Positions 1 to 60,031 of a stretch of DNA of 60,031 bases are shown in pieces; the first letter of the stretch is position 1; every line of letters starts with the position of its first letter. The stretch is taken from assembly GCA_015057435.1 (NCBI GenBank), contig SVEJ01000014.1, forward strand, positions 1-60,031. The letters run 5' to 3'. The position numbers and the translations under genes were made by a program. Origin of the DNA: Lachnospiraceae bacterium (lineage in GTDB: Bacteria > Bacillota > Clostridia > Lachnospirales > Lachnospiraceae). The notes under the pieces were generated by a model. That model worked only from the letters and a program-made list of their open reading frames with translations. It did no database searches and was not told where the DNA came from.

Positions 1-1
1 C

Positions 2-469
2 CGCAAAGAAAAAGGTCTTACACAAGAACAGCTTGCAGAGAAGTTAAATGTATCTCGTAGAACAGTATCGAGATGGGAAACAGGTAACAATTTGCCAGAC
101 TTAGATGTGCTTATTGAAATGGCAGATTATTATGAAGTTGATTTACGAGAATTACTTGATGGAGAAAGGAAGAGCGAGGAAATGAATAAAGAAATGGAAG
201 AAACGGTATTAAAAGTAGCTGATTATAGCAATGAGGAAAAGAATAGATTGATGAAAAATTTGCATTTTTTTTCTAGGGTAGGTGTAATTGCATTTACTAT
301 ATTTATTGTACTAGAATACTTTGGATTGGCAGATAGTGGAATCACAGAGGATATCGCATCATTTTGTTGCGGAATGGCTTTTGCGATGTCGATAGTCGCA
401 GTTATATACACAAGTCGTTATATTTATAAGTTCAGCGCTTTTAAAAAGAGATTATTACAGCGTAAATAG
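2..469 (+). CDS. XRE-family regulator with two membrane segments, 5' end cut off by window
   Basis: The reading frame is open from base 2, so the gene starts upstream of the window. The visible part begins in a helix-turn-helix: TQEQLAEKLNVS, then RRTVSRWETGNN, the usual recognition helix of Xre/Cro proteins. After a short linker (GERKSEEMNKEM) come two hydrophobic stretches at about codons 85-103 and 112-135, so the protein is probably a DNA-binding domain tethered to the membrane. Its linker (GERKSE, then MN.E, then .ADY) closely matches the regulator at 4263-5402, so the two are paralogues. Ligand and targets are unknown. The family call is firm; the role is not. Confidence 0.85.
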   Translation, partial: RKEKGLTQEQLAEKLNVSRRTVSRWETGNNLPDLDVLIEMADYYEVDLRELLDGERKSEEMNKEMEETVLKVADYSNEEKNRLMKNLHFFSRVGVIAFTIFIVLEYFGLADSGITEDIASFCCGMAFAMSIVAVIYTSRYIYKFSAFKKRLLQRK

Positions 470-884
470 TAGTACATTTATTACAACAACAAGTGTGAAA
501 ATATCAGCTTAGTGAAGAGTTGAAAGGGAACAGAAGTGATAGAAAGTTGGCAAGGTGGTTACGGGGCGGTAACTGCGGTAAGTAACAAGTGAGGGGGAGC
601 AGGACTGTATCATTCTATTTGTCGGAACTGCGGAAGTGTAGTGAGAAGTTATGTAAAAGAACCCGAAAAACTGCTCAAGAAAAAAGATAGAAGATAGTTC
701 ATAAACTTACAGTAATACGTTCTGTTGCTGTGATGATTTTTCTACGATATACTCCTTCAAAAAGGTTGGTAATAGATTTTAGTAAAGCAGATGACAGTGC
801 AGTAGCTAAGGATGATGCTGTATAATGAGATTACGTATATACATTTGATTTAATTTTAGAGAAATAAATGGGCATGAATCCTTG
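470..884. other. Gene-poor stretch with possible decayed coding remnants
   Basis: No intact gene with a ribosome binding site is visible over about 400 bases. Three short open stretches read like protein but lack starts: one ending at a stop near 583 (reads SEELKGNRSDRKLARWL), one at 593-697 with a zinc-ribbon-like CRNCGS, and one in another frame from about 697 to a stop near 825 (ends FSKADDSAVAKDDAV). The last two could be one gene broken by a frameshift. The G-rich segment at 540-605 differs from its surroundings. This is a tentative reading; a structured RNA is an alternative. Confidence 0.3.
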
Positions 885-932
885 AAAAAACGCCACTCTA
901 CGAATCATAGATTGTGTAAAGTGGTGTTTTTT
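885..932. terminator. Rho-independent terminator, possibly bidirectional
   Basis: AAAAAACGCCACT at 885-897 pairs with AGTGGTGTTTTTT at 920-932, with one G-T pair. The loop can pair further (TACGAATC with GATTGTGTA). A-run and T-run flank the stem. It ends whatever lies upstream and insulates the regulator at 975. Confidence 0.75.
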
Positions 933-974
933 GATATGCTTGCAATGAAATCTTAACTGCAGGAGAGATAGAAA

Positions 975-1538
975 ATGAATACACAACAATTCGGTAAATT
1001 TATAGCTGAACAAAGGAAAGCGAAGGGCTACACACAAAAAGAGTTGGCGGAAAAGCTAGGTGTTACGGATAAGGCAATCAGTCGTTGGGAAAACGGTCAT
1101 GGCTATCCGGACATTGTGTTGCTTGAACCATTGGCAAAGGAACTTGAGATTACTATCGTTGAACTTATGCATAGTAAACTTAAAGATAATGCTGATTTCG
1201 CACCTCAAAAGGCAGATGAAGCAATTTCTAATGCCATAGATATTACTATATCCAATCGTAAGACGGAAAGAAAAACAACAATACTAATTTATATTATTTC
1301 CATTGTACTTTTGGTTGGATTGTCATTTTTGAATAGGATTCCGGTATATGGAATGATTTCAATTGTGGTAATGTGTATCTATGCGGCTGCAGGTGTTGGT
1401 CTATTGATAAAAACATTTGCTACAAGAAAGAAAAAAGCTTATGTCGATAGTAAAATGTATTATGCTGTTCTTCTTATATTGATAGCATTTGGTATATTGT
1501 TGTTACTGCTAGGTTCATCCGTTTCTGTTGTGAATTAA
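975..1538 (+). CDS. XRE-family regulator with C-terminal membrane domain
   Basis: This 187-residue protein starts with an Xre/Cro helix-turn-helix at about residues 7-60 (GYTQKELAEKLGVTDKAISRWENGHGYP). A linker follows, then three hydrophobic segments at about 99-118, 123-145 and 160-182. The start is chosen because AGGAGAG lies 8 bases upstream. It is 19 bases ahead of the CPBP protease gene, so the two are probably co-transcribed. Regulators of this shape often sit beside the membrane protein they respond to, which would suit the protease next door, but that is inference. It is not a close copy of the regulators at 2 and 4263. Confidence 0.88.
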   Translation: MNTQQFGKFIAEQRKAKGYTQKELAEKLGVTDKAISRWENGHGYPDIVLLEPLAKELEITIVELMHSKLKDNADFAPQKADEAISNAIDITISNRKTERKTTILIYIISIVLLVGLSFLNRIPVYGMISIVVMCIYAAAGVGLLIKTFATRKKKAYVDSKMYYAVLLILIAFGILLLLLGSSVSVVN

Positions 1539-1557
1539 ATCAACAAGGAGCGATTTT

Positions 1558-2244
1558 ATGTTAGAACAGAATAAGAAAGGTTTCAAAATATTTATTATCC
1601 TACTGTTAGCTTATATGGCAGTACATGTTTTATACACGAAGATATTATTGCGATTCTTTGATATGCCGATGCAATTTTCGGTAATGCTTCAGATAATATC
1701 CTATCTTGTATTGGGAAGTGTAGGAGTGGTTTTGTTTTGGAATGAATTGAAAGAAGGTATTTCTTTATGGAAAAAGCATACGGGCAAAACCTTAGGCTTA
1801 TTTTTAGTAGCGTATGTTTTAGACATCCTTCTAAGTAATCTTGCATTTTTTCCAATTATGTATTTGAATCCGGAGTATCAGTCATTAAATGAACATTCAG
1901 TTGCAGAGTTGCAAGGTAAATTTCCGGCACTTTTATTGATTATAGCCTTGGGGATAATGGGTCCTGTGGCTGAAGAGGTTGTTTTTAGACTGGCACCGAT
2001 TAGCTTAACTGAAAAGAAGAGTAAAAGGATTATTGTAGTCCTTGTAGCAGCCGTTCTTTTTATGCTTGTACATATGCATGCTTTCACTGTAGAAGAATTT
2101 TTGTACAATCTTCCTCATTTTGTTACGGGATCGGTATATGGTATTGTGATGGTTTTAAGCCGGAATGTTACAATACCGATATTGCTGCATATAATGAATA
2201 ACTTGCCGGCGATTGTATTAGCGACACTATATGTTATGAATTGA
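1558..2244 (+). CDS. CPBP family intramembrane metalloprotease (CAAX protease/Abi type)
   Basis: A 228-residue polytopic membrane protein carrying the three CPBP motifs: EEVVFR at about 139-144, FMLVHMH with a His at 172, and HIMNN from 211. In characterised members the glutamates and histidines bind the metal of a membrane-embedded protease. The first 100 residues form about four membrane helices. AAGGAG precedes the ATG, and the gene follows the XRE regulator by 19 bases. Bacterial members act in prenyl-peptide processing, bacteriocin self-immunity or unknown tasks. No bacteriocin gene is visible nearby, so the substrate is unknown. Confidence 0.85.
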   Translation: MLEQNKKGFKIFIILLLAYMAVHVLYTKILLRFFDMPMQFSVMLQIISYLVLGSVGVVLFWNELKEGISLWKKHTGKTLGLFLVAYVLDILLSNLAFFPIMYLNPEYQSLNEHSVAELQGKFPALLLIIALGIMGPVAEEVVFRLAPISLTEKKSKRIIVVLVAAVLFMLVHMHAFTVEEFLYNLPHFVTGSVYGIVMVLSRNVTIPILLHIMNNLPAIVLATLYVMN

Positions 2245-2311
2245 TAAATCAATAGCAGAAAGATACTGACACCTATTATTTTATATATTTTCACAATGGA
2301 TTATTTTTTTC

Positions 2312-2340
2312 TTGACTTATGAAAAAAATGGTTCTATAAT
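2312..2340 (+). promoter_or_regulatory. SigA-type promoter of the T-box/trpB unit
   Basis: TTGACT at 2312-2317, 17-base spacer, TATAAT at 2335-2340. Transcription should begin near 2347, just ahead of the T-box leader. Confidence 0.8.
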
Positions 2341-2346
2341 TCAGAA

Positions 2347-2665
2347 CAATTTAATATAATATATAAACCGTTGAAGCGGAGATAACGGCAATGATGCCTT
2401 TACAGAGAGCCTGTGGTGCTGAGAATCAGGTGAGAAACAAGTTGTCAAATGGACCGCAGAGGGCATGGTCAAAAGTGTAAAAACAGTTACACTGAGTATT
2501 CTGTGACGTGTGGGCATACGTTAGTTGCCGGGGATATGTTGGTATCCTGTTAAGTGTACAGCAACATTGCTGTAAATCAAGGTGGCACCGCGGATCGTAT
2601 TTCTTGTGTTTGAGTATCGTATTCGTCCTTGACAGATTGTATCATTCTGTCAAGGACGTTTTTTT
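2347..2665 (+). promoter_or_regulatory. T-box riboswitch sensing tRNA-Trp
   Basis: The leader has the diagnostic T-box sequence AAGGTGGCACCGCGG at 2579-2593, followed by a terminator (2624-2665). Stem I can be drawn from TGATGCCT near 2392 to AGGGCATGGTCA near 2461, with AGAGAG in its 5' arm. On the 3' side of the specifier loop, CAAATGGACC puts TGG (Trp codon) at 2450-2452, the usual specifier position. Uncharged tRNA-Trp would pair there and with the T-box bulge, stabilise the antiterminator, and let trpB be read. The downstream gene fits this exactly. Confidence 0.92.
2624..2665 (+). terminator. T-box expression-platform terminator
   Basis: A perfect 13-base-pair stem, CGTCCTTGACAGA at 2624-2636 with TCTGTCAAGGACG at 2646-2658, is followed by seven T's. 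It is the off-state of the trpB T-box. Confidence 0.92.
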
Positions 2666-2803
2666 ATGCTTTTTTGGCAGAAAAAATAATGCAAGACCGG
2701 GAGGTGTAAAACATGGTGCGCAAATTGTGGTGGCGCTTATGCGCCGAATTAGTATGTATGAGACAGATAATAAAACATAATTATGAATTTGGAGGATCTA
2801 ACT

Positions 2804-4024
2804 ATGATGTATAACAATATTGATTTTGACACTTATTTTAAAAGTTATCCGGATGAGAAAGGTTATTTTGGGAAATATGGAGGTTCCTATATTCCGGAAA
2901 ATTTGCAAATTGCAATGAATGAAATTAGTGAAGCATATCAGACAATCTGTAAATCCAGAAAGTTTATTAATGAGCTTCGATGTATTCGCAAGGATTTTCA
3001 AGGAAGACCAACACCTATTTCTCACTTAGAAAGACTTTCAGACAAGATAGGAACAGGTGTACAATTATATGTGAAAAGAGAGGATTTGAATCATACAGGT
3101 GCACACAAATTGAATCATTGTATGGGAGAAGTTCTTCTTGCCAAGTATATGGGTAAGAAAAAGGTTATTGCTGAGACCGGTGCAGGACAGCATGGTGTAG
3201 CACTTGCAACTGCAGCAGCTTATTTTGGATTGGAATGTGACATCTATATGGGTGCGGTAGATATAAAGAAACAGGCACCGAATGTAGCAAGAATGAAAAT
3301 ACTTGGCGCAAGGATTATTGAAGTGACAGATGGACTACAGACACTCAAAGAAGCGGTAGATGCAGCATTTATGGCATATTGTAAGGAATACCAAGATGCT
3401 ATATATTGTATTGGCTCTGTTGTAGGACCACATCCGTTCCCGATGATGGTAAGGGATTTTCAGAGTGTGGTAGGTATTGAAGCAAGAGAGCAATTTCTGG
3501 AAATGACCGGAGAATTACCGGATGCAGTTGTAGCTTGTGTTGGCGGTGGTTCTAATGCAATGGGATTGTTTTCAGGGTTTTTAAATGATCCTGTCAAAAT
3601 CTATGGTGTTGAGCCTTTGGGAAGAGGCGTTAAGATGGGAGAACATGCTGCTAGCCTGACATATGGAGAAGAAGGTGTAATGCACGGATTTAATAGTATT
3701 ATGCTAAAAGATGAGAAAGGGGAACCGGCTCCTGTATACTCAGTTGCTAGTGGTTTGGATTATCCGTCTAGTGGACCGGAGCATGCATTTTTACATGATA
3801 TAGGCAGAGTACAATATGATGTGGTAAATGATGATGAGACGATAGATGCTTTTTTCGAACTTTCAAGAATGGAAGGTATTATTCCGGCTATAGAAAGTTC
3901 TCATGCTGTTGCTTACGGTATGAAATTAGCTAAGCAGATGGGGAAAGGTTCCATTCTTATTAATCTTTCAGGAAGAGGGGATAAGGATATGGATTATATT
4001 ATTGAAAAGTATGGAATAAAATAG
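2804..4024 (+). CDS. trpB: Tryptophan synthase beta subunit, solitary
   Basis: TrpB joins indole and serine to make tryptophan using PLP. The 406-residue product has GRPTPI, then HTGAHK with the PLP lysine at about 102, AETGAGQHG with the catalytic glutamate, and GGGSNAMG in the phosphate-binding loop. It resembles the TrpB1 type. The start at 2804 is chosen because GGAGG (2791-2795) lies 8 bases upstream; an ATG at 2783 has no such site. No trpA or other trp gene is in the window, and terminators flank the unit. It is therefore a single-gene unit under tRNA-Trp control, which suggests salvage of free indole, unless trpA lies elsewhere. Confidence 0.93.
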
Positions 4025-4062
4025 CTTTTGATTTATACAATCCATGCCGGCGCATAATTAAA

Positions 4063-4112
4063 AAAGCAGATTTTACGAGACTTTCTAAGGTGTTGTATTA
4101 TCTGCTTTATTT
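4063..4112 (+). terminator. Probable terminator after trpB
   Basis: AAAGCAGAT at 4063-4071 pairs with ATCTGCTTT at 4100-4108, then TATTTT. The 28-base loop is long, so the call is moderate. Confidence 0.6.
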
Positions 4113-4159
4113 TATAGATTGGCTAGTGTATAATTGGGCTAGTGTTAATGTATCCATGA

Positions 4160-4212
4160 TAGACATATGATGTCTACTTGGCAAAAATGCGACATTTCTC
4201 GCTTTGTGTCGT
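4160..4212. promoter_or_regulatory. Two inverted repeats ahead of an XRE gene, candidate operators
   Basis: TAGACAT-ATG-ATGTCTA at 4160-4176 is a perfect dyad. About 16 bases on, CGACA (from 4191) and TGTCG (to 4212) form a second, looser dyad. Both share the GACA/TGTC core and lie 50-100 bases before the XRE start at 4263, a typical place for autoregulation. TTGGCAAA also occurs twice, near 4179 and 4218. Confidence 0.45.
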
Positions 4213-4262
4213 GGTTTTGGCAAATGTTTTTTTGTATTCTATCAATGAAAGGAGGTATCGGC

Positions 4263-5402
4263 ATGGATTCAAAGAAGACAGGTCTTTTTTTAAAGGAACT
4301 TCGAAAGGAGAAAGACTTTACACAAGAGCAATTGGCTGAACAGTTTCATGTATCCAATCGAACAGTTTCGAGATGGGAAACAGGAAGTAATATGCCTGAT
4401 TTGTGTGTTCTTGTGGAGTTGGCAGAATTTTATGATGTAGATATCAAAGAGATTATTGATGGAGAGAGGAAAAGCGAGATGATGAATGAAGAAATAAAAG
4501 AGGTTGCTTTCAAGATGGCAGATTATGCTGTTGAAGATAAGAGCAAGCTTTTGATCTGGGTAAGACGGATTAGTCTTATAGGTGTTATTTTGATGGCAAT
4601 TGTTTTGGGGTTGCAAACTGTAAATTACGAACCGGGAACAGGAACATTTTTTTCATATTTGCTTTCTGTTGTAGTATTTGTTGTGATGGTTATATTGGCG
4701 CTTTATACGAACGGATTATTGGAAAAGATTGCAAAAAGAAAGCATTTTGTAACCGGATGTAAAGTAGTGGTGCTGGTTATCGCGCTAAGCGTAGTATCAT
4801 TTATAATGAAAGTTATGTTGGTGCTTGTACCGGTTTTTCTTATGGAATGTACACCATATGAAAATCAAACCGGTATAGAGAATTATGATAAAGCGAAGAT
4901 ATTAGAAGTATATGGTGGAGACTTTTCCGGTGAGTTATTCGTATTTCCTGATGATACGAGTAAGATGCTAGAACCAACATTTGCATCGGGTATGAAAACA
5001 GGATTTTTTGATACGGACGGATATATCGTTTTGCAGGGAGCTTATAGTGAAGAAGATTATGAAAAAGAAGTGGAGAGACTTTCTTCGATAGAATGTACTG
5101 TACAAGATATAACGGTTGGTATTCAATATGATGAGAAAAGTTACGCATTACCGGCGTATGTAGCAATTGATGGTTATTGTTGTGAGTATGAATACGCATT
5201 GCTTGATGAAAAAAATCATACTATAACGTATATTTATCTTAGTTACCCTCAATATGTTAATTTGCGTAAGTATAAGGATTATCTGAAGTTGAATCGGGCT
5301 GAGTACAACGTGGAAGACCGACTTGGACAATTTTCTATCTATTCACGCTATTTTGAGGATGGTGAATTGTCCATGTACATAGAATATTCGGACGAACATT
5401 GA
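4263..5402 (+). CDS. XRE-family regulator with membrane segments and an extracytoplasmic domain
   Basis: The helix-turn-helix covers about residues 5-60 (DFTQEQLAEQFHVSNRTVSRWETGSNMP). A linker GERKSEMMNEEI matches the truncated regulator at the window start. Three hydrophobic segments follow at about 98-117, 124-147 and 157-190. The last 180 residues are soluble and acidic, a domain I do not recognise, probably outside the membrane. The start at 4263 has AAAGGAGG 7 bases upstream; a longer in-frame version from 4167 would begin inside the candidate operator and lacks a ribosome binding site. It may pass an envelope signal to DNA; this is inference from layout. Confidence 0.85.
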   Translation: MDSKKTGLFLKELRKEKDFTQEQLAEQFHVSNRTVSRWETGSNMPDLCVLVELAEFYDVDIKEIIDGERKSEMMNEEIKEVAFKMADYAVEDKSKLLIWVRRISLIGVILMAIVLGLQTVNYEPGTGTFFSYLLSVVVFVVMVILALYTNGLLEKIAKRKHFVTGCKVVVLVIALSVVSFIMKVMLVLVPVFLMECTPYENQTGIENYDKAKILEVYGGDFSGELFVFPDDTSKMLEPTFASGMKTGFFDTDGYIVLQGAYSEEDYEKEVERLSSIECTVQDITVGIQYDEKSYALPAYVAIDGYCCEYEYALLDEKNHTITYIYLSYPQYVNLRKYKDYLKLNRAEYNVEDRLGQFSIYSRYFEDGELSMYIEYSDEH

Positions 5403-5436
5403 ACTAATTAGGAGGAATACCTTCGTAGCTGAACAC

Positions 5437-6204
5437 TTAACGCGGTGTAAGCAGGTTTGTATTGTGAAAATTCATCCGATATTGTTTTGGCGTATAGCCG
5501 GTATGCTTATGAAATGTTTTTGTAAAATGACTTTGTGAACAAAATGCAAGCGAGTATCCGATTTGAGAATATGTATAATCGGTCTTGGTTAGCAATGCTA
5601 TAGCAGTTTTGATACGGACATCCATCAGATATGCTGCAAAACTCTTACCTGTTTCTTTTTTAAAGAGTGTGGCAAGATAACAAGGATTTAGGTTGATCTG
5701 TTCAGCTACACAAGAAAGTGTGATTTTTTCGTTAAAATGAGAGTCTATGTAATTCAGACAAAAATGAATTGGTTTGGAATACAGGCTCTCTTTTTTGTAT
5801 GCATTAACGATTTCAACAAATACAGTCCATACTTCACGATTTAACATGATGATTTCATCAATAGATGTTGCCTTATCTGCTTTTTGAATATACAAATCAC
5901 TCGTAGAATATACCGTTTCTTGCGGAATGCCATATTCAATCATATATCGGGTTGCAAGTCCTGTGTTGATGATAAAAAGGTATCTGATGTTGTGAAGCGG
6001 ATTACTTGACAGTTTGCCCTGAAGTTTTGGATTCATAAGACGAACAGATTCTTCGATTGCTCGTTTATCACCATTAATAAGATAATGAAAACGTTGAGAT
6101 TCCTCCTGATAAGTTGTATGGATAAAGCCTTTTTCAGCGTTGTTATATACTAGTTTTCGTATTTCGTCAAAACTGATCATTCTCTTAGAATCTGTCTTTT
6201 TCAT
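5437..6204 (-). CDS. AraC-family transcriptional regulator
   Basis: The C-terminal 100 residues hold the two AraC helix-turn-helix motifs: ITLSCVAEQINLNPCYLATLFKKETG and then YSQIGYSLAFCSQSHFTKTFHKHTGYTPKQYR. The N-terminal 150 residues lack a cupin pattern and are mostly helical; their ligand is unknown. GGAGG 6 bases ahead of the ATG at 6204 sets the start; an in-frame ATG 13 codons further up has no such site. The gene is divergent from the MutS-like/hydrolase pair with about 130 bases between them, so it may control that pair, but no operator could be picked out. Confidence 0.88.
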   Translation of the reverse strand: MKKTDSKRMISFDEIRKLVYNNAEKGFIHTTYQEESQRFHYLINGDKRAIEESVRLMNPKLQGKLSSNPLHNIRYLFIINTGLATRYMIEYGIPQETVYSTSDLYIQKADKATSIDEIIMLNREVWTVFVEIVNAYKKESLYSKPIHFCLNYIDSHFNEKITLSCVAEQINLNPCYLATLFKKETGKSFAAYLMDVRIKTAIALLTKTDYTYSQIGYSLAFCSQSHFTKTFHKHTGYTPKQYRMNFHNTNLLTPR

Positions 6205-6337
6205 AATGAACCTCCATAATAAATGATATAAAGAATATAACATAAATCAAAAGAAAATGATATACAATTTTAGCCCGAGATATATGATTTTAGATAGAAT
6301 TTTATGTTATTATGAGTATGAAAGGAACGATGAAGTT

Positions 6338-7915
6338 ATGGATATACTTTTTGCCAAGAATTCACAAAAGAATGTTACATTGTTAAAAAAGGAAACGATA
6401 AAAGATTTGGCACTTTTAGAGATTGTAGACAGTATTACTACAGATGAAAGTGAGAGATTAATCTTAAGAGATATTTTTTCAAAAATTCCTAGTGATACAG
6501 AAGATATCAGATATAGACAGGCGATTATGAAGGATTTTTTAGAAAATGATATGCTTACTGACGAGATTACTGAAGCGGTAAGCATGATCAAAACGCTAAA
6601 AGAGTACGAAAGTATGAGACCTGCGAGAGTGCAACAGGATCATTCTTTGTATATGTTGTTGGAGAAGTTGCGAGAATTATCTGTCTATGTAAACGTATCT
6701 GAAGCGATTGTAAAATGCCTTAAAGCGAATAAGATAGAATCGGATGGATTACGTGACGTTCTTAATACGCTTGAAACAATAGTTGGTGACGAACATTTTG
6801 AGAAAACAAAGAAAGATATTAATCAGATGTTAGAGGAAATATCTAGTGTAAAGGGTGCGATTGTTGGTGTGAATTTTACGCCGGATTTGAATGTTGAACA
6901 GGTTGCGGTTGTCGAGTTTTTACCGCATAGATTAAAGTCAAAATATACATTTGCTGAGATTGCAGCTTCTATGAGTAATATTATGAATACCGGAATGTCG
7001 TCGAATTCTGCCGGTGGACCACCTGTTGATACAAAGGTGTTAGATCCGCTCTTGGTAACAATGACGCCACAGATCGAAAAGCATTTGAAGAGACATTTTA
7101 CTAAGATTAAGCATGTTATGATGCAATATGCGAAATTTGATGCTGCTTTTGTTACAGAGATGTATGAAGGGTTTACATTTTATCTTGCAATGGCGAAATT
7201 TGCGAAACGTTTGCGCGATGATGGTTATGAAATCTGTATGCCTCAGATAACAGGAAAAAAGGGTACATTCGAAATTAAGGATTTGTATAACGTACGCCTG
7301 TTCCTTGCTCATGAAAAAAATGTTGTAAAGAATGATTTTTCATTTACATCAAAAGAAAACATGTATATATTAACCGGGCCGAATCGTGGCGGAAAGACGA
7401 TTATTGAACAGGCACTCGGTATCATATCTGTTATGGCATCTATAGGCTCCTTTGTTACTGCATCCGCGTGCACAGGCGTTCCGTTTCGAAATGTTTTGAC
7501 ACATTTTCCGATTGACGAGAATCTGACGATTAATTATGGTCGATTGGGCGAAGAAGCAATACGAATAAAAGAGATTGTTGATGAAGCAGATGACGGTACA
7601 TTAATTCTGTTCAATGAGACATATTCGACAACCAGTGCAAGTGACGGACTTTATCTTTCTATGGATTTACTTCATGTTCTAAAAGAGTTAGGAAGTGCGG
7701 TTATATTTAATACGCATATTCACGAATTGGCAAAGGAGATTGAAGAGATGAATACCTGGGATGGAGAAAGTGATCTTGTCAGTATTGTTATGGAAATTAA
7801 GGATAATGTAAATACATTCCGTGTAAAGAGAAGTGAACCGGAATTGAAGTCTTATGCGAAGAATATTGCTGAGAAATACGGAATTACTTATGAACAAATG
7901 AAGGGAGCTTTGTGA
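6338..7915 (+). CDS. MutS-family ATPase lacking mismatch-recognition domains
   Basis: The C-terminal half is a MutS-type ABC ATPase: Walker A GPNRGGKT at about 347-354, Walker B region LILFNET at about 422-428, signature TYSTTSASDG, and the switch histidine in NTHIHEL. The Walker B aspartate is replaced by Asn (FNE for LDE); the catalytic glutamate is kept. The first 300 residues correspond to the clamp/lever part; no mismatch-binding domain I or Smr tail is present, and 525 residues is far short of true MutS. It is thus not the repair MutS. The stop overlaps the next start by one base (TGATG), implying translational coupling with the hydrolase. Function is unknown. Confidence 0.82.
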   Translation: MDILFAKNSQKNVTLLKKETIKDLALLEIVDSITTDESERLILRDIFSKIPSDTEDIRYRQAIMKDFLENDMLTDEITEAVSMIKTLKEYESMRPARVQQDHSLYMLLEKLRELSVYVNVSEAIVKCLKANKIESDGLRDVLNTLETIVGDEHFEKTKKDINQMLEEISSVKGAIVGVNFTPDLNVEQVAVVEFLPHRLKSKYTFAEIAASMSNIMNTGMSSNSAGGPPVDTKVLDPLLVTMTPQIEKHLKRHFTKIKHVMMQYAKFDAAFVTEMYEGFTFYLAMAKFAKRLRDDGYEICMPQITGKKGTFEIKDLYNVRLFLAHEKNVVKNDFSFTSKENMYILTGPNRGGKTIIEQALGIISVMASIGSFVTASACTGVPFRNVLTHFPIDENLTINYGRLGEEAIRIKEIVDEADDGTLILFNETYSTTSASDGLYLSMDLLHVLKELGSAVIFNTHIHELAKEIEEMNTWDGESDLVSIVMEIKDNVNTFRVKRSEPELKSYAKNIAEKYGITYEQMKGAL

Positions 7916-8805
7916 TGTCATTAGCAGGTTATATGTTTTGTAAAATGTGCGAAAAGTCAGATAAGAAAAGAGATGAAGGTTTAACAATTCCTGAGGACAT
8001 AGAATATGTACGAGATATCAGATACGGCGAGAATAAAAAATATCATATTTTGGATATTTGTTGGCCAAAGTACATTGATAATCGTGCGATTGATTGTAAA
8101 ATTGATAAACTTCCTGTCATCATAAATGTGCATGGTGGTGGTTATGTGTATGGAACGAAAGAAGTGTATCAGTTTTATGCTGCCGCTCTCGCACAAAAGG
8201 GTTTTGTTGTGATTAACTATAATTACAGACTTGCACCAAAGTATAAGTTTCCTGCACCGCTTGAGGATTTGAATGCAGTCATTCAATGGAGCGTTACGCA
8301 TCGTGATGTCTATCCTATTGATACGGATCATGTATTCTTGATAGGAGATTCGGCAGGTGCACAGATTGCATGCCAATATGGATGTATCTATTCAAATGAA
8401 GCTTATGGAAGAATTATGGAGATGAATAAACCGAACGTTACAATTAAGGCGCTAAGTTTTGCGTGTGGCTCATATGATCTTAAGAAAAGAATTGAATTAG
8501 AAGGAAAAAAGGGCGTAATACGAGATTATTTGTCAGGAAATCCATATCGATTTGGTGAAAAATTAGATGTGCTTGAACATATTACAAAGGATTATCCACC
8601 GGTATTTTTATTTAGTGCCAAAGGTGATTTTTTAATTGAAGAGTGCGAGCCGATGGCAAAGTTTTTTGTAAACAAAGGAGTTTGGTGCGAATATAAGATT
8701 TATGGAAATGAACAAACATTTCATGTTTTTCATGTTGACATGAGAAATGAATTTGGCGTTCTTGCCAATCAGGATCAGATACACTTTTTTAAAAAACACT
8801 TATAA
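7915..8805 (+). CDS. Alpha/beta hydrolase of the esterase/lipase (HSL-like) type
   Basis: The 296-residue protein has the oxyanion motif HGGG at 73-76, the nucleophile elbow GDSAG with Ser146, a probable acid in KGDFLIEE (Asp238), and a catalytic histidine in TFHVFHVDM (270 or 273). This order fits the hormone-sensitive-lipase-like family, which cleaves short acyl or carbohydrate esters. There is no signal peptide, so it acts in the cytoplasm. Its ATG overlaps the stop of the MutS-like gene, and GGGAG lies 7-8 bases upstream. The pairing of a MutS-like ATPase with an esterase is unusual and unexplained. Confidence 0.85.
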   Translation: MSLAGYMFCKMCEKSDKKRDEGLTIPEDIEYVRDIRYGENKKYHILDICWPKYIDNRAIDCKIDKLPVIINVHGGGYVYGTKEVYQFYAAALAQKGFVVINYNYRLAPKYKFPAPLEDLNAVIQWSVTHRDVYPIDTDHVFLIGDSAGAQIACQYGCIYSNEAYGRIMEMNKPNVTIKALSFACGSYDLKKRIELEGKKGVIRDYLSGNPYRFGEKLDVLEHITKDYPPVFLFSAKGDFLIEECEPMAKFFVNKGVWCEYKIYGNEQTFHVFHVDMRNEFGVLANQDQIHFFKKHL

Positions 8806-9097
8806 ATAACGGATATTTGTAGATATTTGTACATATATATTTGATAATAAAATAAAAAAATGTAAAACTTTCTGTTTTGCAACAAAATAGTATATAAATC
8901 AAGAAAAATTCGTTTTGTAATACAAAATATTGTGTGATGTATCACAATACTTAATAATAATTTAATAAGTTCGTTGTTATGTGACGCATTACAATCATAA
9001 CATATATTTGATAAAGTCGTAAACGGTCGACAATGCATTGACTCTGTCAATAATAGAATTACTAATGGCGAAAACCAGGTGATTTAGGAGGTAAAGT
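8806..9097. promoter_or_regulatory. AT-rich control region with repeated dyads and an 0A-like box
   Basis: There is no gene in this 290-base stretch. It holds two matching dyads, TGTGATGTATCACA (8933-8946) and TGTGACGCATTACA (8980-8993), of the shared form TGTGAYGYATYACA, plus TTTTGT-AAT-ACAAAA at 8913-8927. GTCGACA at 9026-9032 is, on the other strand, TGTCGAC, one base from the Spo0A box TGTCGAA. A possible promoter is TTGACT (9038-9043) with TACTAA about 16 bases on. Together these suggest a controlled promoter for the Spo0A-like pair. Confidence 0.5.
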
Positions 9098-9889
9098 ATG
9101 ATTAATGTTATGATTGGAAATCATGGTGAGTTCATGCGAAAGAAAATGGAAGATATTATTAAACGACAGACACAGTGTCATTTATTAGGTTCATATAGTG
9201 ATGGAATGCAGTTATATGAAAGTATTGTAACAAATGTACCTGATATTGTGATTTTGAATCCGGTTATGCCGAAACTTGATGGAATTGGTGTGATTGAAAA
9301 AGTACGAATGAAAGCACATTTGGACAAGGTGACATTTATACTTGTAGCAGATGACCATCAGACAAAGGTTTTGAATGTTTTACAAAATCGGAAAAATGTA
9401 AAGTTTCTTCCATGGGATCAAGAAGAAAAGACGTTAGTCAAATGTATACTAGACACAACGAAAACGGTTTCGAGTATCAATAAGGCAATTCAGATTGAAG
9501 ATATTATTGTAAAACAAGGTAATAGAGAAAAAGATTTGAATATGTTAGTTACACAGATGATACATGAAATCGGTGTACCTGCACATATCAAAGGATATCT
9601 GTATTTACGAACAGCAATTATTATGGCGGTTGATAATATGGATGTATTAAATGCGGTAACCAAACAGCTTTATCCGGATATTGCAAAGGAATACGGAACA
9701 ACAGATACGAGAGTGGAACGAGCTATACGCCATGCAATAGAAGTAGCATGGGAGCGAGGAAATATTGATGTGATTCATGATTTGTTCGGTTATACAATTC
9801 AGGCAGATAAAGGAAAACCAACGAATTCAGAATTTATTGCATTAATGTCTGATCGTATTCGTTTGGATAAGATGAATAAAGCAAGTTAG
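9098..9889 (+). CDS. Spo0A-like regulator with a degenerate receiver domain (copy 1)
   Basis: Residues from about 150 to 263 match the Spo0A DNA-binding domain closely: [14 protein letters not shown] from 154, [13 protein letters not shown] from 206, and [13 protein letters not shown] near the end. The N-terminal receiver-like domain has lost its chemistry: the acidic pair (DD in Spo0A) reads NH, the phosphorylated aspartate is Asn54 (VILNPVMP), the switch threonine is Val, and the lysine is missing. It therefore cannot be a normal phosphorelay target. AGGAGG precedes the ATG. It lies 18 bases ahead of a second similar gene. It may bind 0A boxes without phosphate, or after sensing something else. 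Confidence 0.88.
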
Positions 9890-9907
9890 TGTTTGGAGGA
9901 AGATGAT

Positions 9908-10738
9908 ATGAGAGATAGTATGAAAATTTTAGTAGCTTCTAGCCGTACAAGAGAAGATAAAACAGAGATTTTTACCTATATGAAACAGTTTGATTATGTC
10001 ATAAAAGAAGTCAATGATACATATGATGTGATTTTACATGAAATTAAGGAAATGCAACCAGATATGGTTATATCGAGTATCTGTCTACCGGGCGGAGATG
10101 GCATTTCACTATTTCAGGAATGTAAAAAGATTGAGACACTTGAAAATATGAAAATGATTTTTCTGACAGAGATTACGGCGCAGTCTGTGATTGATCTTGC
10201 TTATGATACAGGTGTTGATTATTACTTTATGTATAATCAGGATAAACGTTTTATAGCAAGAATCTTAGAACGAATCTTAGAAAATCACTATAATGAAAAA
10301 CAAAAAAGAATACAAAGTCGTAATATGACACCGGAACAAAAGCAGATGCTTTTTGATTCGGCATTAGAAAATGATATTACAAAGATGATTCGTGAAATTG
10401 GTATTCCGGCTCATATCAAAGGGTATCAATACATTCGTGAAGGCATCATGATGTCTGTAAAGGAACCGGAGATACTTAATTATATTACCAAATTTTTGTA
10501 TCCAACGATTGCGAAGAAATATCAGACAACAACAAGCAGTGTAGAACGAGCGATTCGTCATGCAATTGAGGTTGCTTGGAATCGCGGGAAAATCGAAATG
10601 ATGGAGGACTTGTTTGGCCATAATGTAGGATGTGGAAAAGGGAAACCAACCAATTCTGAATTTATTGCATTAATAGCAGATAAATTCAGATTGGAATATC
10701 GCATGAAAGGCTACGAGTTTGAAGAGTTTTCTGCATAA
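9908..10738 (+). CDS. Spo0A-like regulator with a degenerate receiver domain (copy 2)
   Basis: The 276-residue product again ends in a Spo0A-type DNA-binding domain ([48 protein letters not shown]). In the receiver the acidic pair is SS (VASSRT), the phosphorylation aspartate is Ser57 (VISSICLP), and the lysine position reads Tyr in YFMYNQD; the switch threonine is kept. An extra acidic tail (YEFEEFSA) follows the domain. The start at 9908 has GGAGG 8 bases upstream. Both copies probably come from one duplication and are co-transcribed; the receivers are less alike than the DNA-binding parts. Heterodimers are possible. Confidence 0.88.
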
Positions 10739-10820
10739 AAATCTTCCGTTTTCTATTGGTATGTGCTACAATTGATTAGATTGTATGAATCAATATTGGT
10801 AGACAAAGGAGAAGGGGATT

Positions 10821-12251
10821 ATGAAGAAGATTGTCTATGTTGCGTCGGAATGTGTACCATTTATTAAAACAGGCGGCCTTGCTGATGTTGTTGGTACCTT
10901 ACCGAAGATTTTTGATAAAACAAAATATGATGTGAGAGTTATTATTCCGAATTATCAGTGTATTCCTGCAAAGTTCAAGGAAAAGATGCGCTATATTACG
11001 AACTTTCATATGGATATAGGAGATCATTCTCAGTATGTAGGAATTATGTATATGGAATATGAAGGTGTTCCTGTTTATTTTATTGATAATGAATTCTATT
11101 TTAATGGTCCTACACCATATAGTGAGACAAAATGGGATATTGAAAAGTTTTGTTACTTTTCAAAAGCTGCATTATCTATCTTGCCGGTAATCGGTTTTAG
11201 ACCTGAGATTGTGCATTGTCATGATTGGCAGGCAGGTATGATTCCTGTATATTTGAAGACGTTATTTGCAGGTAATCCATTCTTTAGCGGTATGAAGTCT
11301 ATTATGACGATTCATAATCTGCAATTTCAAGGTAAGTGGGATATTGAACATGTAAGATATTGTTCAGGTCTTCCGGATTATTTGTTTACAGCTGATAAGT
11401 TAGAATTACATAAGGATGCATCGATGTTAAAGGGTGGCTTAGTATATGCGGATATTATTACAACGGTAAGTAATACATATGCGTATGAAATTCAGACATC
11501 GTATTACGGTGAGAATCTGGATGGCCTTTTACAAGCGAGAAACCAGTCTTTGGTTGGTATTGTGAACGGTATTGATTATGAGGTATATAATCCTGAGAAG
11601 GATCCTGCACTGAAAAAGCCTTATAATGTGAAGAATTTTAAGAAGAACAAGGTTGTTAACAAATTAGCACTTCAAAAAGAATTAGGATTACCGGAAGACA
11701 AGAATCAGTTTGTTCTCGGTATCATCTCAAGACTGACAGATCAAAAAGGATTAGATCTTGTAGATGCTGTTATGAATGAGATTTGTCAGGACGGGGTACA
11801 GTTTGTTGTACTAGGAACCGGAGATCCGCGATATGAGGATATGTTCCGTTACTATCAGGGTATTCATCCGGCAAAGGTAAGTGCGAACATTTACTTCTCT
11901 GATGAATTATCACATAAGATGTACGGCGGTTGTGATGCAATTTTGGTTCCGTCAAGATTTGAACCGTGTGGTTTGACACAGTTGATGGCACTTAGATACG
12001 GTTCGTTACCGATTGTAAGAGAAACCGGTGGTCTGAAGGATACGGTTATTCCGTATAATGAATATGAACAGACAGGAACAGGATTTTCTTTTACAAATTA
12101 CAATGCACACGAGTTGCTTAATACGATTAATTATGCGAAGGATGTATTTTATAACCAGAAAAAGAGTTGGGATAATATGATGGTTCGTGCTATGAATCAG
12201 AATTATTCCTGGGCGAATTCTGCAAAACAATATGAGGATTTATATTGCTAG
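10821..12251 (+). CDS. glgA: Glycogen synthase (ADP-glucose type, GT5)
   Basis: GlgA adds glucose from ADP-glucose to growing alpha-1,4-glucan. The 476-residue protein is full length. The ADP-glucose-binding KTGGLADVVGTLPK starts at residue 16; DWQAGMIPVYL and TIHNLQFQG follow in the N-terminal Rossmann domain; the C-terminal domain has SRLTDQKGLDL, PSRFEPCGLTQLMALRYGSLPI and RETGGLKDTV. AAGGAGAAGGGG precedes the ATG. No other glg gene is near, and a terminator follows. A TACAAT at 10767-10772 could be its own -10 box, 50 bases before the gene, although co-transcription with the Spo0A-like pair cannot be excluded. Confidence 0.95.
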   Translation: MKKIVYVASECVPFIKTGGLADVVGTLPKIFDKTKYDVRVIIPNYQCIPAKFKEKMRYITNFHMDIGDHSQYVGIMYMEYEGVPVYFIDNEFYFNGPTPYSETKWDIEKFCYFSKAALSILPVIGFRPEIVHCHDWQAGMIPVYLKTLFAGNPFFSGMKSIMTIHNLQFQGKWDIEHVRYCSGLPDYLFTADKLELHKDASMLKGGLVYADIITTVSNTYAYEIQTSYYGENLDGLLQARNQSLVGIVNGIDYEVYNPEKDPALKKPYNVKNFKKNKVVNKLALQKELGLPEDKNQFVLGIISRLTDQKGLDLVDAVMNEICQDGVQFVVLGTGDPRYEDMFRYYQGIHPAKVSANIYFSDELSHKMYGGCDAILVPSRFEPCGLTQLMALRYGSLPIVRETGGLKDTVIPYNEYEQTGTGFSFTNYNAHELLNTINYAKDVFYNQKKSWDNMMVRAMNQNYSWANSAKQYEDLYC

Positions 12252-12266
12252 AATGAATTGAATGGG

Positions 12267-12304
12267 GTTATTCTCTTTCTGACGGAAGGGAATAACTCTT
12301 TTTT
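12267..12304 (+). terminator. Rho-independent terminator after glgA
   Basis: GTTATTC at 12267-12273 pairs with GAATAAC at 12290-12296, with further weak pairing inside, followed by TCTTTTTT. Confidence 0.8.
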
Positions 12305-12369
12305 CGTTATAGTCAAATCAGATAAAATCATGTACAATGACAGAAGTGACTGAGAAAAGAGGAATGATT

Positions 12370-14115
12370 ATGGCTTTCGATGGAGTAGTGATTTCAAATA
12401 TAGTAAGAGATATGAAGGAGCGTCTCGTAGGAGGACGCATATATAAGATATATCAGCCGGAAAATGACGAGATTAACCTGGTCGTGAAAAATCACGGAAC
12501 TACATATCGATTAATGTTGAATGCAAGTGCAACGTTGCCGCTTGTGTACTTTTTGGAAGAGAATAAGCAAAACCCGCCGACAGCACCGAATTTCTGTATG
12601 CTTTTAAGAAAACATATCGGAAATGGAAGAATTGTTGATGTAAAACAACCTCATTTTGAGCGTATTATTGAAGTAGAGATAGAACATCTTGATGAAATGG
12701 GAGATGTGTGCAAAAAGCGATTGGTTGTGGAATTGATGGGTAAGCACAGTAATATTATTTTTTTGGAAGAAGACGGAAGAATTATTGATTCTATCAAAAG
12801 AATTGGTGCACAGATTAGTTCAGTTAGAGAAGTGCTTCCGGGAAGAGAATATGTTTTGCCACCGAACGAGAAGATGAATCCGTTTGATGTGGAAGAATCG
12901 TATTTCAAAAATGTAATAATGGAGCAATCCATGTCTATTGATAAAGCAATCTATACCGCTGTTACGGGTTTTTCTAAGTTGATTGCTAACGAGCTTTGTT
13001 ATGAGGCAGGAGTTGATGGCAACTTTAGTACAGATAGTTTGGCAGAAAGTAACAAGGATGCATTATGGAAAAGCTTTAGCTTATTAGTGAATCGCATGCA
13101 AGAAGGGGATTACAGACCACAGATTGTATATCAGGATGATGTACCTGTAGCATTTAGCGCAATCCCACTTGCGATGTATACTGATTTGAATATCGAAGAG
13201 TTTGATACAATATCCAATGTCTTAGCGACTTATTACAGTGAAAAAGATACACATTCAAGAATGCACCAAAAATCTACGGATTTACGTAAAGTATTATCAA
13301 CAGCAATAGAGCGCACTGCTAAAAAGTATGATATTCAAAGAAAACAGATTAAGGACACAGAAAAGAGAGAGAAGTACCGTATCTATGGAGAATTATTGCA
13401 AACTTACGGATATGAAATAAAACCGGGAGATAAGAACATTACGGTAATCAATTACTATGATAACGAAGAAATTACAATACCGCTTGATGAGAATCTGACG
13501 CCTGTTGAAAACGCGAATCGTTATTTTGACAAATATAATAAGTTAAAGCGAACATATGAGGCGTCTCTTAATCTTGTGCAGGAAAGTAAGGCTACGCTTG
13601 ATCATTTACTCTCGTTACAAAACAGTATGGAAATTGCTACTTCCGAAGCGGACCTTGCAGAAATTAAGGAAGAGATGGTGTTAGCCGGATTGGTAAAAGC
13701 AAAACAAGAGAAGAAAACAGGTGTGAAAGCAGAAAAAAGTAAACCGTTACACTATGTTTCTTCAGACGGATTCCATATGTATGTTGGAAAGAATAACTTG
13801 CAAAATGAAAGATTGACATTCAAGACTGCCGGACCGAAAGATTTGTGGTTTCATGCAAAGGAAATGCCGGGCTCTCATGTGATTGTAAAATTGGAAGGTG
13901 CAGAGGATGTGCCGGATGCAACCTATGAAGAAGCAGCACGTCTTGCTGCATACTATTCTTCGGGGAAAACCAGTCCGAAGGTGGAGATTGACTATACCCG
14001 TCGAGGCAACTTAAAGAAACCGCCACAAGCAAACCCTGGCTATGTTATATATCATACTAATTATTCTATGGTTGCGTTGCCGGATATCAAAGGAATTGTG
14101 GAAGTGAAGGAGTAA
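12370..14115 (+). CDS. rqcH: RqcH / NFACT family ribosome quality-control protein
   Basis: RqcH binds stalled 50S subunits and directs tRNA-Ala to add alanine tails that mark the nascent chain for decay; older annotations call it fibronectin-binding protein. The 581-residue product opens with the NFACT-N domain (MAFDGVVISNIVRDM), has PNFCMLLRKHI near residue 80, a long coiled-coil/HhH middle (about 290-440), and an NFACT-R domain with LHYVSSDGFHMYVGKNNLQN and KDLWFHAKEMPGSHVIV. The start at 12370 is set by AGAGG 7 bases upstream and by the family's usual MAFDG opening. It stands alone between terminator and promoter. Confidence 0.92.
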   Translation: MAFDGVVISNIVRDMKERLVGGRIYKIYQPENDEINLVVKNHGTTYRLMLNASATLPLVYFLEENKQNPPTAPNFCMLLRKHIGNGRIVDVKQPHFERIIEVEIEHLDEMGDVCKKRLVVELMGKHSNIIFLEEDGRIIDSIKRIGAQISSVREVLPGREYVLPPNEKMNPFDVEESYFKNVIMEQSMSIDKAIYTAVTGFSKLIANELCYEAGVDGNFSTDSLAESNKDALWKSFSLLVNRMQEGDYRPQIVYQDDVPVAFSAIPLAMYTDLNIEEFDTISNVLATYYSEKDTHSRMHQKSTDLRKVLSTAIERTAKKYDIQRKQIKDTEKREKYRIYGELLQTYGYEIKPGDKNITVINYYDNEEITIPLDENLTPVENANRYFDKYNKLKRTYEASLNLVQESKATLDHLLSLQNSMEIATSEADLAEIKEEMVLAGLVKAKQEKKTGVKAEKSKPLHYVSSDGFHMYVGKNNLQNERLTFKTAGPKDLWFHAKEMPGSHVIVKLEGAEDVPDATYEEAARLAAYYSSGKTSPKVEIDYTRRGNLKKPPQANPGYVIYHTNYSMVALPDIKGIVEVKE

Positions 14116-14127
14116 TTAATCATCTTC

Positions 14128-14156
14128 TTGCATTTCTTCTTATATTCAGTTATAAT
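14128..14156 (+). promoter_or_regulatory. SigA-type promoter of yicC-gmk-rpoZ
   Basis: TTGCAT at 14128-14133, 17-base spacer, TATAAT at 14151-14156. The expected start of transcription is about 14163. Confidence 0.75.
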
Positions 14157-14162
14157 TTATTA

Positions 14163-14202
14163 GTTATCGTATGCTTTTCTGTTATGTATGCGATACGATA
14201 AC
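14163..14202 (+). promoter_or_regulatory. 5'-leader hairpin of the yicC operon
   Basis: GTTATCGTAT at 14163-14172 is perfectly complementary to ATACGATAAC at 14193-14202, and the pairing can go on by GC/GC with one bulge. There is no T-run, so it is not a terminator. It begins where transcription should start, so the mRNA would open with the hairpin, or the DNA dyad is an operator over the start site. Confidence 0.6.
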
Positions 14203-14238
14203 ACAGAACAGATGAATTGGAAGAGAAGGTGAACCGAT

Positions 14239-15117
14239 TTGATTAAGAGTATGACAGGCTTTGGTCGTGCGGAGAGTGTAACCAAGGAACGTAAGATTAT
14301 TATCGAGATGAAGTCCGTTAATCACAGGTATTGTGATATGAATATTAAAATGCCGAAGAAATTCAATTTCTTTGAAGCATCTATACGTAATCATTTGAAA
14401 ACGTATATCGGAAGAGGTAAAGTTGATATATTCATTACTTATGAAGATTACAGAGAGAGTAATGTTTGCGTCAAATATAATTCAGAGATTGCTGCAGAGT
14501 ATGTGAAATACTTGCACCAGATGGCAGAAGAATTCCAATTAAAAACAGACTTATCACCTGTTGCGTTGTCACGTTTTCCGGAGGTTATGACGTTAGAAGA
14601 ACAGACAGATAACGAAGAGGAACTTTGGAAAGAAATTGCCGCTATTTTGGATGAGGCTGCAACACAGTTTGTAGAATCAAGAACCAAAGAAGGTGAAGCA
14701 CTTAAGAATGATTTGATTGCGAAGTTGGATGGTATGCTTTTAATGGTAGATTATATTGAGAGCACATCGCCTTCCTTGATTGATGATTATCGTGCAAGAT
14801 TAGAGACAAAAGTGAAAGAATTGCTTGAGAATACAACAATAGATGAGGCGAGAATTGCAACAGAGGTTACTATCTATGCAGACAAGATTTGTGTGGATGA
14901 AGAGACTGTAAGACTTCGTAGCCACATTGAGAATACCAAGGCGATTCTACTTGAGGGTGGCAATGTTGGACGTAAGCTCGATTTTATTGCCCAGGAGATG
15001 AATCGAGAGGCCAATACAATTTTGTCAAAAGCGAATTCTTTGGATATTTCGAACAAAGCAATCGATTTGAAAACAGAGATTGAAAAAGTTAGAGAACAAA
15101 TACAGAATATAGAATAA
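14239..15117 (+). CDS. yicC: YicC-family endoribonuclease
   Basis: The protein begins MIKSMTGFGRAE, the family's hallmark opening, so the TTG at 14239 is the start; AAGGTGA lies 7 bases before it. YicC proteins in E. coli and B. subtilis (YloC) act as RNases. The 292-residue length is normal. The C-terminal half shows the conserved RLRSHIENTKAIL and GRKLDFIAQEMNREANTI, the latter a probable active-site helix. The gene leads into gmk (18 bases) and rpoZ, the same order as in many Firmicutes. A TTG start may lower its output against the downstream genes. Confidence 0.93.
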   Translation: MIKSMTGFGRAESVTKERKIIIEMKSVNHRYCDMNIKMPKKFNFFEASIRNHLKTYIGRGKVDIFITYEDYRESNVCVKYNSEIAAEYVKYLHQMAEEFQLKTDLSPVALSRFPEVMTLEEQTDNEEELWKEIAAILDEAATQFVESRTKEGEALKNDLIAKLDGMLLMVDYIESTSPSLIDDYRARLETKVKELLENTTIDEARIATEVTIYADKICVDEETVRLRSHIENTKAILLEGGNVGRKLDFIAQEMNREANTILSKANSLDISNKAIDLKTEIEKVREQIQNIE

Positions 15118-15135
15118 AAGATAGAAGGTGAGCAT

Positions 15136-15771
15136 ATGAATAAAAAAGGTGTGCTGATTGTAATATCCGGATTTTCGGGCGTCGGCAAAGGAACCGTAGT
15201 TAAGAAACTAATTGAGAAATATGGATATAGTCTTTCAGTTTCTGCAACGACGAGACAACCAAGACCGGGTGAGGTAGATGGTAAGGATTACTATTTTAAA
15301 ACAGTTGCTGAGTTTGAAAACCTGATTGATTATAATGGTTTCATTGAATGGGCGCAGTATGTGGAGAATTATTATGGTACTCCTAGAAAATTTGTTGAAG
15401 ATGAAATTGAAAAAGGTAATAATGTTATCTTAGAGATAGAAGTTCAGGGTGCAATGAGAGTGAAGGAACAGTATCCGAATGCAGTTTTGATCTTTTTAAC
15501 AGCGCCGGACGCACAAAGTTTGAAGTCCCGATTAGAAGGTCGCGGTACAGAGGATGCGAAAGTGATTAAGAAGCGCTTGAAACGTGCGTATGAAGAGACA
15601 GATGATATGTCACATTATGATTATTTGGTTGTAAATGATGATTTGGACAAATGCGTTGATGATGTGAACGCAGTTATTATCGCTGAAGGATTCAAAACAT
15701 CGAACAACCTTGAATATATTACAAAAACTAAGAATGAATTAGAAGAGATTCGAAAGGAGATTACATTATGA
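15136..15771 (+). CDS. gmk: Guanylate kinase
   Basis: Gmk turns GMP into GDP using ATP. The P-loop SGFSGVGKGTVV begins at residue 11, followed by the GMP-binding SATTRQPRPGEVDGKDYYF and later EIEVQGAMRVKEQYP and LKSRLEGRGTED. At 211 residues it is full length. GAAGGTGA precedes the ATG. It is the second gene of yicC-gmk-rpoZ and overlaps rpoZ by four bases (ATGA), so the two are translationally coupled. (p)ppGpp inhibits Gmk in many Firmicutes. Confidence 0.97.
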   Translation: MNKKGVLIVISGFSGVGKGTVVKKLIEKYGYSLSVSATTRQPRPGEVDGKDYYFKTVAEFENLIDYNGFIEWAQYVENYYGTPRKFVEDEIEKGNNVILEIEVQGAMRVKEQYPNAVLIFLTAPDAQSLKSRLEGRGTEDAKVIKKRLKRAYEETDDMSHYDYLVVNDDLDKCVDDVNAVIIAEGFKTSNNLEYITKTKNELEEIRKEITL

Positions 15772-16004
15772 TCCATCCATCATATTCAGATTTAATGGAA
15801 GTAGTTAACAGTGAGGTAGAACCGGGAGAACAGCCGGTAGTACAGAGTAGATACTCTATCGTACTTGCAACAGCTAAGAGAGCAAGACAGATTATTGCTG
15901 GTGAAACACCTTTGGTAGACGGCGAAGGGAAAAAGCCATTGTCTGTTGCAGTGGACGAGTTATATAAGAGCAAAGTTAAGATTGTTGGTGACGAGGAAGA
16001 GTAA
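15768..16004 (+). CDS. rpoZ: RNA polymerase omega subunit
   Basis: The small 78-residue protein has the omega signature SRYSIVLATAKRARQI, the helix that clamps the beta' subunit, preceded by a PSYSDLM opening and followed by the KPLSVAVDELYKSKV segment. Omega helps assemble RNA polymerase. The ATG overlaps the gmk stop. A hairpin follows, which probably ends the operon. The protein is somewhat long N-terminal to the conserved helix (insert EVEPGEQPV), a modest difference from the E. coli form. Confidence 0.95.
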   Translation: MIHPSYSDLMEVVNSEVEPGEQPVVQSRYSIVLATAKRARQIIAGETPLVDGEGKKPLSVAVDELYKSKVKIVGDEEE

Positions 16005-16012
16005 ACAATTTA

Positions 16013-16040
16013 GGGGCAGACAGAACTTGTCTGCCTCTTG
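16013..16040 (+). terminator. Hairpin terminator after rpoZ
   Basis: GGCAGACA (16015-16022) pairs with TGTCTGCC (16028-16035) with a 5-base loop and a wobble extension; only a short T-rich tail (TCTTGTTAT) follows, so read-through into murE is likely. Confidence 0.6.
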
Positions 16041-16091
16041 TTATGTAGTTGCGAATTGCCTGTTTTTTGTAGGAAAATGAAGGAGCGTTTT

Positions 16092-17597
16092 ATGATTTTA
16101 GAAAAATTATTAAAAAACATAGATTTCACTTTAGTACAGGGAAGTTTAGAAACAGAAGTTTTAGATGTTTGTAATGATTCCAGAAAAGTAGCAGAAGGTG
16201 CATTGTTTTTTTGTATAACGGGAGCAGTATTTGACGGTCATCAATATGCACAGGACGTAGCCGATAAGAAAGCTTCGGTATTGGTAATCGAAAAGGACGT
16301 AGATCTTACGGAATACAAAAATGTAACGGTAATAAAAGTAGCGAGTACCCGTTATGCTATGGGAATGATTTGTGCTGCATTTTATGAACATCCTTCTTCC
16401 AAATTAAAAGTGATTGGAATTACGGGTACAAAAGGAAAAACTACTACGACGTATATGATCAAAGCAATGCTTGAAGCAGCCGGTCATAAAACCGGATTGA
16501 TTGGTACGATTGAGACAATTATTGGGGATGTGGTAACTCCGGCTAATAATACAACACCGGAATCTATTGTCTTGCAAAAAACACTAAAAGACATGGTAGA
16601 TGCGGGATTGGACACTGTTGTTATGGAAGTGTCTTCGCAAGGGTTGATGCTTGATCGTGTGGCAGGTGTTGAATTTGACTACGGTATTTTTACCAATTTG
16701 TCACAAGATCATATCGGACCGAATGAACATAAAGATTTTGATGATTATAAATACTGGAAGTCTCAAATGTTTACAATGTGTAAGGTTGGTATTTTTAATG
16801 CAGATGATCCGTATTGTCAAGATATGTTAAAAACACATACTTGTGATGTAGTAACGTATGGTATGAAAACACAGGCGGATTATCATGCTTCGAATCTGAA
16901 TTTGTATAAAAAGGACGGCTGTCTTGGAATTACGTATGTATTAGGCGGAACTTATCAGTCAGATATTTTGGTTGGTATGCCTGGAGAATTTTCTGTACAC
17001 AATTCATTGGCTGCAGTTGCAGTGGCAAGTCTGATGGGTGTATCAATTGCGCGTATTGCAGAAATTTTAAAAACAATTCATGTAAAAGGAAGAGTTGAAT
17101 TAATACCGATTTCAGATGCATTTACTATTTTAATTGACTATGCACATAATGCAATGAGTTTAGAAAGTATTCTCCTTACATTGCGCGCATATGAACCGAC
17201 GAGATTGGTTACGCTGTTTGGATGCGGCGGAAATCGCGCAAAGTCCCGTCGTTATGAAATGGGGGAGGTATCAGGCAGATTAGCTGATTTGACAATTATT
17301 ACGTCTGATAATCCAAGAAACGAAGAACCGCAGGCAATTATAGATGATATTAAGATTGGTATGAATAAAACAAATGGAGAATATGTCGAAATAATTGATC
17401 GAAAAGAAGCGATTCGCTATGCGATTATGAATGCGTCAGCCGGAGATGTGATTGTTCTTGCAGGTAAAGGACATGAAGATTATCAGGAGATTCAGGGGAA
17501 GAAATATCACATGGATGAACGTGATTTGATAAGAGAAGTGTTGGAGGAAGAAGATGTCACCAAAATTTGCGGATATAATAATCGATATTTCGCATGA
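16092..17597 (+). CDS. murE: UDP-MurNAc-L-Ala-D-Glu: meso-diaminopimelate ligase
   Basis: MurE adds the third residue of the peptidoglycan stem peptide. The ATP loop GITGTKGKTTTTYM is near residue 110. The DNPR motif at 406-409 (TSDNPRNEEP) is the one that selects meso-diaminopimelate rather than lysine. The Mur ligase middle domain shows EVSSQGLMLDRV, and VLAGKGHEDYQ lies near the end. The product is 501 residues. The start at 16092 has AAGGAG 7 bases upstream; in-frame ATG-less upstream sequence is not supported. Its last 44 bases overlap the start of priA in another frame. Confidence 0.95.
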   Translation: MILEKLLKNIDFTLVQGSLETEVLDVCNDSRKVAEGALFFCITGAVFDGHQYAQDVADKKASVLVIEKDVDLTEYKNVTVIKVASTRYAMGMICAAFYEHPSSKLKVIGITGTKGKTTTTYMIKAMLEAAGHKTGLIGTIETIIGDVVTPANNTTPESIVLQKTLKDMVDAGLDTVVMEVSSQGLMLDRVAGVEFDYGIFTNLSQDHIGPNEHKDFDDYKYWKSQMFTMCKVGIFNADDPYCQDMLKTHTCDVVTYGMKTQADYHASNLNLYKKDGCLGITYVLGGTYQSDILVGMPGEFSVHNSLAAVAVASLMGVSIARIAEILKTIHVKGRVELIPISDAFTILIDYAHNAMSLESILLTLRAYEPTRLVTLFGCGGNRAKSRRYEMGEVSGRLADLTIITSDNPRNEEPQAIIDDIKIGMNKTNGEYVEIIDRKEAIRYAIMNASAGDVIVLAGKGHEDYQEIQGKKYHMDERDLIREVLEEEDVTKICGYNNRYFA

Positions 17598-19821
17598 AGC
17601 GATTGACCGTACATTTCAATATAAAATACCGGAAGAGATAAGACCAAGAATCAGGGTAGGCATGCAAGTGTCTATCCCATTTGGCTTGGGCAATCATATT
17701 CGTAGCGGTTATGTCGTTGCTTTGTCTGATGAAGCACAATTCGATGTAGATAAGATGAAAGAAATAGACAGTATTCGTAGTGGTAGTGTGGAAATCGAAA
17801 GTTCTTTGATTGAATTGGCGGCATTTATGAAAGAACAATATGGATGTACTACAATTCAGGCCTTGAAAACGGTTTTACCTGTCAAAGAGAAGGTAAAAGG
17901 CCTTGTGAAAAAAGAAGTTCGGCTACTTGTTTCACAAGAAGATGCGATAGAATATTTGGCTTTATATAAAAGAAAAAATGCCAAGGCAAAATTACGCTTA
18001 TTGAAGGAATTGATGGATGATCAGGTTATACCATATCAGCTTGTTACAAATAAGCTTAATATTTCTACGGCTACTTTGCATGCAATGCAACGTGAGCAGG
18101 TGATTTCTGTCGATGAAGAAGGCTATTACAGAAATGTAGTTCAAGATGATACTTCTTTTGTAGAAAAACGTTGCCTTAATACAGTGTGTCCAAATGAGGA
18201 GCAACAATTAATTATTGATGAAGTATACAATGATTATATGTCCGGGAAAAGAGAAACCTATCTTTTAAAGGGCGTTACAGGTAGTGGAAAAACGCTCGTT
18301 TATATTGAGATTATAGATAAAATAGTTGCTATGGGAAAGCAAGCGATTGTTTTGATTCCGGAAATTGCACTAACTTATCAGACTGTGAAACGCTTTCGAA
18401 AACGATTTGGTGATAAAGTTACAATTTTGAATTCAAAATTAAGTAAGGGTGAGCGGTACGATCAGTTGCAAAAGGCAAAAAATGGTGAAGTTTCAGTAGT
18501 GATTGGTCCGCGTTCGGCATTGTTTACTCCATTTAGAAATCTTGGGATTATTGTGATTGATGAAGAGCATGAAACGACTTATAAAAGTGAAACACCACCC
18601 AAATATCATGCGAGAGAGGTTGCAATTGAACGTGCAAAACAAGCAGATGCATTTGTTATGTTAGGCTCGGCAACACCATCTATAGAGTCATATTATCGTG
18701 CAAAAAATGGAGAATATAAACTTTTAGAACTCAATCATCGTGCAATTAAAGATGCATGTTTGGCAGATGTTTCCATAGTTGACCTGCGAGAAGAGTTAAA
18801 GGCAGGTAATAGAAGTATATTTAGTAAAAAGCTTAAGGATTTGATGACTGACCGTCTGCAAAAGAAACAGCAGATTATGCTGTTTTTGAACCGAAGAGGA
18901 TATGCAGGATTTATCTCATGCAGAAGTTGCGGACATGTATTTAAATGTCCAAACTGTGAGGTTTCCTTAACAGAACATACGGTAGTCAGAAGTACAGCCA
19001 AGCTTTCATGCCATTATTGTGGATATGAAACAAATCGTCCGGAAACTTGCCCGGAATGTGGTTCTAAGTTTGTTGCATCATTTGGAATAGGTACTGAAAA
19101 AGTTGAAAGTATGGTAAAGATGATGTTTCCGGAGGCAAAGGTGCTTCGTATGGATACAGATACAACCAAGAACAAAGACGCACACGAATCGATATTAAAC
19201 CAGTTTGCCAATGGCGACGCAGATATTTTGGTTGGTACCCAGATGATTGTAAAAGGACATGATTTTACCAATGTTACATTAGTTGGCGTGATTGCGGCAG
19301 ATTTGACGTTGTTTGAGAACGATTATAAGTCTGCTGAAAAAACATTTGATTTGCTTACACAAGCGGCGGGAAGAGCCGGAAGAGGTACGCTAAAAGGTGA
19401 AGTGGTGATACAGACATATGCACCGGATCATTATTGCATTGAAGCAGCGGCTAAGCAGGATTATGAAGAATTCTATGCAGAAGAGAAAGCGTATCGTAAG
19501 TTATTATCCTATCCTCCGTTTCAGCATCTACTTGTTATCTATATGGAGGATGATGCATACGAAGAACTTGTGAAACTTTCGGAGGCGTTGAAGATGATTA
19601 CAAGTGCCTGGGGCGCAAGTGAAGAAGTACAGGTAATCGGACCGTGTGATGCGACGATTGTTAAGATTAATAATCGATACCGGAGAGTTATATACCTAAA
19701 ACATGCTTCCTATGATGAACTGGTTCGTATTAAAAACCTTACGGAAGCATTTTTGAAAAGTCGGGAGGAGTTTAGAAAATGTTATATTGCGTTTGATTTC
19801 AATCCGACACATTCATATTAG
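17554..19821 (+). CDS. priA: Primosomal helicase PriA
   Basis: PriA reloads the replicative helicase at stalled forks. The 755-residue protein has the N-terminal DNA-binding domain (FADIIIDISHEAIDRTFQY, then IRVGMQVSIPFG), helicase motif I GVTGSGKTLVY from 240, the DEEH box at 336-339, and LGSATPSIES. The zinc-binding insert has four CxxC pairs between about 456 and 510 (CRSCG, CPNCE, CHYCG, CPECG). QAAGRAGRG is motif VI. GGAGG lies 6 bases before the ATG. The unusual 44-base overlap with murE implies coupled translation. The region after it is a fresh promoter for def. Confidence 0.96.
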   Translation: MSPKFADIIIDISHEAIDRTFQYKIPEEIRPRIRVGMQVSIPFGLGNHIRSGYVVALSDEAQFDVDKMKEIDSIRSGSVEIESSLIELAAFMKEQYGCTTIQALKTVLPVKEKVKGLVKKEVRLLVSQEDAIEYLALYKRKNAKAKLRLLKELMDDQVIPYQLVTNKLNISTATLHAMQREQVISVDEEGYYRNVVQDDTSFVEKRCLNTVCPNEEQQLIIDEVYNDYMSGKRETYLLKGVTGSGKTLVYIEIIDKIVAMGKQAIVLIPEIALTYQTVKRFRKRFGDKVTILNSKLSKGERYDQLQKAKNGEVSVVIGPRSALFTPFRNLGIIVIDEEHETTYKSETPPKYHAREVAIERAKQADAFVMLGSATPSIESYYRAKNGEYKLLELNHRAIKDACLADVSIVDLREELKAGNRSIFSKKLKDLMTDRLQKKQQIMLFLNRRGYAGFISCRSCGHVFKCPNCEVSLTEHTVVRSTAKLSCHYCGYETNRPETCPECGSKFVASFGIGTEKVESMVKMMFPEAKVLRMDTDTTKNKDAHESILNQFANGDADILVGTQMIVKGHDFTNVTLVGVIAADLTLFENDYKSAEKTFDLLTQAAGRAGRGTLKGEVVIQTYAPDHYCIEAAAKQDYEEFYAEEKAYRKLLSYPPFQHLLVIYMEDDAYEELVKLSEALKMITSAWGASEEVQVIGPCDATIVKINNRYRRVIYLKHASYDELVRIKNLTEAFLKSREEFRKCYIAFDFNPTHSY

Positions 19822-19825
19822 AAAA

Positions 19826-19854
19826 GTGACAGTTTTGTGTATTTGTGTTATAAT
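19826..19854 (+). promoter_or_regulatory. SigA-type promoter of the def-to-thiN cluster
   Basis: GTGACA at 19826-19831 (one mismatch to TTGACA), 17-base spacer, TATAAT at 19849-19854, about 70 bases before def. Confidence 0.8.
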
Positions 19855-19923
19855 AAAGATTTGTAAAGTTCTTAACTGTTAATGTATTTAAAAACATAAT
19901 TTTCATAGAAAGAGGAGAAGAAA

Positions 19924-20424
19924 ATGGCACTTAGACAGATTCGTGTTGATGGCGATGATATTTTAAGAAAGAAATGTAAAGAAGTAAAGGAAATGACGGA
20001 ACGTACAAGGATTTTGATTGACGATATGTTTGAGACCATGTATGAAACAAACGGTGTTGGTTTGGCAGCTCCACAAGTCGGTATTCTAAAAAGATTGGTT
20101 GTAATTGATGTGGATTATGAGACACCGCTTGTTTTGATTAATCCTGTGATTATCGAACGAGAAGGCGAGCAGACAGGAGATGAAGGTTGTCTTAGCTTGC
20201 CGGGGAAGGTTGCAGTAGTTACAAGACCGAGCAGAGTCGTTTGCAGATGTCTGAATGAAGAGATGGAAGAGATTGAAATCGAAGGTGAAGGCTTACTTGC
20301 AAGAGCGATTTGTCATGAGTTAGATCATCTAGACGGAATTCTTTATAAAGATGTGGCAGACGGACCGTTAAGAGATGTTGATTATGATGAAGAAGATGAA
20401 TTTGAAGATCTTGAAGACGAATAG
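19924..20424 (+). CDS. def: Peptide deformylase
   Basis: Def removes the formyl group from new proteins. All three metal-site motifs are present: GVGLAAPQVG from 44, EGCLSLPG from 87 (Cys metal ligand), and HELDH at 131-135. At 166 residues it is normal in size, with an unusually acidic tail (DEEDEFEDLEDE). AGGAGAAG precedes the ATG. It is the first gene of a long run that continues with fmt, the partner enzyme that adds the formyl group to initiator tRNA; the gap to fmt is 22 bases. Confidence 0.97.
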   Translation: MALRQIRVDGDDILRKKCKEVKEMTERTRILIDDMFETMYETNGVGLAAPQVGILKRLVVIDVDYETPLVLINPVIIEREGEQTGDEGCLSLPGKVAVVTRPSRVVCRCLNEEMEEIEIEGEGLLARAICHELDHLDGILYKDVADGPLRDVDYDEEDEFEDLEDE

Positions 20425-20446
20425 ATTGGAATAGGTTGGTGATTAC

Positions 20447-21397
20447 ATGAAAGTTGTATATATGGGCACACCGGATTTTGCGGTGAATACATTAGAAGCA
20501 ATTGTGAATGCGGGACATGAGATTATGTTGGTTGTCACGCAGCCTGATAAGGCAAAGGGAAGAGGTAAGAAAGTTGTATTTACCCCTGTGAAAGAAAAAG
20601 CTTTGGAATACGGATTGACAGTAAGCCAGCCTGAAAAGGTTTCAGAGGAATCATTTGTTGCTAATTTACGTCAGATGAATCCTGATGTAATTGTCGTTGT
20701 TGCGTTTGGGCAGATTTTACCGGAAAGTATTCTTAATATACCAAAATACGGATGTATTAATGTACATGCATCTTTGTTACCTGCGTATCGAGGTGCGGCA
20801 CCAATTCAGTGGGCTGTAATTGATGGTTTAGCTGAAAGTGGTGTTACAACAATGTATATGGAAAAGGGGTTGGATACAGGTGATATCATTCTCCAAAGCA
20901 CAATTCCTTTGGCTGAAAATGAGACCGGTGGTTCGTTGTTTGACAAATTAGCAGTTGAAGGCGCAGATTTGTTAATTGAAACATTAAAACAGTTAGAAAA
21001 CGGTTTGGCAACCAGAACAAAGCAAGATGATAGCAAAAGCAGTTATGCTAAGATGCTTTCGAAAGATATGGGTAATATTGATTTTTCAAAATCAGCAGTT
21101 GAGTTGGAGCGCCTGATTAGAGGATTAAATCCATGGCCGAGTGCATATACAAGGTTAGATGACAAATTTTTGAAAGTATATGAGGCAGACGTTTTATCTG
21201 AGAACGAAGTCGACACGTTAGGTGCCTTGCAGCAGACACCCGGAACGATTATTGCTACAGATAAAAAGAGTTTTACCGTTCGTTGTAAGGAAGGAGCCTT
21301 GCGCATCATGAACTTACAATTAGAAGGAAAAAAAAGGATGGATACAGCTGCTTTTTTATTAGGATATAAGATAGAGATTGGAAAAATGCTGGGATAA
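20447..21397 (+). CDS. fmt: Methionyl-tRNA formyltransferase
   Basis: Fmt formylates Met-tRNA(fMet) using 10-formyl-tetrahydrofolate. The 316-residue protein has the opening VVYMGTPDFAVNTLEAI, the catalytic block HASLLPAYRGAAPIQWA from 107 (His, then the TGDI motif with the catalytic Asp in GLDTGDIILQ), and the C-terminal tRNA-binding OB domain with PWPSAYTRLDDKFLKVYEA. GGTTGGTGA lies upstream. It sits directly after def and 7 bases before the rsmB start chosen here, the usual def-fmt-rsmB order. Confidence 0.97.
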   Translation: MKVVYMGTPDFAVNTLEAIVNAGHEIMLVVTQPDKAKGRGKKVVFTPVKEKALEYGLTVSQPEKVSEESFVANLRQMNPDVIVVVAFGQILPESILNIPKYGCINVHASLLPAYRGAAPIQWAVIDGLAESGVTTMYMEKGLDTGDIILQSTIPLAENETGGSLFDKLAVEGADLLIETLKQLENGLATRTKQDDSKSSYAKMLSKDMGNIDFSKSAVELERLIRGLNPWPSAYTRLDDKFLKVYEADVLSENEVDTLGALQQTPGTIIATDKKSFTVRCKEGALRIMNLQLEGKKRMDTAAFLLGYKIEIGKMLG

Positions 21398-21404
21398 TAG
21401 GATT

Positions 21405-22805
21405 ATGGAAAAGAGAGAAAATACAAGACTTTTGGTTTTAGAAGTTTTGTTGGATGTTGAGAAAAAGAATATATTTGTAAAAGAAGCTTTGCATAATCTG
21501 TTGTTTCAAAGACAGTTTCTTCCGAAACAAGACAGAGCATTTATCACACGTCTTGTTGAGGGTGTTACAGAATATCAAGTTCGATTGGATTATGTTTTGA
21601 ATCAATTCAGTAAGACACCGGTGCACAAATGTAAGCCGGCTATTCGTTGTATCTTACGTATGGCATTATACCAGATTTTATATATGGATAGTGTTCCGGA
21701 AGAGACAGCTTGTGACGAGGCAGTTAAGTTGGCCAAAAAGAAAGGCTTTCGAAATCTGACAGGATTTGTAAATGGTGTGCTCAGAAATATTGTTCGTAAT
21801 AAAAATGATATTACTTATCCTTTACCGGAAACGGATTTTGCACTTTATCTGTCTGTGATGTATTCTGTTCCGCTTTGGCTAGTGAAAAGAATTATTACCT
21901 GGTATGGAGAAAGCAGAACACAGACAATTTTGGAAGCATTTTTGGAAGAGGATAGATTAACTATTCGTGTTAATTATAATAAGGTGGATAAGGAAACATT
22001 TATTGCCTCATTACAGAACAAAGAGATTCAGGTATTAGAGGGAAATTATGTAGATGAAGCTTTGCAACTATGTAATATCAATTATGTGGAGCGTATACCC
22101 GGATTCAAAGAGGGTTCGTTTTTTGTGCAGGATGAAAGCTCTATGTTAGTGTATCATGTTTCTGATGCGCAAAAAGAATTGGAAAGGTTACAAAAAAGAG
22201 ATGGAAAGCAAGTTCTTAAGGTATTGGATTTGTGTGCTGCACCAGGCGGAAAGACAACACACTTTGCGCAGATGTTAGGAGACCGTGTTCAGATTGAAGC
22301 AAGAGATTTATCAGAGAAAAAAGTAGAGTTGATTCGCGACAACATGAATCGATTACAATTAGAAAATGTAGCGGTCTGTGTGCATGATGCGTTGATATTA
22401 GATGAGGAAAAGAATGAATGGGCTGACATAGTTATTGCAGATTTACCATGTTCGGGACTTGGTATTGTATCAAAAAAGAATGACATTAAGTACCATATTC
22501 GAGACGAACAATTATTAGAATTATCCAATTTGCAAAAAACGATTTTAACAAATGCAGCGTCTTATGTAAAGCCGGGTGGATTACTGTTATACAGTACCTG
22601 TACGATTAATCCTGATGAGAATATTGAAAATGCCAAGTGGTTTTTGGAACATTTTGATTTTTCACCGGAAGATATAAAGGCGACGATTCCGAATCAATTG
22701 CAACCAAGCATATTAGAGAATTATATGTTGCAATTGTTGCCGGGCGAAGTGCAATGTGATGGTTTTTTTATTGCAAAATTACGAAAGAACAAAAATAACG
22801 AATAG
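21405..22805 (+). CDS. rsmB: 16S rRNA cytosine-967 C5-methyltransferase
   Basis: RsmB methylates C967 of 16S rRNA. The 466-residue protein has an N-terminal NusB-like RNA-binding domain (residues about 1-130) and a C-terminal Rossmann methyltransferase: SAM-binding CAAPGGKTTHFAQML from 277, DLPCSGLGI near 353, and the catalytic cysteine in YSTCTINPDEN at 399. The start at 21405 is an ATG; a TTG nine codons upstream inside fmt has no clear ribosome binding site. Stop and rlmN start are 20 bases apart. Confidence 0.93.
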   Translation: MEKRENTRLLVLEVLLDVEKKNIFVKEALHNLLFQRQFLPKQDRAFITRLVEGVTEYQVRLDYVLNQFSKTPVHKCKPAIRCILRMALYQILYMDSVPEETACDEAVKLAKKKGFRNLTGFVNGVLRNIVRNKNDITYPLPETDFALYLSVMYSVPLWLVKRIITWYGESRTQTILEAFLEEDRLTIRVNYNKVDKETFIASLQNKEIQVLEGNYVDEALQLCNINYVERIPGFKEGSFFVQDESSMLVYHVSDAQKELERLQKRDGKQVLKVLDLCAAPGGKTTHFAQMLGDRVQIEARDLSEKKVELIRDNMNRLQLENVAVCVHDALILDEEKNEWADIVIADLPCSGLGIVSKKNDIKYHIRDEQLLELSNLQKTILTNAASYVKPGGLLLYSTCTINPDENIENAKWFLEHFDFSPEDIKATIPNQLQPSILENYMLQLLPGEVQCDGFFIAKLRKNKNNE

Positions 22806-22825
22806 ACAAAGATTGAGAGAATACG

Positions 22826-23866
22826 ATGGATATAAAGTCAATGACACTTTTAGAGTTAACTGAATATATTGAAAAGCTTGGATATCCGAAGTTTCGTGCC
22901 AAGCAAATCTATGATTGGTGTCATGTAAAACTTGTGCGTGATGTAGATGAAATGAAAAATTTACCAAAAGAAATTCGCGAAGGTATCAAGAATGATTTTG
23001 TATCGTTAGAGGTGGTTGAGCAGTTGGTGTCAAAGGTAGACGGAACGAACAAATTTGTTTTCCGCCTTTCTGACGGCAACGTCATAGAAAGTGTATTCAT
23101 GCCATATAATCATGGTAATTCCGTATGTATATCATCACAAGCAGGTTGCAGAATGGGATGCAAGTTCTGTGCTTCTACGTTAATGGGTCTTGCAAGAAAC
23201 CTAACAGCCTCAGAGATGTTGGATCAGATATATGCGATTTCGTATATTATGGGTGAACGTGTTTCTAATGTGGTTGTTATGGGAACGGGCGAACCGCTTG
23301 ATAATTATGATAATCTGTGTCAGTTTATACGAATATTGACAAATGAAGACGGATTGCATATCAGTCAGAGAAATATTACTGTTTCAAGTTGCGGATTAGT
23401 ACCGGAAATCTATCGTTTGGCAGATGAAGAATTCACAATTACATTTGCATTATCACTACATGCGCCGAATGATGAGAAAAGAAAACAACTTATGCCGATA
23501 GCAAACCGTTATTCCATTGAAGAAGTGTTAGATGCGTGTCGGTATTATTTTGATAAAACAGGACGTAGAATTACGTTTGAGTACTCGTTGGTGGCAGGAG
23601 AAAATGATACAAAGGAAGATGCGAAGGAACTGATTTCTTTACTGAAAGGATTTCCTTGTCATATTAATTTGATTCCTGTTAATCCGATTAAAGAACGGAC
23701 ATATAAGCGTGCGGATGACAATTCTGTTCATAAATTTAAAAATCTTCTTGAAAAAAATGCAATAAATGCTACAATCAGAAGAGGTATGGGCAAAGATATT
23801 GATGCTGCATGTGGGCAGCTTAGAAAGACATATATGGAAAGTACCAAAGAAGGAGGATTAAGATGA
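22826..23866 (+). CDS. rlmN: Dual-specificity rRNA/tRNA adenine-C2 methyltransferase (radical SAM)
   Basis: RlmN methylates C2 of A2503 in 23S rRNA and A37 in some tRNAs. The iron-sulfur cluster motif CRMGCKFC lies at residues 108-115 (CxxxCxxC), and the second essential cysteine, the one that carries the methyl group, is in DAACGQLR at about 329. VVMGTGEPLDNY and ALSLHAPNDEKR are further family blocks. The 346-residue length is standard. Its last four bases overlap the phosphatase start (ATGA), coupling the two. Confidence 0.97.
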   Translation: MDIKSMTLLELTEYIEKLGYPKFRAKQIYDWCHVKLVRDVDEMKNLPKEIREGIKNDFVSLEVVEQLVSKVDGTNKFVFRLSDGNVIESVFMPYNHGNSVCISSQAGCRMGCKFCASTLMGLARNLTASEMLDQIYAISYIMGERVSNVVVMGTGEPLDNYDNLCQFIRILTNEDGLHISQRNITVSSCGLVPEIYRLADEEFTITFALSLHAPNDEKRKQLMPIANRYSIEEVLDACRYYFDKTGRRITFEYSLVAGENDTKEDAKELISLLKGFPCHINLIPVNPIKERTYKRADDNSVHKFKNLLEKNAINATIRRGMGKDIDAACGQLRKTYMESTKEGGLR

Positions 23867-24597
23867 TATCCTATGGAAAAACAGATATCGGCATGGTCAG
23901 AGCAATGAACCAGGATACCATCTATTTTTCTGATAAGCCGATTGGAAACCTTCCCAATTTATATATTGTTGCTGATGGAATGGGTGGACATCAGGCCGGT
24001 GATTATGCATCAGCGCATGCAGTAAGCTGGTTTGTGGAATATGTAAAGCAGTGCAAATATGAGAATCCGATTACCATTCTAAAAACAGGTATTGCGAAGG
24101 TGAATGATATGTTGCTGGATAAAGCACAGCAACATAAAGAATTAAAAGGAATGGGAACAACATTCGTTACAGCAGTTATTGTAGATGACCAGATGTATGT
24201 AGCGAATATAGGAGATAGTAGATTATATGTTATGGGTGAGGAGCCAAAGCAGGTTACATTAGATCACTCATTAGTGGAAGAGTTAATCAGAACAGGACAG
24301 TTAGACAGACGACGCGTCCGCTTTCATCCGGAGAGAAACATTATTACAAGAGCATTAGGAACAGGAAGAGAAGCGGTACCCGACTTTTTTGAAATTACGT
24401 TGCAAGAACATGAAAAAGTGTTACTTTGTACGGATGGATTAACGAATATGATAGAGGATGATGAAATTCGTGACATTGTAATGCAAAAGATATTTATTGA
24501 TAAGATATGCGACCAACTAATTGAACGAGCCAATTACTATGGCGGTAAGGATAATATTGGCGTAGTGATTATAGAGCAAGGTTTAAATGAGGTGTAG
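23863..24597 (+). CDS. stp: PP2C-type serine/threonine phosphatase (Stp/PrpC)
   Basis: This 244-residue manganese-dependent phosphatase reverses PrkC phosphorylation. It has the PP2C motifs: RAMNQDTIY near the start, VADGMGGHQAGDYAS with metal-binding Asp38, GTTFVTAVI, ANIGDSRLYVM, LCTDGLTNMI with another metal Asp, and GGKDNIGVVII at the end. AAGGAGG precedes the ATG, which overlaps the rlmN stop. The kinase starts three bases after its stop. This stp-prkC pairing next to rsgA is conserved through the Firmicutes. Confidence 0.96.
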   Translation: MISYGKTDIGMVRAMNQDTIYFSDKPIGNLPNLYIVADGMGGHQAGDYASAHAVSWFVEYVKQCKYENPITILKTGIAKVNDMLLDKAQQHKELKGMGTTFVTAVIVDDQMYVANIGDSRLYVMGEEPKQVTLDHSLVEELIRTGQLDRRRVRFHPERNIITRALGTGREAVPDFFEITLQEHEKVLLCTDGLTNMIEDDEIRDIVMQKIFIDKICDQLIERANYYGGKDNIGVVIIEQGLNEV

Positions 24598-24600
24598 AAT

Positions 24601-26736
24601 ATGTTTGAACAGGGAATGATAATTCAAAATAGATATGAAATTATAGAAGAAGTCGGTTCCGGCGGAATGTCAGTGGTATATAAAGCAAAATGCCATGTGT
24701 TGAATCGTTTTGTGGCGATTAAGGTATTAAAACTGGAATTTAGTGATGATAAAACATTTGTTAACAAGTTTCGAATTGAAGCACAGTCAGCTGCAGGACT
24801 TTCACATCCGAATATTGTTAATGTTTTTGATGTTGGAGAAGAGAACGGATTCCATTACATCGTTATGGAACTTGTAGAGGGTATTACATTAAAGGAATAC
24901 ATACAGCAAAATGGAAGACTACCGTATCCAACTGCAATTGATTTTATTACACAGATATGTGCAGGTATTGAAGTGGCACATGAACACAATACAATTCATA
25001 GGGACATTAAGCCACAGAATATTATTGTATCTCGTAACGGAACATTGAAAGTAACTGATTTTGGTATTGCAAAGGCAGCGACTTCGAATACGATTGCATC
25101 TAGTGCAATGGGGAGTGTGCATTATATTTCCCCTGAACAGGCGCGTGGTGGTTATTCTGATGAGCGTTCTGACATTTATTCATTAGGTATTACCTTGTAT
25201 GAAATGTTGACCGGTCGTGTTCCTTTTGAAGGTGAGAATAATGTTACGGTGGCATTGATGCATATTCAAAGTGAGATGATTCCGCCAAGAGAGTATTACC
25301 CGGATATTCCGATTGGTATCGAAAAGATTGTAATGAAAGCTACACAGAAGAAACCGGAAAGAAGATATCTTACCGCGAATGCTTTGTTGGCTGATTTGCA
25401 TAGAGTTGCATTAGATCCGAATGCAGAAGTTGGTGTGATTGGTACAATGATGTCAAGTACTGCACCAACGATTCAGATATCTGAAGAAGAAATGGCCGTT
25501 ATTAAGACGTCATCTATGGTACAACCGGAAGGGATTTCTATGTTTCCGGTGAATCGTCCGAATGTGGAGTTACAAGAAGCAAATGCAGCACTAGAAGAAT
25601 TATATCACGAAGATGATGACGATGATGAGGAAGAAGATCGTTACGAACGTGATGATACGAGTGGTGACATTGATCCAAAGATGGAAAAGATTATTACCAT
25701 TGGTGCAATTGCTGCAACAATTATTATTGCAATTATTATTATTGTTGCTATTTCTTCTATTACGGGTGCGTTTAAGAAAAAACCACCTACAACAGAAGTA
25801 GCGTCTACAACGGAAGAGGTAAAAACGACCATCATGCCGGATGTCACAGGCTTAACTGAAACTGTGGCACTTGAGATGCTCGATGAGGCAGAGATTCCAT
25901 ATGAGATAGAAAGAGAGTTTTCGTCTACATTTGAAAAAGGAACGATAATTAGTCAGAGTATCGCTAAGAATGAAGAGATAAAAGACGGTGATCGTGTTAA
26001 GTTGGTGATAAGTAAAGGTATTGAAGAAGCTGATGTACCTGACGTCGTAGGTATGGATGAGGAAACTGCAAAAGAGAAGTTACTAAATGCAGGATTCCAA
26101 GTTGAAGTAGACGAGGAATATGATGAAGAAGTAGAAGAAGGTTTGGTTATTAGCCAATCAGTTACGGATGTAGCTGAAAAAGGTTCTACAATTACCATAG
26201 TTGTAAGTAAGGGCGAAGAAGTTAAAGTTGCAAAAGTTCCAAATCTTAAGAAAAAGACTGTAACGGAAGCAGAAGAATTGCTTTCTGAGGCGAAATTAAA
26301 ACTTGGTAATGTAACGCAAGAATATCATGATTCTATTCCGGAAGGTAAAGTTATTAATCAAAGTGTAGAAGCAGGTCTTGAAGTGAAAGAAGGAACTGAG
26401 GTTAATATTACAATTAGCAAAGGTAAAAAACCTACAACCAAGACATATACTGCAAGCTTTTCAGGTGTGATTTCTAACGCAAGCTACACATTTAACGAAG
26501 CAGAAGAAGTGTATGTAACATTAACATTGAAGGTTGGTGAGGCTTCCTATACATTAATTGAAAATTATTATGGAGAAGCGAATTTCCCAATTGACCTTTC
26601 TGATATAAGCAATGTTGAAGGTTTAACGAGCAAAGAAGCATCGCTGATATACAAAGTAGAGGATGAGAATGGTAATGACATTACCGGTCATTTTACTTCT
26701 AGTGGGCAGGCAAAGTTAAAAGCAGTGGAGCAGTAA
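24601..26736 (+). CDS. prkC: PASTA-domain serine/threonine kinase
   Basis: PrkC senses muropeptides or lipid II and tunes cell-wall growth and dormancy exit. The kinase domain spans about 10-270: GSGGMSVVYKA loop, catalytic Lys41 (FVAIKVL), HRDIKPQN at 133-140, DFG in VTDFGIAKA, and SPEQARGG. An acidic juxtamembrane stretch (about 335-360) leads to one membrane helix at about 364-390. Outside are three PASTA repeats (about 410-474, 475-543, 544-612), then a C-terminal domain of about 100 residues that is not PASTA (FSGVISNASYTFNEAEEVYV...). That last piece is unusual and I do not recognise it. Confidence 0.96.
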   Translation: MFEQGMIIQNRYEIIEEVGSGGMSVVYKAKCHVLNRFVAIKVLKLEFSDDKTFVNKFRIEAQSAAGLSHPNIVNVFDVGEENGFHYIVMELVEGITLKEYIQQNGRLPYPTAIDFITQICAGIEVAHEHNTIHRDIKPQNIIVSRNGTLKVTDFGIAKAATSNTIASSAMGSVHYISPEQARGGYSDERSDIYSLGITLYEMLTGRVPFEGENNVTVALMHIQSEMIPPREYYPDIPIGIEKIVMKATQKKPERRYLTANALLADLHRVALDPNAEVGVIGTMMSSTAPTIQISEEEMAVIKTSSMVQPEGISMFPVNRPNVELQEANAALEELYHEDDDDDEEEDRYERDDTSGDIDPKMEKIITIGAIAATIIIAIIIIVAISSITGAFKKKPPTTEVASTTEEVKTTIMPDVTGLTETVALEMLDEAEIPYEIEREFSSTFEKGTIISQSIAKNEEIKDGDRVKLVISKGIEEADVPDVVGMDEETAKEKLLNAGFQVEVDEEYDEEVEEGLVISQSVTDVAEKGSTITIVVSKGEEVKVAKVPNLKKKTVTEAEELLSEAKLKLGNVTQEYHDSIPEGKVINQSVEAGLEVKEGTEVNITISKGKKPTTKTYTASFSGVISNASYTFNEAEEVYVTLTLKVGEASYTLIENYYGEANFPIDLSDISNVEGLTSKEASLIYKVEDENGNDITGHFTSSGQAKLKAVEQ

Positions 26737-26739
26737 TTC

Positions 26740-27618
26740 ATGCGTGGGAAAATAATTAAAGGTATTGCAGGATTTTATTATATCTATGCCAATCAAAATA
26801 TCTACGAGTGCAAAGCAAAGGGTGCGTTTCGTAATCAAAAGATTAAACCTTTGGTGGGAGATGACGTAGAGATTTCTATACTTGATGCAGAGAATATGAT
26901 TGGAAATATTGAACAGATACTTCCAAGACATAGTGAATTGATTCGACCGGCAGTCGCAAATGTTGATCAAGCACTGGTTGTCTTTGCTGCGGCAGCTCCT
27001 GAACCGAATTGGAATCTGTTAGACCGTTTTTTGCTTATGATGGAAAAGCAACATGTTCCGGTGGTTATTTGTTTTAATAAGATGGATTTGATAGATATGG
27101 ATAAATTCCAACAGTATGAAACAATATACAAAAATAGTGGATATCAGATTATTAATGCTAGCACATATGAAGAGCATGGTATGGATGTGATATTTGATGT
27201 GCTTGAAGGTAAGACAACTGCTTTAGCAGGCCCTTCTGGGGTCGGTAAGTCGTCTATTATGAATATGCTCAATCCTAACGCCAATATGGATATAGGTGGT
27301 ATTAGCAAAAAGATTGAAAGAGGCAAGCATACAACAAGACACTCGGAGATAATACCTGTTGGGGAGGAAACATATCTTGTTGATACTCCCGGATTTAGTT
27401 CCATTTATTTCTATGATGTGGAACCTGAAGAATTAAAGAGTTATTACAAAGAGTTTGAAGAATATGAACCGTATTGTAAATTTGGTGGATGCAATCATAT
27501 TGGGGAGAGAGACTGCGGAATCAAACAAGCAGTTTCGGATGGTATAATAGCAAAATCACGATATGATAATTATGTTTTGTTTTTCAATGAATTAAAGGAT
27601 AAGAAGCGTTATAGTTAA
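26740..27618 (+). CDS. rsgA: Ribosome small-subunit biogenesis GTPase RsgA
   Basis: RsgA checks 30S maturation near the decoding centre. The protein shows the circularly permuted order typical of the family: NKMD (G4) at 113-116 comes before the P-loop GPSGVGKSS at 164, followed by GKHTTRHSE and DTPGFSS (G3). An N-terminal OB fold (about 1-65) and a C-terminal zinc site (CKFGGCNHIGERDCG) frame the GTPase. 292 residues is normal. GGAG lies within the end of prkC, three bases away, so it is in the same operon. Confidence 0.96.
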   Translation: MRGKIIKGIAGFYYIYANQNIYECKAKGAFRNQKIKPLVGDDVEISILDAENMIGNIEQILPRHSELIRPAVANVDQALVVFAAAAPEPNWNLLDRFLLMMEKQHVPVVICFNKMDLIDMDKFQQYETIYKNSGYQIINASTYEEHGMDVIFDVLEGKTTALAGPSGVGKSSIMNMLNPNANMDIGGISKKIERGKHTTRHSEIIPVGEETYLVDTPGFSSIYFYDVEPEELKSYYKEFEEYEPYCKFGGCNHIGERDCGIKQAVSDGIIAKSRYDNYVLFFNELKDKKRYS

Positions 27619-27628
27619 GGAGATTGTT

Positions 27629-28282
27629 ATGAATTATTTATCACCCTCTGTTTTATCAGCGGATTTTTCCGAGTTGGGTAATGATATTATGATGGCAGTT
27701 GATGCAGGGGCACCATGGATTCATCTTGATGTTATGGATGGAAAATTTGTACCGAATATATCATTTGGTGCACCGGTTATCGCATCAGTCCGCAAAGTTA
27801 CCAATGCATTTTTTGATGTTCATTTGATGATTGAAGAACCGTCGAGATATATGAATGACTTTAAAAAAGCGGGTGCTGATTTGATTACTGTTCATTATGA
27901 GGCTTGTGAAAATGTAGAAGCAACTTTATATCAGATTCGGGAATTGGGTATAAAGGTTGGACTTTCTATTAGCCCTGATACTCCGGCTGAGGTTGTGAAA
28001 CCGTATCTTTCGATGGTAGATATGATTTTGGTGATGAGTGTATATCCGGGTTTTGGCGGGCAGAAATTTATACAAAGCAGCTTGGACAAAGTTCGTGTGA
28101 TTCGAGATATGGCAAATGAGTTGCATTATGATGACTTGTGGATAGAAGTTGACGGTGGAATCGGTGCTGAGAATATCGTCGATGTTAAAGAAGCAGGTGC
28201 GAATGTTTTTGTTGCAGGTTCAGCGGTTTTTAATGGAGATATTGCTAAGAATGTAAAAATGCTTAATGATCTGATTCGTTGA
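27629..28282 (+). CDS. rpe: Ribulose-phosphate 3-epimerase
   Basis: Rpe interconverts ribulose-5-phosphate and xylulose-5-phosphate in the pentose phosphate pathway. It is a 217-residue TIM barrel with LSPSVLSADFSELG at the start, HLDVMDGKFVPNISFG (metal-binding His and Asp), FDVHLMIEEP, VMSVYPGFGGQKFI, and the phosphate-binding VDGGIGAENI and VFVAGSAVF. AAGGAG precedes the ATG 10 bases after rsgA. The rsgA-rpe-thiN order is common in Firmicutes. Confidence 0.97.
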   Translation: MNYLSPSVLSADFSELGNDIMMAVDAGAPWIHLDVMDGKFVPNISFGAPVIASVRKVTNAFFDVHLMIEEPSRYMNDFKKAGADLITVHYEACENVEATLYQIRELGIKVGLSISPDTPAEVVKPYLSMVDMILVMSVYPGFGGQKFIQSSLDKVRVIRDMANELHYDDLWIEVDGGIGAENIVDVKEAGANVFVAGSAVFNGDIAKNVKMLNDLIR

Positions 28283-28314
28283 GTGAATGATGAATATTTG
28301 TGAGGTTTGTTAGA

Positions 28315-28995
28315 ATGAAACACATTTTGATTATGACAGGTGGAGCGTTAGAGATGGACTTTGCAAGAGCGTATATGAAGACCTTATCATTTGATAAGGT
28401 CTTTGCTGTTGATAAAGGTCTGGAATATGTAGATGAATTGGGTGTCACACCGGATTATTTGATTGGAGATTTTGATACGGTAAATCCTAACATTTTATCT
28501 AAGTATGAAAAGCTAGCAGAAACAAGGAAAGAAAATTATGTGATTATGAAACATCCGCCAATGAAAGATGCTACAGATACGGAACTTGCTGTTGATGTCG
28601 CAATTTCACTTCATCCGTGTATGATAACTGTATTGGCAGCTACAGGTTCAAGAATGGATCATGTGCTTTCTAATATTGGATTACTGCAAAAAGCGGCAGA
28701 TAAAGGAATTAGAATGTATATTATTGATTCTTGTAATAAGATTCAATTATTATCATCCGACACGTTGAATTCTTTACAATTGTTAAAAAATGAACAACAT
28801 GGTGCGTATCTATCTGTATTACCGCTTACGGACCTTGTCAAAGGATTAACAATGAAAGGTGTATTGTATCCGGTAGAGGATGAAGAGGTGCGAAAAGGGA
28901 GAAGTAAGACGGTAAGCAACGAGATTATTGATGATATGGCAGAAATCAGCATAAAAGCCGGTCAATTACTTGTCATAGAGAGCAAAGATAAATAG
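28315..28995 (+). CDS. thiN: Thiamine pyrophosphokinase
   Basis: ThiN makes thiamine diphosphate from thiamine and ATP. The 226-residue protein has the family's VFAVDKGLEYVDELGVTPDYLIGDFDTV block, KDATDTELAVDVAI with conserved acidic residues, and AATGSRMDHVLSNIGLL. The start at 28315 has GAGG 9 bases upstream; a TTG at 28300 is less likely. It closes the def-to-thiN cluster; no clear terminator stem follows, only GCTAGC and a T-run at about 28996. Confidence 0.93.
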   Translation: MKHILIMTGGALEMDFARAYMKTLSFDKVFAVDKGLEYVDELGVTPDYLIGDFDTVNPNILSKYEKLAETRKENYVIMKHPPMKDATDTELAVDVAISLHPCMITVLAATGSRMDHVLSNIGLLQKAADKGIRMYIIDSCNKIQLLSSDTLNSLQLLKNEQHGAYLSVLPLTDLVKGLTMKGVLYPVEDEEVRKGRSKTVSNEIIDDMAEISIKAGQLLVIESKDK

Positions 28996-29060
28996 CTAGC
29001 TTTTTTTAGTAGAATATGCTAACATAAGAGGCGAATTTTTTTAAAAAGGAGAGAATGAAT

Positions 29061-30611
29061 ATGAGTGGTTCGATTGTATGGATTTTACTTGCATTTGCTG
29101 CATACATGGGTATGATGATTGTTATCGGGGCAAGATATGCAGGTAAGACAAAAACTTCTGAGGATTTTTTCCTTGGTGGTAGAAATTTGAATGGATGGGT
29201 AGCAGCGTTATCTGCGCAAGCATCTGATATGAGTGGTTGGCTTTTGATGGGGCTTCCGGGTAGTGTCTATGCGTTTGGTACAGGACAGGCTTGGATTGCT
29301 GTTGGTTTGTTTTTGGGTACCGTATGTAACTGGTTATTTGTATCGTCAAGACTTAGAAGATATACGATTTGTGCGAATAATGCACTTACTTTACCGGCCT
29401 ATTTGGAAAATCGCTTTCATGACAAGAAAAGAATGTTATTGTTAGTGTCTTCGATTGTTATTGTTATCTTTTTCCTTGTTTATACTGCGTCTGCATTAAC
29501 TGCAGGTGGTAAGTTGTTTGCTTCGGTATTCGGAATTGATTATAAGCTTGCACTTACAATCGGTGCAGCGGTTATTCTTGTGTATACATTTCTAGGTGGC
29601 TTCATGGCAGTATGTGTGACGGATTTTATTCAGGGTATGTTAATGTTAGTTGGTGTACTTGTTGTTCCGATAATTGCTTATTTCTTTGTTGGACCTGAGA
29701 ATGTTGTTGGCCTGCTAGGGGAATCAGGTGTTGCAGGAGGAGCTAGTTCATATCTTAACATTATGGAAGATTCCGGTTCAAAGGTATCATTGATTTATAT
29801 TATTTCACAATTAGCATGGGGATTCGGTTATTGCGGTATGCCTCATATTCTTGTCCGTTTTATGGCGGTTTCTAGTGAAAAGGAACTTAAGAAGTCGAAA
29901 GTAATTGCGATTATCTGGGTTGCTTTATCTTTGAGTTTTGCTGTTATAATCGGTATCGTTGGACGTGCTTATCTTTACCCTACAGTGTTGGGTGAAACAA
30001 CAGAGACTTCAGCGGAGAATGTATTTATAGAACTTATTACAAAACTTTTTGTGGATGATTTGGCTTGGCCATTTGTTGGTGGTTTGTTCTTGTGCGGAAT
30101 TTTAGCTGCAATTATGTCGACAGCTGATTCCCAGTTGCTTGTAACGGCATCTGCGGTTGCAGAAGATTTATTCAAAGGCATTTTCAAAAAGGACGCCGAT
30201 GAAAAAACGGTTTTGAATGTCAGCAGAGTAACAGTAGTAGTGGTTGCGGTTTTGGCGTATGTGATTGCACTGAATCCAAATAGCTCTGTTATGGGCTTGG
30301 TATCAAATGCGTGGGCAGGATTTGGTTCTGCGTTTGGTCCGATTATTCTACTTTCTTTGTATTGGAAACGAGTGAATCTTCCGGGTGCAATGGCAGGAAT
30401 TATCTCCGGTGCAGCAACTGTTTTAGTATGGGATTATCTACCGGTATTTGAAAATGGTATGACACTTGGCGGAAAGACAGGTCTATATTCGCTTGCTTTA
30501 GGTTTTGTGATTAGTTTAGTTTTAATTATTGTTGTTTCATTAGTGACGAAGAAACCATCTGATGCAATAATAAAAGAATTTGAAGAGATGGAAAAGATGT
30601 CTATTGAATAG
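29061..30611 (+). CDS. putP: Sodium/solute symporter, proline (PutP) type
   Basis: A 516-residue membrane protein of the SSS family with about 13 helices. Conserved blocks are ARYAGKTKTSEDFFLGGRNL, ALSAQASDMSGWLLMGLPG (helix 2, with residues that bind sodium and proline in PutP), YTFLGGFMAVCVTDFIQG, and AAIMSTADSQLLVTASAVAED. These point to sodium/proline symport, though the substrate is not proven. The start at 29061 gives 9 bases from AAGGAG; the ATG at 29055 would leave only 3. It stands alone between the thiN cluster and a strong terminator. Confidence 0.9.
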   Translation: MSGSIVWILLAFAAYMGMMIVIGARYAGKTKTSEDFFLGGRNLNGWVAALSAQASDMSGWLLMGLPGSVYAFGTGQAWIAVGLFLGTVCNWLFVSSRLRRYTICANNALTLPAYLENRFHDKKRMLLLVSSIVIVIFFLVYTASALTAGGKLFASVFGIDYKLALTIGAAVILVYTFLGGFMAVCVTDFIQGMLMLVGVLVVPIIAYFFVGPENVVGLLGESGVAGGASSYLNIMEDSGSKVSLIYIISQLAWGFGYCGMPHILVRFMAVSSEKELKKSKVIAIIWVALSLSFAVIIGIVGRAYLYPTVLGETTETSAENVFIELITKLFVDDLAWPFVGGLFLCGILAAIMSTADSQLLVTASAVAEDLFKGIFKKDADEKTVLNVSRVTVVVVAVLAYVIALNPNSSVMGLVSNAWAGFGSAFGPIILLSLYWKRVNLPGAMAGIISGAATVLVWDYLPVFENGMTLGGKTGLYSLALGFVISLVLIIVVSLVTKKPSDAIIKEFEEMEKMSIE

Positions 30612-30620
30612 TAGATAATA

Positions 30621-30653
30621 AAAAAAGAGGCCTGTCTGTAAGGCCTCTTTTTT
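30621..30653. terminator. Strong bidirectional terminator after putP
   Basis: AAAAAAGAGGCC (30621-30632) pairs perfectly with GGCCTCTTTTTT (30642-30653), loop 9 bases. Confidence 0.93.
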
Positions 30654-30812
30654 ATAAGTATAGGGAGAATTAATGAAAAAATATGAAAAAGTTCATTTCC
30701 ATGCTCTTACTATAAAATATAATTATGAACAAATTATGACATTGAAAAAAACATTTTGAAAACAAATGATGATTTTTTTTATTGTTATATATGAATAAAT
30801 TAGGTGATAGGT

Positions 30813-31271
30813 ATGAAGTATAAAATTCTTTGTATAGGAAAAATAAAGGATCAATTTTATAAAGATGAGATAGAAAAGTATTGCGAAAACGTACGTTTGA
30901 AAGGACATCAGTTAGAAGTTATAGAATTTTCGGATGAAAAAATACCGGAACATTTGAATGATAAAATAAAAAAACAGATACTTGAAAAAGAGTGTGATCG
31001 GATGTATGCCAAGATTGCAAAGAGAGATTATGTTATTGCATTATGTATTGAAGGAAAAGAGATAACAAGTAAGCAGCATCAACAATATCTTGAATTGGCA
31101 CGGGATAATGGCTGTGAAGGGGTTGTATATTTAATAGGCGGTTCACTGGGGTTGTCTGATACAATCAAGAATCGTGCAAATCTGAAGATGAGTTTTTCGA
31201 AAATGACTTTTCCGCATCAAATGATGCGAATGGTACTTTGTGAAGAAATCAGTCGATGTATTATGTCATAA
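30813..31271 (+). CDS. rlmH: RlmH-family rRNA methyltransferase, C-terminal tail missing
   Basis: RlmH methylates N3 of pseudouridine 1915 in 23S rRNA. The 152-residue SPOUT protein opens with KYKILCIGKIKDQF, has the SAM-binding knot LIGGSLGL at 107-114, and SFSKMTFPHQMMR at 127-139. Family members end in a conserved tail with YHK or YHR after an EQ.YRA helix; here the helix reads EEISRC and the protein stops two or three residues later (IMS). The N-terminal KRL segment of the family is also altered (CENVRLK). AGGTGA before the ATG at 30813 sets the start. Its stop is 5 bases from the stop of the convergent RlmH-like gene, which has what this one lacks. Confidence 0.88.
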   Translation: MKYKILCIGKIKDQFYKDEIEKYCENVRLKGHQLEVIEFSDEKIPEHLNDKIKKQILEKECDRMYAKIAKRDYVIALCIEGKEITSKQHQQYLELARDNGCEGVVYLIGGSLGLSDTIKNRANLKMSFSKMTFPHQMMRMVLCEEISRCIMS

Positions 31272-31276
31272 AGATG

Positions 31277-31714
31277 TTATTTGTGATATGTTTTACCTTG
31301 TAATATTGTATATCCGCGATATAGTTGTTCGTACAACATGAGCATAAGCGTTTCATGTGATAAATTGAGGTTTGTAACAGAAATATAATTAGGCATAGGA
31401 TAGTTATCAATTGAAAATAGAGCGTCGTATAATTCATTGATTTCATAACCGATGAAAATATGTACATGTGATTTTCCGCTATGCATAAGTGTATTGATGC
31501 ACTGCGCAAATTCTTCGGATGTATGTGAAGATATATTCTTTTCAACAAAAAGAATATAATGATTGTTTTCTTGAATTGGTTGAGAAAATACTATGTTACA
31601 TCCTGTATAATAGGTTGTATCACAGTACGCGGACAATCGTTTTTGAAACTCTGCTATTGCAGCAAGGTAGTTTTTGTTTAAAGATTTTGTATTACAATAA
31701 ATATGATAATGCAT
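31277..31714 (-). CDS. Second RlmH-like protein: tail intact, SAM site degenerate
   Basis: This 145-residue protein is a distant RlmH relative. It keeps the family's N-terminal helix AIAEFQKRLSAYC (19-31) and its whole C-terminal end: LNLSHETLMLMLYEQLYRGY, then TYHK as the last four residues. The SAM-binding loop is broken: IGG.xGL of the family reads IGYEINEL from 88. The DEK.P block of the first domain is absent. GAGGTGA lies 5 bases before the ATG, so the gene is real. It starts 20 bases after the tRNA-Arg and converges on rlmH. It is most simply read as the RNA-side partner of a two-protein RlmH. A dead paralogue is the alternative. Confidence 0.78.
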   Translation of the reverse strand: MHYHIYCNTKSLNKNYLAAIAEFQKRLSAYCDTTYYTGCNIVFSQPIQENNHYILFVEKNISSHTSEEFAQCINTLMHSGKSHVHIFIGYEINELYDALFSIDNYPMPNYISVTNLNLSHETLMLMLYEQLYRGYTILQGKTYHK

Positions 31715-31734
31715 AGATTCACCTCAAAAAAATA

Positions 31735-31806
31735 TGCACCAGAGAAGAGTCGAACTTCCTCACATGGCTCCGGAGGCCATTGCTCTATCCGTTGAGCTAC
31801 TGGTGC
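31735..31806 (-). tRNA. tRNA-Arg (anticodon CCG)
   Basis: On the minus strand, GCACCAG pairs with CTGGTGC as a 7-base-pair acceptor stem; the D stem is GCTC/GAGC; the anticodon stem ATGGC/GCCAT holds the loop CTCCGGA with CCG at 31771-31773; the T stem is GGAAG/CTTCT with loop TTCGACT. Discriminator A is at 31735. CCA is not encoded. A short T-run follows directly, then the ribosome binding site of the RlmH-like gene. Confidence 0.96.
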
Positions 31807-31819
31807 ATTTGCAAGCATT

Positions 31820-31848
31820 ATCATACTACAATTTTTTTGAAATGGCAA
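31820..31848 (-). promoter_or_regulatory. SigA-type promoter of tRNA-Arg and the RlmH-like gene
   Basis: On the minus strand: TTGCCA (31843-31848), 17-base spacer, TATGAT (31820-31825). Transcription would start near 31813, 7 bases before the tRNA. Confidence 0.65.
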
Positions 31849-31855
31849 ACGAATG

Positions 31856-31884
31856 TTGCATTTTAATACTCCATTTGCTAAAAT
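31856..31884 (+). promoter_or_regulatory. SigA-type promoter of the 31942 gene
   Basis: TTGCAT at 31856-31861, 17-base spacer, TAAAAT at 31879-31884, back to back with the tRNA promoter. Confidence 0.65.
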
Positions 31885-31941
31885 AAATAGTTGTGATTGT
31901 AATAAGTAGATTAAAATATAGAATATGAGCGGAGTTATATT

Positions 31942-32742
31942 ATGAAAAAAAATATATTTGATCGAATGTCAGATTCATATGATGATTTTCATCTCAAAGA
32001 TTCCGAAATTAAGACAAAAAAAGGTGTAGTTAAAGTTAGTCCGAAGATTAAGCTTGCACTCGGTTGGAGCCTTTTTGTTTTGTGTTGCGTTATTGGACTT
32101 TTGGTGATTCAATTACCGGCCGAACGCGGAAGAGAATTGACACAAGAAGATAAAAAAGCTGTTTTGGATGAAAAGGTTTCTTTGGATGAAGAACATGATA
32201 CAATTGTTCCTTATCAAAAGGATGCGGATAAAGAATTAAATGCGTTTGTAAAATCTTATTTGGATGCAATAGTAAATTGTGATTATATTGGATTACAAGA
32301 TATGGTAACTGATCCGTCTGAATTTAGAACCCCTGATTTATTGAAAAAGAAAGCAGAATTTATTACAGGTTATGACAATATTACGGTGTATACGAAAGTT
32401 GGATTAGATGAAGGAAGTTACATTGCATTTGTAGTATCCAATGTAACGATTACCGGAGTGAATTCTGCACCATATGACATTTCTATGTTATATATAATTA
32501 ATGGTGCACGAGGTTATTTGATTAATAACAGTGCATTGTCACTTGATACCCAGGAATATATAGAGAAAGTAAAAGGTGACAAAGATATACAAAAGATATA
32601 TCGTTCAGTGGAGAAAGAGAATGAAAAATTAAAAGAGCAAGATCAATCATTGCAAGAATTTTTTGATATTATTTCGAAACGTGATATAGAGGTGGACTCT
32701 GCAGCAGAGATTTTAGGGACAGAAGAAAGCTCAGAAGAATAA
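31942..32742 (+). CDS. Membrane-anchored protein of unknown function
   Basis: I do not recognise this 266-residue protein. A cytoplasmic N-terminus of about 35 residues is followed by one membrane helix (about 39-58, LALGWSLFVLCCVIGLLVI), then an extracytoplasmic domain. That part begins with charged, Lys/Asp/Glu-rich sequence (60-95), has a compact region at about 95-200 that resembles the small NTF2-like folds seen in such proteins (FVKSYLDAIVNCDYIGLQDMV), and ends in a coiled coil (about 205-240) and an acidic tail. The fold remark is a guess. It has its own promoter and a hairpin after it. Confidence 0.7.
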   Translation: MKKNIFDRMSDSYDDFHLKDSEIKTKKGVVKVSPKIKLALGWSLFVLCCVIGLLVIQLPAERGRELTQEDKKAVLDEKVSLDEEHDTIVPYQKDADKELNAFVKSYLDAIVNCDYIGLQDMVTDPSEFRTPDLLKKKAEFITGYDNITVYTKVGLDEGSYIAFVVSNVTITGVNSAPYDISMLYIINGARGYLINNSALSLDTQEYIEKVKGDKDIQKIYRSVEKENEKLKEQDQSLQEFFDIISKRDIEVDSAAEILGTEESSEE

Positions 32743-32780
32743 ATGCATTTTAGGTTTTTAAAATATATCAGATTCTAGAT

Positions 32781-32814
32781 AAAGTGGCGTTGTTGTGTTA
32801 TCCGACGCCACTTT
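32781..32814 (+). terminator. Hairpin terminator after the 31942 gene
   Basis: AAAGTGGCGT (32781-32790) pairs with ACGCCACTTT (32805-32814). The T-tract is short, so strength is uncertain. Confidence 0.65.
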
Positions 32815-32933
32815 GTCATATCGTTTGCTTGTAGAAAAATATGTTATAATAATTTGTAAGTGTTTACAATCTAGATTATGTATTCAATTGTATTAGGTGA
32901 TAATGTGCGTGTTTTGTTGTGGGAGGTTTGGAG

Positions 32934-34838
32934 ATGAAAGCAAAAAATATTGCAGTACTAGTGACAGCGTTAGATTTCTATGCACAGGTGGAGACCTTAA
33001 AAGGTATTGAAGAATATGGAAAAAAACATGGATTTAATATTGCTGTTTTTTTGTGGTTTGCAGGTGCGCTTGAACGTGACAAACAAAACATAGGGGAATT
33101 GAATATTATATACTTGCCGGACTTTAATTTGTTTGATGGTGTTATTGTCTTTGCGAATACTTTACATCTAGAGGCGAATCGTCAAAGGATAGAAGAGGTG
33201 TTAGAAGACATATCTTGTCCGGTTGTGACGATAGGATGTAAGATAAAAGACTATACGAGTGTGTATACAGATGGATATGCAGCAATGCGCGAGATTGTTG
33301 AGTATTTTGTAAATGAGAAACAAATGACCAATATTCATTTTGTAAAAGGAATTGAGGGCAACATGGATGCTGAATCGCGATATCAAGCTTATGTTGATGT
33401 CTTGACAGAGCACGACATTCCTGTTTTGGAAGAACGCGTGACGCAAGGGGATTTTTATGTAACCGGAGGAGCACGCGCGGTAAAGGAAATCATGGAGTCA
33501 AAGCTTTCATTTCCTGAAGCGATTGTGTGTGCCAATGATGTTATGGCGATTACAGTTTGTGACCTTTTGATGGCAAAAGGATATAACGTTCCTGAGGATG
33601 TAATGATCTCAGGGTATGATTGTAGCTTAGAAGGTCAGCAACATTCTCCGAAAATGACTACGGTTCGAATACGTTTTCATCAATTGGGAGAAACAGCATG
33701 TAAAATGCTAATTGATGAAATAGAAGGAGAAGAAATACACAAGGATTTATTCTTGCCGGATGAAATTATCTTAAATGAAAGTTGTGGACATCATGAGCAG
33801 TACACTATTGTAAAGCAACAATCTGAATTTATGGCAGAGACAGAAGCTATTCAACGTAGAATGATTTATCAAACGATCTTCTTGGAGAAGAATATCATGG
33901 AAGGTGAAGGTTTTGATGATTGGAAAGAATCTGTTCAAGCTTTTGTAGAACAGATGGAAATAACAGAGTTTTACTGCTGTGTTAATGAAGATTTTGTGGA
34001 GAATGTATTTGAATTGGATGTGATGGACCAAGAGGATATGAGTATAAAAGAACGTTTGGCATATACGCAGGATGTGGATGTTATTTTGGCATATAAAAAT
34101 GGTGTGTTTAAACAAAAAGCATCTTTTGCGTCAAGATATGCATTTGATGAGATGTTTCATGATTCGGATATTCCAAGAACTTATATTTTTTCACCATTTC
34201 ATTATCTGGATCGAACCTTTGGATATTTTGTGTTTGTGGATAGCCTGTTTCCAAAAGGGAATTCACTTTATATCAGTTGGTTAATTAAAATGGGACATTT
34301 CATTGAAACTATTCGAAAACAAAGTCTGTTGCAAAATGCGATGGCACGTTTGGATGATATGTATATTAGAGATTCCCTGACAGGGGCATATAATCGTTTT
34401 GGTTTGGAGCGTTTTTATGCGGAGATAAAAAAGAAATGTCTTATGTCCCGTTTGTGTATGCAATTATCCTTTATTGATTTGGATGGGCTTAAAGGAATTA
34501 ATGATGCATATGGTCATGAAGAAGGTGACCGGATAATTACTGCAGCGGCCAATATATTAAAAAAACGTGCCGGCAAATTTAAAGTAATTCGATACGGTGG
34601 CGATGAATTTGTTGTTATGGGTACTGTAAAAAATGAGAAAGAAATAGAAGCGTATTGGAAAATCGTAGAGGAAGATATTCGTATATATAATGAAACGATA
34701 ATGAACAAAGCAGAATTGTCTTTGAGTTATGGATATGATGTCTTCCGTGTAGGAGCAGAAACACATTTAGAAGATTGTTTGCGTATTACGGATCATAAGA
34801 TGTATGAGAATAAAAAGCGTAAGAAAGGGATAGAATAA
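32934..34838 (+). CDS. LacI-type sensor fused to a GGDEF diguanylate cyclase
   Basis: The first 290 residues look like the ligand-binding part of LacI/GalR regulators without the DNA-binding head: NIAVLVTALDFYAQVETLKGIEEYG, then AIVCANDVMAITVCDLLMAKGYNVPEDVMISGYD. A middle helical region follows (about 300-460). The C-terminal GGDEF domain has DSLTGAYNRFGLERF and an intact RYGGDEF (555-559), so it should make cyclic di-GMP. No RxxD inhibitory site is seen ahead of it, and no membrane segment is present, so it is cytoplasmic and probably controlled by a small sugar-like ligand. The start at 32934 has GGGAGG 7 bases upstream. Confidence 0.9.
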   Translation: MKAKNIAVLVTALDFYAQVETLKGIEEYGKKHGFNIAVFLWFAGALERDKQNIGELNIIYLPDFNLFDGVIVFANTLHLEANRQRIEEVLEDISCPVVTIGCKIKDYTSVYTDGYAAMREIVEYFVNEKQMTNIHFVKGIEGNMDAESRYQAYVDVLTEHDIPVLEERVTQGDFYVTGGARAVKEIMESKLSFPEAIVCANDVMAITVCDLLMAKGYNVPEDVMISGYDCSLEGQQHSPKMTTVRIRFHQLGETACKMLIDEIEGEEIHKDLFLPDEIILNESCGHHEQYTIVKQQSEFMAETEAIQRRMIYQTIFLEKNIMEGEGFDDWKESVQAFVEQMEITEFYCCVNEDFVENVFELDVMDQEDMSIKERLAYTQDVDVILAYKNGVFKQKASFASRYAFDEMFHDSDIPRTYIFSPFHYLDRTFGYFVFVDSLFPKGNSLYISWLIKMGHFIETIRKQSLLQNAMARLDDMYIRDSLTGAYNRFGLERFYAEIKKKCLMSRLCMQLSFIDLDGLKGINDAYGHEEGDRIITAAANILKKRAGKFKVIRYGGDEFVVMGTVKNEKEIEAYWKIVEEDIRIYNETIMNKAELSLSYGYDVFRVGAETHLEDCLRITDHKMYENKKRKKGIE

Positions 34839-34887
34839 GTATAATTTAATATGATAAACAATGTTTATATAGTATTGTAGAATTGAA

Positions 34888-34917
34888 AACACCACCGACT
34901 AATCAGTCGGTGGTGTT
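34888..34917. terminator. Bidirectional terminator between convergent genes
   Basis: A perfect 13-base-pair stem, AACACCACCGACT (34888-34900) with AGTCGGTGGTGTT (34905-34917), loop AATC. It serves both the GGDEF gene and the Lrp gene coming from the other side. Confidence 0.9.
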
Positions 34918-34918
34918 A

Positions 34919-35392
34919 TTATTCTTCTTCCGAATTGAGGTCTTCCGGGAGCCCTGTTGCGTATACATCGATTCCACGTGGTTTCACAGGTGTTGAGAAA
35001 ACAATTTGTGTTTCTGTTTTTCCGTATTTTTGTAATTCTCCGATAAATGCATCTAACTCCATCGTACTTTTGAATGCGACTTTAATTAACATGGAATATG
35101 CACCTGTTACGCAGTTACATTCTAAGACGTTTGGGCAAGATTCAATATAAGGATAAAAAATTGGTTTTTGCTTTGGCTCTAAAGACATATTGATAAATGC
35201 TGTAACATGGTATTCTAACATTACCGGATCTACAGCAGCGTGATATCCTGTAATGATATTGGCATTTTCTAATCTTTCAATTCTTGCAGAAACTGCAGGG
35301 GATGACAAAAATACTTTGCTGGCAAGATGTTTAAGTGGATATCTTGCGTTCTCTTGTAATAAATGTAATATTTTCTTGTCGATACTATCCAT
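34919..35392 (-). CDS. Lrp/AsnC-family transcriptional regulator
   Basis: A 157-residue protein with the standard Lrp layout: MDSIDKKILHLLQENARYPLKHLASKVFLSSPAVSARIERLE is the winged helix-turn-helix, followed by GYHAAVDPVMLEYHVTAFI and a RAM (amino acid-binding) domain ending in a FSTPVKPRGI segment. The acidic tail (LPEDLNSEEE) is an addition. Such proteins sense amino acids. AAGGGACGTG precedes the ATG. It is divergent from rluF with 150 bases between. Targets are not visible. Confidence 0.92.
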   Translation of the reverse strand: MDSIDKKILHLLQENARYPLKHLASKVFLSSPAVSARIERLENANIITGYHAAVDPVMLEYHVTAFINMSLEPKQKPIFYPYIESCPNVLECNCVTGAYSMLIKVAFKSTMELDAFIGELQKYGKTETQIVFSTPVKPRGIDVYATGLPEDLNSEEE

Positions 35393-35542
35393 AATTAATC
35401 ACGTCCCTTCATTTATCTCTATATTATAGGTGTTTTACTTAATTTTTTCAAGCGAAAACTTTTGCGGAATAAATTGAAAAAGAAAGTATGGCATGTTATG
35501 ATAAACGGGTATGATTTTTAGAATAGGAGTTTTATCAGATAG

Positions 35543-36274
35543 ATGAGTGATGGAATCAGATTGAACAAGTTTATCAGCTCTTCCGGATTTTGTTCTAGAA
35601 GAAAAGCAGATGAATGGATTGCAAGTCATAAGGTATATGTGAATGGAGTACCGGCAGATATGGGCATGCGAGTATTTCCTGATGATCAGGTTGTGATCAA
35701 TGGAAAGATTATTCAGAAACAGGATTCTTTCAAACTTGTAGCATTTTATAAGCCAAAGGGATATGCTTGTACAGCACATAGAGGTGATCAATCAAGTATT
35801 TTTCAAAATTTTCCGTTAGATACAGATTTGAAATATATTGGACGATTAGATAAGGATTCCGAAGGATTGTTATTGTTATCGAATGATGGTGATTTGTGCA
35901 ATGCAATTGCAAAGGCAAGAAATCAACATGAAAAAGAATATGTTGTTACAGTAAATAGACCGATTACTGCTGATTTTTTGGAAGGTATGTCTAATGGAGT
36001 TCGAATCTATAACAAAGATAAGGATACATATGTAGTAACGAATCCGTGTAAGGTATATCTTCAAGATGAGAATACATTTATAATTATATTAACACAAGGA
36101 CTTAACAGACAAATTCGTAGAATGTGTGAGCATTTTGATTACCGGGTAAAACGTCTTAAAAGGGTACGTGTGATGAATATTACATTGAATGGTATGCAGT
36201 CCGGTGAAATACGCCGGGTATCAGAGGATGAGTATCAACAATTAAAGCAAATGCTTACCCAAAAGGAAAAATGA
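35543..36274 (+). CDS. rluF: Pseudouridine synthase of the RluF type
   Basis: It converts a uridine of 23S rRNA, and in E. coli also tRNA-Tyr position 35, to pseudouridine. The S4 RNA-binding domain covers about residues 4-55 (IRLNKFISSSGFCSRRKADEWI). The catalytic aspartate is Asp103 in GRLDKDSEGLLLLSNDG. The GLNRQIRRMCEHFDYRVKRLKRVRVMN stretch resembles RluF more than RluB or RsuA. 243 residues is a normal length. No strong ribosome binding site is visible (AGATAGATG), so the start is less sure. ligA starts 7 bases after its stop. Confidence 0.88.
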   Translation: MSDGIRLNKFISSSGFCSRRKADEWIASHKVYVNGVPADMGMRVFPDDQVVINGKIIQKQDSFKLVAFYKPKGYACTAHRGDQSSIFQNFPLDTDLKYIGRLDKDSEGLLLLSNDGDLCNAIAKARNQHEKEYVVTVNRPITADFLEGMSNGVRIYNKDKDTYVVTNPCKVYLQDENTFIIILTQGLNRQIRRMCEHFDYRVKRLKRVRVMNITLNGMQSGEIRRVSEDEYQQLKQMLTQKEK

Positions 36275-36281
36275 GGTTTTT

Positions 36282-38258
36282 ATGGATAGAAAAGAGAGAT
36301 TAAAAGAACTTGTCAAGCTTCTGAACGAAGCATCTAAGGCATACTATCAGCAAGATAGAGAAATAATGTCTAATTTTGAATATGATCAATTATATGATGA
36401 GTTGGTAACGTTAGAACAGGAGACGGGGATTGTACTTGCTAACAGCCCTACAATTCATGTTGGTTATGAAGTACTTAGTGAGCTAGAAAAGCAAAAACAT
36501 CCTGTTCCAATGCTGTCACTTGATAAAACAAAAGAGATTGATGTATTAACTTCATGGCTTTCGCACCATGAAGGTGTTTTGTCATGGAAATTGGATGGCC
36601 TTACTGTTGTATTAACATATAAAGACGGACAGTTGCAAAATGCAGTGACGAGAGGTAACGGTGAGATAGGAGAAGTAATTACAAATAATGCGAAAACATT
36701 TGTGAATATACCGAATGTGATTCCGTACAAAGGGGATTTGACAATTCGAGGAGAAGCTGTCATTACATATTCTGATTTTAATAAAGTGAATATGGAAATG
36801 GATGACACGCAGGAAAAATATAAGAATCCGAGAAATTTGTGTTCGGGTTCCGTTCGTCAACTTAATAATGAAATAACCGCCAAACGTCATGTTCGTTTTT
36901 TTGCATTTTCTATGGTCGAAGGTGTATTGCATGAGGAAGAGATTGCTGTACGCGGCTTTGACAATACAATGATGAGGCGTTTTGACTGGCTTGCGAGCCA
37001 AGGGTTTGATGTTGTAGAACATTATCTTGTAAATGCTGATAATCTTGAAGATACAGTGAGAGACTATGCGAAAAAGATAGCAGAGTATGATGTTCCTTCT
37101 GATGGCTTGGTATTGACTTATAACGATATCGCATACGGAAAAAGTCTTGGTACAACAGCCAAGTTTCCGCGAGATGCAATTGCTTTTAAATGGGCAGATG
37201 AATTAGCACAGACAGTATTACGTGAAGTGGAATGGTCTCCATCAAGAACAGGTCTTATTAATCCTGTTGCTGTTTTTGATGCGGTAGAATTAGAAGGGAC
37301 AACCGTGAGCAGGGCGAGTTTGCACAATGTAAGCATATTACGTTCGCTTGAATTAGGAATTGGTGATACGATTACTGTCTACAAAGCGAACATGATTATT
37401 CCTCAGGTTGCAGATAATTTGACGAGGAGTAATTGTTTGGAATTACCAAAAATATGTCCTGCATGTGGAGGTACAACAACCTTACAGGATGTTAATGGAG
37501 TGCAGTCATTGTATTGTATGAATGCATACTGCAGTGCAAAAAGAATAAAAGGTTTCACACACTTTGTATCTCGTAATGCAATGAATATAGACGGATTATC
37601 AGAAGCTACATTAGAAAAATTTATAGAGAATGGTTATCTGAAAAAACTTCCGGATTTGTTTCATTTGCAACGTTACAAAGATGAAATTATTGCAATGGAA
37701 GGATTTGGAGAAAAGTCATATACAAACTTAATTGCTTCGATTGATAAAGCAAGGAATGTATCGATGGCAAAATTCTTATATAGCCTTGGAATTAATGGCA
37801 TAGGATTAGCGAATGCGAAAGTGATTGTAGCATATTTTCAACAGGATTTCGATGCGATTATACATGCAGACGAGGATATGCTTATGCAGATTGAAGGAAT
37901 CGGCGATGTGTTGGCTTCGGCATTTTGTGATTATTTTAAAGATGAACAAAACAAAGAAATGTTGAATCAATTATTATCCGAAATTACATTTGATATTGAG
38001 GTCAAGAGTGAGAATCAGTCATTGTCAGGAAAGACATTTGTAATTACAGGTAGTGTTTTTCAGTTCGCAAATCGTAATGAGTTAAAGGAATATATTGAAA
38101 AAGCAGGCGGAAAAGTTGCAAGTGCAGTGTCGAAGAATACTGATTATCTGATTAATAATGATGTGACATCGAATTCATCTAAGAACAAAAAAGCAAGAGA
38201 ATTACAGATTCCTATTTTGTCAGAAGATGATTTTATTAAACTTACAAATAGCATATAA
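36282..38258 (+). CDS. ligA: NAD-dependent DNA ligase
   Basis: LigA seals nicks during replication and repair, using NAD. In the 658-residue protein, domain Ia (YYQQDREIMSNFEYDQLYDEL) binds NMN; the adenylated lysine is Lys103 in WKLDG; motif blocks TRGNGEIGEVI and RGEAVI follow; the OB fold holds VEWSPSRTGLINPVAVF; a four-cysteine zinc finger is CPAC...CMNAYC; then helix-hairpin-helix repeats (GFGEKSYTNLIASI) and a C-terminal BRCT domain (LSGKTFVITGSVFQF). All domains are present. It shares an operon with rluF (7 bases apart), and metA follows by 30 bases. Confidence 0.96.
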   Translation: MDRKERLKELVKLLNEASKAYYQQDREIMSNFEYDQLYDELVTLEQETGIVLANSPTIHVGYEVLSELEKQKHPVPMLSLDKTKEIDVLTSWLSHHEGVLSWKLDGLTVVLTYKDGQLQNAVTRGNGEIGEVITNNAKTFVNIPNVIPYKGDLTIRGEAVITYSDFNKVNMEMDDTQEKYKNPRNLCSGSVRQLNNEITAKRHVRFFAFSMVEGVLHEEEIAVRGFDNTMMRRFDWLASQGFDVVEHYLVNADNLEDTVRDYAKKIAEYDVPSDGLVLTYNDIAYGKSLGTTAKFPRDAIAFKWADELAQTVLREVEWSPSRTGLINPVAVFDAVELEGTTVSRASLHNVSILRSLELGIGDTITVYKANMIIPQVADNLTRSNCLELPKICPACGGTTTLQDVNGVQSLYCMNAYCSAKRIKGFTHFVSRNAMNIDGLSEATLEKFIENGYLKKLPDLFHLQRYKDEIIAMEGFGEKSYTNLIASIDKARNVSMAKFLYSLGINGIGLANAKVIVAYFQQDFDAIIHADEDMLMQIEGIGDVLASAFCDYFKDEQNKEMLNQLLSEITFDIEVKSENQSLSGKTFVITGSVFQFANRNELKEYIEKAGGKVASAVSKNTDYLINNDVTSNSSKNKKARELQIPILSEDDFIKLTNSI

Positions 38259-38287
38259 TTACTAGAAGGAAGAAAAGAGGATGAGAT

Positions 38288-39193
38288 ATGCCAATTCGTA
38301 TTGATAATGATTTACCGGTAAAGAAAATTTTAGAAGAAGAGAATATTTTTGTAATGGACTATGAACGTGCAATGAGTCAGGATATCAGACCGTTAGAGGT
38401 TTTGATTTTGAATCTGATGCCGCTTAAGGAAGACACAGAGTTGCAACTTTTGCGTAGTCTGGCGAATACGCCGTTACAAGTTAATATTTCCTTCATTAGA
38501 ACAGGAACGTATGAATCGAAGAATGTTGCACAAAAGCATTTAGAAAGATTCTATACAACCTTTGAGGATATCAAACACAGAAGATTTGATGGAATGATTA
38601 TCACAGGGGCCCCTGTAGAAAAACTTGATTTTGAGGAAGTGGAGTATTGGGATGAATTGACCAAAATTATGGATTGGTCTAAGAAAAATGTAACATCTAC
38701 TTTACACATATGTTGGGGAGCGCAGGCAGGACTTTATTATCGATATGGTGTTAAGAAATATGATTTGCCGAAGAAACTTTCCGGAATCTATGAACATTAT
38801 CCGCTTCACAAAAAAACACCGCTTGTTCGTGGATTTGATGATACATTTTATGTACCACAATCTCGTTATACAGGTGTGAGCAAGGAGGATATTATCTCGA
38901 ATGAACTATTAGATATTGTGTCAGAAAGTGATGAAACCGGTCCGTACCTGATTATTGCAGAAGACGGAAAGAATATTTTTGTTACCGGACATCCGGAATA
39001 TGATACACTTACCCTGGATCAGGAATATAAAAGAGATTTGGATAAGGGAATTAATCCGGAGATTCCGTGCAATTATTATCCGGATAATGACCCAAGTAAA
39101 AAGCCAATTAAGTCATGGAGATGCCATGCAAATACATTATATTTTAATTGGCTGAATTACTATGTATATCAGGTAACTCCTTACGTTTTGTAA
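38288..39193 (+). CDS. metAA: Homoserine O-acetyltransferase (MetA type)
   Basis: This enzyme acylates homoserine in the first step of methionine synthesis. The nucleophile Cys142 sits in HICWGAQAGLYYRYG; the His/Glu partners follow in VTGHPEYD. Residue 111 is glutamate (TGAPVEKLDF), the choice known to favour acetyl-CoA; MetA enzymes that use succinyl-CoA have glycine there. The 301-residue length is standard. GAGGATGAG lies upstream. It ends at a strong terminator. No methionine riboswitch is seen; the gene appears to be read from the ligA direction. Confidence 0.94.
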   Translation: MPIRIDNDLPVKKILEEENIFVMDYERAMSQDIRPLEVLILNLMPLKEDTELQLLRSLANTPLQVNISFIRTGTYESKNVAQKHLERFYTTFEDIKHRRFDGMIITGAPVEKLDFEEVEYWDELTKIMDWSKKNVTSTLHICWGAQAGLYYRYGVKKYDLPKKLSGIYEHYPLHKKTPLVRGFDDTFYVPQSRYTGVSKEDIISNELLDIVSESDETGPYLIIAEDGKNIFVTGHPEYDTLTLDQEYKRDLDKGINPEIPCNYYPDNDPSKKPIKSWRCHANTLYFNWLNYYVYQVTPYVL

Positions 39194-39202
39194 AAAGTGA
39201 AG

Positions 39203-39231
39203 CAACCATCCTTTTGGATGGTTGTTTTTTT
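39203..39231 (+). terminator. Rho-independent terminator after metA
   Basis: CAACCATCC (39203-39211) pairs with GGATGGTTG (39216-39224), loop TTTT, then seven T's. Confidence 0.95.
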
Positions 39232-39326
39232 GTGAAAAAGGTTTCATTTGTAGTGTGAATGTAGTATAATATTCTAGTATATTTGCGTTTTAAGATGTTG
39301 AATATTGAGGGGATGTGTTCAATTAC

Positions 39327-41258
39327 ATGTATTATGTTGTTCATTATGAACTGTGTGCCGCCTTTTTTATGCTGATATTGTTAGTTGTATCTGCGATGAA
39401 GAGGAATTTTGGTGATTATCAGTCAAAAATATATCGCATTTATCTTGTTGTCACTTTGGTTGATTTGTTCTTGGATGTGATTACCTGTTATACAGTTCAT
39501 TATTATAAACTTGTTCCACTGTGGCTCAACTACATTTTGAATACAATATTTCTGACTTTACAACTTACGATTCCGACATTGTTTACGGTATATCTGCACG
39601 TTAATACTTCGGATTTTCGTTATATTACAAAAAAGATACTTTGGGCTGCTTTTGTATCGCCGATTATCGGTTTTATTATGTTGCTTACGAATGGTTGGAC
39701 ATCACTAATTTTTTATTTTGACGAGAATGGTTATCAACATGGTACATTGCACTGGTTTTTATATGCAAACGCGATATATTGTGCAATAGTGGCAATTATC
39801 TCTATGTGTGCTTCTAGCCAGTACATGAAAAAAAAGCAGAGATATTTTTTGATAACGATTATGGTAGTGGCAATGTTGCCGACCATCATTCAGTTTCTTC
39901 TTCCGAATTATATGCTATCCGGGGTGGGAACTGCCTTATCCGTATTTATGATCTATATGATGAATGAGAATGTGACCGGATATATTGATCAGACTACCGG
40001 TGCGTTGAATAGAGAAGCATTAGTATTTCGAATGGCAGAGTCGCGTAATAAGCGAATGCTTGAACAGTTTTTTGTGATTGCGCTCGACAATTTTAAAATT
40101 ATTAATGAGATGTATAGCATGGATGGCGGTAATGAAATTATGCGTGCATTGGTAGATGATTTGCAGGATTATTATTCAGAGTCGGCAGTTTTTCGTTTTG
40201 GTGGTGACATTTTTGTTGTTGTAATTGAAGAGCGTACAGAGGGTGCAAAAGAACTTGATCGTATTCGAAAGATTATAAGTAAGAAAAGATATGTTAATGA
40301 TGAGATTGTTGAATTATCCGCTTGTGTTGGACTTGTTCACTCAATACATCACAATGATAAAGAATTGTTTCATGCAATGGAATATTCAATTTCTAATGCA
40401 AAACATATGGGGAAAGGTCAGTTTTTTGAATTGGATGAGAGTGGTGTTCAAGATATGTTAAAAAGAACAGCTATTGAACAGGCGCTTCTTAGTGCTGTTG
40501 AGGCAAGTTCGTTCGAAGTACACTATCAACCGATTTATGATATTGAACTAGGAAAATTTCGCTCTATGGAAGCATTAGCAAGACTTCAGGTAGACGGATA
40601 TGGATATGTGTCACCTGAGGAATTTATACCAATTGCGGAGAGTAACGGAACGATTATGGCAATCGGTTTGCTTGTACTTGAAGAAACATGTCAGTTTATC
40701 AGACAATATAATTTGAAAAAAATGGGAATTGATTATATTGAAGTGAATCTTTCGATTGTTCAATGTATGCAAGAATCAATCTATCAAGATATAATGGTTG
40801 TTTTAGATAGATATAATATTCCGCCAAGTATGATTAATTTGGAAATTACGGAAAGTGCGGCAGCATATTCAGATGACTTACTGATAAGAAATATGGCACG
40901 TATTTCGCTTACGGATATCACTTTTTCTTTGGATGATTATGGTTCAGGATATTCTAATGTGAATTATCTTGTTGATTTACCTTTTTCTATTGTAAAGATT
41001 GATAAGTATCTGATTTGGGCTGCAATGAAAAAGGTTACATCCAGAAGAGTCTTAGAGAATATGATTAAGATGTTTAAGTCGATTGATTTGAAGGTTGTTG
41101 CAGAAGGGATTGAAGACATGGAAATGCTTGACATGGTTAGAAATCTCGGAGTGGATTTTATTCAAGGCTATTTCTTTTCAAAGCCTGTATCGAAGGAGCG
41201 AATCATAGAGCGTTTGAATCAGGACTATATCAATAAGATTTTGGGTGAGAATACTTAA
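39327..41258 (+). CDS. Membrane GGDEF-EAL protein, likely cyclic di-GMP phosphodiesterase
   Basis: The first 220 residues form about seven membrane helices. The GGDEF domain is inactive by sequence: its signature reads GGDIF at 292-296. The EAL domain has the needed residues: EALARL from 415, EVNLSI, EITES, LDDYGSGYSN, IVKIDKYL, VAEGIED and QGYFFSKP. The protein should thus break down cyclic di-GMP, perhaps with the dead GGDEF part sensing GTP, as in other such proteins. The start is not certain: ATG 39327 is 14 bases from GAGGGG, while GTG 39315 is too close. TATAAT at 39265-39270 is a likely -10 box. The receptor-like gene follows by 32 bases. Confidence 0.9.
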   Translation: MYYVVHYELCAAFFMLILLVVSAMKRNFGDYQSKIYRIYLVVTLVDLFLDVITCYTVHYYKLVPLWLNYILNTIFLTLQLTIPTLFTVYLHVNTSDFRYITKKILWAAFVSPIIGFIMLLTNGWTSLIFYFDENGYQHGTLHWFLYANAIYCAIVAIISMCASSQYMKKKQRYFLITIMVVAMLPTIIQFLLPNYMLSGVGTALSVFMIYMMNENVTGYIDQTTGALNREALVFRMAESRNKRMLEQFFVIALDNFKIINEMYSMDGGNEIMRALVDDLQDYYSESAVFRFGGDIFVVVIEERTEGAKELDRIRKIISKKRYVNDEIVELSACVGLVHSIHHNDKELFHAMEYSISNAKHMGKGQFFELDESGVQDMLKRTAIEQALLSAVEASSFEVHYQPIYDIELGKFRSMEALARLQVDGYGYVSPEEFIPIAESNGTIMAIGLLVLEETCQFIRQYNLKKMGIDYIEVNLSIVQCMQESIYQDIMVVLDRYNIPPSMINLEITESAAAYSDDLLIRNMARISLTDITFSLDDYGSGYSNVNYLVDLPFSIVKIDKYLIWAAMKKVTSRRVLENMIKMFKSIDLKVVAEGIEDMEMLDMVRNLGVDFIQGYFFSKPVSKERIIERLNQDYINKILGENT

Positions 41259-41290
41259 TTGAGTCTGTTGCAAAGGAGTGCGATGGTGTT

Positions 41291-42460
41291 ATGGGGAAAA
41301 AAAACAAACTGACAATTCAAAATAAGATGATTATCAGTTATAGTACCATTATCTTTTTATTGATTGTAACAGGTATTTTTAGCATTTACTATGTTGCAAC
41401 TGTATACAATAATGGGAAAGCTATCTATGAAAATGATATGCGGGCAGTTGAATATTTGAAATCAATTAATAAGAATATCAATGAGATTGATTCCAAAGTA
41501 TTTCATTGTATTGTAGATGTAGAATGGGAACATGATAAGAGTTGCACTGACGAGATTGAAACACTTATTGCGCAGAATGAACAGATTATAGAGAATTATG
41601 CGTTGCTTAATATCAACAAAGAAGAACAGGCTTTGTATAGTGAAGGTAAGCAAGATGTATTGAATTATCATGAAAAGGTTCGGTATATTTTATCTACAGA
41701 ACATACGATGAATGAAAAAGAAATGTTACAGTTTTATCAGGATAACTTGCATCCGGTTGTTAAGAAGAATAATGAAGCAATAGATAAAGCGGTGAATCTA
41801 GCAATCAAAAAAGCTTCAGATTCTAACGAGACGAGTCGTAGAATATATAAAAAGAGTATTATTATTCTTTGTGTTATCTTACTATTTACAAGTGTAACGA
41901 CAGTAATTATTTCGATTAATATGAGTAATCATATTTTATCAAGATTGAAATCTATTCGCATGATGGCAAAAAGAATATCTGAGTATAATATATCTGAGGA
42001 TATTGATAATTGGGGTCAAGATGAGTTTGGACAAGTTATAGAATCACTTAATGAATCACAATTTATGATTCGTGAATTATTGGAAAAAATACTGAATGAG
42101 TCCATGATTATATGTGACATGGGTGAGGAGATTTCCCTAGCAGTTCGCAAATCAGAACGACGAGTTGATCAGATAAATGTTCGAATTTTAGAGTATGATA
42201 AGATTTCTTTGCAGGCAAAAAAACAGGTTGAGGATTTATTAAAAGAGCGAGACTTGACGAAGGAGGAATTGCGGGAAGTCGATGCATTTCATGAAAATCT
42301 TGATAATGCAAAAGCTATTCTTGAGCAGGTGAGGAATGAATTAAGTAATATTGCTTCTTATTTGGAACAGATAGGAATCACATGTGATTATCAGAATGAG
42401 ATTTCTATGAGTCATAAAGAACAGGTAAACAAATTTAAAATAAAAGAAAGTGAGATGTAA
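41291..42460 (+). CDS. Receptor-like membrane protein with HAMP, no chemotaxis signalling domain
   Basis: This 389-residue protein has an N-terminal membrane helix (about 13-33), an extracytoplasmic four-helix-bundle domain (34-185) like those of chemoreceptors, a second membrane helix (about 194-214), a HAMP domain (about 215-270, RLKSIRMMAKRISEYNIS... DEFGQVIESLNES), then a coiled coil to about 370. The conserved hairpin tip that binds CheA/CheW in chemoreceptors is absent, and the gene is not interrupted. It directly follows the EAL gene and lies 3 bases from yqeY. It may pass a signal to the phosphodiesterase next door; this is inference. Confidence 0.8.
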   Translation: MGKKNKLTIQNKMIISYSTIIFLLIVTGIFSIYYVATVYNNGKAIYENDMRAVEYLKSINKNINEIDSKVFHCIVDVEWEHDKSCTDEIETLIAQNEQIIENYALLNINKEEQALYSEGKQDVLNYHEKVRYILSTEHTMNEKEMLQFYQDNLHPVVKKNNEAIDKAVNLAIKKASDSNETSRRIYKKSIIILCVILLFTSVTTVIISINMSNHILSRLKSIRMMAKRISEYNISEDIDNWGQDEFGQVIESLNESQFMIRELLEKILNESMIICDMGEEISLAVRKSERRVDQINVRILEYDKISLQAKKQVEDLLKERDLTKEELREVDAFHENLDNAKAILEQVRNELSNIASYLEQIGITCDYQNEISMSHKEQVNKFKIKESEM

Positions 42461-42463
42461 GGT

Positions 42464-42901
42464 ATGCAATTTGAACAATTACAAAAAGACATGATTAGCG
42501 CTATGAAAGCAAGAGAAAAGGGGAAAAAGGATGCAATATCATCTTTGATTTCAGCAATTAAGAAGGTTGCTATTGATGAAGGTTGCAGAGATGATATTCA
42601 GGATGAGTTAGTAGACAGAGTTATAATGAAAGAATTAAAGACTGTAAAAGAACAGCTAGATACTTGTCCTGCTGACAGAACTGATTTGCTAGAAGAATAT
42701 CAGTTGCGTCATGATGTGATACAGGCTTATGCACCGGTCATGATGTCTGCAGATGAAGTGAAAGCTTTTATTGAAGAGAAGTTTGCAGACATCGTTGCAA
42801 GTAAGAATAAAGGAATGATTATGAAAAATGTTATGCCTGAATTAAAAGGAAAGGCAGATGGTAAAGTAATTAATGAGGTTGTTGGGGAGCTTTGTAAATA
42901 A
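42464..42901 (+). CDS. yqeY: GatB/YqeY-domain protein
   Basis: YqeY proteins resemble the tail domain of the GatB amidotransferase and are thought to bind tRNA, but their job is unknown. The 145-residue product has the family's FEQLQKDMISAMKAREKGKKDAISSLISAIKK opening and the end MIMKNVMPELKGKADGKVINEVV. The start follows the receptor-like gene stop by 3 bases, preceded by GTAAGGT. The last 32 bases overlap the 3' end of the flippase gene coming the other way, so no room is left for a terminator between them. Confidence 0.92.
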   Translation: MQFEQLQKDMISAMKAREKGKKDAISSLISAIKKVAIDEGCRDDIQDELVDRVIMKELKTVKEQLDTCPADRTDLLEEYQLRHDVIQAYAPVMMSADEVKAFIEEKFADIVASKNKGMIMKNVMPELKGKADGKVINEVVGELCK

Positions 42902-44444
42902 TTTTTATAAGTGGTAAGACGCAGATAAATGCAATTATACCAATAATACCGATTAATAATAGAAGTTCGCTTAAGTGTGACAAAGTATATGATGTGATTA
43001 TTCTTCTGAATATGCAATATGAAACAGAGCCAACGAGGATGAAGGAGAACCAAGGGATAAAAATCTTTTTTATAAAATGCAGAGGTAACTGAATGATTTT
43101 TTGTAGCTTTATAAAAGAGGCTGTTGTTAAGTAGCAATAACTTATGAACAAACCAAGGGTGTATCCTGATAATCCGATGTTTGGCACAAAGAACTGAATA
43201 AATGTAATTCGTATAAGTGTTGCAATGACCGTGAACAACAGATTATAGTTCGCATGACCAAGCCCGTTGATGATACTGGCTAAAGTTGTTGCGAGATAGA
43301 TGAATGGACACAAAAAAGAAAGCTGGTATAGATAGATACCGGCTTCTTTATTTTGAAAAAAAAGATATCCGATATCTATGCCATATATGTAAAAGATAGT
43401 GAAAGAGAATACGCCGATGAGCAAACAAAAATGCAGGCTTTTTTCACATAAATTACTTAGTTGTTTTGTGTCTGATGCGCTTGTCGCATACGATACTACC
43501 GGTAATATCATTGTGGATAATGCATTTGTAATTGTTGCAGGAAACATAATAAAAGGAAATGCCATTCCTGTAAAAATGCCATAGTGTGCGAGGCTAATAT
43601 CGGAATCATTATAATAAATGAATAATACAGACGGAATTATGATTGATTCAATTCCTTGTAAAATAGTGAGTGCAAGTCGATTGGTTGTAAGCGGAATGGA
43701 ATTTGAGAGAAATGTAAAAAGTTGTTTTTTTGTTGGATATGCTTTCTGACAAGCCATATAGTATGCCTTATTCTTATGATTATCAATTCTTAACATGATA
43801 AAAGAATATAAAAAGGCAAAGATGTCGCTTATTACGACACCCCATAATGCCAGATTAACATTATATTGGTTTTTTATACAGAAAAAAGTTGCAATTATAA
43901 ATACGGACAAGACTTTAACTGCTTGTTCTATAAAGTCTGATATTCCGTGAACACCGGCTTTTCCTAATCCTAAAAAGTAACCGTGGATACAACCTTTCAT
44001 AGACATAAATGGGATTCCCACACATATAATTTTAAGTGCATCTTCACAATTGTTTGCATGTAGTATGTGTATGCATATCCATTCTGCATTTTGGTAAATA
44101 ATAATGGATAGTAGAGATGCTAATAAGATATTTGAAAGAAAACATATAATAAAAAATGCATGTATACTGCAATAATCGCGTTTTCCTTTGTGCTCGGATG
44201 TTAATTTGGTAAGAGCAATTTCATTTCCGTAATTTGTAAGTGCAAAAGCAATCATGTACATAGGAAGAATTAACTGATAGATTCCAAGTTGTGTGGCACC
44301 AATTAAATCAGAAAGGAATATTCTATTATAAAAGCCGATGATTCGAGTAATGATTCCGGTAAGGATAAGAATGAGCGTACCTTTTATTACAATGTTATTT
44401 TGAATGAATGTCTTGCATTTTTGAAAAAGAAAAAAATTACGCAT
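42870..44444 (-). CDS. Polysaccharide flippase of the SpoVB/MurJ-like (MOP) superfamily
   Basis: A 524-residue membrane protein with about 14 helices. The opening (GTLILILTGIITRIIGFYNRIFLSDLIGATQLGIYQLILPMYMIAFALTNYG) is typical of SpoVB/YtgP-type proteins, which move lipid-linked cell-wall or polysaccharide precursors across the membrane. GGAGTAATTC lies before the ATG. Its end overlaps yqeY tail to tail. Orthology to sporulation SpoVB or to YtgP/MurJ-type housekeeping flippases cannot be settled by eye. Confidence 0.88.
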   Translation of the reverse strand: MRNFFLFQKCKTFIQNNIVIKGTLILILTGIITRIIGFYNRIFLSDLIGATQLGIYQLILPMYMIAFALTNYGNEIALTKLTSEHKGKRDYCSIHAFFIICFLSNILLASLLSIIIYQNAEWICIHILHANNCEDALKIICVGIPFMSMKGCIHGYFLGLGKAGVHGISDFIEQAVKVLSVFIIATFFCIKNQYNVNLALWGVVISDIFAFLYSFIMLRIDNHKNKAYYMACQKAYPTKKQLFTFLSNSIPLTTNRLALTILQGIESIIIPSVLFIYYNDSDISLAHYGIFTGMAFPFIMFPATITNALSTMILPVVSYATSASDTKQLSNLCEKSLHFCLLIGVFSFTIFYIYGIDIGYLFFQNKEAGIYLYQLSFLCPFIYLATTLASIINGLGHANYNLLFTVIATLIRITFIQFFVPNIGLSGYTLGLFISYCYLTTASFIKLQKIIQLPLHFIKKIFIPWFSFILVGSVSYCIFRRIITSYTLSHLSELLLLIGIIGIIAFICVLPLIKIIYKAPQQPH

Positions 44445-44508
44445 GAATTACTCCGAATATTTTGATGATAAAACATTATATGTCATATGTTTCAGATTAT
44501 GATATTAC

Positions 44509-44537
44509 TTGACATAGAACAAAATGATTGATATATT
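44509..44537 (+). promoter_or_regulatory. SigA-type promoter of the Fe-S/thiolation operon
   Basis: TTGACA at 44509-44514 (perfect), 17-base spacer, TATATT at 44532-44537; start of transcription near 44544. Confidence 0.85.
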
Positions 44538-44549
44538 AGCAGTGTAATA

Positions 44550-44568
44550 TCCGACTGTTTTAGTAGGA
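44550..44568. promoter_or_regulatory. Probable operator of the Rrf2 regulator
   Basis: TCCnACT, five bases, AGTnGGA: a perfect dyad with half-sites TCCGACT and AGTAGGA. It lies just after the start of transcription, in the right place for the product of the next gene to repress its own operon. Confidence 0.7.
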
Positions 44569-44584
44569 ATTGAGGTGAATAGAT

Positions 44585-45034
44585 ATGAAATTGTCTACAA
44601 AAGGAAGATATGGATTAAGAGCAATGATAGATTTGGCTGATTATTCAGAACAGACGCCGCAATCGATTGCCAATATAGCACAAAGACAGTCAATATCCGA
44701 TAGTTATCTCGAACAATTAATGGCAAAACTAAAAAAAGCAGGTCTGATTGAGAGCATACGTGGTGCGCAAGGAGGATATGTCCTTGCCAAGAATAGTAAT
44801 GAGATTAGTGTAGGTGATATCTTACGTGCATTAGAGGGGGATCTTGCCCCTGTAAAATGCGGAGAATTAGATGGGCATAATGGATGTTCGGGGAGTGACT
44901 GCTGTGTAACAAAGACTGTATGGAAACGTATTAATGATAGTATACAAGAAGCAGTGGACGGAATTGCTCTTAGTGAATTGGTTGAAGATAATCGAAAGAT
45001 TAGAAAAGAATCAGATATAATATCAAATTGTTAA
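44585..45034 (+). CDS. Rrf2-family regulator, IscR-like
   Basis: A 149-residue winged-helix regulator: KLSTKGRYGLRAMIDLA, then SISDSYLEQLMAKLKKAGLIESIRGAQGGYVLA. The Fe-S cysteines of IscR (three, spaced about 6 apart) have counterparts in KCGELDGHNGCSGSDCC, with the first spacing longer by three residues, so it probably senses Fe-S or iron supply. Cysteine-sensing CymR lacks these. The dyad at 44550 fits self-repression. It heads a group with a cysteine desulfurase, NifU and MnmA. Confidence 0.9.
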   Translation: MKLSTKGRYGLRAMIDLADYSEQTPQSIANIAQRQSISDSYLEQLMAKLKKAGLIESIRGAQGGYVLAKNSNEISVGDILRALEGDLAPVKCGELDGHNGCSGSDCCVTKTVWKRINDSIQEAVDGIALSELVEDNRKIRKESDIISNC

Positions 45035-45051
45035 AAGGAGAGAGGCAGATT

Positions 45052-46239
45052 ATGGAAGATAAACGTTTAATCTATTTGGATCATGCGGCTACAACGCCGG
45101 CAAGAAAGGAAGTTGTAGAAGCGATGCTTCCTTATTTTACAGAGAAATTTGGTAATCCGTCTAGCGTGTATACATTTTCTCAAAAGAATAAAGCTGTTAT
45201 TACAGATTGTCGAGACATCATTGCAGACAGTATTCATGCGAAAGGGAATGAAATATATTTTACTGCCGGTGGAACAGAATCTGATAACTGGGCCCTTAAG
45301 GCTGTTGCGGAAGCTTATGCGTCAAAAGGAAAGCATATTATCACAACGAAAATTGAACATCATGCAATTCTTCATACGGCACAGTATTTGGAAAAACATG
45401 GATATGATGTAACATATCTGGATGTAGATGAAAATGGTGTTGTAAAAATGGATGCATTAAAGCAGGCAATTCGTCCGGATACGATATTAATATCAGTTAT
45501 GTTTGCAAACAATGAGATTGGGACAATTCAGCCGATTAAGGAAATTGGAGCAATTGCAAAAGAACACGGTATTATTTTTCATACGGATGCTGTTCAGGCA
45601 TATGGCCAACTTCCGATAGATGTAGATGAATATAACATTGATATGTTAAGTGCAAGTGGACATAAGTTAAATGGTCCGAAGGGAATTGGTTTCTTATACA
45701 TTAGAACAGGATTAAAACTTAGAAATTTTGTTCATGGTGGTGCACAGGAACGTTCCAGAAGAGCAGGTACTGAAAATGTTACCGGAATTGTAGGTTTTGC
45801 TAAAGCTGTAGAAATTGCTTGTGAAACAATGGAAGCGCGTACGAACAAAGAAATTACAATGCGTGAGCATTTGATGAAACGAATTACGGATGAAATACCA
45901 TATGTAAGAATTAATGGTCACAGAAAAGACAGACTGCCTAATAATGTGAATGTTAGCTTTCAATTTATTGAAGGTGAATCCTTGCTAATCATGTTAGATA
46001 TGGCAGGCATTTGTGCATCATCCGGTTCTGCATGTACATCGGGTTCATTAGATCCATCGCATGTATTATTAGCAATCGGATTGCCACATGAAATTGCACA
46101 TGGTTCGTTACGATTAACTCTTGGTGAAGAGAATACAATGGAAGAGTTAGATTATGTGGTTGATGAGATTAAAAAAATTGTACAAAGACTTCGAGATATG
46201 TCACCTTTGTATGAAGATTTTATAAAAGGTATGAATTAG
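45052..46239 (+). CDS. iscS: Cysteine desulfurase (NifS/IscS type)
   Basis: It takes sulfur from cysteine for Fe-S clusters and tRNA thiolation. The 395-residue PLP enzyme has YLDHAATTPARKEV, GGTESDNWALK, TDAVQAYGQ, the PLP lysine Lys205 in SASGHKLNGPKGIGF, and the sulfur-carrying Cys328 in SSGSACTSGSLDPSHVL. GAGAGG lies 6 bases before the ATG at 45052; an in-frame start at 45028 would overlap the regulator. The neighbouring NifU scaffold and MnmA are its natural sulfur acceptors. Confidence 0.95.
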   Translation: MEDKRLIYLDHAATTPARKEVVEAMLPYFTEKFGNPSSVYTFSQKNKAVITDCRDIIADSIHAKGNEIYFTAGGTESDNWALKAVAEAYASKGKHIITTKIEHHAILHTAQYLEKHGYDVTYLDVDENGVVKMDALKQAIRPDTILISVMFANNEIGTIQPIKEIGAIAKEHGIIFHTDAVQAYGQLPIDVDEYNIDMLSASGHKLNGPKGIGFLYIRTGLKLRNFVHGGAQERSRRAGTENVTGIVGFAKAVEIACETMEARTNKEITMREHLMKRITDEIPYVRINGHRKDRLPNNVNVSFQFIEGESLLIMLDMAGICASSGSACTSGSLDPSHVLLAIGLPHEIAHGSLRLTLGEENTMEELDYVVDEIKKIVQRLRDMSPLYEDFIKGMN

Positions 46240-46252
46240 GAGGAGCAGATGC

Positions 46253-46690
46253 ATGTATAGTGAAAAAGTAATGGATCATTTTACAAATCCAAGAAATATG
46301 GGAGAGATTGAGAATGCAAGTGGTGTCGGTACTGTCGGAAATGCAAAGTGCGGCGATATCATGCGTATTTATTTTGATATTGATGATAATCAGGTGATTC
46401 AAGATGTAAAGTTTAAGACATTTGGTTGTGGCGCAGCAGTTGCTACAAGTTCTATGGCAACTGAGCTTGTGAAGGGTAAAACAATCTATGAAGCGTTACA
46501 GGTGACCAATAAAGCTGTTATGGAAGCATTAGATGGCCTTCCTCCTGTTAAAGTACATTGTTCTTTACTTGCTGAAGAGGCGATTCATGCAGCTTTATGG
46601 GATTATTGTCAAAAAAATGATATTCAAATTGAAGGTTTAGAAAAACCAAAGGATGATATCAGCGAAGAAGAGGAAGAGGAAGAATATTAG
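46253..46690 (+). CDS. nifU: Fe-S cluster scaffold (NifU/IscU N-terminal type)
   Basis: The scaffold receives sulfur from the desulfurase and builds Fe-S clusters. The 145-residue protein has the three cluster cysteines: Cys33 (GNAKCGDIM), Cys59 ([12 protein letters not shown]) and Cys103 ([11 protein letters not shown]). It is the single-domain form, without the ferredoxin and Nfu parts of full NifU, and ends in a run of glutamates. AGGAGCAG precedes the ATG. The gap to mnmA is one base. Confidence 0.95.
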
Positions 46691-46691
46691 A

Positions 46692-47780
46692 ATGAAGAAA
46701 AAAGTTGCTGTTGGTTTGTCAGGAGGCGTAGATTCTTCTGTCGCAGCTTATTTGTTAAAAGAACAAGGCTATGATGTTATCGGTGTTACAATGCAGATAT
46801 GGCAAGATGAAAATCCAATAGATATGGCTGAAAATGCCGGGTGTTGCGGGTTATCTGCGGTTGATGATGCAAGACGGGTTGCGGACATGTTAGACATTCC
46901 GTATTATGTGATGAATTTCAAGCATGAGTTTAAGAAGAATGTCATTGATTACTTTGTAGACGAATATGTGCATGCAAGAACACCGAATCCCTGTATTGCG
47001 TGTAACCGTTATGTGAAATGGGAAGCATTGTTGAATAGAGCGATGGAATTGTCGTGTGATTATATAGCAACAGGGCATTATGCAAGAATTACAAAGCTTT
47101 CTAACGGAAGATATGCATTGAGAAAATCAGCTACCGTGAAGAAAGATCAGACATATGCACTTTATAATCTTACACAGAACCAGTTATCAAGGACACTGAT
47201 GCCGGTTGGCGAATATGAAAAAGATGAGATTAGGCGTATTGCGCAGGAAATCGGTTTGCTTGTTGCAGATAAAAAAGACAGCCAGGAAATTTGTTTTATT
47301 CCGGACAATGATTATGCATCGTATATAAAAAAGGAGACCGGAAGACAGTTTCCGCAAGGGAATTTTGTTGATCTGCAGGGAAATGTCTTAGGTCGTCACA
47401 AAGGTATCATACATTATACAATTGGCCAGCGAAAAGGATTAGGATTATCTTTAGGAAAACCTGCATTTGTTCTTGAATTAAGACCTGATTCGAATGAAGT
47501 GGTAATCGGAACGAATGAAGATACTTTCCATAGTGAGTTAATAGCAAATCATATGAATGCGATGGCGGTTGATTCGTTTGATCATGAAATGCATGTGACA
47601 GCGAAAATTCGTTATTCTCATCAAGGTGCACCTTGTACAATTAAGAAGATAGATAACGAACGAATCGTTTGTTCGTTTGAAGAACCGGTTCGTGCAATTA
47701 CACCTGGACAAGCCATTGTATTTTACGATGACGATATTGTTGTTGGTGGTGCAACCATCTTAGGACTAGGAGGGAATTAG
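46692..47780 (+). CDS. mnmA: tRNA 2-thiouridine-34 synthase
   Basis: MnmA puts sulfur on U34 of tRNA-Lys, -Glu and -Gln. The ATP loop [15 protein letters not shown] lies near residue 10. The two catalytic cysteines are Cys101 ([12 protein letters not shown]) and Cys201 ([12 protein letters not shown]). GHYARI and GQRKGLGL are further signature blocks. The start at 46692 (MKKKVAVG) is the family's usual one and gives 362 residues; a longer form would overlap nifU. It is last in the Rrf2 operon, which thus links iron-sulfur status with tRNA thiolation. Confidence 0.96.
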
Positions 47781-47781
47781 T

Positions 47782-49611
47782 ATGAAAAAAAGAAAAAATG
47801 TATTAGGGATTATCATTTCAGCATTTGCTATGTTCTTAGTTGCAGTTAGTGGAATGCAAGTGAATGCGCAGGGAAATGGTGCAAGTAAACAATTTACAGC
47901 AGAAAGTTGTTTTACAATTGATCCTGCAACAGGTATGGTAACGGGTTATACCGATACGAATACGACGAATCCTTTGAAGGAGGTCGTAGTTCCGAATACT
48001 ATTAATGGTATCGTCGTAAAAGGCTTGCAAGGTACATTCAAAGATAATGTAAATATCGAAACAGTCATTGTACCGGATTCTATTACAACAATCGGAAACG
48101 AAACATTTAATGGATGTACATCTTTTAAAAAGTTAAATGTATATCTTTCTGCAACCAACATGTTAGCAGAAAATATCATAGATAAGAATGCTGTTGTTAT
48201 TCCGACATCTTTAACAACGCTTGGAGAAAAGGTATTCTTTTCTTGTAAATTTAAAAGCTTTTATGTAATGGAGAATAATCAGTTTTTTATTGATGATAAT
48301 CGTGGGATGCAGAATGAACCGGAAGGAATTGGTGCATGCTTAATGTCGAAAGATATGAAATATCTGTATCGTGTAGCACCGGATTATAAAATGAATGATA
48401 GAAACTTTTTGTTACCTGCGGTAGAAGAGATTTGCGATTATGCAGTACAAGGTTCCTACCATAATGGAGGATTCGAGATTCCGAATACAGTAACTATGAT
48501 TGGAGATTATGCGTTTTATAGTGCATATAATACCAATTTTATTAAGTTTCAGGAAACATCAAAAGTAACAACTATCGGTAGTTTTGCATTTGCATATATT
48601 AATAATCTTGGAACAGAAGCACCATTTGATTTGCCGGTTAGTGTAACAACGCTTGGTGAATATGCATTTGGTTATTGTCAGAACCTAAGTAATTTTGATA
48701 TGTCAAAAAGTAGTGTGGTTTCGATTCCTGCATTTTTATTTAAAGGTAGTACGAATTTGCACGAAGTGACTTTACCGGAAACGGTTAGAACAATTGAGGC
48801 ATATGCATTTTTTGAGTGTGATAATTTTAATTATATTTATTTTTTAGGTAAAACATTAGATAAGATTGGTACAGCAGCATTTCAAGGTTGTCAGAATCTT
48901 CATAAGATTGAAATCCCGGAAGGTGTAACTGCAATTGAGAATGATACATTTTCCGGCTGTCAGAATTTGAATGTAATTAAACTACCGGATTCGTTAGAAA
49001 CAATTGGTGATAATGCATTTGAAGATTGTCAAAATATTCATGAGATGGAAATTCCGCCAAATGTTACATATATGTCCAATTCTACATTTAATGGTGTGGA
49101 TCCGGAAAAATTAGATAATGTAGATACATCTAAGAATGAATATGCACAGACAAAGGTTAAAAAATCATTACCGAAGAAGAATAGCAAGTGGACAATTGGT
49201 AATATCAAGTATAAGATTACAAAATCACATGCAAAAAAAGGTACGGTGATGGTAGTTGGAGCGAAGAAGAAAAAGACACTTACAATTCCAAGTAAAGTAA
49301 TTATCAACGGTTATCCGTTTAAAGTAACATCAATTGGTACCAAAGCGTTTTATAATAATAAAAAGGTGAAAAAAGTTACGGTAGGTTCTAATGTAACAAC
49401 AATAGGAAAGAGAGCATTTCACAATTGTAAAAAACTCAAGACAATTGTGATTAAATCGAAAAAAATCAAGTCGGTTAAAGCGCAGGCATTTAAAGGTGTT
49501 CATAAAAAAGCAAAGATTAAGCTTCCGAAGATGAGTTCCGGAAAATACAAGAAGTATAAAAAGAAATTTATGAATAAGGGACAGGCGACGACGGTTAAAA
49601 TAACAAAATAA
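47782..49611 (+). CDS. Secreted leucine-rich-repeat protein (BspA/LRR_5 type)
   Basis: A signal peptide covers about residues 1-30 (KKRKNVLGIIISAFAMFLVAVSG, cut near NAQG). After it come about nine LRR_5 repeats of the form IPxxVTxIGxxAFxxCxxL between about 60 and 450, and one more pair at about 520-560. The C-terminal 140 residues are strongly basic, rich in KK, with no LPxTG motif or obvious anchor. Such proteins are surface or host-contact factors in gut bacteria. AGGAGG, inside the end of mnmA, serves the ATG two bases after the mnmA stop, so it is oddly coupled to the Fe-S/thiolation genes. Confidence 0.88.
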   Translation: MKKRKNVLGIIISAFAMFLVAVSGMQVNAQGNGASKQFTAESCFTIDPATGMVTGYTDTNTTNPLKEVVVPNTINGIVVKGLQGTFKDNVNIETVIVPDSITTIGNETFNGCTSFKKLNVYLSATNMLAENIIDKNAVVIPTSLTTLGEKVFFSCKFKSFYVMENNQFFIDDNRGMQNEPEGIGACLMSKDMKYLYRVAPDYKMNDRNFLLPAVEEICDYAVQGSYHNGGFEIPNTVTMIGDYAFYSAYNTNFIKFQETSKVTTIGSFAFAYINNLGTEAPFDLPVSVTTLGEYAFGYCQNLSNFDMSKSSVVSIPAFLFKGSTNLHEVTLPETVRTIEAYAFFECDNFNYIYFLGKTLDKIGTAAFQGCQNLHKIEIPEGVTAIENDTFSGCQNLNVIKLPDSLETIGDNAFEDCQNIHEMEIPPNVTYMSNSTFNGVDPEKLDNVDTSKNEYAQTKVKKSLPKKNSKWTIGNIKYKITKSHAKKGTVMVVGAKKKKTLTIPSKVIINGYPFKVTSIGTKAFYNNKKVKKVTVGSNVTTIGKRAFHNCKKLKTIVIKSKKIKSVKAQAFKGVHKKAKIKLPKMSSGKYKKYKKKFMNKGQATTVKITK

Positions 49612-49633
49612 AAATATAAAGGCGGCAATTGAT

Positions 49634-50536
49634 ATGTATGTAGAAAATATATTAGATTTAATAGGTAATACACCATTAGTTAGTTTAAAGCAGACAACAG
49701 GGCTTAATATTTTTGCTAAGGCGGAATTCTTGAATCCCGGAGGTTCAATCAAAGACCGTATTGCGAAAAATATGTTAGATGTAGCGGAAGCGGAAGGTAA
49801 ATTGAAACCGGGTATGACAATTGTTGAACCAACATCCGGTAATACTGGAATCGGTTTGGCTCTATGCGGTATAAGAAAGGGTTATCCGGTTATTATTGTT
49901 ATGCCTGAGAATATGAGTGAAGAAAGAAAAAAGATTATAAAAGCTTTGGGTGCGGAACTTGTGTTGACACCGGCTGAGTTGTCAATAGGCGGATGTGTGG
50001 AAAAAGCACAAGAAATATATAATAGCGCCGATTATTATTTTATGCCGCAACAATTTGAAAATCCGGCAAATCCTAATATTCACTATACGACAACCGGTCC
50101 GGAGATTTGGGATCAGATTGAAGGAAAGGTTGATATCTACGTATCAGGAATCGGAAGCGGAGGAACATTACAGGGGGTTGGTAAATATCTTAGAGAGCAG
50201 AATCCAAACTGTAAGATTGTAGCTGTTGAACCGAAAAATGTATCAGCATTGTTGGGGCATGAACCGGGATTGCATCAGATTCAAGGAATCGGAGATGGAT
50301 TTGTTCCGGAAGTATTGGATGTTGATATGATTGATGATATTATTGAAGTTACGGATGAGGATGCAATTGCAACCGCAAGAGAATTAGCGAAAGTACAAGG
50401 TTTGTTAGTTGGTACGAGTTCCGGAGCAAATGTATGGGCAGCTAAACAGATTGCAAAGAAATACGGAGAAGATAAAGTAATTGCCACTATTTTAGCAGAT
50501 CGAGTAGAACGTTATTTTAGTACAAGTTTAATCTAA
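49634..50536 (+). CDS. cysK: Cysteine synthase A
   Basis: CysK makes cysteine from O-acetylserine and sulfide. PLP is held by Lys40 in NPGGSIKDRIA; TSGNTGIGLA is the substrate loop; GSGGTLQGVGKYL binds the PLP phosphate; LVGTSSGANVWAA lies near the end, which finishes VERYFSTSLI. The 300 residues are standard. AAAGGCGG lies upstream. It supplies the substrate of the desulfurase encoded 4 kb earlier and is followed after 17 bases by a metallochaperone-like G3E gene. Confidence 0.95.
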   Translation: MYVENILDLIGNTPLVSLKQTTGLNIFAKAEFLNPGGSIKDRIAKNMLDVAEAEGKLKPGMTIVEPTSGNTGIGLALCGIRKGYPVIIVMPENMSEERKKIIKALGAELVLTPAELSIGGCVEKAQEIYNSADYYFMPQQFENPANPNIHYTTTGPEIWDQIEGKVDIYVSGIGSGGTLQGVGKYLREQNPNCKIVAVEPKNVSALLGHEPGLHQIQGIGDGFVPEVLDVDMIDDIIEVTDEDAIATARELAKVQGLLVGTSSGANVWAAKQIAKKYGEDKVIATILADRVERYFSTSLI

Positions 50537-50553
50537 AGTAAGGAGATGACAAT

Positions 50554-51774
50554 ATGACAAAGATTGATATTATTTCCGGATTTTTGGGTGCCGGAAAGAC
50601 AACGTTAATTAAGAAATTAATTGCTGAAGGATTTCAGGGTGAAAAACTCGTATTAATAGAGAATGAGTTTGGTGAAATAGGAATTGATGGTGGATTTTTG
50701 AAGGATGCAGGTGTTCAGATTAATGAAATGAACTCAGGTTGCATTTGTTGCTCGCTTGTAGGTGATTTTGGTAAAGCGTTAAAACAGGTATTAGATGAGT
50801 ATCAACCGGATCGTATTATTATAGAACCATCAGGTGTTGGTAAACTGTCAGATGTAATGAAAGCTGTTACAGATATGCAAGATGAAAGCATTACAATTCA
50901 TTCGGCTTTGGCAGTTGTAGATGCACAGAAATGTAAAATGTATATGAAGAATTTTGGTGAATTCTTTAATAATCAAATTGAAAATGCAGGGACAATTGTT
51001 CTAAGCAGAAGTCAAAAGCTTACAGAAGAGAAGTTAGAGCAGGTTGTTTCTATGCTTAAAGAACATAATGATAAAGCAACAATTATTACAACTCCATGGG
51101 ATGATATCGATGGAAAGCAGATTGTTGCAACGATGGAACAAGAAAAATCCTTGATGGATGAATTGTTAGCAGAAGCTAATATTTGTCCAACATGTGGTCA
51201 TGCACATGAGCATCATCATGATGGAGAATGCTGCCACCATGACCACGATCATGAGCATCATCATGACGGAGAATGCTGTCACCATGACCACGATCATGAG
51301 CATCATCATGATGGAGAATGCTGCCACCATGACCACGATCATGAGCATCATCACGATGGAGAATGCTGTCATCATGACCACGATCATGAGCATCATCACG
51401 ATGGAGAATGCTGCCACCATGACCACGATCATGAGCATCATCATGATGGAGAATGCTGTCATCATGACCACAATCACGGACATCATCATGCGGATGATGT
51501 GTTTACAAGTTGGGGTATCGAAACACCGCATAAGTATGATCGTAACGAAATGGAAGAAATCCTTAAAGCTTTATCTGATAGTGAGAATCAGGAATATGGA
51601 TTTATCTTACGCGCAAAAGGAATTGTTCCTGATACGGAAGGTGGATGGATATACTTTGACTTGACGCCTGAAGAGTATGAAATCAGAAGTGGACAACCTG
51701 ATGTTACAGGTAAATTATGTGTCATTGGTAGTGGTTTACAGGAAGATAAAATTTCTAAGTTGTTTCATGCTTAG
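50554..51774 (+). CDS. G3E (COG0523/CobW) GTPase with a large His/Cys repeat insert
   Basis: G3E proteins are GTP-driven metal chaperones. The P-loop GFLGAGKT is at 9-16, the metal motif CxCC (GCICCSL) at about 63-66, and IIEPSGVGK near 92. The insert at 219-308 is six copies of a 15-residue unit, EHHHDGECCHHDHDH, giving 42 His and 12 Cys, ready to hold many zinc, nickel or copper ions. The C-terminal CobW domain follows (about 310-406). AAGGAGATG precedes the ATG. A second P-loop protein of the same kind is next. Which metal is bound cannot be told. No Zur box was found by eye. Confidence 0.9.
   Translation: MTKIDIISGFLGAGKTTLIKKLIAEGFQGEKLVLIENEFGEIGIDGGFLKDAGVQINEMNSGCICCSLVGDFGKALKQVLDEYQPDRIIIEPSGVGKLSDVMKAVTDMQDESITIHSALAVVDAQKCKMYMKNFGEFFNNQIENAGTIVLSRSQKLTEEKLEQVVSMLKEHNDKATIITTPWDDIDGKQIVATMEQEKSLMDELLAEANICPTCGHAHEHHHDGECCHHDHDHEHHHDGECCHHDHDHEHHHDGECCHHDHDHEHHHDGECCHHDHDHEHHHDGECCHHDHDHEHHHDGECCHHDHNHGHHHADDVFTSWGIETPHKYDRNEMEEILKALSDSENQEYGFILRAKGIVPDTEGGWIYFDLTPEEYEIRSGQPDVTGKLCVIGSGLQEDKISKLFHA
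51208..51477 (+). repeat. Six 45-base tandem repeats within a coding region
   Basis: Six direct copies of a 45-base unit begin at 51208, 51253, 51298, 51343, 51388 and 51433, with no spacers. Most differences between copies are silent (CAT/CAC, GAT/GAC, TGC/TGT); the last changes a GAT to AAT. A shorter seventh piece (GGACATCATCATGCGGAT) follows. The unit keeps the reading frame. Confidence 0.98.
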
Positions 51775-51792
51775 TTAGAGAGGGATAAGAAT

Positions 51793-52749
51793 ATGTTGAA
51801 TAAAAAGGTGAAAGAAATTCCGGTATTTGTCTTTATGGGTTTTTTAGAATGCGGAAAGACAAAGTTTTGTAGTGAGACTTTGATTGACCGTAATTTTACA
51901 GAAGGTGATAAAACGCTTTTGATTGTAACTGAAGAGGGTATGGAAGAGTATGACGAGGCAGAACTTGCAAAAAGAAATATCAGTGTTGCATATCTCGATG
52001 AAGAAGATATCAATACGGAAAAATTGTTGGATTTGCAGGATGAATATGAACCCAAAGCAGTTATGATTGAGTACAATGGTATGTGGCAGTTAGATCGTTT
52101 GTTTTCTATTCGTGTTCCTAAGGGGTGGACGGTTGTACAGGTGATTACGCTTATAGATGCTACCACATTTACGATTTATAATAATAATATGAAATCTCTT
52201 ATGTTAGAGCATATTCAAAATGCAGATATGGTTGTATTTAACCGTTGTACGGAAGAAACCGATATCAATACGATGCGCATGGCTGTCAAGACAGTGAACA
52301 GAAGAGCGCAGATTGTTTTTGAAAATGTGAATGGACAGGCGCAGATTGATGATGGTGAGATGGAGATTCCGTATGACATGGATAAAGATGTGATTGAAAT
52401 CGAAGACGAAGATTACGGTATTTTCTATATTGATGCATCTGACAATCCGGAAAAGTATGTGGATCGTGTTGTAAAATTCAAAGGTCAGGTTTATTGTCCG
52501 CCGCAATACAAGGGAAAAGCGTTTGTACCCGGACGTTTTGCGATGACTTGTTGTGCGGAAGACATCACATTCTTAGGTTTTAAGTGCGTAACTTTGGAAA
52601 CATCGAATCTTAAAGACAGAGAATGGGTAACAGTTACAGCGAAGGTGAAATGTGAGTATTATGAAGAATTTGAAGGAGATGGACCGGTACTATATCCTCA
52701 AAAGATTGAAAAAGCTGATAAACCTGAAGAAGAAGTAGTGTATTTCTAG
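51793..52749 (+). CDS. P-loop G3E-like domain fused to a DUF1980 (YcgQ-like) domain
   Basis: The first 180 residues resemble a reduced G3E/CobW GTPase: GFLECGKTKF at about 16-25, VTEEGMEEYD, MIEYNGMWQLD, and VVFNRCTEE in place of a G4 motif; the CxCC motif is missing. The last 115 residues resemble the DUF1980 domain of YcgQ-like proteins (VKFKGQVYCPPQYKGKAFVPGRFAMTCC, then GFKCV), which usually work with a DUF318 permease. No permease is nearby. The AGAGAGGG site sits before the ATG, 18 bases after the previous gene. The fusion suggests metal handling; family names are recalled, not searched. Confidence 0.75.
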   Translation: MLNKKVKEIPVFVFMGFLECGKTKFCSETLIDRNFTEGDKTLLIVTEEGMEEYDEAELAKRNISVAYLDEEDINTEKLLDLQDEYEPKAVMIEYNGMWQLDRLFSIRVPKGWTVVQVITLIDATTFTIYNNNMKSLMLEHIQNADMVVFNRCTEETDINTMRMAVKTVNRRAQIVFENVNGQAQIDDGEMEIPYDMDKDVIEIEDEDYGIFYIDASDNPEKYVDRVVKFKGQVYCPPQYKGKAFVPGRFAMTCCAEDITFLGFKCVTLETSNLKDREWVTVTAKVKCEYYEEFEGDGPVLYPQKIEKADKPEEEVVYF

Positions 52750-52792
52750 ATAAATACCAATCTATTGTTGATATGAGAAAAGGAGAAGAGAT

Positions 52793-53089
52793 ATGGCATT
52801 TAATGATTTTTTAGATAAGGTGATGGAAACATCGTCTAATGCAGTTGATAAAGCAAAAGATACAACAAAGCGTCTTACAACAATCAATGATTTAAAGTCT
52901 AAGATTAGGGGTTATAATAATGATAAGAATAAGTTGTTTACACAGATTGGAATGGATATATATATAGCGAAAAAGCAAAATGAACCGTTAGATGAAAAAA
53001 TTGATGAATTTGTATCACAGATTGATACAATTAATGCCCGCATTACAAAACTTCAGGAAAAACTTGCTTTGTTTGAAAATGAACAGTAA
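52793..53089 (+). CDS. Small helical protein of unknown function
   Basis: I do not recognise this 98-residue protein by name. It has AAAGGAGAAGAG 6 bases before the ATG, so it is a real gene. It is fully helical and charged: an amphipathic N-terminus (FNDFLDKVMETSSNAVDKAKDT), a middle segment DLKSKIRGYNNDKNKLFTQIGMDIYIAKK, and a coiled coil at 70-95. Proteins of this shape with a zinc ribbon are common in Clostridia, but no cysteine is present here. A terminator follows. Confidence 0.7.
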   Translation: MAFNDFLDKVMETSSNAVDKAKDTTKRLTTINDLKSKIRGYNNDKNKLFTQIGMDIYIAKKQNEPLDEKIDEFVSQIDTINARITKLQEKLALFENEQ

Positions 53090-53099
53090 GAAATAGATG

Positions 53100-53128
53100 T
53101 TGACAAAACAACATTTATTCAATATAAT
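53100..53128 (+). promoter_or_regulatory. Perfect-consensus SigA promoter ahead of a hairpin and fabH
   Basis: TTGACA at 53100-53105, 17-base spacer, TATAAT at 53123-53128: a full match to the consensus. The start of transcription should be near 53135, only 7 bases before a terminator-like hairpin. Confidence 0.8.
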
Positions 53129-53141
53129 CGTTTACGATGAT

Positions 53142-53175
53142 AATAGACTCATATTATTGTATGAGTCTATTTTTA
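53142..53175 (+). terminator. Hairpin and T-run in the fabH leader (terminator or attenuator)
   Basis: AATAGACTCATA (53142-53153) pairs perfectly with TATGAGTCTATT (53160-53171), loop six bases, then TTTTA. It may end the 98-residue protein's transcript, or cut short RNA from the promoter just before it. Confidence 0.85.
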
Positions 53176-53179
53176 TATG

Positions 53180-53208
53180 TTTACAGGTTATATGTTGTAA
53201 AATATGAG
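53180..53208 (+). promoter_or_regulatory. Possible second fabH promoter, after the hairpin
   Basis: TTTACA (53180-53185), 17-base spacer, TATGAG (53203-53208). Weaker than the first one but escapes the hairpin. Confidence 0.45.
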
Positions 53209-53234
53209 GTTTTAACAGAAGAAAGAGGTATGAA

Positions 53235-54197
53235 ATGGCTACAGGAATTATTGGAACAGGTAGTTTTTTACCGCCGACGATCATTGATAATAATGAATTG
53301 GCAAAACTGGTGAAAACAAATGATGAATGGATTAGGGAGCATACGGGTATCGTCGAGCGACATATTGCAACTGACGAGACGACATCTTTTATGGGGGCAC
53401 AGGCTTCACTTGCTGCAATTGAAAATGCAGGAATTGACCCAAAAGAAATTGACTTAATTGTGTTTGCTACCTTGTCCGGAGAAAGAGCGACGCCAAGTAT
53501 GTCTTGTATTGTACAGGATAAGATTGGTGCAACGAATGCAACTTGTTTTGATATTAACGCTGCATGTTCCGGTTTTGTGTATGCGTTTCAGACTGCAGAT
53601 GCATATATCAAATCAGGCCTGGCAAAAACTGCTTTGATTATCGGTGCAGAAACTTTGTCAAAGATGGTAGATTGGAAAGACCGTTCGACATGTATACTAT
53701 TTGCTGATGGTGCAGGGGCCGCAATCGTAACAGATAAAGAGCATGGTGTATTAAGCAGTATTACACATAGTGATGGATCAAAGGGAATGTCTCTAAAATG
53801 TAAGGAGCGTTCGACAAGAAATTTCCTAAACAAAAAACAAGAGGATAAGCATTATATTCAGATGATTGGACCGGATATCTTCAAATTTGCGGTTCGTAAA
53901 GTGCCGGCTTGTATTGATTTATTATTAGAAAGAGCGAATGTTACAAAAGATGATGTGACATATTTTGTTTTGCACCAGGCAAATGCAAGAATTATTTCTT
54001 CAGTATCGAATAAGATGGGTGTTCCAATGGAAAAGTTTCCGATGAATGTTGATCATTGTGGTAACACTTCAAGCGCATCCATTCCGATTTTATTAGATGA
54101 AATGAATCGTGGTGGTATGTTAAAAGAAGGAGATAAAATTGTGATCTGCGGCTTCGGTGGTGGATTAACATGGGGTGCTCAGTTAATTGAGTGGTAG
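53235..54197 (+). CDS. fabH: Beta-ketoacyl-ACP synthase III
   Basis: FabH starts fatty acid chains by condensing acetyl-CoA (or a branched acyl-CoA) with malonyl-ACP. The 320-residue protein has the opening IIGTGSFLPPTIIDNNELAK, WIREHTGIVERHIA, Cys111 in FDINAACSGFVYA, His in LHQANARII, and Asn in HCGNTSSASIP. GAAGAAAGAGG is 6 bases upstream of the ATG. It leads fabD-fabG-fabF. No acpP gene, usual next to fabH, and no enoyl reductase gene are here. Confidence 0.96.
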   Translation: MATGIIGTGSFLPPTIIDNNELAKLVKTNDEWIREHTGIVERHIATDETTSFMGAQASLAAIENAGIDPKEIDLIVFATLSGERATPSMSCIVQDKIGATNATCFDINAACSGFVYAFQTADAYIKSGLAKTALIIGAETLSKMVDWKDRSTCILFADGAGAAIVTDKEHGVLSSITHSDGSKGMSLKCKERSTRNFLNKKQEDKHYIQMIGPDIFKFAVRKVPACIDLLLERANVTKDDVTYFVLHQANARIISSVSNKMGVPMEKFPMNVDHCGNTSSASIPILLDEMNRGGMLKEGDKIVICGFGGGLTWGAQLIEW

Positions 54198-54214
54198 TAT
54201 AGGAGGATAAAAAA

Positions 54215-55141
54215 ATGGGTAAAGTTGCATTTATGTTCCCGGGACAGGGCGCACAGTATGTTGGAATGGGAAAAGAATTTTACGATAATAATGAAAAGAG
54301 TAAAGCAGTTTTTGAGACAGCTTCAAAAGCAACAGGTCTTGATATCGAAGCACTTTGTTTTGAAGAGAATACAGATATTAATATTACGGAATATACGCAG
54401 ATTGCCATGCTTACCGCAGAAGTTGCTATGATGCAGGCAGTCCTTGATTTGGGAATTAAGCCTGATGTAACAGGTGGTTTGTCATTAGGAGAGTACTCTG
54501 CGTTGGTTGCATCCGGTGTAATGGATTTTGAAGATTGCGCAAAGGTAGTACGTAAGCGTGGTATCTATATGCAGGACGAGGTTCCGGCAGGTGAAGGTGC
54601 TATGGCAGCTGTTATTGCTTTGGATGCTGATAAGATATTGGAAGTTTGTGAACAGGTAGACGGAATTGTTGGCATTGCCAATTACAATTGTCCGGGACAA
54701 ATTGCGATTTCAGGTGAGAAAGCAGCTGTAGAAAAAGCTTCTGAATTGTTAAAGGAAGCCGGTGCAAAGAGATGCATTCCGTTGAATGTAAGTGGTCCGT
54801 TTCATTCACCGATGTTGATTGGTGCAGGTGAGAAACTTGCTAAGGAATTGGAAAATGTTGAGATTCATGATATTGCAATTCCTTACGTAACCAATGTAAC
54901 AGGTGATTTTGTGACAGATAAGAATGAAGTGAAGCATTTACTTGCAACACAGGTTTCTAATTCGGTTAAGTGGATTCAGTGTGTAGAAGCAATGCTTGCG
55001 GACGGAGTTGATACATTTATTGAGATAGGACCGGGAAAGACGTTATCTTCCTTTGTTAAGAAGATTAACAAAGAAGTAACAATAGTTAATGTTGATAAAT
55101 ATGAAGATTTGGCTAAAGTAAAAGAGAGTTTAGGTCTTTAA
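54215..55141 (+). CDS. fabD: Malonyl-CoA:ACP transacylase
   Basis: FabD loads malonyl onto acyl carrier protein. The 308-residue protein opens with [21 protein letters not shown], has the nucleophile Ser90 in [27 protein letters not shown], the catalytic His in [14 protein letters not shown], and [15 protein letters not shown] near the end. AGGAGG lies upstream; the gap to fabH is 17 bases and to fabG 14. Confidence 0.96.
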
Positions 55142-55155
55142 TTAAGGAGGAAATG

Positions 55156-55896
55156 ATGTTAACAGGTAAGATTGCATTGGTGACCGGCGCAAGTCGTGGA
55201 ATTGGAAAAAGTACGGCGATAACACTTGCATCTTATGGTGCAACCGTAATTGTGAATTATAATGGTAGTAAAGATAAGGCAGATGAGGTAGTGGCTGAGA
55301 TTACCGGTAATGGCGGAAAAGCTGTTACATATTGTTGTAATGTATCTGACTATGATGCTGTAGAAACGATGATGAAAGACATTGTGAAGGAATATGGTTC
55401 TTTGGATATCTTGGTTAATAATGCCGGAATTACAAAAGATGGTCTGTTGATGAAGATGTCGGAGGCAGATTATGACGCAGTATTAGATACTAATTTAAAG
55501 GGTACATTTAATTGTGTAAAACACATATCTCGACAAATGCTGAAACAAAAATCAGGTAGAATTATTAATCTGTCGAGTGTTGTTGGTGTATATGGAAATG
55601 CAGGACAAGTTAATTATGCAGCATCAAAAGCAGGCGTGATAGGCCTTACGAAATCAGTTGCAAAAGAACTTGGTTCAAGAGGAATTACAGTGAATGCAGT
55701 TGCACCCGGTTTTATTGTGACAGAAATGACAGATGCAATGCCGGAAGAGGCAAAGAAACAAGTTGCGGAACATATTGCAATGAAGCGGTTAGGTGATGTG
55801 AAGGATGTAGCTGAAGTGGTAGCATTTTTAGCGTCAGACAAAGCAGCGTATGTAACCGGACAGGTCATCTGTGTAGATGGCGGAATGTCGTTGTAG
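55156..55896 (+). CDS. fabG: 3-oxoacyl-ACP reductase
   Basis: FabG carries out the first reduction of the elongation cycle with NADPH. The 246-residue short-chain dehydrogenase has the cofactor loop [21 protein letters not shown], catalytic Ser in INLSSVVG, and YAASKAG with the Tyr and Lys, then [11 protein letters not shown] and [12 protein letters not shown]. Two ATG codons stand side by side (55153 and 55156); the second is 5 bases from AAGGAGG and is chosen. fabF follows by 13 bases. Confidence 0.96.
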
Positions 55897-55909
55897 GAAG
55901 GAGATTATT

Positions 55910-57151
55910 ATGAGACGAGTTGTTGTAACAGGTATGGGAGCAATTACTCCTATTGGTTTAAATGTTGATGAATTTTGGAATAGTGTAAAAGAGAGTAAGG
56001 TTGGTATTGGACCGATTACAAAGTTTGATGAGCCTGATTTTAAGGTAAAGCTTGCTGCTGAGGTAAAAGGTTTTGTTGCAAAGGAATACATGGATCCAAA
56101 GGCTGCGAAAAGAATGGAAGAATTTGCACAGTACGCTGTTGTTGCAACCAAGGAAGCGATGGAACAGGCAGGCTTGGATATGGAAAAAGAAGATCCATAT
56201 CGTGTTGGTATTGCTCTTGGTTCCGGTACCGGTAGTTTGCAGACCATTGAACGTAATATTAAAAGAATGAATGATAAGGGGATTAATCGTATGGAACCAC
56301 TTTGTGTTCCAATGATGATTTCCAATATGGCAGCAGGTAATGTTTCGATTTATTTTGGATTGAAGGGTAAATCTATTAATGTGGTTACAGCTTGTGCTTC
56401 CGGTAATCATAATATCGGTGAAGCATTCCGTACAATTCAATATGGTGATGCAGATGTGATGATTGCAGGTGGTACGGAAGCTGCGGTATGCCCTGTTGGT
56501 ATGGGTGGCTTTAATGCACTTACAGCGCTTAACACAACAGATGATCCTACAAGAGCATCTATTCCGTTTGACAAAGACAGAGCAGGATTTGTTCTTGGTG
56601 AAGGTGCCGGTGTTGTTGTTTTAGAAGAGCTTGAGCATGCAAAGGCAAGAGGTGCTAAGATATTAGCTGAAGTAGTTGGTTATGCGGCAACTTCCGATGC
56701 ATATCATATTACTTCTCCGGCAGAAGACGGTATGGGTGCAGCAAATGCTATGATTTTTGCAATGAAGGATGCCGGTATTGAGCCTGCAGACGTAGATTAT
56801 ATTAACGCGCACGGAACTTCAACACATCATAATGATTTGTTTGAAACAAGAGCGATTAAGATTGCTATGGGTGATGCGCAGAATAAGCCATATATCAGTT
56901 CTACAAAATCTATGGTTGGTCATTTGCTTGGAGCTGCCGGTGGCGTAGAATTTATTACTTGTGTAAAATCTATTGAAGAAGGATATATTCATGAGAACGT
57001 TGGTTTGCGCGAGTTAGATGATCCGGAAGAATTCACATTGAATTACGTAAAAAATCAAGGTGTTCATGCTGATGTTAATGTATGTATGTCTAATTCATTA
57101 GGATTTGGTGGACACAATGCTACTTTGGTAGTTAAAAAATATGTTGATTAA
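55910..57151 (+). CDS. fabF: Beta-ketoacyl-ACP synthase II
   Basis: FabF elongates acyl-ACP with malonyl-ACP. The 413-residue protein has RRVVVTGMGAITPIG at the start, the nucleophile Cys162 in TACASGNHNIGEA, the two histidines in NAHGTSTHHND and GHLLGAAGGVE, and NSLGFGGHNATLV at the end. GGAAGGAG precedes the ATG; a longer form would begin inside fabG. The fabF-fabZ gap contains a separate promoter and a hairpin. Confidence 0.96.
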   Translation: MRRVVVTGMGAITPIGLNVDEFWNSVKESKVGIGPITKFDEPDFKVKLAAEVKGFVAKEYMDPKAAKRMEEFAQYAVVATKEAMEQAGLDMEKEDPYRVGIALGSGTGSLQTIERNIKRMNDKGINRMEPLCVPMMISNMAAGNVSIYFGLKGKSINVVTACASGNHNIGEAFRTIQYGDADVMIAGGTEAAVCPVGMGGFNALTALNTTDDPTRASIPFDKDRAGFVLGEGAGVVVLEELEHAKARGAKILAEVVGYAATSDAYHITSPAEDGMGAANAMIFAMKDAGIEPADVDYINAHGTSTHHNDLFETRAIKIAMGDAQNKPYISSTKSMVGHLLGAAGGVEFITCVKSIEEGYIHENVGLRELDDPEEFTLNYVKNQGVHADVNVCMSNSLGFGGHNATLVVKKYVD

Positions 57152-57159
57152 GTAAATAG

Positions 57160-57188
57160 ATGACATTTTGTTGTTTTTTTGATAGAAT
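57160..57188 (+). promoter_or_regulatory. SigA-type promoter of the fabZ unit
   Basis: ATGACA (57160-57165; one base from TTGACA), 17-base spacer, TAGAAT (57183-57188). Start of transcription near 57195. It begins only 9 bases after the fabF stop. Confidence 0.65.
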
Positions 57189-57204
57189 GAACAAATGAGT
57201 GTAG

Positions 57205-57247
57205 AAAAGGGCTCTTATTTCAATGTTTTGAAGTAATGTGCCTTTTT
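57205..57247 (+). terminator. Hairpin between fabF and fabZ (terminator or attenuator)
   Basis: AAAAGGGC (57205-57212) pairs with GCCTTTTT (57240-57247) with one bulge, and inside it TTATTTCAA pairs with TTGAAGTAA. The T-run forms part of the outer stem. As at fabH, it follows a promoter within 20 bases. Confidence 0.65.
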
Positions 57248-57283
57248 CATTTCAAATTTTTAATTCATGGAGGACAGAATAAT

Positions 57284-57709
57284 ATGGAATTAGATATCAA
57301 ACAGATTATGGAAATAATACCGCATAGACAACCTTTTTTGCTGATTGACAGGGTGACGGAAATGGTACCGGGTCAGTCTATAAAAGGATATAAAAATGTT
57401 TCTTATAATGAACCGTTTTTTGCAGGACATTTTCCGGGAGAACCGGTAATGCCCGGTGTATTGCAGATTGAAGCATTGGCGCAATTGGGTGCAGTAGCAG
57501 TGCTATCAATGGAAGAGAACAAAGGGAAGATTGCATATTTTGCAGGGATAAAAGAAGCAAAGTTTAAGCAAAAGGTTGTTCCGGGCGATCGTCTTGATTT
57601 GGAATGTGAAATCATCAAAATAAAAGGACCTTTGGGTATCGGAGCAGTAAAGGCATCTGTTAATGGAAAATTGGCATGCAAAGCTGAGATTTCATTTATG
57701 ATTGGATAG
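57284..57709 (+). CDS. fabZ: 3-hydroxyacyl-ACP dehydratase
   Basis: FabZ removes water from 3-hydroxyacyl-ACP, giving the trans-2-enoyl product. The 141-residue hotdog-fold protein has IMEIIPHRQPFLLIDRV, the catalytic His in FAGHFPGEPVMPGVLQIEALAQ, with Glu in the same block, and FRQ-like KFKQKVVPGDRL. The start at 57284 (MELDIKQI) has GGAGG 12 bases upstream; an in-frame start at 57236 lies in the hairpin. apbE begins 9 bases after the stop. Confidence 0.95.
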   Translation: MELDIKQIMEIIPHRQPFLLIDRVTEMVPGQSIKGYKNVSYNEPFFAGHFPGEPVMPGVLQIEALAQLGAVAVLSMEENKGKIAYFAGIKEAKFKQKVVPGDRLDLECEIIKIKGPLGIGAVKASVNGKLACKAEISFMIG

Positions 57710-57718
57710 GAGATAGTG

Positions 57719-58789
57719 ATGAGATTTCTTGCAAGAAACAGGAAAATAATCAATATATTAGTGTTTATATGTTGTGTAATTCTATTTGTCTATTTTGCGT
57801 ATCTGACGATTACATCAAGTGATAGCAAGGTTGAGAATAAGACATATCCGGGTACTGCGATGGGAACATCTGTGAAAAAGAATATTTATGCAGATGATTT
57901 GTTAACCTGTGATGAGATTGATGCAATGATTGATGACACTTTGAAAGAGTTGGAAAATGAGATTTCGTTGAGAGTATCCGGATCAACTGTTCAAAATTTG
58001 AATAATAATTATGTTGTTGATGGTACCAACCAACTACCTGAGGAATTGCTTTCATATTTAAAATTCCAAATGCAGATATGTAAGGAGAGCAATGGAGCGT
58101 TCTCGCCATGTATTCGTCCGATCGCAGCATTATGGGGAATTGAAGAAGGTTTTGATGTTGTTCCGACTGAGGAAGAAATTGAAACAGTTTTGGGAAGATG
58201 TGCCGTATCCAATCTTGAAATTCTTGAAGACGGGGTCGTATTTCATGATTCAGGTATGCAGATTGACTTTGGTGCATCAGGAAAAGGAATTGCCTGTGAT
58301 TTGATCAAAGAAAAGCTTCAAGCTAGCAATGTCAGAGGTGCAGTTGTATCTATTGGTGGAAGTGTTTTGACGTATGGTGATAAAGGCAATAGCAAGGGTT
58401 GGCATATTGCGATTCAAGATCCGAGAGGAGAACAAGGTGCAATGCTTGGTATTGTAGATGTGGATGGCGAAGTAATGGTGTCTACATCCGGTGATTATGA
58501 AAAATATTTTGAAATAGACGGAAAGCGTTATCATCATATTTTTGATCCTCGTACAGGATATCCGGTTGATAACGGTTTGATCTCGGTTACAATTGTGTCC
58601 GACAACGGAATGCTTTCGGATGTCATGTCAACGGCATGCTTTGTAATGGGCTTAGAAGACGGAATGGAATATGCAAATCAAAAAGGTGTTGAGGCGATTT
58701 TTGTCACAGACCAAAAAGAGGTATATATAACAAAAGGGCTCAAAAAGACGTTTCGTCTACAGTCAGATGATTATAAGATTGTGAAGTAA
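57719..58789 (+). CDS. apbE: FAD:protein FMN transferase (ApbE)
   Basis: ApbE attaches FMN to threonine or serine in target proteins outside the membrane, such as Rnf/Nqr subunits or flavin-based reductases. The 356-residue protein has a membrane anchor (about 12-33), the GTAMGTSVKKNIYA start of the mature domain, ALWGIEEGF, DFGASGKGIACD, GGSVLTYGDKG, and the metal- and flavin-binding HHIFDPRTGYPVDNGLISVTIVS. AGGAGA lies 5 bases before ATG 57719; an adjoining GTG at 57716 is less likely. No flavin target with an S/T-G-A-S/T motif is evident nearby. Confidence 0.93.
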   Translation: MRFLARNRKIINILVFICCVILFVYFAYLTITSSDSKVENKTYPGTAMGTSVKKNIYADDLLTCDEIDAMIDDTLKELENEISLRVSGSTVQNLNNNYVVDGTNQLPEELLSYLKFQMQICKESNGAFSPCIRPIAALWGIEEGFDVVPTEEEIETVLGRCAVSNLEILEDGVVFHDSGMQIDFGASGKGIACDLIKEKLQASNVRGAVVSIGGSVLTYGDKGNSKGWHIAIQDPRGEQGAMLGIVDVDGEVMVSTSGDYEKYFEIDGKRYHHIFDPRTGYPVDNGLISVTIVSDNGMLSDVMSTACFVMGLEDGMEYANQKGVEAIFVTDQKEVYITKGLKKTFRLQSDDYKIVK

Positions 58790-58810
58790 TCTGCTTGGAG
58801 AATGTGTTTT

Positions 58811-59185
58811 ATGAAAGGTGAATTTGCTCCGCATTTAAAAAAGGGTGATTTTGTAATTATAATCGGTGTATTAGTTTTAGTTTTTGTTTTACTATGTTTT
58901 CTATATAACAAGGAAAACGGAGCATATGTATGTATACATGTTGATAAAACAAAAATGATATATCCTTTAGATGAAGATAGGAAGATTCCGATTTCGATTC
59001 AGGAGAAAACTACGAATGTGATTGTGATAAAAGACAAAATGGCCTTTATGGAAACTGCAGATTGTCCTGATCAGATTTGCGTAAAACACAGACCTATCCA
59101 AAAGGACAATGAGATGATAACATGTCTTCCGAATAAGGTTTTCGTTGAGATTATCAGCAAAGACGGAATAGATGTGGATAATTAA
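58811..59185 (+). CDS. NusG domain II-like membrane-anchored protein
   Basis: A 124-residue protein with one membrane helix (about 14-36), then an extracytoplasmic domain like the NusG-II family. Its marks are a pair of cysteines in ADCPDQICVKHRPIQ and the end MITCLPNKVFVEII. The cysteines could form a disulfide or bind something; function is unknown. GGAG is 10 bases before ATG 58811; the in-frame ATG at 58802 is only one base from it. The gene sits between apbE and a Gx-type membrane protein, an association seen in many Firmicutes. Confidence 0.85.
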   Translation: MKGEFAPHLKKGDFVIIIGVLVLVFVLLCFLYNKENGAYVCIHVDKTKMIYPLDEDRKIPISIQEKTTNVIVIKDKMAFMETADCPDQICVKHRPIQKDNEMITCLPNKVFVEIISKDGIDVDN

Positions 59186-59196
59186 ATGAGGTTTGT

Positions 59197-59682
59197 ATGA
59201 ATACAGGAAAAATTGCAAAAACAGGAATGCTATTAGCTATTTCCCTTGTTTTATCATATCTTGAAATGTTATTACCGGTTACGATTGCAGTTCCGGGTGT
59301 AAAAATAGGTTTGGGCAATATCATAACAATGTTTTTGTTATACCGCACAGATCTTAAGAGTACATTTATGTTCGTTTGTGTGAGAGTTGTACTTGCAGGC
59401 ATTTTGTTTTCCGGTATTTCGGGTATCATATACAGTCTTGCCGGCGGGATGGCATGCGTTTTAGTAATGTCTGTTTTAAAACGATTTTCATTCTTTTCTG
59501 TATTAGGTGTCAGTATGGCAGGTGCAATTGCGCATAATGTTGGACAGATTGTTGTTGCTGTAATTGTGATGGAGAATATTCACATTGCTTATTACCTTCC
59601 GGTTCTTTGTATATCTGGGGTCATATCCGGATTGCTGGTAGGGTATCTTGCATTTGTTATCATGAAAAGATATAGAGATTAG
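59197..59682 (+). CDS. Gx transporter-family / heptaprenyl diphosphate synthase component I-like membrane protein
   Basis: A 161-residue protein with about five membrane helices and the family's block LSYLEMLLPVTIAVPGVKIGLGNIITMFLLY. Similar proteins are annotated as heptaprenyl diphosphate synthase component I, but the fold looks like a small substrate-binding transporter subunit. Adjacent apbE and NusG-II genes suggest a role with flavin or quinone-like compounds; this is inference. Start follows TGAGGTTTGT. It is followed by a terminator. Confidence 0.85.
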   Translation: MNTGKIAKTGMLLAISLVLSYLEMLLPVTIAVPGVKIGLGNIITMFLLYRTDLKSTFMFVCVRVVLAGILFSGISGIIYSLAGGMACVLVMSVLKRFSFFSVLGVSMAGAIAHNVGQIVVAVIVMENIHIAYYLPVLCISGVISGLLVGYLAFVIMKRYRD

Positions 59683-59735
59683 TGTACCGATTGCTACGCA
59701 GATATAGAATAATTATAAAAAAAGAAATGAATGAT

Positions 59736-59785
59736 AAAAATATCTTGTGAGTGAGTTGATTTTTTCACTGAACGAGATATTTTTT
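59736..59785 (+). terminator. Rho-independent terminator after the apbE group
   Basis: AAAAATATCT (59736-59745) pairs with AGATATTTTT (59775-59784), with partial pairing of GAGTGA and TCACTG inside, then T's. Confidence 0.8.
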
Positions 59786-59842
59786 CTTTTTTTGTATGAA
59801 AAATTTAAATTCGCGAGAAAATAACACCATTTCAATAATTTG

Positions 59843-59872
59843 TTAGCAATTATGAAATAAATAGTATATAAT
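59843..59872 (+). promoter_or_regulatory. Likely promoter of the last gene
   Basis: TTAGCA (59843-59848), 18-base spacer, TATAAT (59867-59872), 47 bases before the ATG. Confidence 0.55.
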
Positions 59873-59918
59873 AGGAAAATATATGGTGGAATCTAAAAAT
59901 TAAGTTATGGAGGAGATT

Positions 59919-60031
59919 ATGAAAACACTACGAAAGAGAAATGTAAAACAATGGGGACGGCAGTTACTGTCCTTTGTGTTGATTGTAGCAATGGTACTTG
60001 GAGTAATTCCAGGTAGTGCTTATGCTACAGG
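59919..60031 (+). CDS. Secreted protein, only the N-terminus in the window
   Basis: GGAGGAG at 59909-59915 is followed after 3 bases by an ATG at 59919. The 37 visible residues form a classic signal peptide: positive start (KTLRKRNVKQWGRQ), hydrophobic core (LLSFVLIVAMVLGVI), and a cleavage site near PGSAYA. The frame runs off the end of the window, so the mature protein cannot be identified. Gut clostridia use such long leaders for large surface or extracellular proteins. Confidence 0.85.
   Translation, partial: MKTLRKRNVKQWGRQLLSFVLIVAMVLGVIPGSAYAT

Follow-up and report, generated by a model that had tools for sequence, protein, structure and literature searches.

In the E. coli homodimer of RlmH (also YbeA or OrfX; PF02590, COG1576), the 23S rRNA pseudouridine-1915 N3-methyltransferase, one monomer forms the SAM pocket (L72-I74, L102 with 103-GGPEG-107, and L122-V132) and faces the RNA with K11, K42 and R43, while R25, R26, R142 and R154 on the RNA side belong to the other monomer, whose tail contributes Y152, H153 and R154 (Koh et al. 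2017, PMC5430550). Mutants of E138, Y152, H153 and R154 are inactive, including Y152F, H153F and R154A, and H129A and R142A are weakened; dead mutants retain ribosome binding and compete with the wild type, with Y152F and H153F losing catalysis and leaving ribosome binding unharmed (PMC5430550). The second SAM site of the dimer is empty below 500 uM SAM, which agrees with the KD of ~1 mM that the same paper quotes for S. aureus OrfX (PMC5430550). Hence, one site per dimer suffices. These accounts agree with the first-pass annotation of the DNA studied here, which describes a homodimer with SAM from one subunit and the tail from the other.

Two further bodies of work touch on the locus described below. 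According to a 2007 survey of SPOUT enzymes, no enzymatically inactive SPOUT protein was on record at that time; the survey puts forward one from yeast as a candidate inactive subunit of a heterodimer (PMC1829167). In addition, SCCmec and an Enterococcus cassette are described as inserting in the 3' end of rlmH at the att core TATCATAA (PMC6222049). We found that this core is the Tyr-His-Lys coding stretch of rlmH in genome G435.

We analysed a stretch of 60,031 nucleotides from a Lachnospiraceae bacterium (contig SVEJ01000014.1), called the window here, which holds two rlmH-like genes. Gene A (30813..31271, plus strand; ORF, PF02590 and phmmer), the proposed SAM-binding subunit, encodes 152 aa from an ATG at 30813 to a stop codon at 31269-31271 and ends in ...EEISRCIMS. 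It matches PF02590 with 135.8 bits over profile positions 1-145 of 154, passing the Pfam cut-off of 27, and matches 1to0 (Bacillus subtilis YydA) by phmmer with E 6.8e-36 up to 1to0 residue 148, without the tail; its best score against the NCBIfam RlmH equivalogs is 162.2, below the cut-off of 172. The glycine-rich SAM loop of RlmH is present in A, as the bight LIGGSLGL (31131..31154, plus strand), which the sequence and its alignment to 1to0 place at the E. coli L102-L108 region, and it is absent from B; the SAM role of this region is taken from E. coli RlmH (PMC5430550). Downstream, TFPHQ (31206..31220, plus strand) includes the equivalent of E. coli H129, a histidine that all 49 A proteins (100%) have and that 8% of the 49 B proteins share.

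Gene B (31277..31714, minus strand), the proposed tail-donating subunit on the RNA side, is an RlmH of 145 aa without the SAM loop, with its ATG at 31714 and its stop codon at 31277-31279. It passes the same Pfam cut-off with 58.5 bits over the whole PF02590 profile (1-154), scores at best 57 against the NCBIfam equivalogs (cut-off 172), and matches 1to0 best between the SAM region and the final Tyr-His-Lys; its fold is predicted to be an RlmH-type SPOUT fold. EFQKRL (31634..31651, minus strand) supplies the equivalents of E. coli R25 and R26, with K25 and R26 invariant both in 19 B proteins and in 49/49 B. The SAM loop has decayed to IGYEINEL (31430..31453, minus strand; read with its neighbour, FIGYEINEL), and the second and last glycines of GGSLG occur in 0/49 B. 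At the C-terminal end, EQLYRGYTILQGKTYHK (31280..31330, minus strand) is the catalytic tail, with equivalents of E. coli E138, R142, Y152, H153 and R154 and with its E, Q, Y, R, I, Y, H and K invariant in 19 B proteins; the roles of these residues are assigned from E. coli (PMC5430550). The Tyr-His-Lys/Arg tail of RlmH is thus present in B and absent from A.

The two genes are convergent, tail to tail at 31271/31277, with 5 bases between their stop codons, and BLASTP gives no direct link between the proteins (E 0.30). The first-pass annotation had described a plus-strand RlmH of 152 residues with LIGGSLGL and no YHK tail, and a minus-strand partner of 145 residues with EFQKRL, a full tail and a degenerate IGYEINEL loop; the ORFs, the sequence and the profile range of A bear out both descriptions. 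Its statement that A has lost the KRL motif holds in that the Arg pair and the tail are gone, and needs the qualification that equivalents of E138 and R142 are still there in A (E-E-I-S-R). Since neither protein alone has the full RlmH feature set, we file the pair, and not either protein, as RlmH.

ARAGORN places a neighbouring tRNA-Arg(CCG) gene (31734..31807, minus strand) 20 bases upstream of B. As an observation in its own right, tRNA-Arg(CCG) lies upstream of B on the same strand within ~0.9 kb at 15 of the 19 other genus loci scanned (L003-L021), and also on the same strand at L053, L066, L068 and L083. Around 30 single-gene rlmH loci of the family, no tRNA was found within 1.5 kb.

For a comparison of residues, we put 49 A and 49 B proteins in one alignment with 149 ordinary RlmHs and called a position conserved at 85% or more of ordinary RlmHs, kept at 70% or more, and lost below 40%. 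The rows are not independent, as the window's genus accounts for ~20 of the A and ~20 of the B proteins. We found 37 conserved positions, of which 13 are kept by A only, 11 by B only, 2 by both, and 11 are mixed. The A-only set includes the SAM-loop glycines (second and last, 98-100% of A and 0% of B) and the H129 equivalent. Equivalents of R26, R142, Y152, H153 and R154 fall in the B-only set, at 100% each in B and at 22, 22, 2, 2 and 4%, respectively, in A. The E138 equivalent is common to A (92%) and B (98%), and because it is in both and the window's A also has the R142 equivalent, the division is not perfectly clean. In an alignment of 19 varied B proteins, E22, K25, R26, S66, E129, Q130, Y132, R133, I137, Y143, H144 and K145 are invariant, and the SAM-loop region differs in length and letters between lineages.

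We found two PF02590 matches, A and B, in the window's own genome (a 92.8% complete draft), and that search gave no third RlmH, canonical or otherwise; a third, canonical copy is what the first-pass annotation had named as evidence against the pair. The same genome has five PF00849 pseudouridine synthase matches. Within the genus, 22 of 26 genomes, including the window's, have a PF02590 match, and all 22 carry two convergent genes, the first of which ends at profile position 141-147; the A match of G009, one of these genomes, crosses a stop codon. The four genomes with neither gene are drafts of 77-91% completeness. A helix-69 pattern occurs in 0/26 of the genus drafts, from which the rRNA may be absent. 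Because the pair and the same ending of A recur in 22 genomes, chance and sequencing error are excluded as sources of the tail loss, the latter a doubt that the first-pass annotation had raised.

Beyond the genus, PF02590 matches 378 of 396 genomes of the family, 360 of them once and 18 twice (3 of the 18 from the own genus). Among 17 examined further (15 doubles and two weak singles), 13 have the pair; the rest are fragments (G103, G236), a diverged single gene (G248) and A alone (G385). In the class, 353 of 393 genomes match, and 17 examined further yielded 10 pairs in eight other families, B alone at a contig edge (G562), and otherwise ordinary or damaged genes. The phylum sample (127 of 149 genomes matching) added one pair from another class (G848), and four more were reached by accession, in Youngiibacter fragilis 232.1, where A and B are the only ones found in the genome, in Clostridiales bacterium COT073 and in two MAGs. 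Six B loci are among the 80 of 550 contig matches listed; two of them (G800, G801) are G005 and G020 again and were not counted. The total is 50 pairs in at least 10 families, from which we excluded G103, G236, G509, G539 and G605, where the second match is only a fragment, as well as G533 for its frame break, G678 for a shortened gene with B not found, and G385 and G562 for having one half each. Plasmids and phages gave 28 and 24 records with a match; the 10 listed of each are at most ~40% identical and all RlmH-sized, so none of these looks B-like.

The arrangement of the pairs is uniform in one respect: in 46 of 46 same-contig pairs, 22 of them from one genus, B lies downstream of the 3' end of A. 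The two genes are convergent in 32 (the 22 of the one genus included) and on the same strand in 14, with none upstream or divergent; in the remaining 4 of the 50 pairs, A and B are on separate contigs. The A and B frames overlap or touch on the same strand in G544 and G609, which fits joint translation.

We found that tail loss in A accompanies B nearly always, with few exceptions. For the phylum sample all matches were printed, and in 124 of the 127 genomes with a match it extends to the end of the profile. The three others comprise a gene truncated at a contig end and two A genes, the window's own and that of G848, with B beside both. A further 28 single-copy genes of the class, 26 picked for weak scores, gave 27 that reach position 154 and one that reaches 153 (G738), match ranges being printed for only part of the family and class genomes. 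The exceptions include G385 (94% complete), with A present and B not found, and G533, where the tail is in another reading frame and B was not found; in G562 (92% complete), B is at a contig edge and A was not found. Relatives with only one of the two genes, which the first-pass annotation would count against the pair if their m3-pseudouridine were normal, occur as the drafts G385 (A) and G562 (B), and all six B-bearing genomes reached by accession have A plus B.

Some single genes deserve separate mention. The only RlmH of G678 (L174) ends at profile position 118, beyond its SAM loop, and a B gene was not found in that genome. The single-copy, very diverged RlmHs of G665 (L175) and G738 (L219), from one genus, have the tails SYNK and KYDK, which are without the catalytic histidine. 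G907 (C1:2442774-2443246) carries an intact rlmH and, ~7 kb away, a broken second copy in two overlapping pieces.

From the residues and their distribution, we consider it likely that the organism's RlmH consists of A and B jointly, as a heterodimer in which a single active site works. Pairing of A with B and methylation by the pair are what we infer: A would bind SAM in its knot, and B would dock on A as the second subunit and bring Tyr-His-Lys and the arginines gripping the rRNA hairpin to the SAM of A. The pair would then methylate pseudouridine 1915 of 23S rRNA at one composite site in place of two equivalent ones, and neither A nor B should work alone. The complementary loss matches the division of labour in the E. 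coli dimer, in keeping with the earlier proposal that the roles may be fixed in two genes. A fused model of the A-B pair of G714, built on a two-row alignment, has a pLDDT of 51 and a pTM of 0.40, too low to speak for or against pairing.

The conserved tail also bears on whether B still takes part in methylation. B could instead be a catalytically dead RlmH whose binding to the decoding-centre hairpin serves some other end, such as competition or ribosome silencing, with A alone active or inactive; the second and last glycines of the SAM loop are gone in 49/49 B, and inactive E. coli mutants have been seen to bind ribosomes in competition with the wild type (PMC5430550). However, what B keeps is precisely the catalytic tail, in addition to RNA-binding residues, and the tail loss of A coincides with B with few exceptions. 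Moreover, Y152F and H153F abolish catalysis and spare ribosome binding (PMC5430550), so selection that keeps these residues points to catalysis, and we regard a dead B as unlikely.

We also weighed separate homodimers of reduced or altered activity, for example A with a substitute base and B with a rebuilt SAM loop. The E138 equivalent retained in A, the RlmH fold predicted for B and the single-copy RlmHs whose tail has no histidine (G665, G738) would fit such enzymes. However, the E. coli mutants Y152F, H153F and R154A are inactive (PMC5430550) and the window's A has none of the three residues, and the loop of B has neither a constant length nor a constant sequence from lineage to lineage, which is not how a rebuilt binding site would look; we think separate homodimers improbable.

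Both A and B are under purifying selection as judged from substitution rates, with dN/dS of 0.05-0.20 for both genes in pairs with estimable dS. These values, together with catalytic residues that are invariant over many genera and the match of both genes in 22/22 genus genomes with an internal stop in one only, speak against a decaying duplicate that is being lost, an idea for which the high divergence and the existence of relatives without any RlmH match could be cited and to which we give hardly any credence. As for such relatives, PF02590 has no match in 18/396 family, 40/393 class and 22/149 phylum genomes. The 18 in the family, such as G125, G362 and G069, are genomes at least 90% complete, and both sampled members of genus g101 are without a match, so whole genera may have lost RlmH. 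Since 4/26 genus and 18/396 family genomes are without a match, the enzyme may be dispensable.

To trace A, we built trees with the tail columns removed and a hand-picked set of rows, most genus rows and many ordinary rows being left out. A tree of 34 A and 60 ordinary RlmHs has 8 state changes, at least 4 of them forced by well-supported branches. In a carefully built tree with 20 A genes and 34 ordinary ones there are 5 state changes, A forms one group in 0/200 bootstrap trees, and A as one clade is rejected (AU p 1.6e-6). The A genes of G618, G489 and G512 are placed among the ordinary genes of their own families. Hence, by these trees, resident rlmH genes that lost their 3' end gave rise to A-type genes on several occasions.

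In contrast to the repeated origin of A, B is probably a single lineage. With the SAM columns removed and G705 omitted, 18 B stand on one side of a branch from 30 ordinary genes (support 86/90, in 90% of bootstrap trees). The long row G705 had fallen among ordinary genes in an earlier B tree, and B branches are long in the trees. AU tests reject a grouping of the B of G618 or of G489 with genes native to the host's family (p 0.0003 and 0.013), and between these two genomes B is 93% identical and A 62% identical. From these results B looks to have moved horizontally between families at least once. An own-family origin of the B of G512 is not rejected (AU p 0.149), so B may have originated more than once.

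The genome G618 suggests how a tail may be cut. Here A ends in ...RINMGER, and directly 3' is a large serine recombinase of 704 aa, one protein with Resolvase, Recombinase and zinc-ribbon domains, followed by genes for type I restriction-modification, then a tyrosine recombinase and finally B. The ends of this element, 15.9 kb apart, form an 18-base inverted repeat with no mismatch. Just outside the far repeat lies GEPYHK with a stop codon, which occurs once in the 23.5-kb stretch and in none of 200 shuffles and which we read as the severed rlmH tail; B is inside the element, 1.7 kb from the severed-tail end. The DNA past this tail matches none of the rlmH pieces of seven relatives (G550, G510, G531, G813, G532, G436 and G435, some with little post-gene DNA), so gene order does not confirm that end. 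In the family of G618, PF02590 matches 14 of 22 genomes, and the pair occurs in G618 alone. In this one genome it is thus well supported that the rlmH tail was cut at its Tyr-His-Lys codons by a serine-recombinase element that carries B.

In G489, which belongs to a different family, A stops just short of Tyr-His-Lys and is followed by this left arm too, with B 13.6 kb on, which suggests that an element caused the tail loss there as well; no recombinase was seen in the readable part and the right arm was not found. Genes of the IS200/IS605 type flank B on both sides in G489 (L237). In G464, of the genus of G618, a related serine-recombinase gene lies right after rlmH (L252:1083-3247), and the element junction rebuilds the rlmH tail as EPYHR. 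In G892 (L273), rlmH is intact and a piece of the family's last 32 positions lies ~2.5 kb downstream on the same strand, perhaps as the far-end scar of an element.

Codon usage in the tail is suggestive only, as the tail-codon sequences are related: the att core TATCATAA occurs in the tail codons of 63/132 ordinary and 14/49 B genes, and CAC is used in 31/49 B tails versus 65/187 elsewhere in B.

These elements admit a tentative and somewhat doubtful reading of the origin of the pair, in which B is a half-enzyme that travels on elements that cut the rlmH tail and supply it in trans, with hosts that then become dependent on it. Of the elements inserting at the Tyr-His-Lys codons, some would restore the tail in cis, as G464 shows, and others would remove it and provide it in trans by way of B, as in G618. 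A host that had lost the tail would depend on B, B would be retained after the element decayed (as in G489), and a fixed heterodimer would result; this cut-and-supply by elements would have recurred over Clostridia and beyond. If true, an element-borne B would explain the repeated A, the single B lineage and the position of B downstream of A, in the window included.

The split could also have come about by ordinary duplication and complementary decay of a homodimer that had one useful site, with no mobile element, the G618 element being unrelated and later, and we think this about as probable as not. Between A and B, the genomes G443, G291, G227, G395, G136 and G179 have other chromosomal genes, among which neither of the two recombinases has a relative; the window has no element trace or known element arm, with no recombinase seen by eye among the ORFs of 26000-36500; and B stands apart from ordinary genes, as an old lineage would. 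However, the tail loss falls at the element junction in G618 and G489, the B of these two genomes does not group with host family genes, and B is always downstream of A, all of which speak against an origin with no mobile element.

In the open-access literature we found no heterodimeric RlmH and no B-like gene, most subscription papers and bioRxiv preprints lying outside that scope; within it, the first-pass annotation's statement that it knew of no earlier description stands. If the pair works as proposed, it would be the first heterodimeric SPOUT methyltransferase found in that literature and a natural separation of the two roles to which the E. coli RlmH mutants pointed. It makes testable, in one small enzyme, how homodimers become obligate heterodimers, with an early stage (little beyond Tyr-His-Lys lost) and later stages both in living relatives. 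The element suggests how mobile DNA might sever the gene of an enzyme and make itself indispensable by bringing along the missing part. For genome annotation, pipelines may count A and B as two RlmH copies, or overlook B, which scores 57 where 172 is required.

To our knowledge, the nearest working analogue is Trm6-Trm61, the eukaryotic m1A58 tRNA methyltransferase, a non-SPOUT enzyme. Like A and B, it is a paralogous pair with one subunit without SAM motifs, and it has a homo-oligomeric relative, the homotetrameric TrmI (PMC5372732). It differs in being eukaryotic and in that its site is not divided between a knot and the tail of a partner. RlmH itself has the same family, predicted fold and residues as A and B together, and the E. 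coli homodimer likewise joins the SAM of one monomer to the tail of the other (PMC5430550); however, RlmH is one gene and a homodimer, whereas here the roles are split over two genes and neither protein has the full set.

SCCmec and the Enterococcus cassette chromosome share their target with the elements described here, and in G618 and G464, too, rlmH is directly followed by the gene of a large serine recombinase. What G618 has in common with such cassettes is an insertion at the rlmH 3' end and an adjoining serine recombinase. By description, SCC/ECC-type cassettes have a CcrA and CcrB pair; the recombinase of G618 is one large protein. Set beside these cassettes, the G618 element differs in leaving rlmH tail-less and in carrying B.
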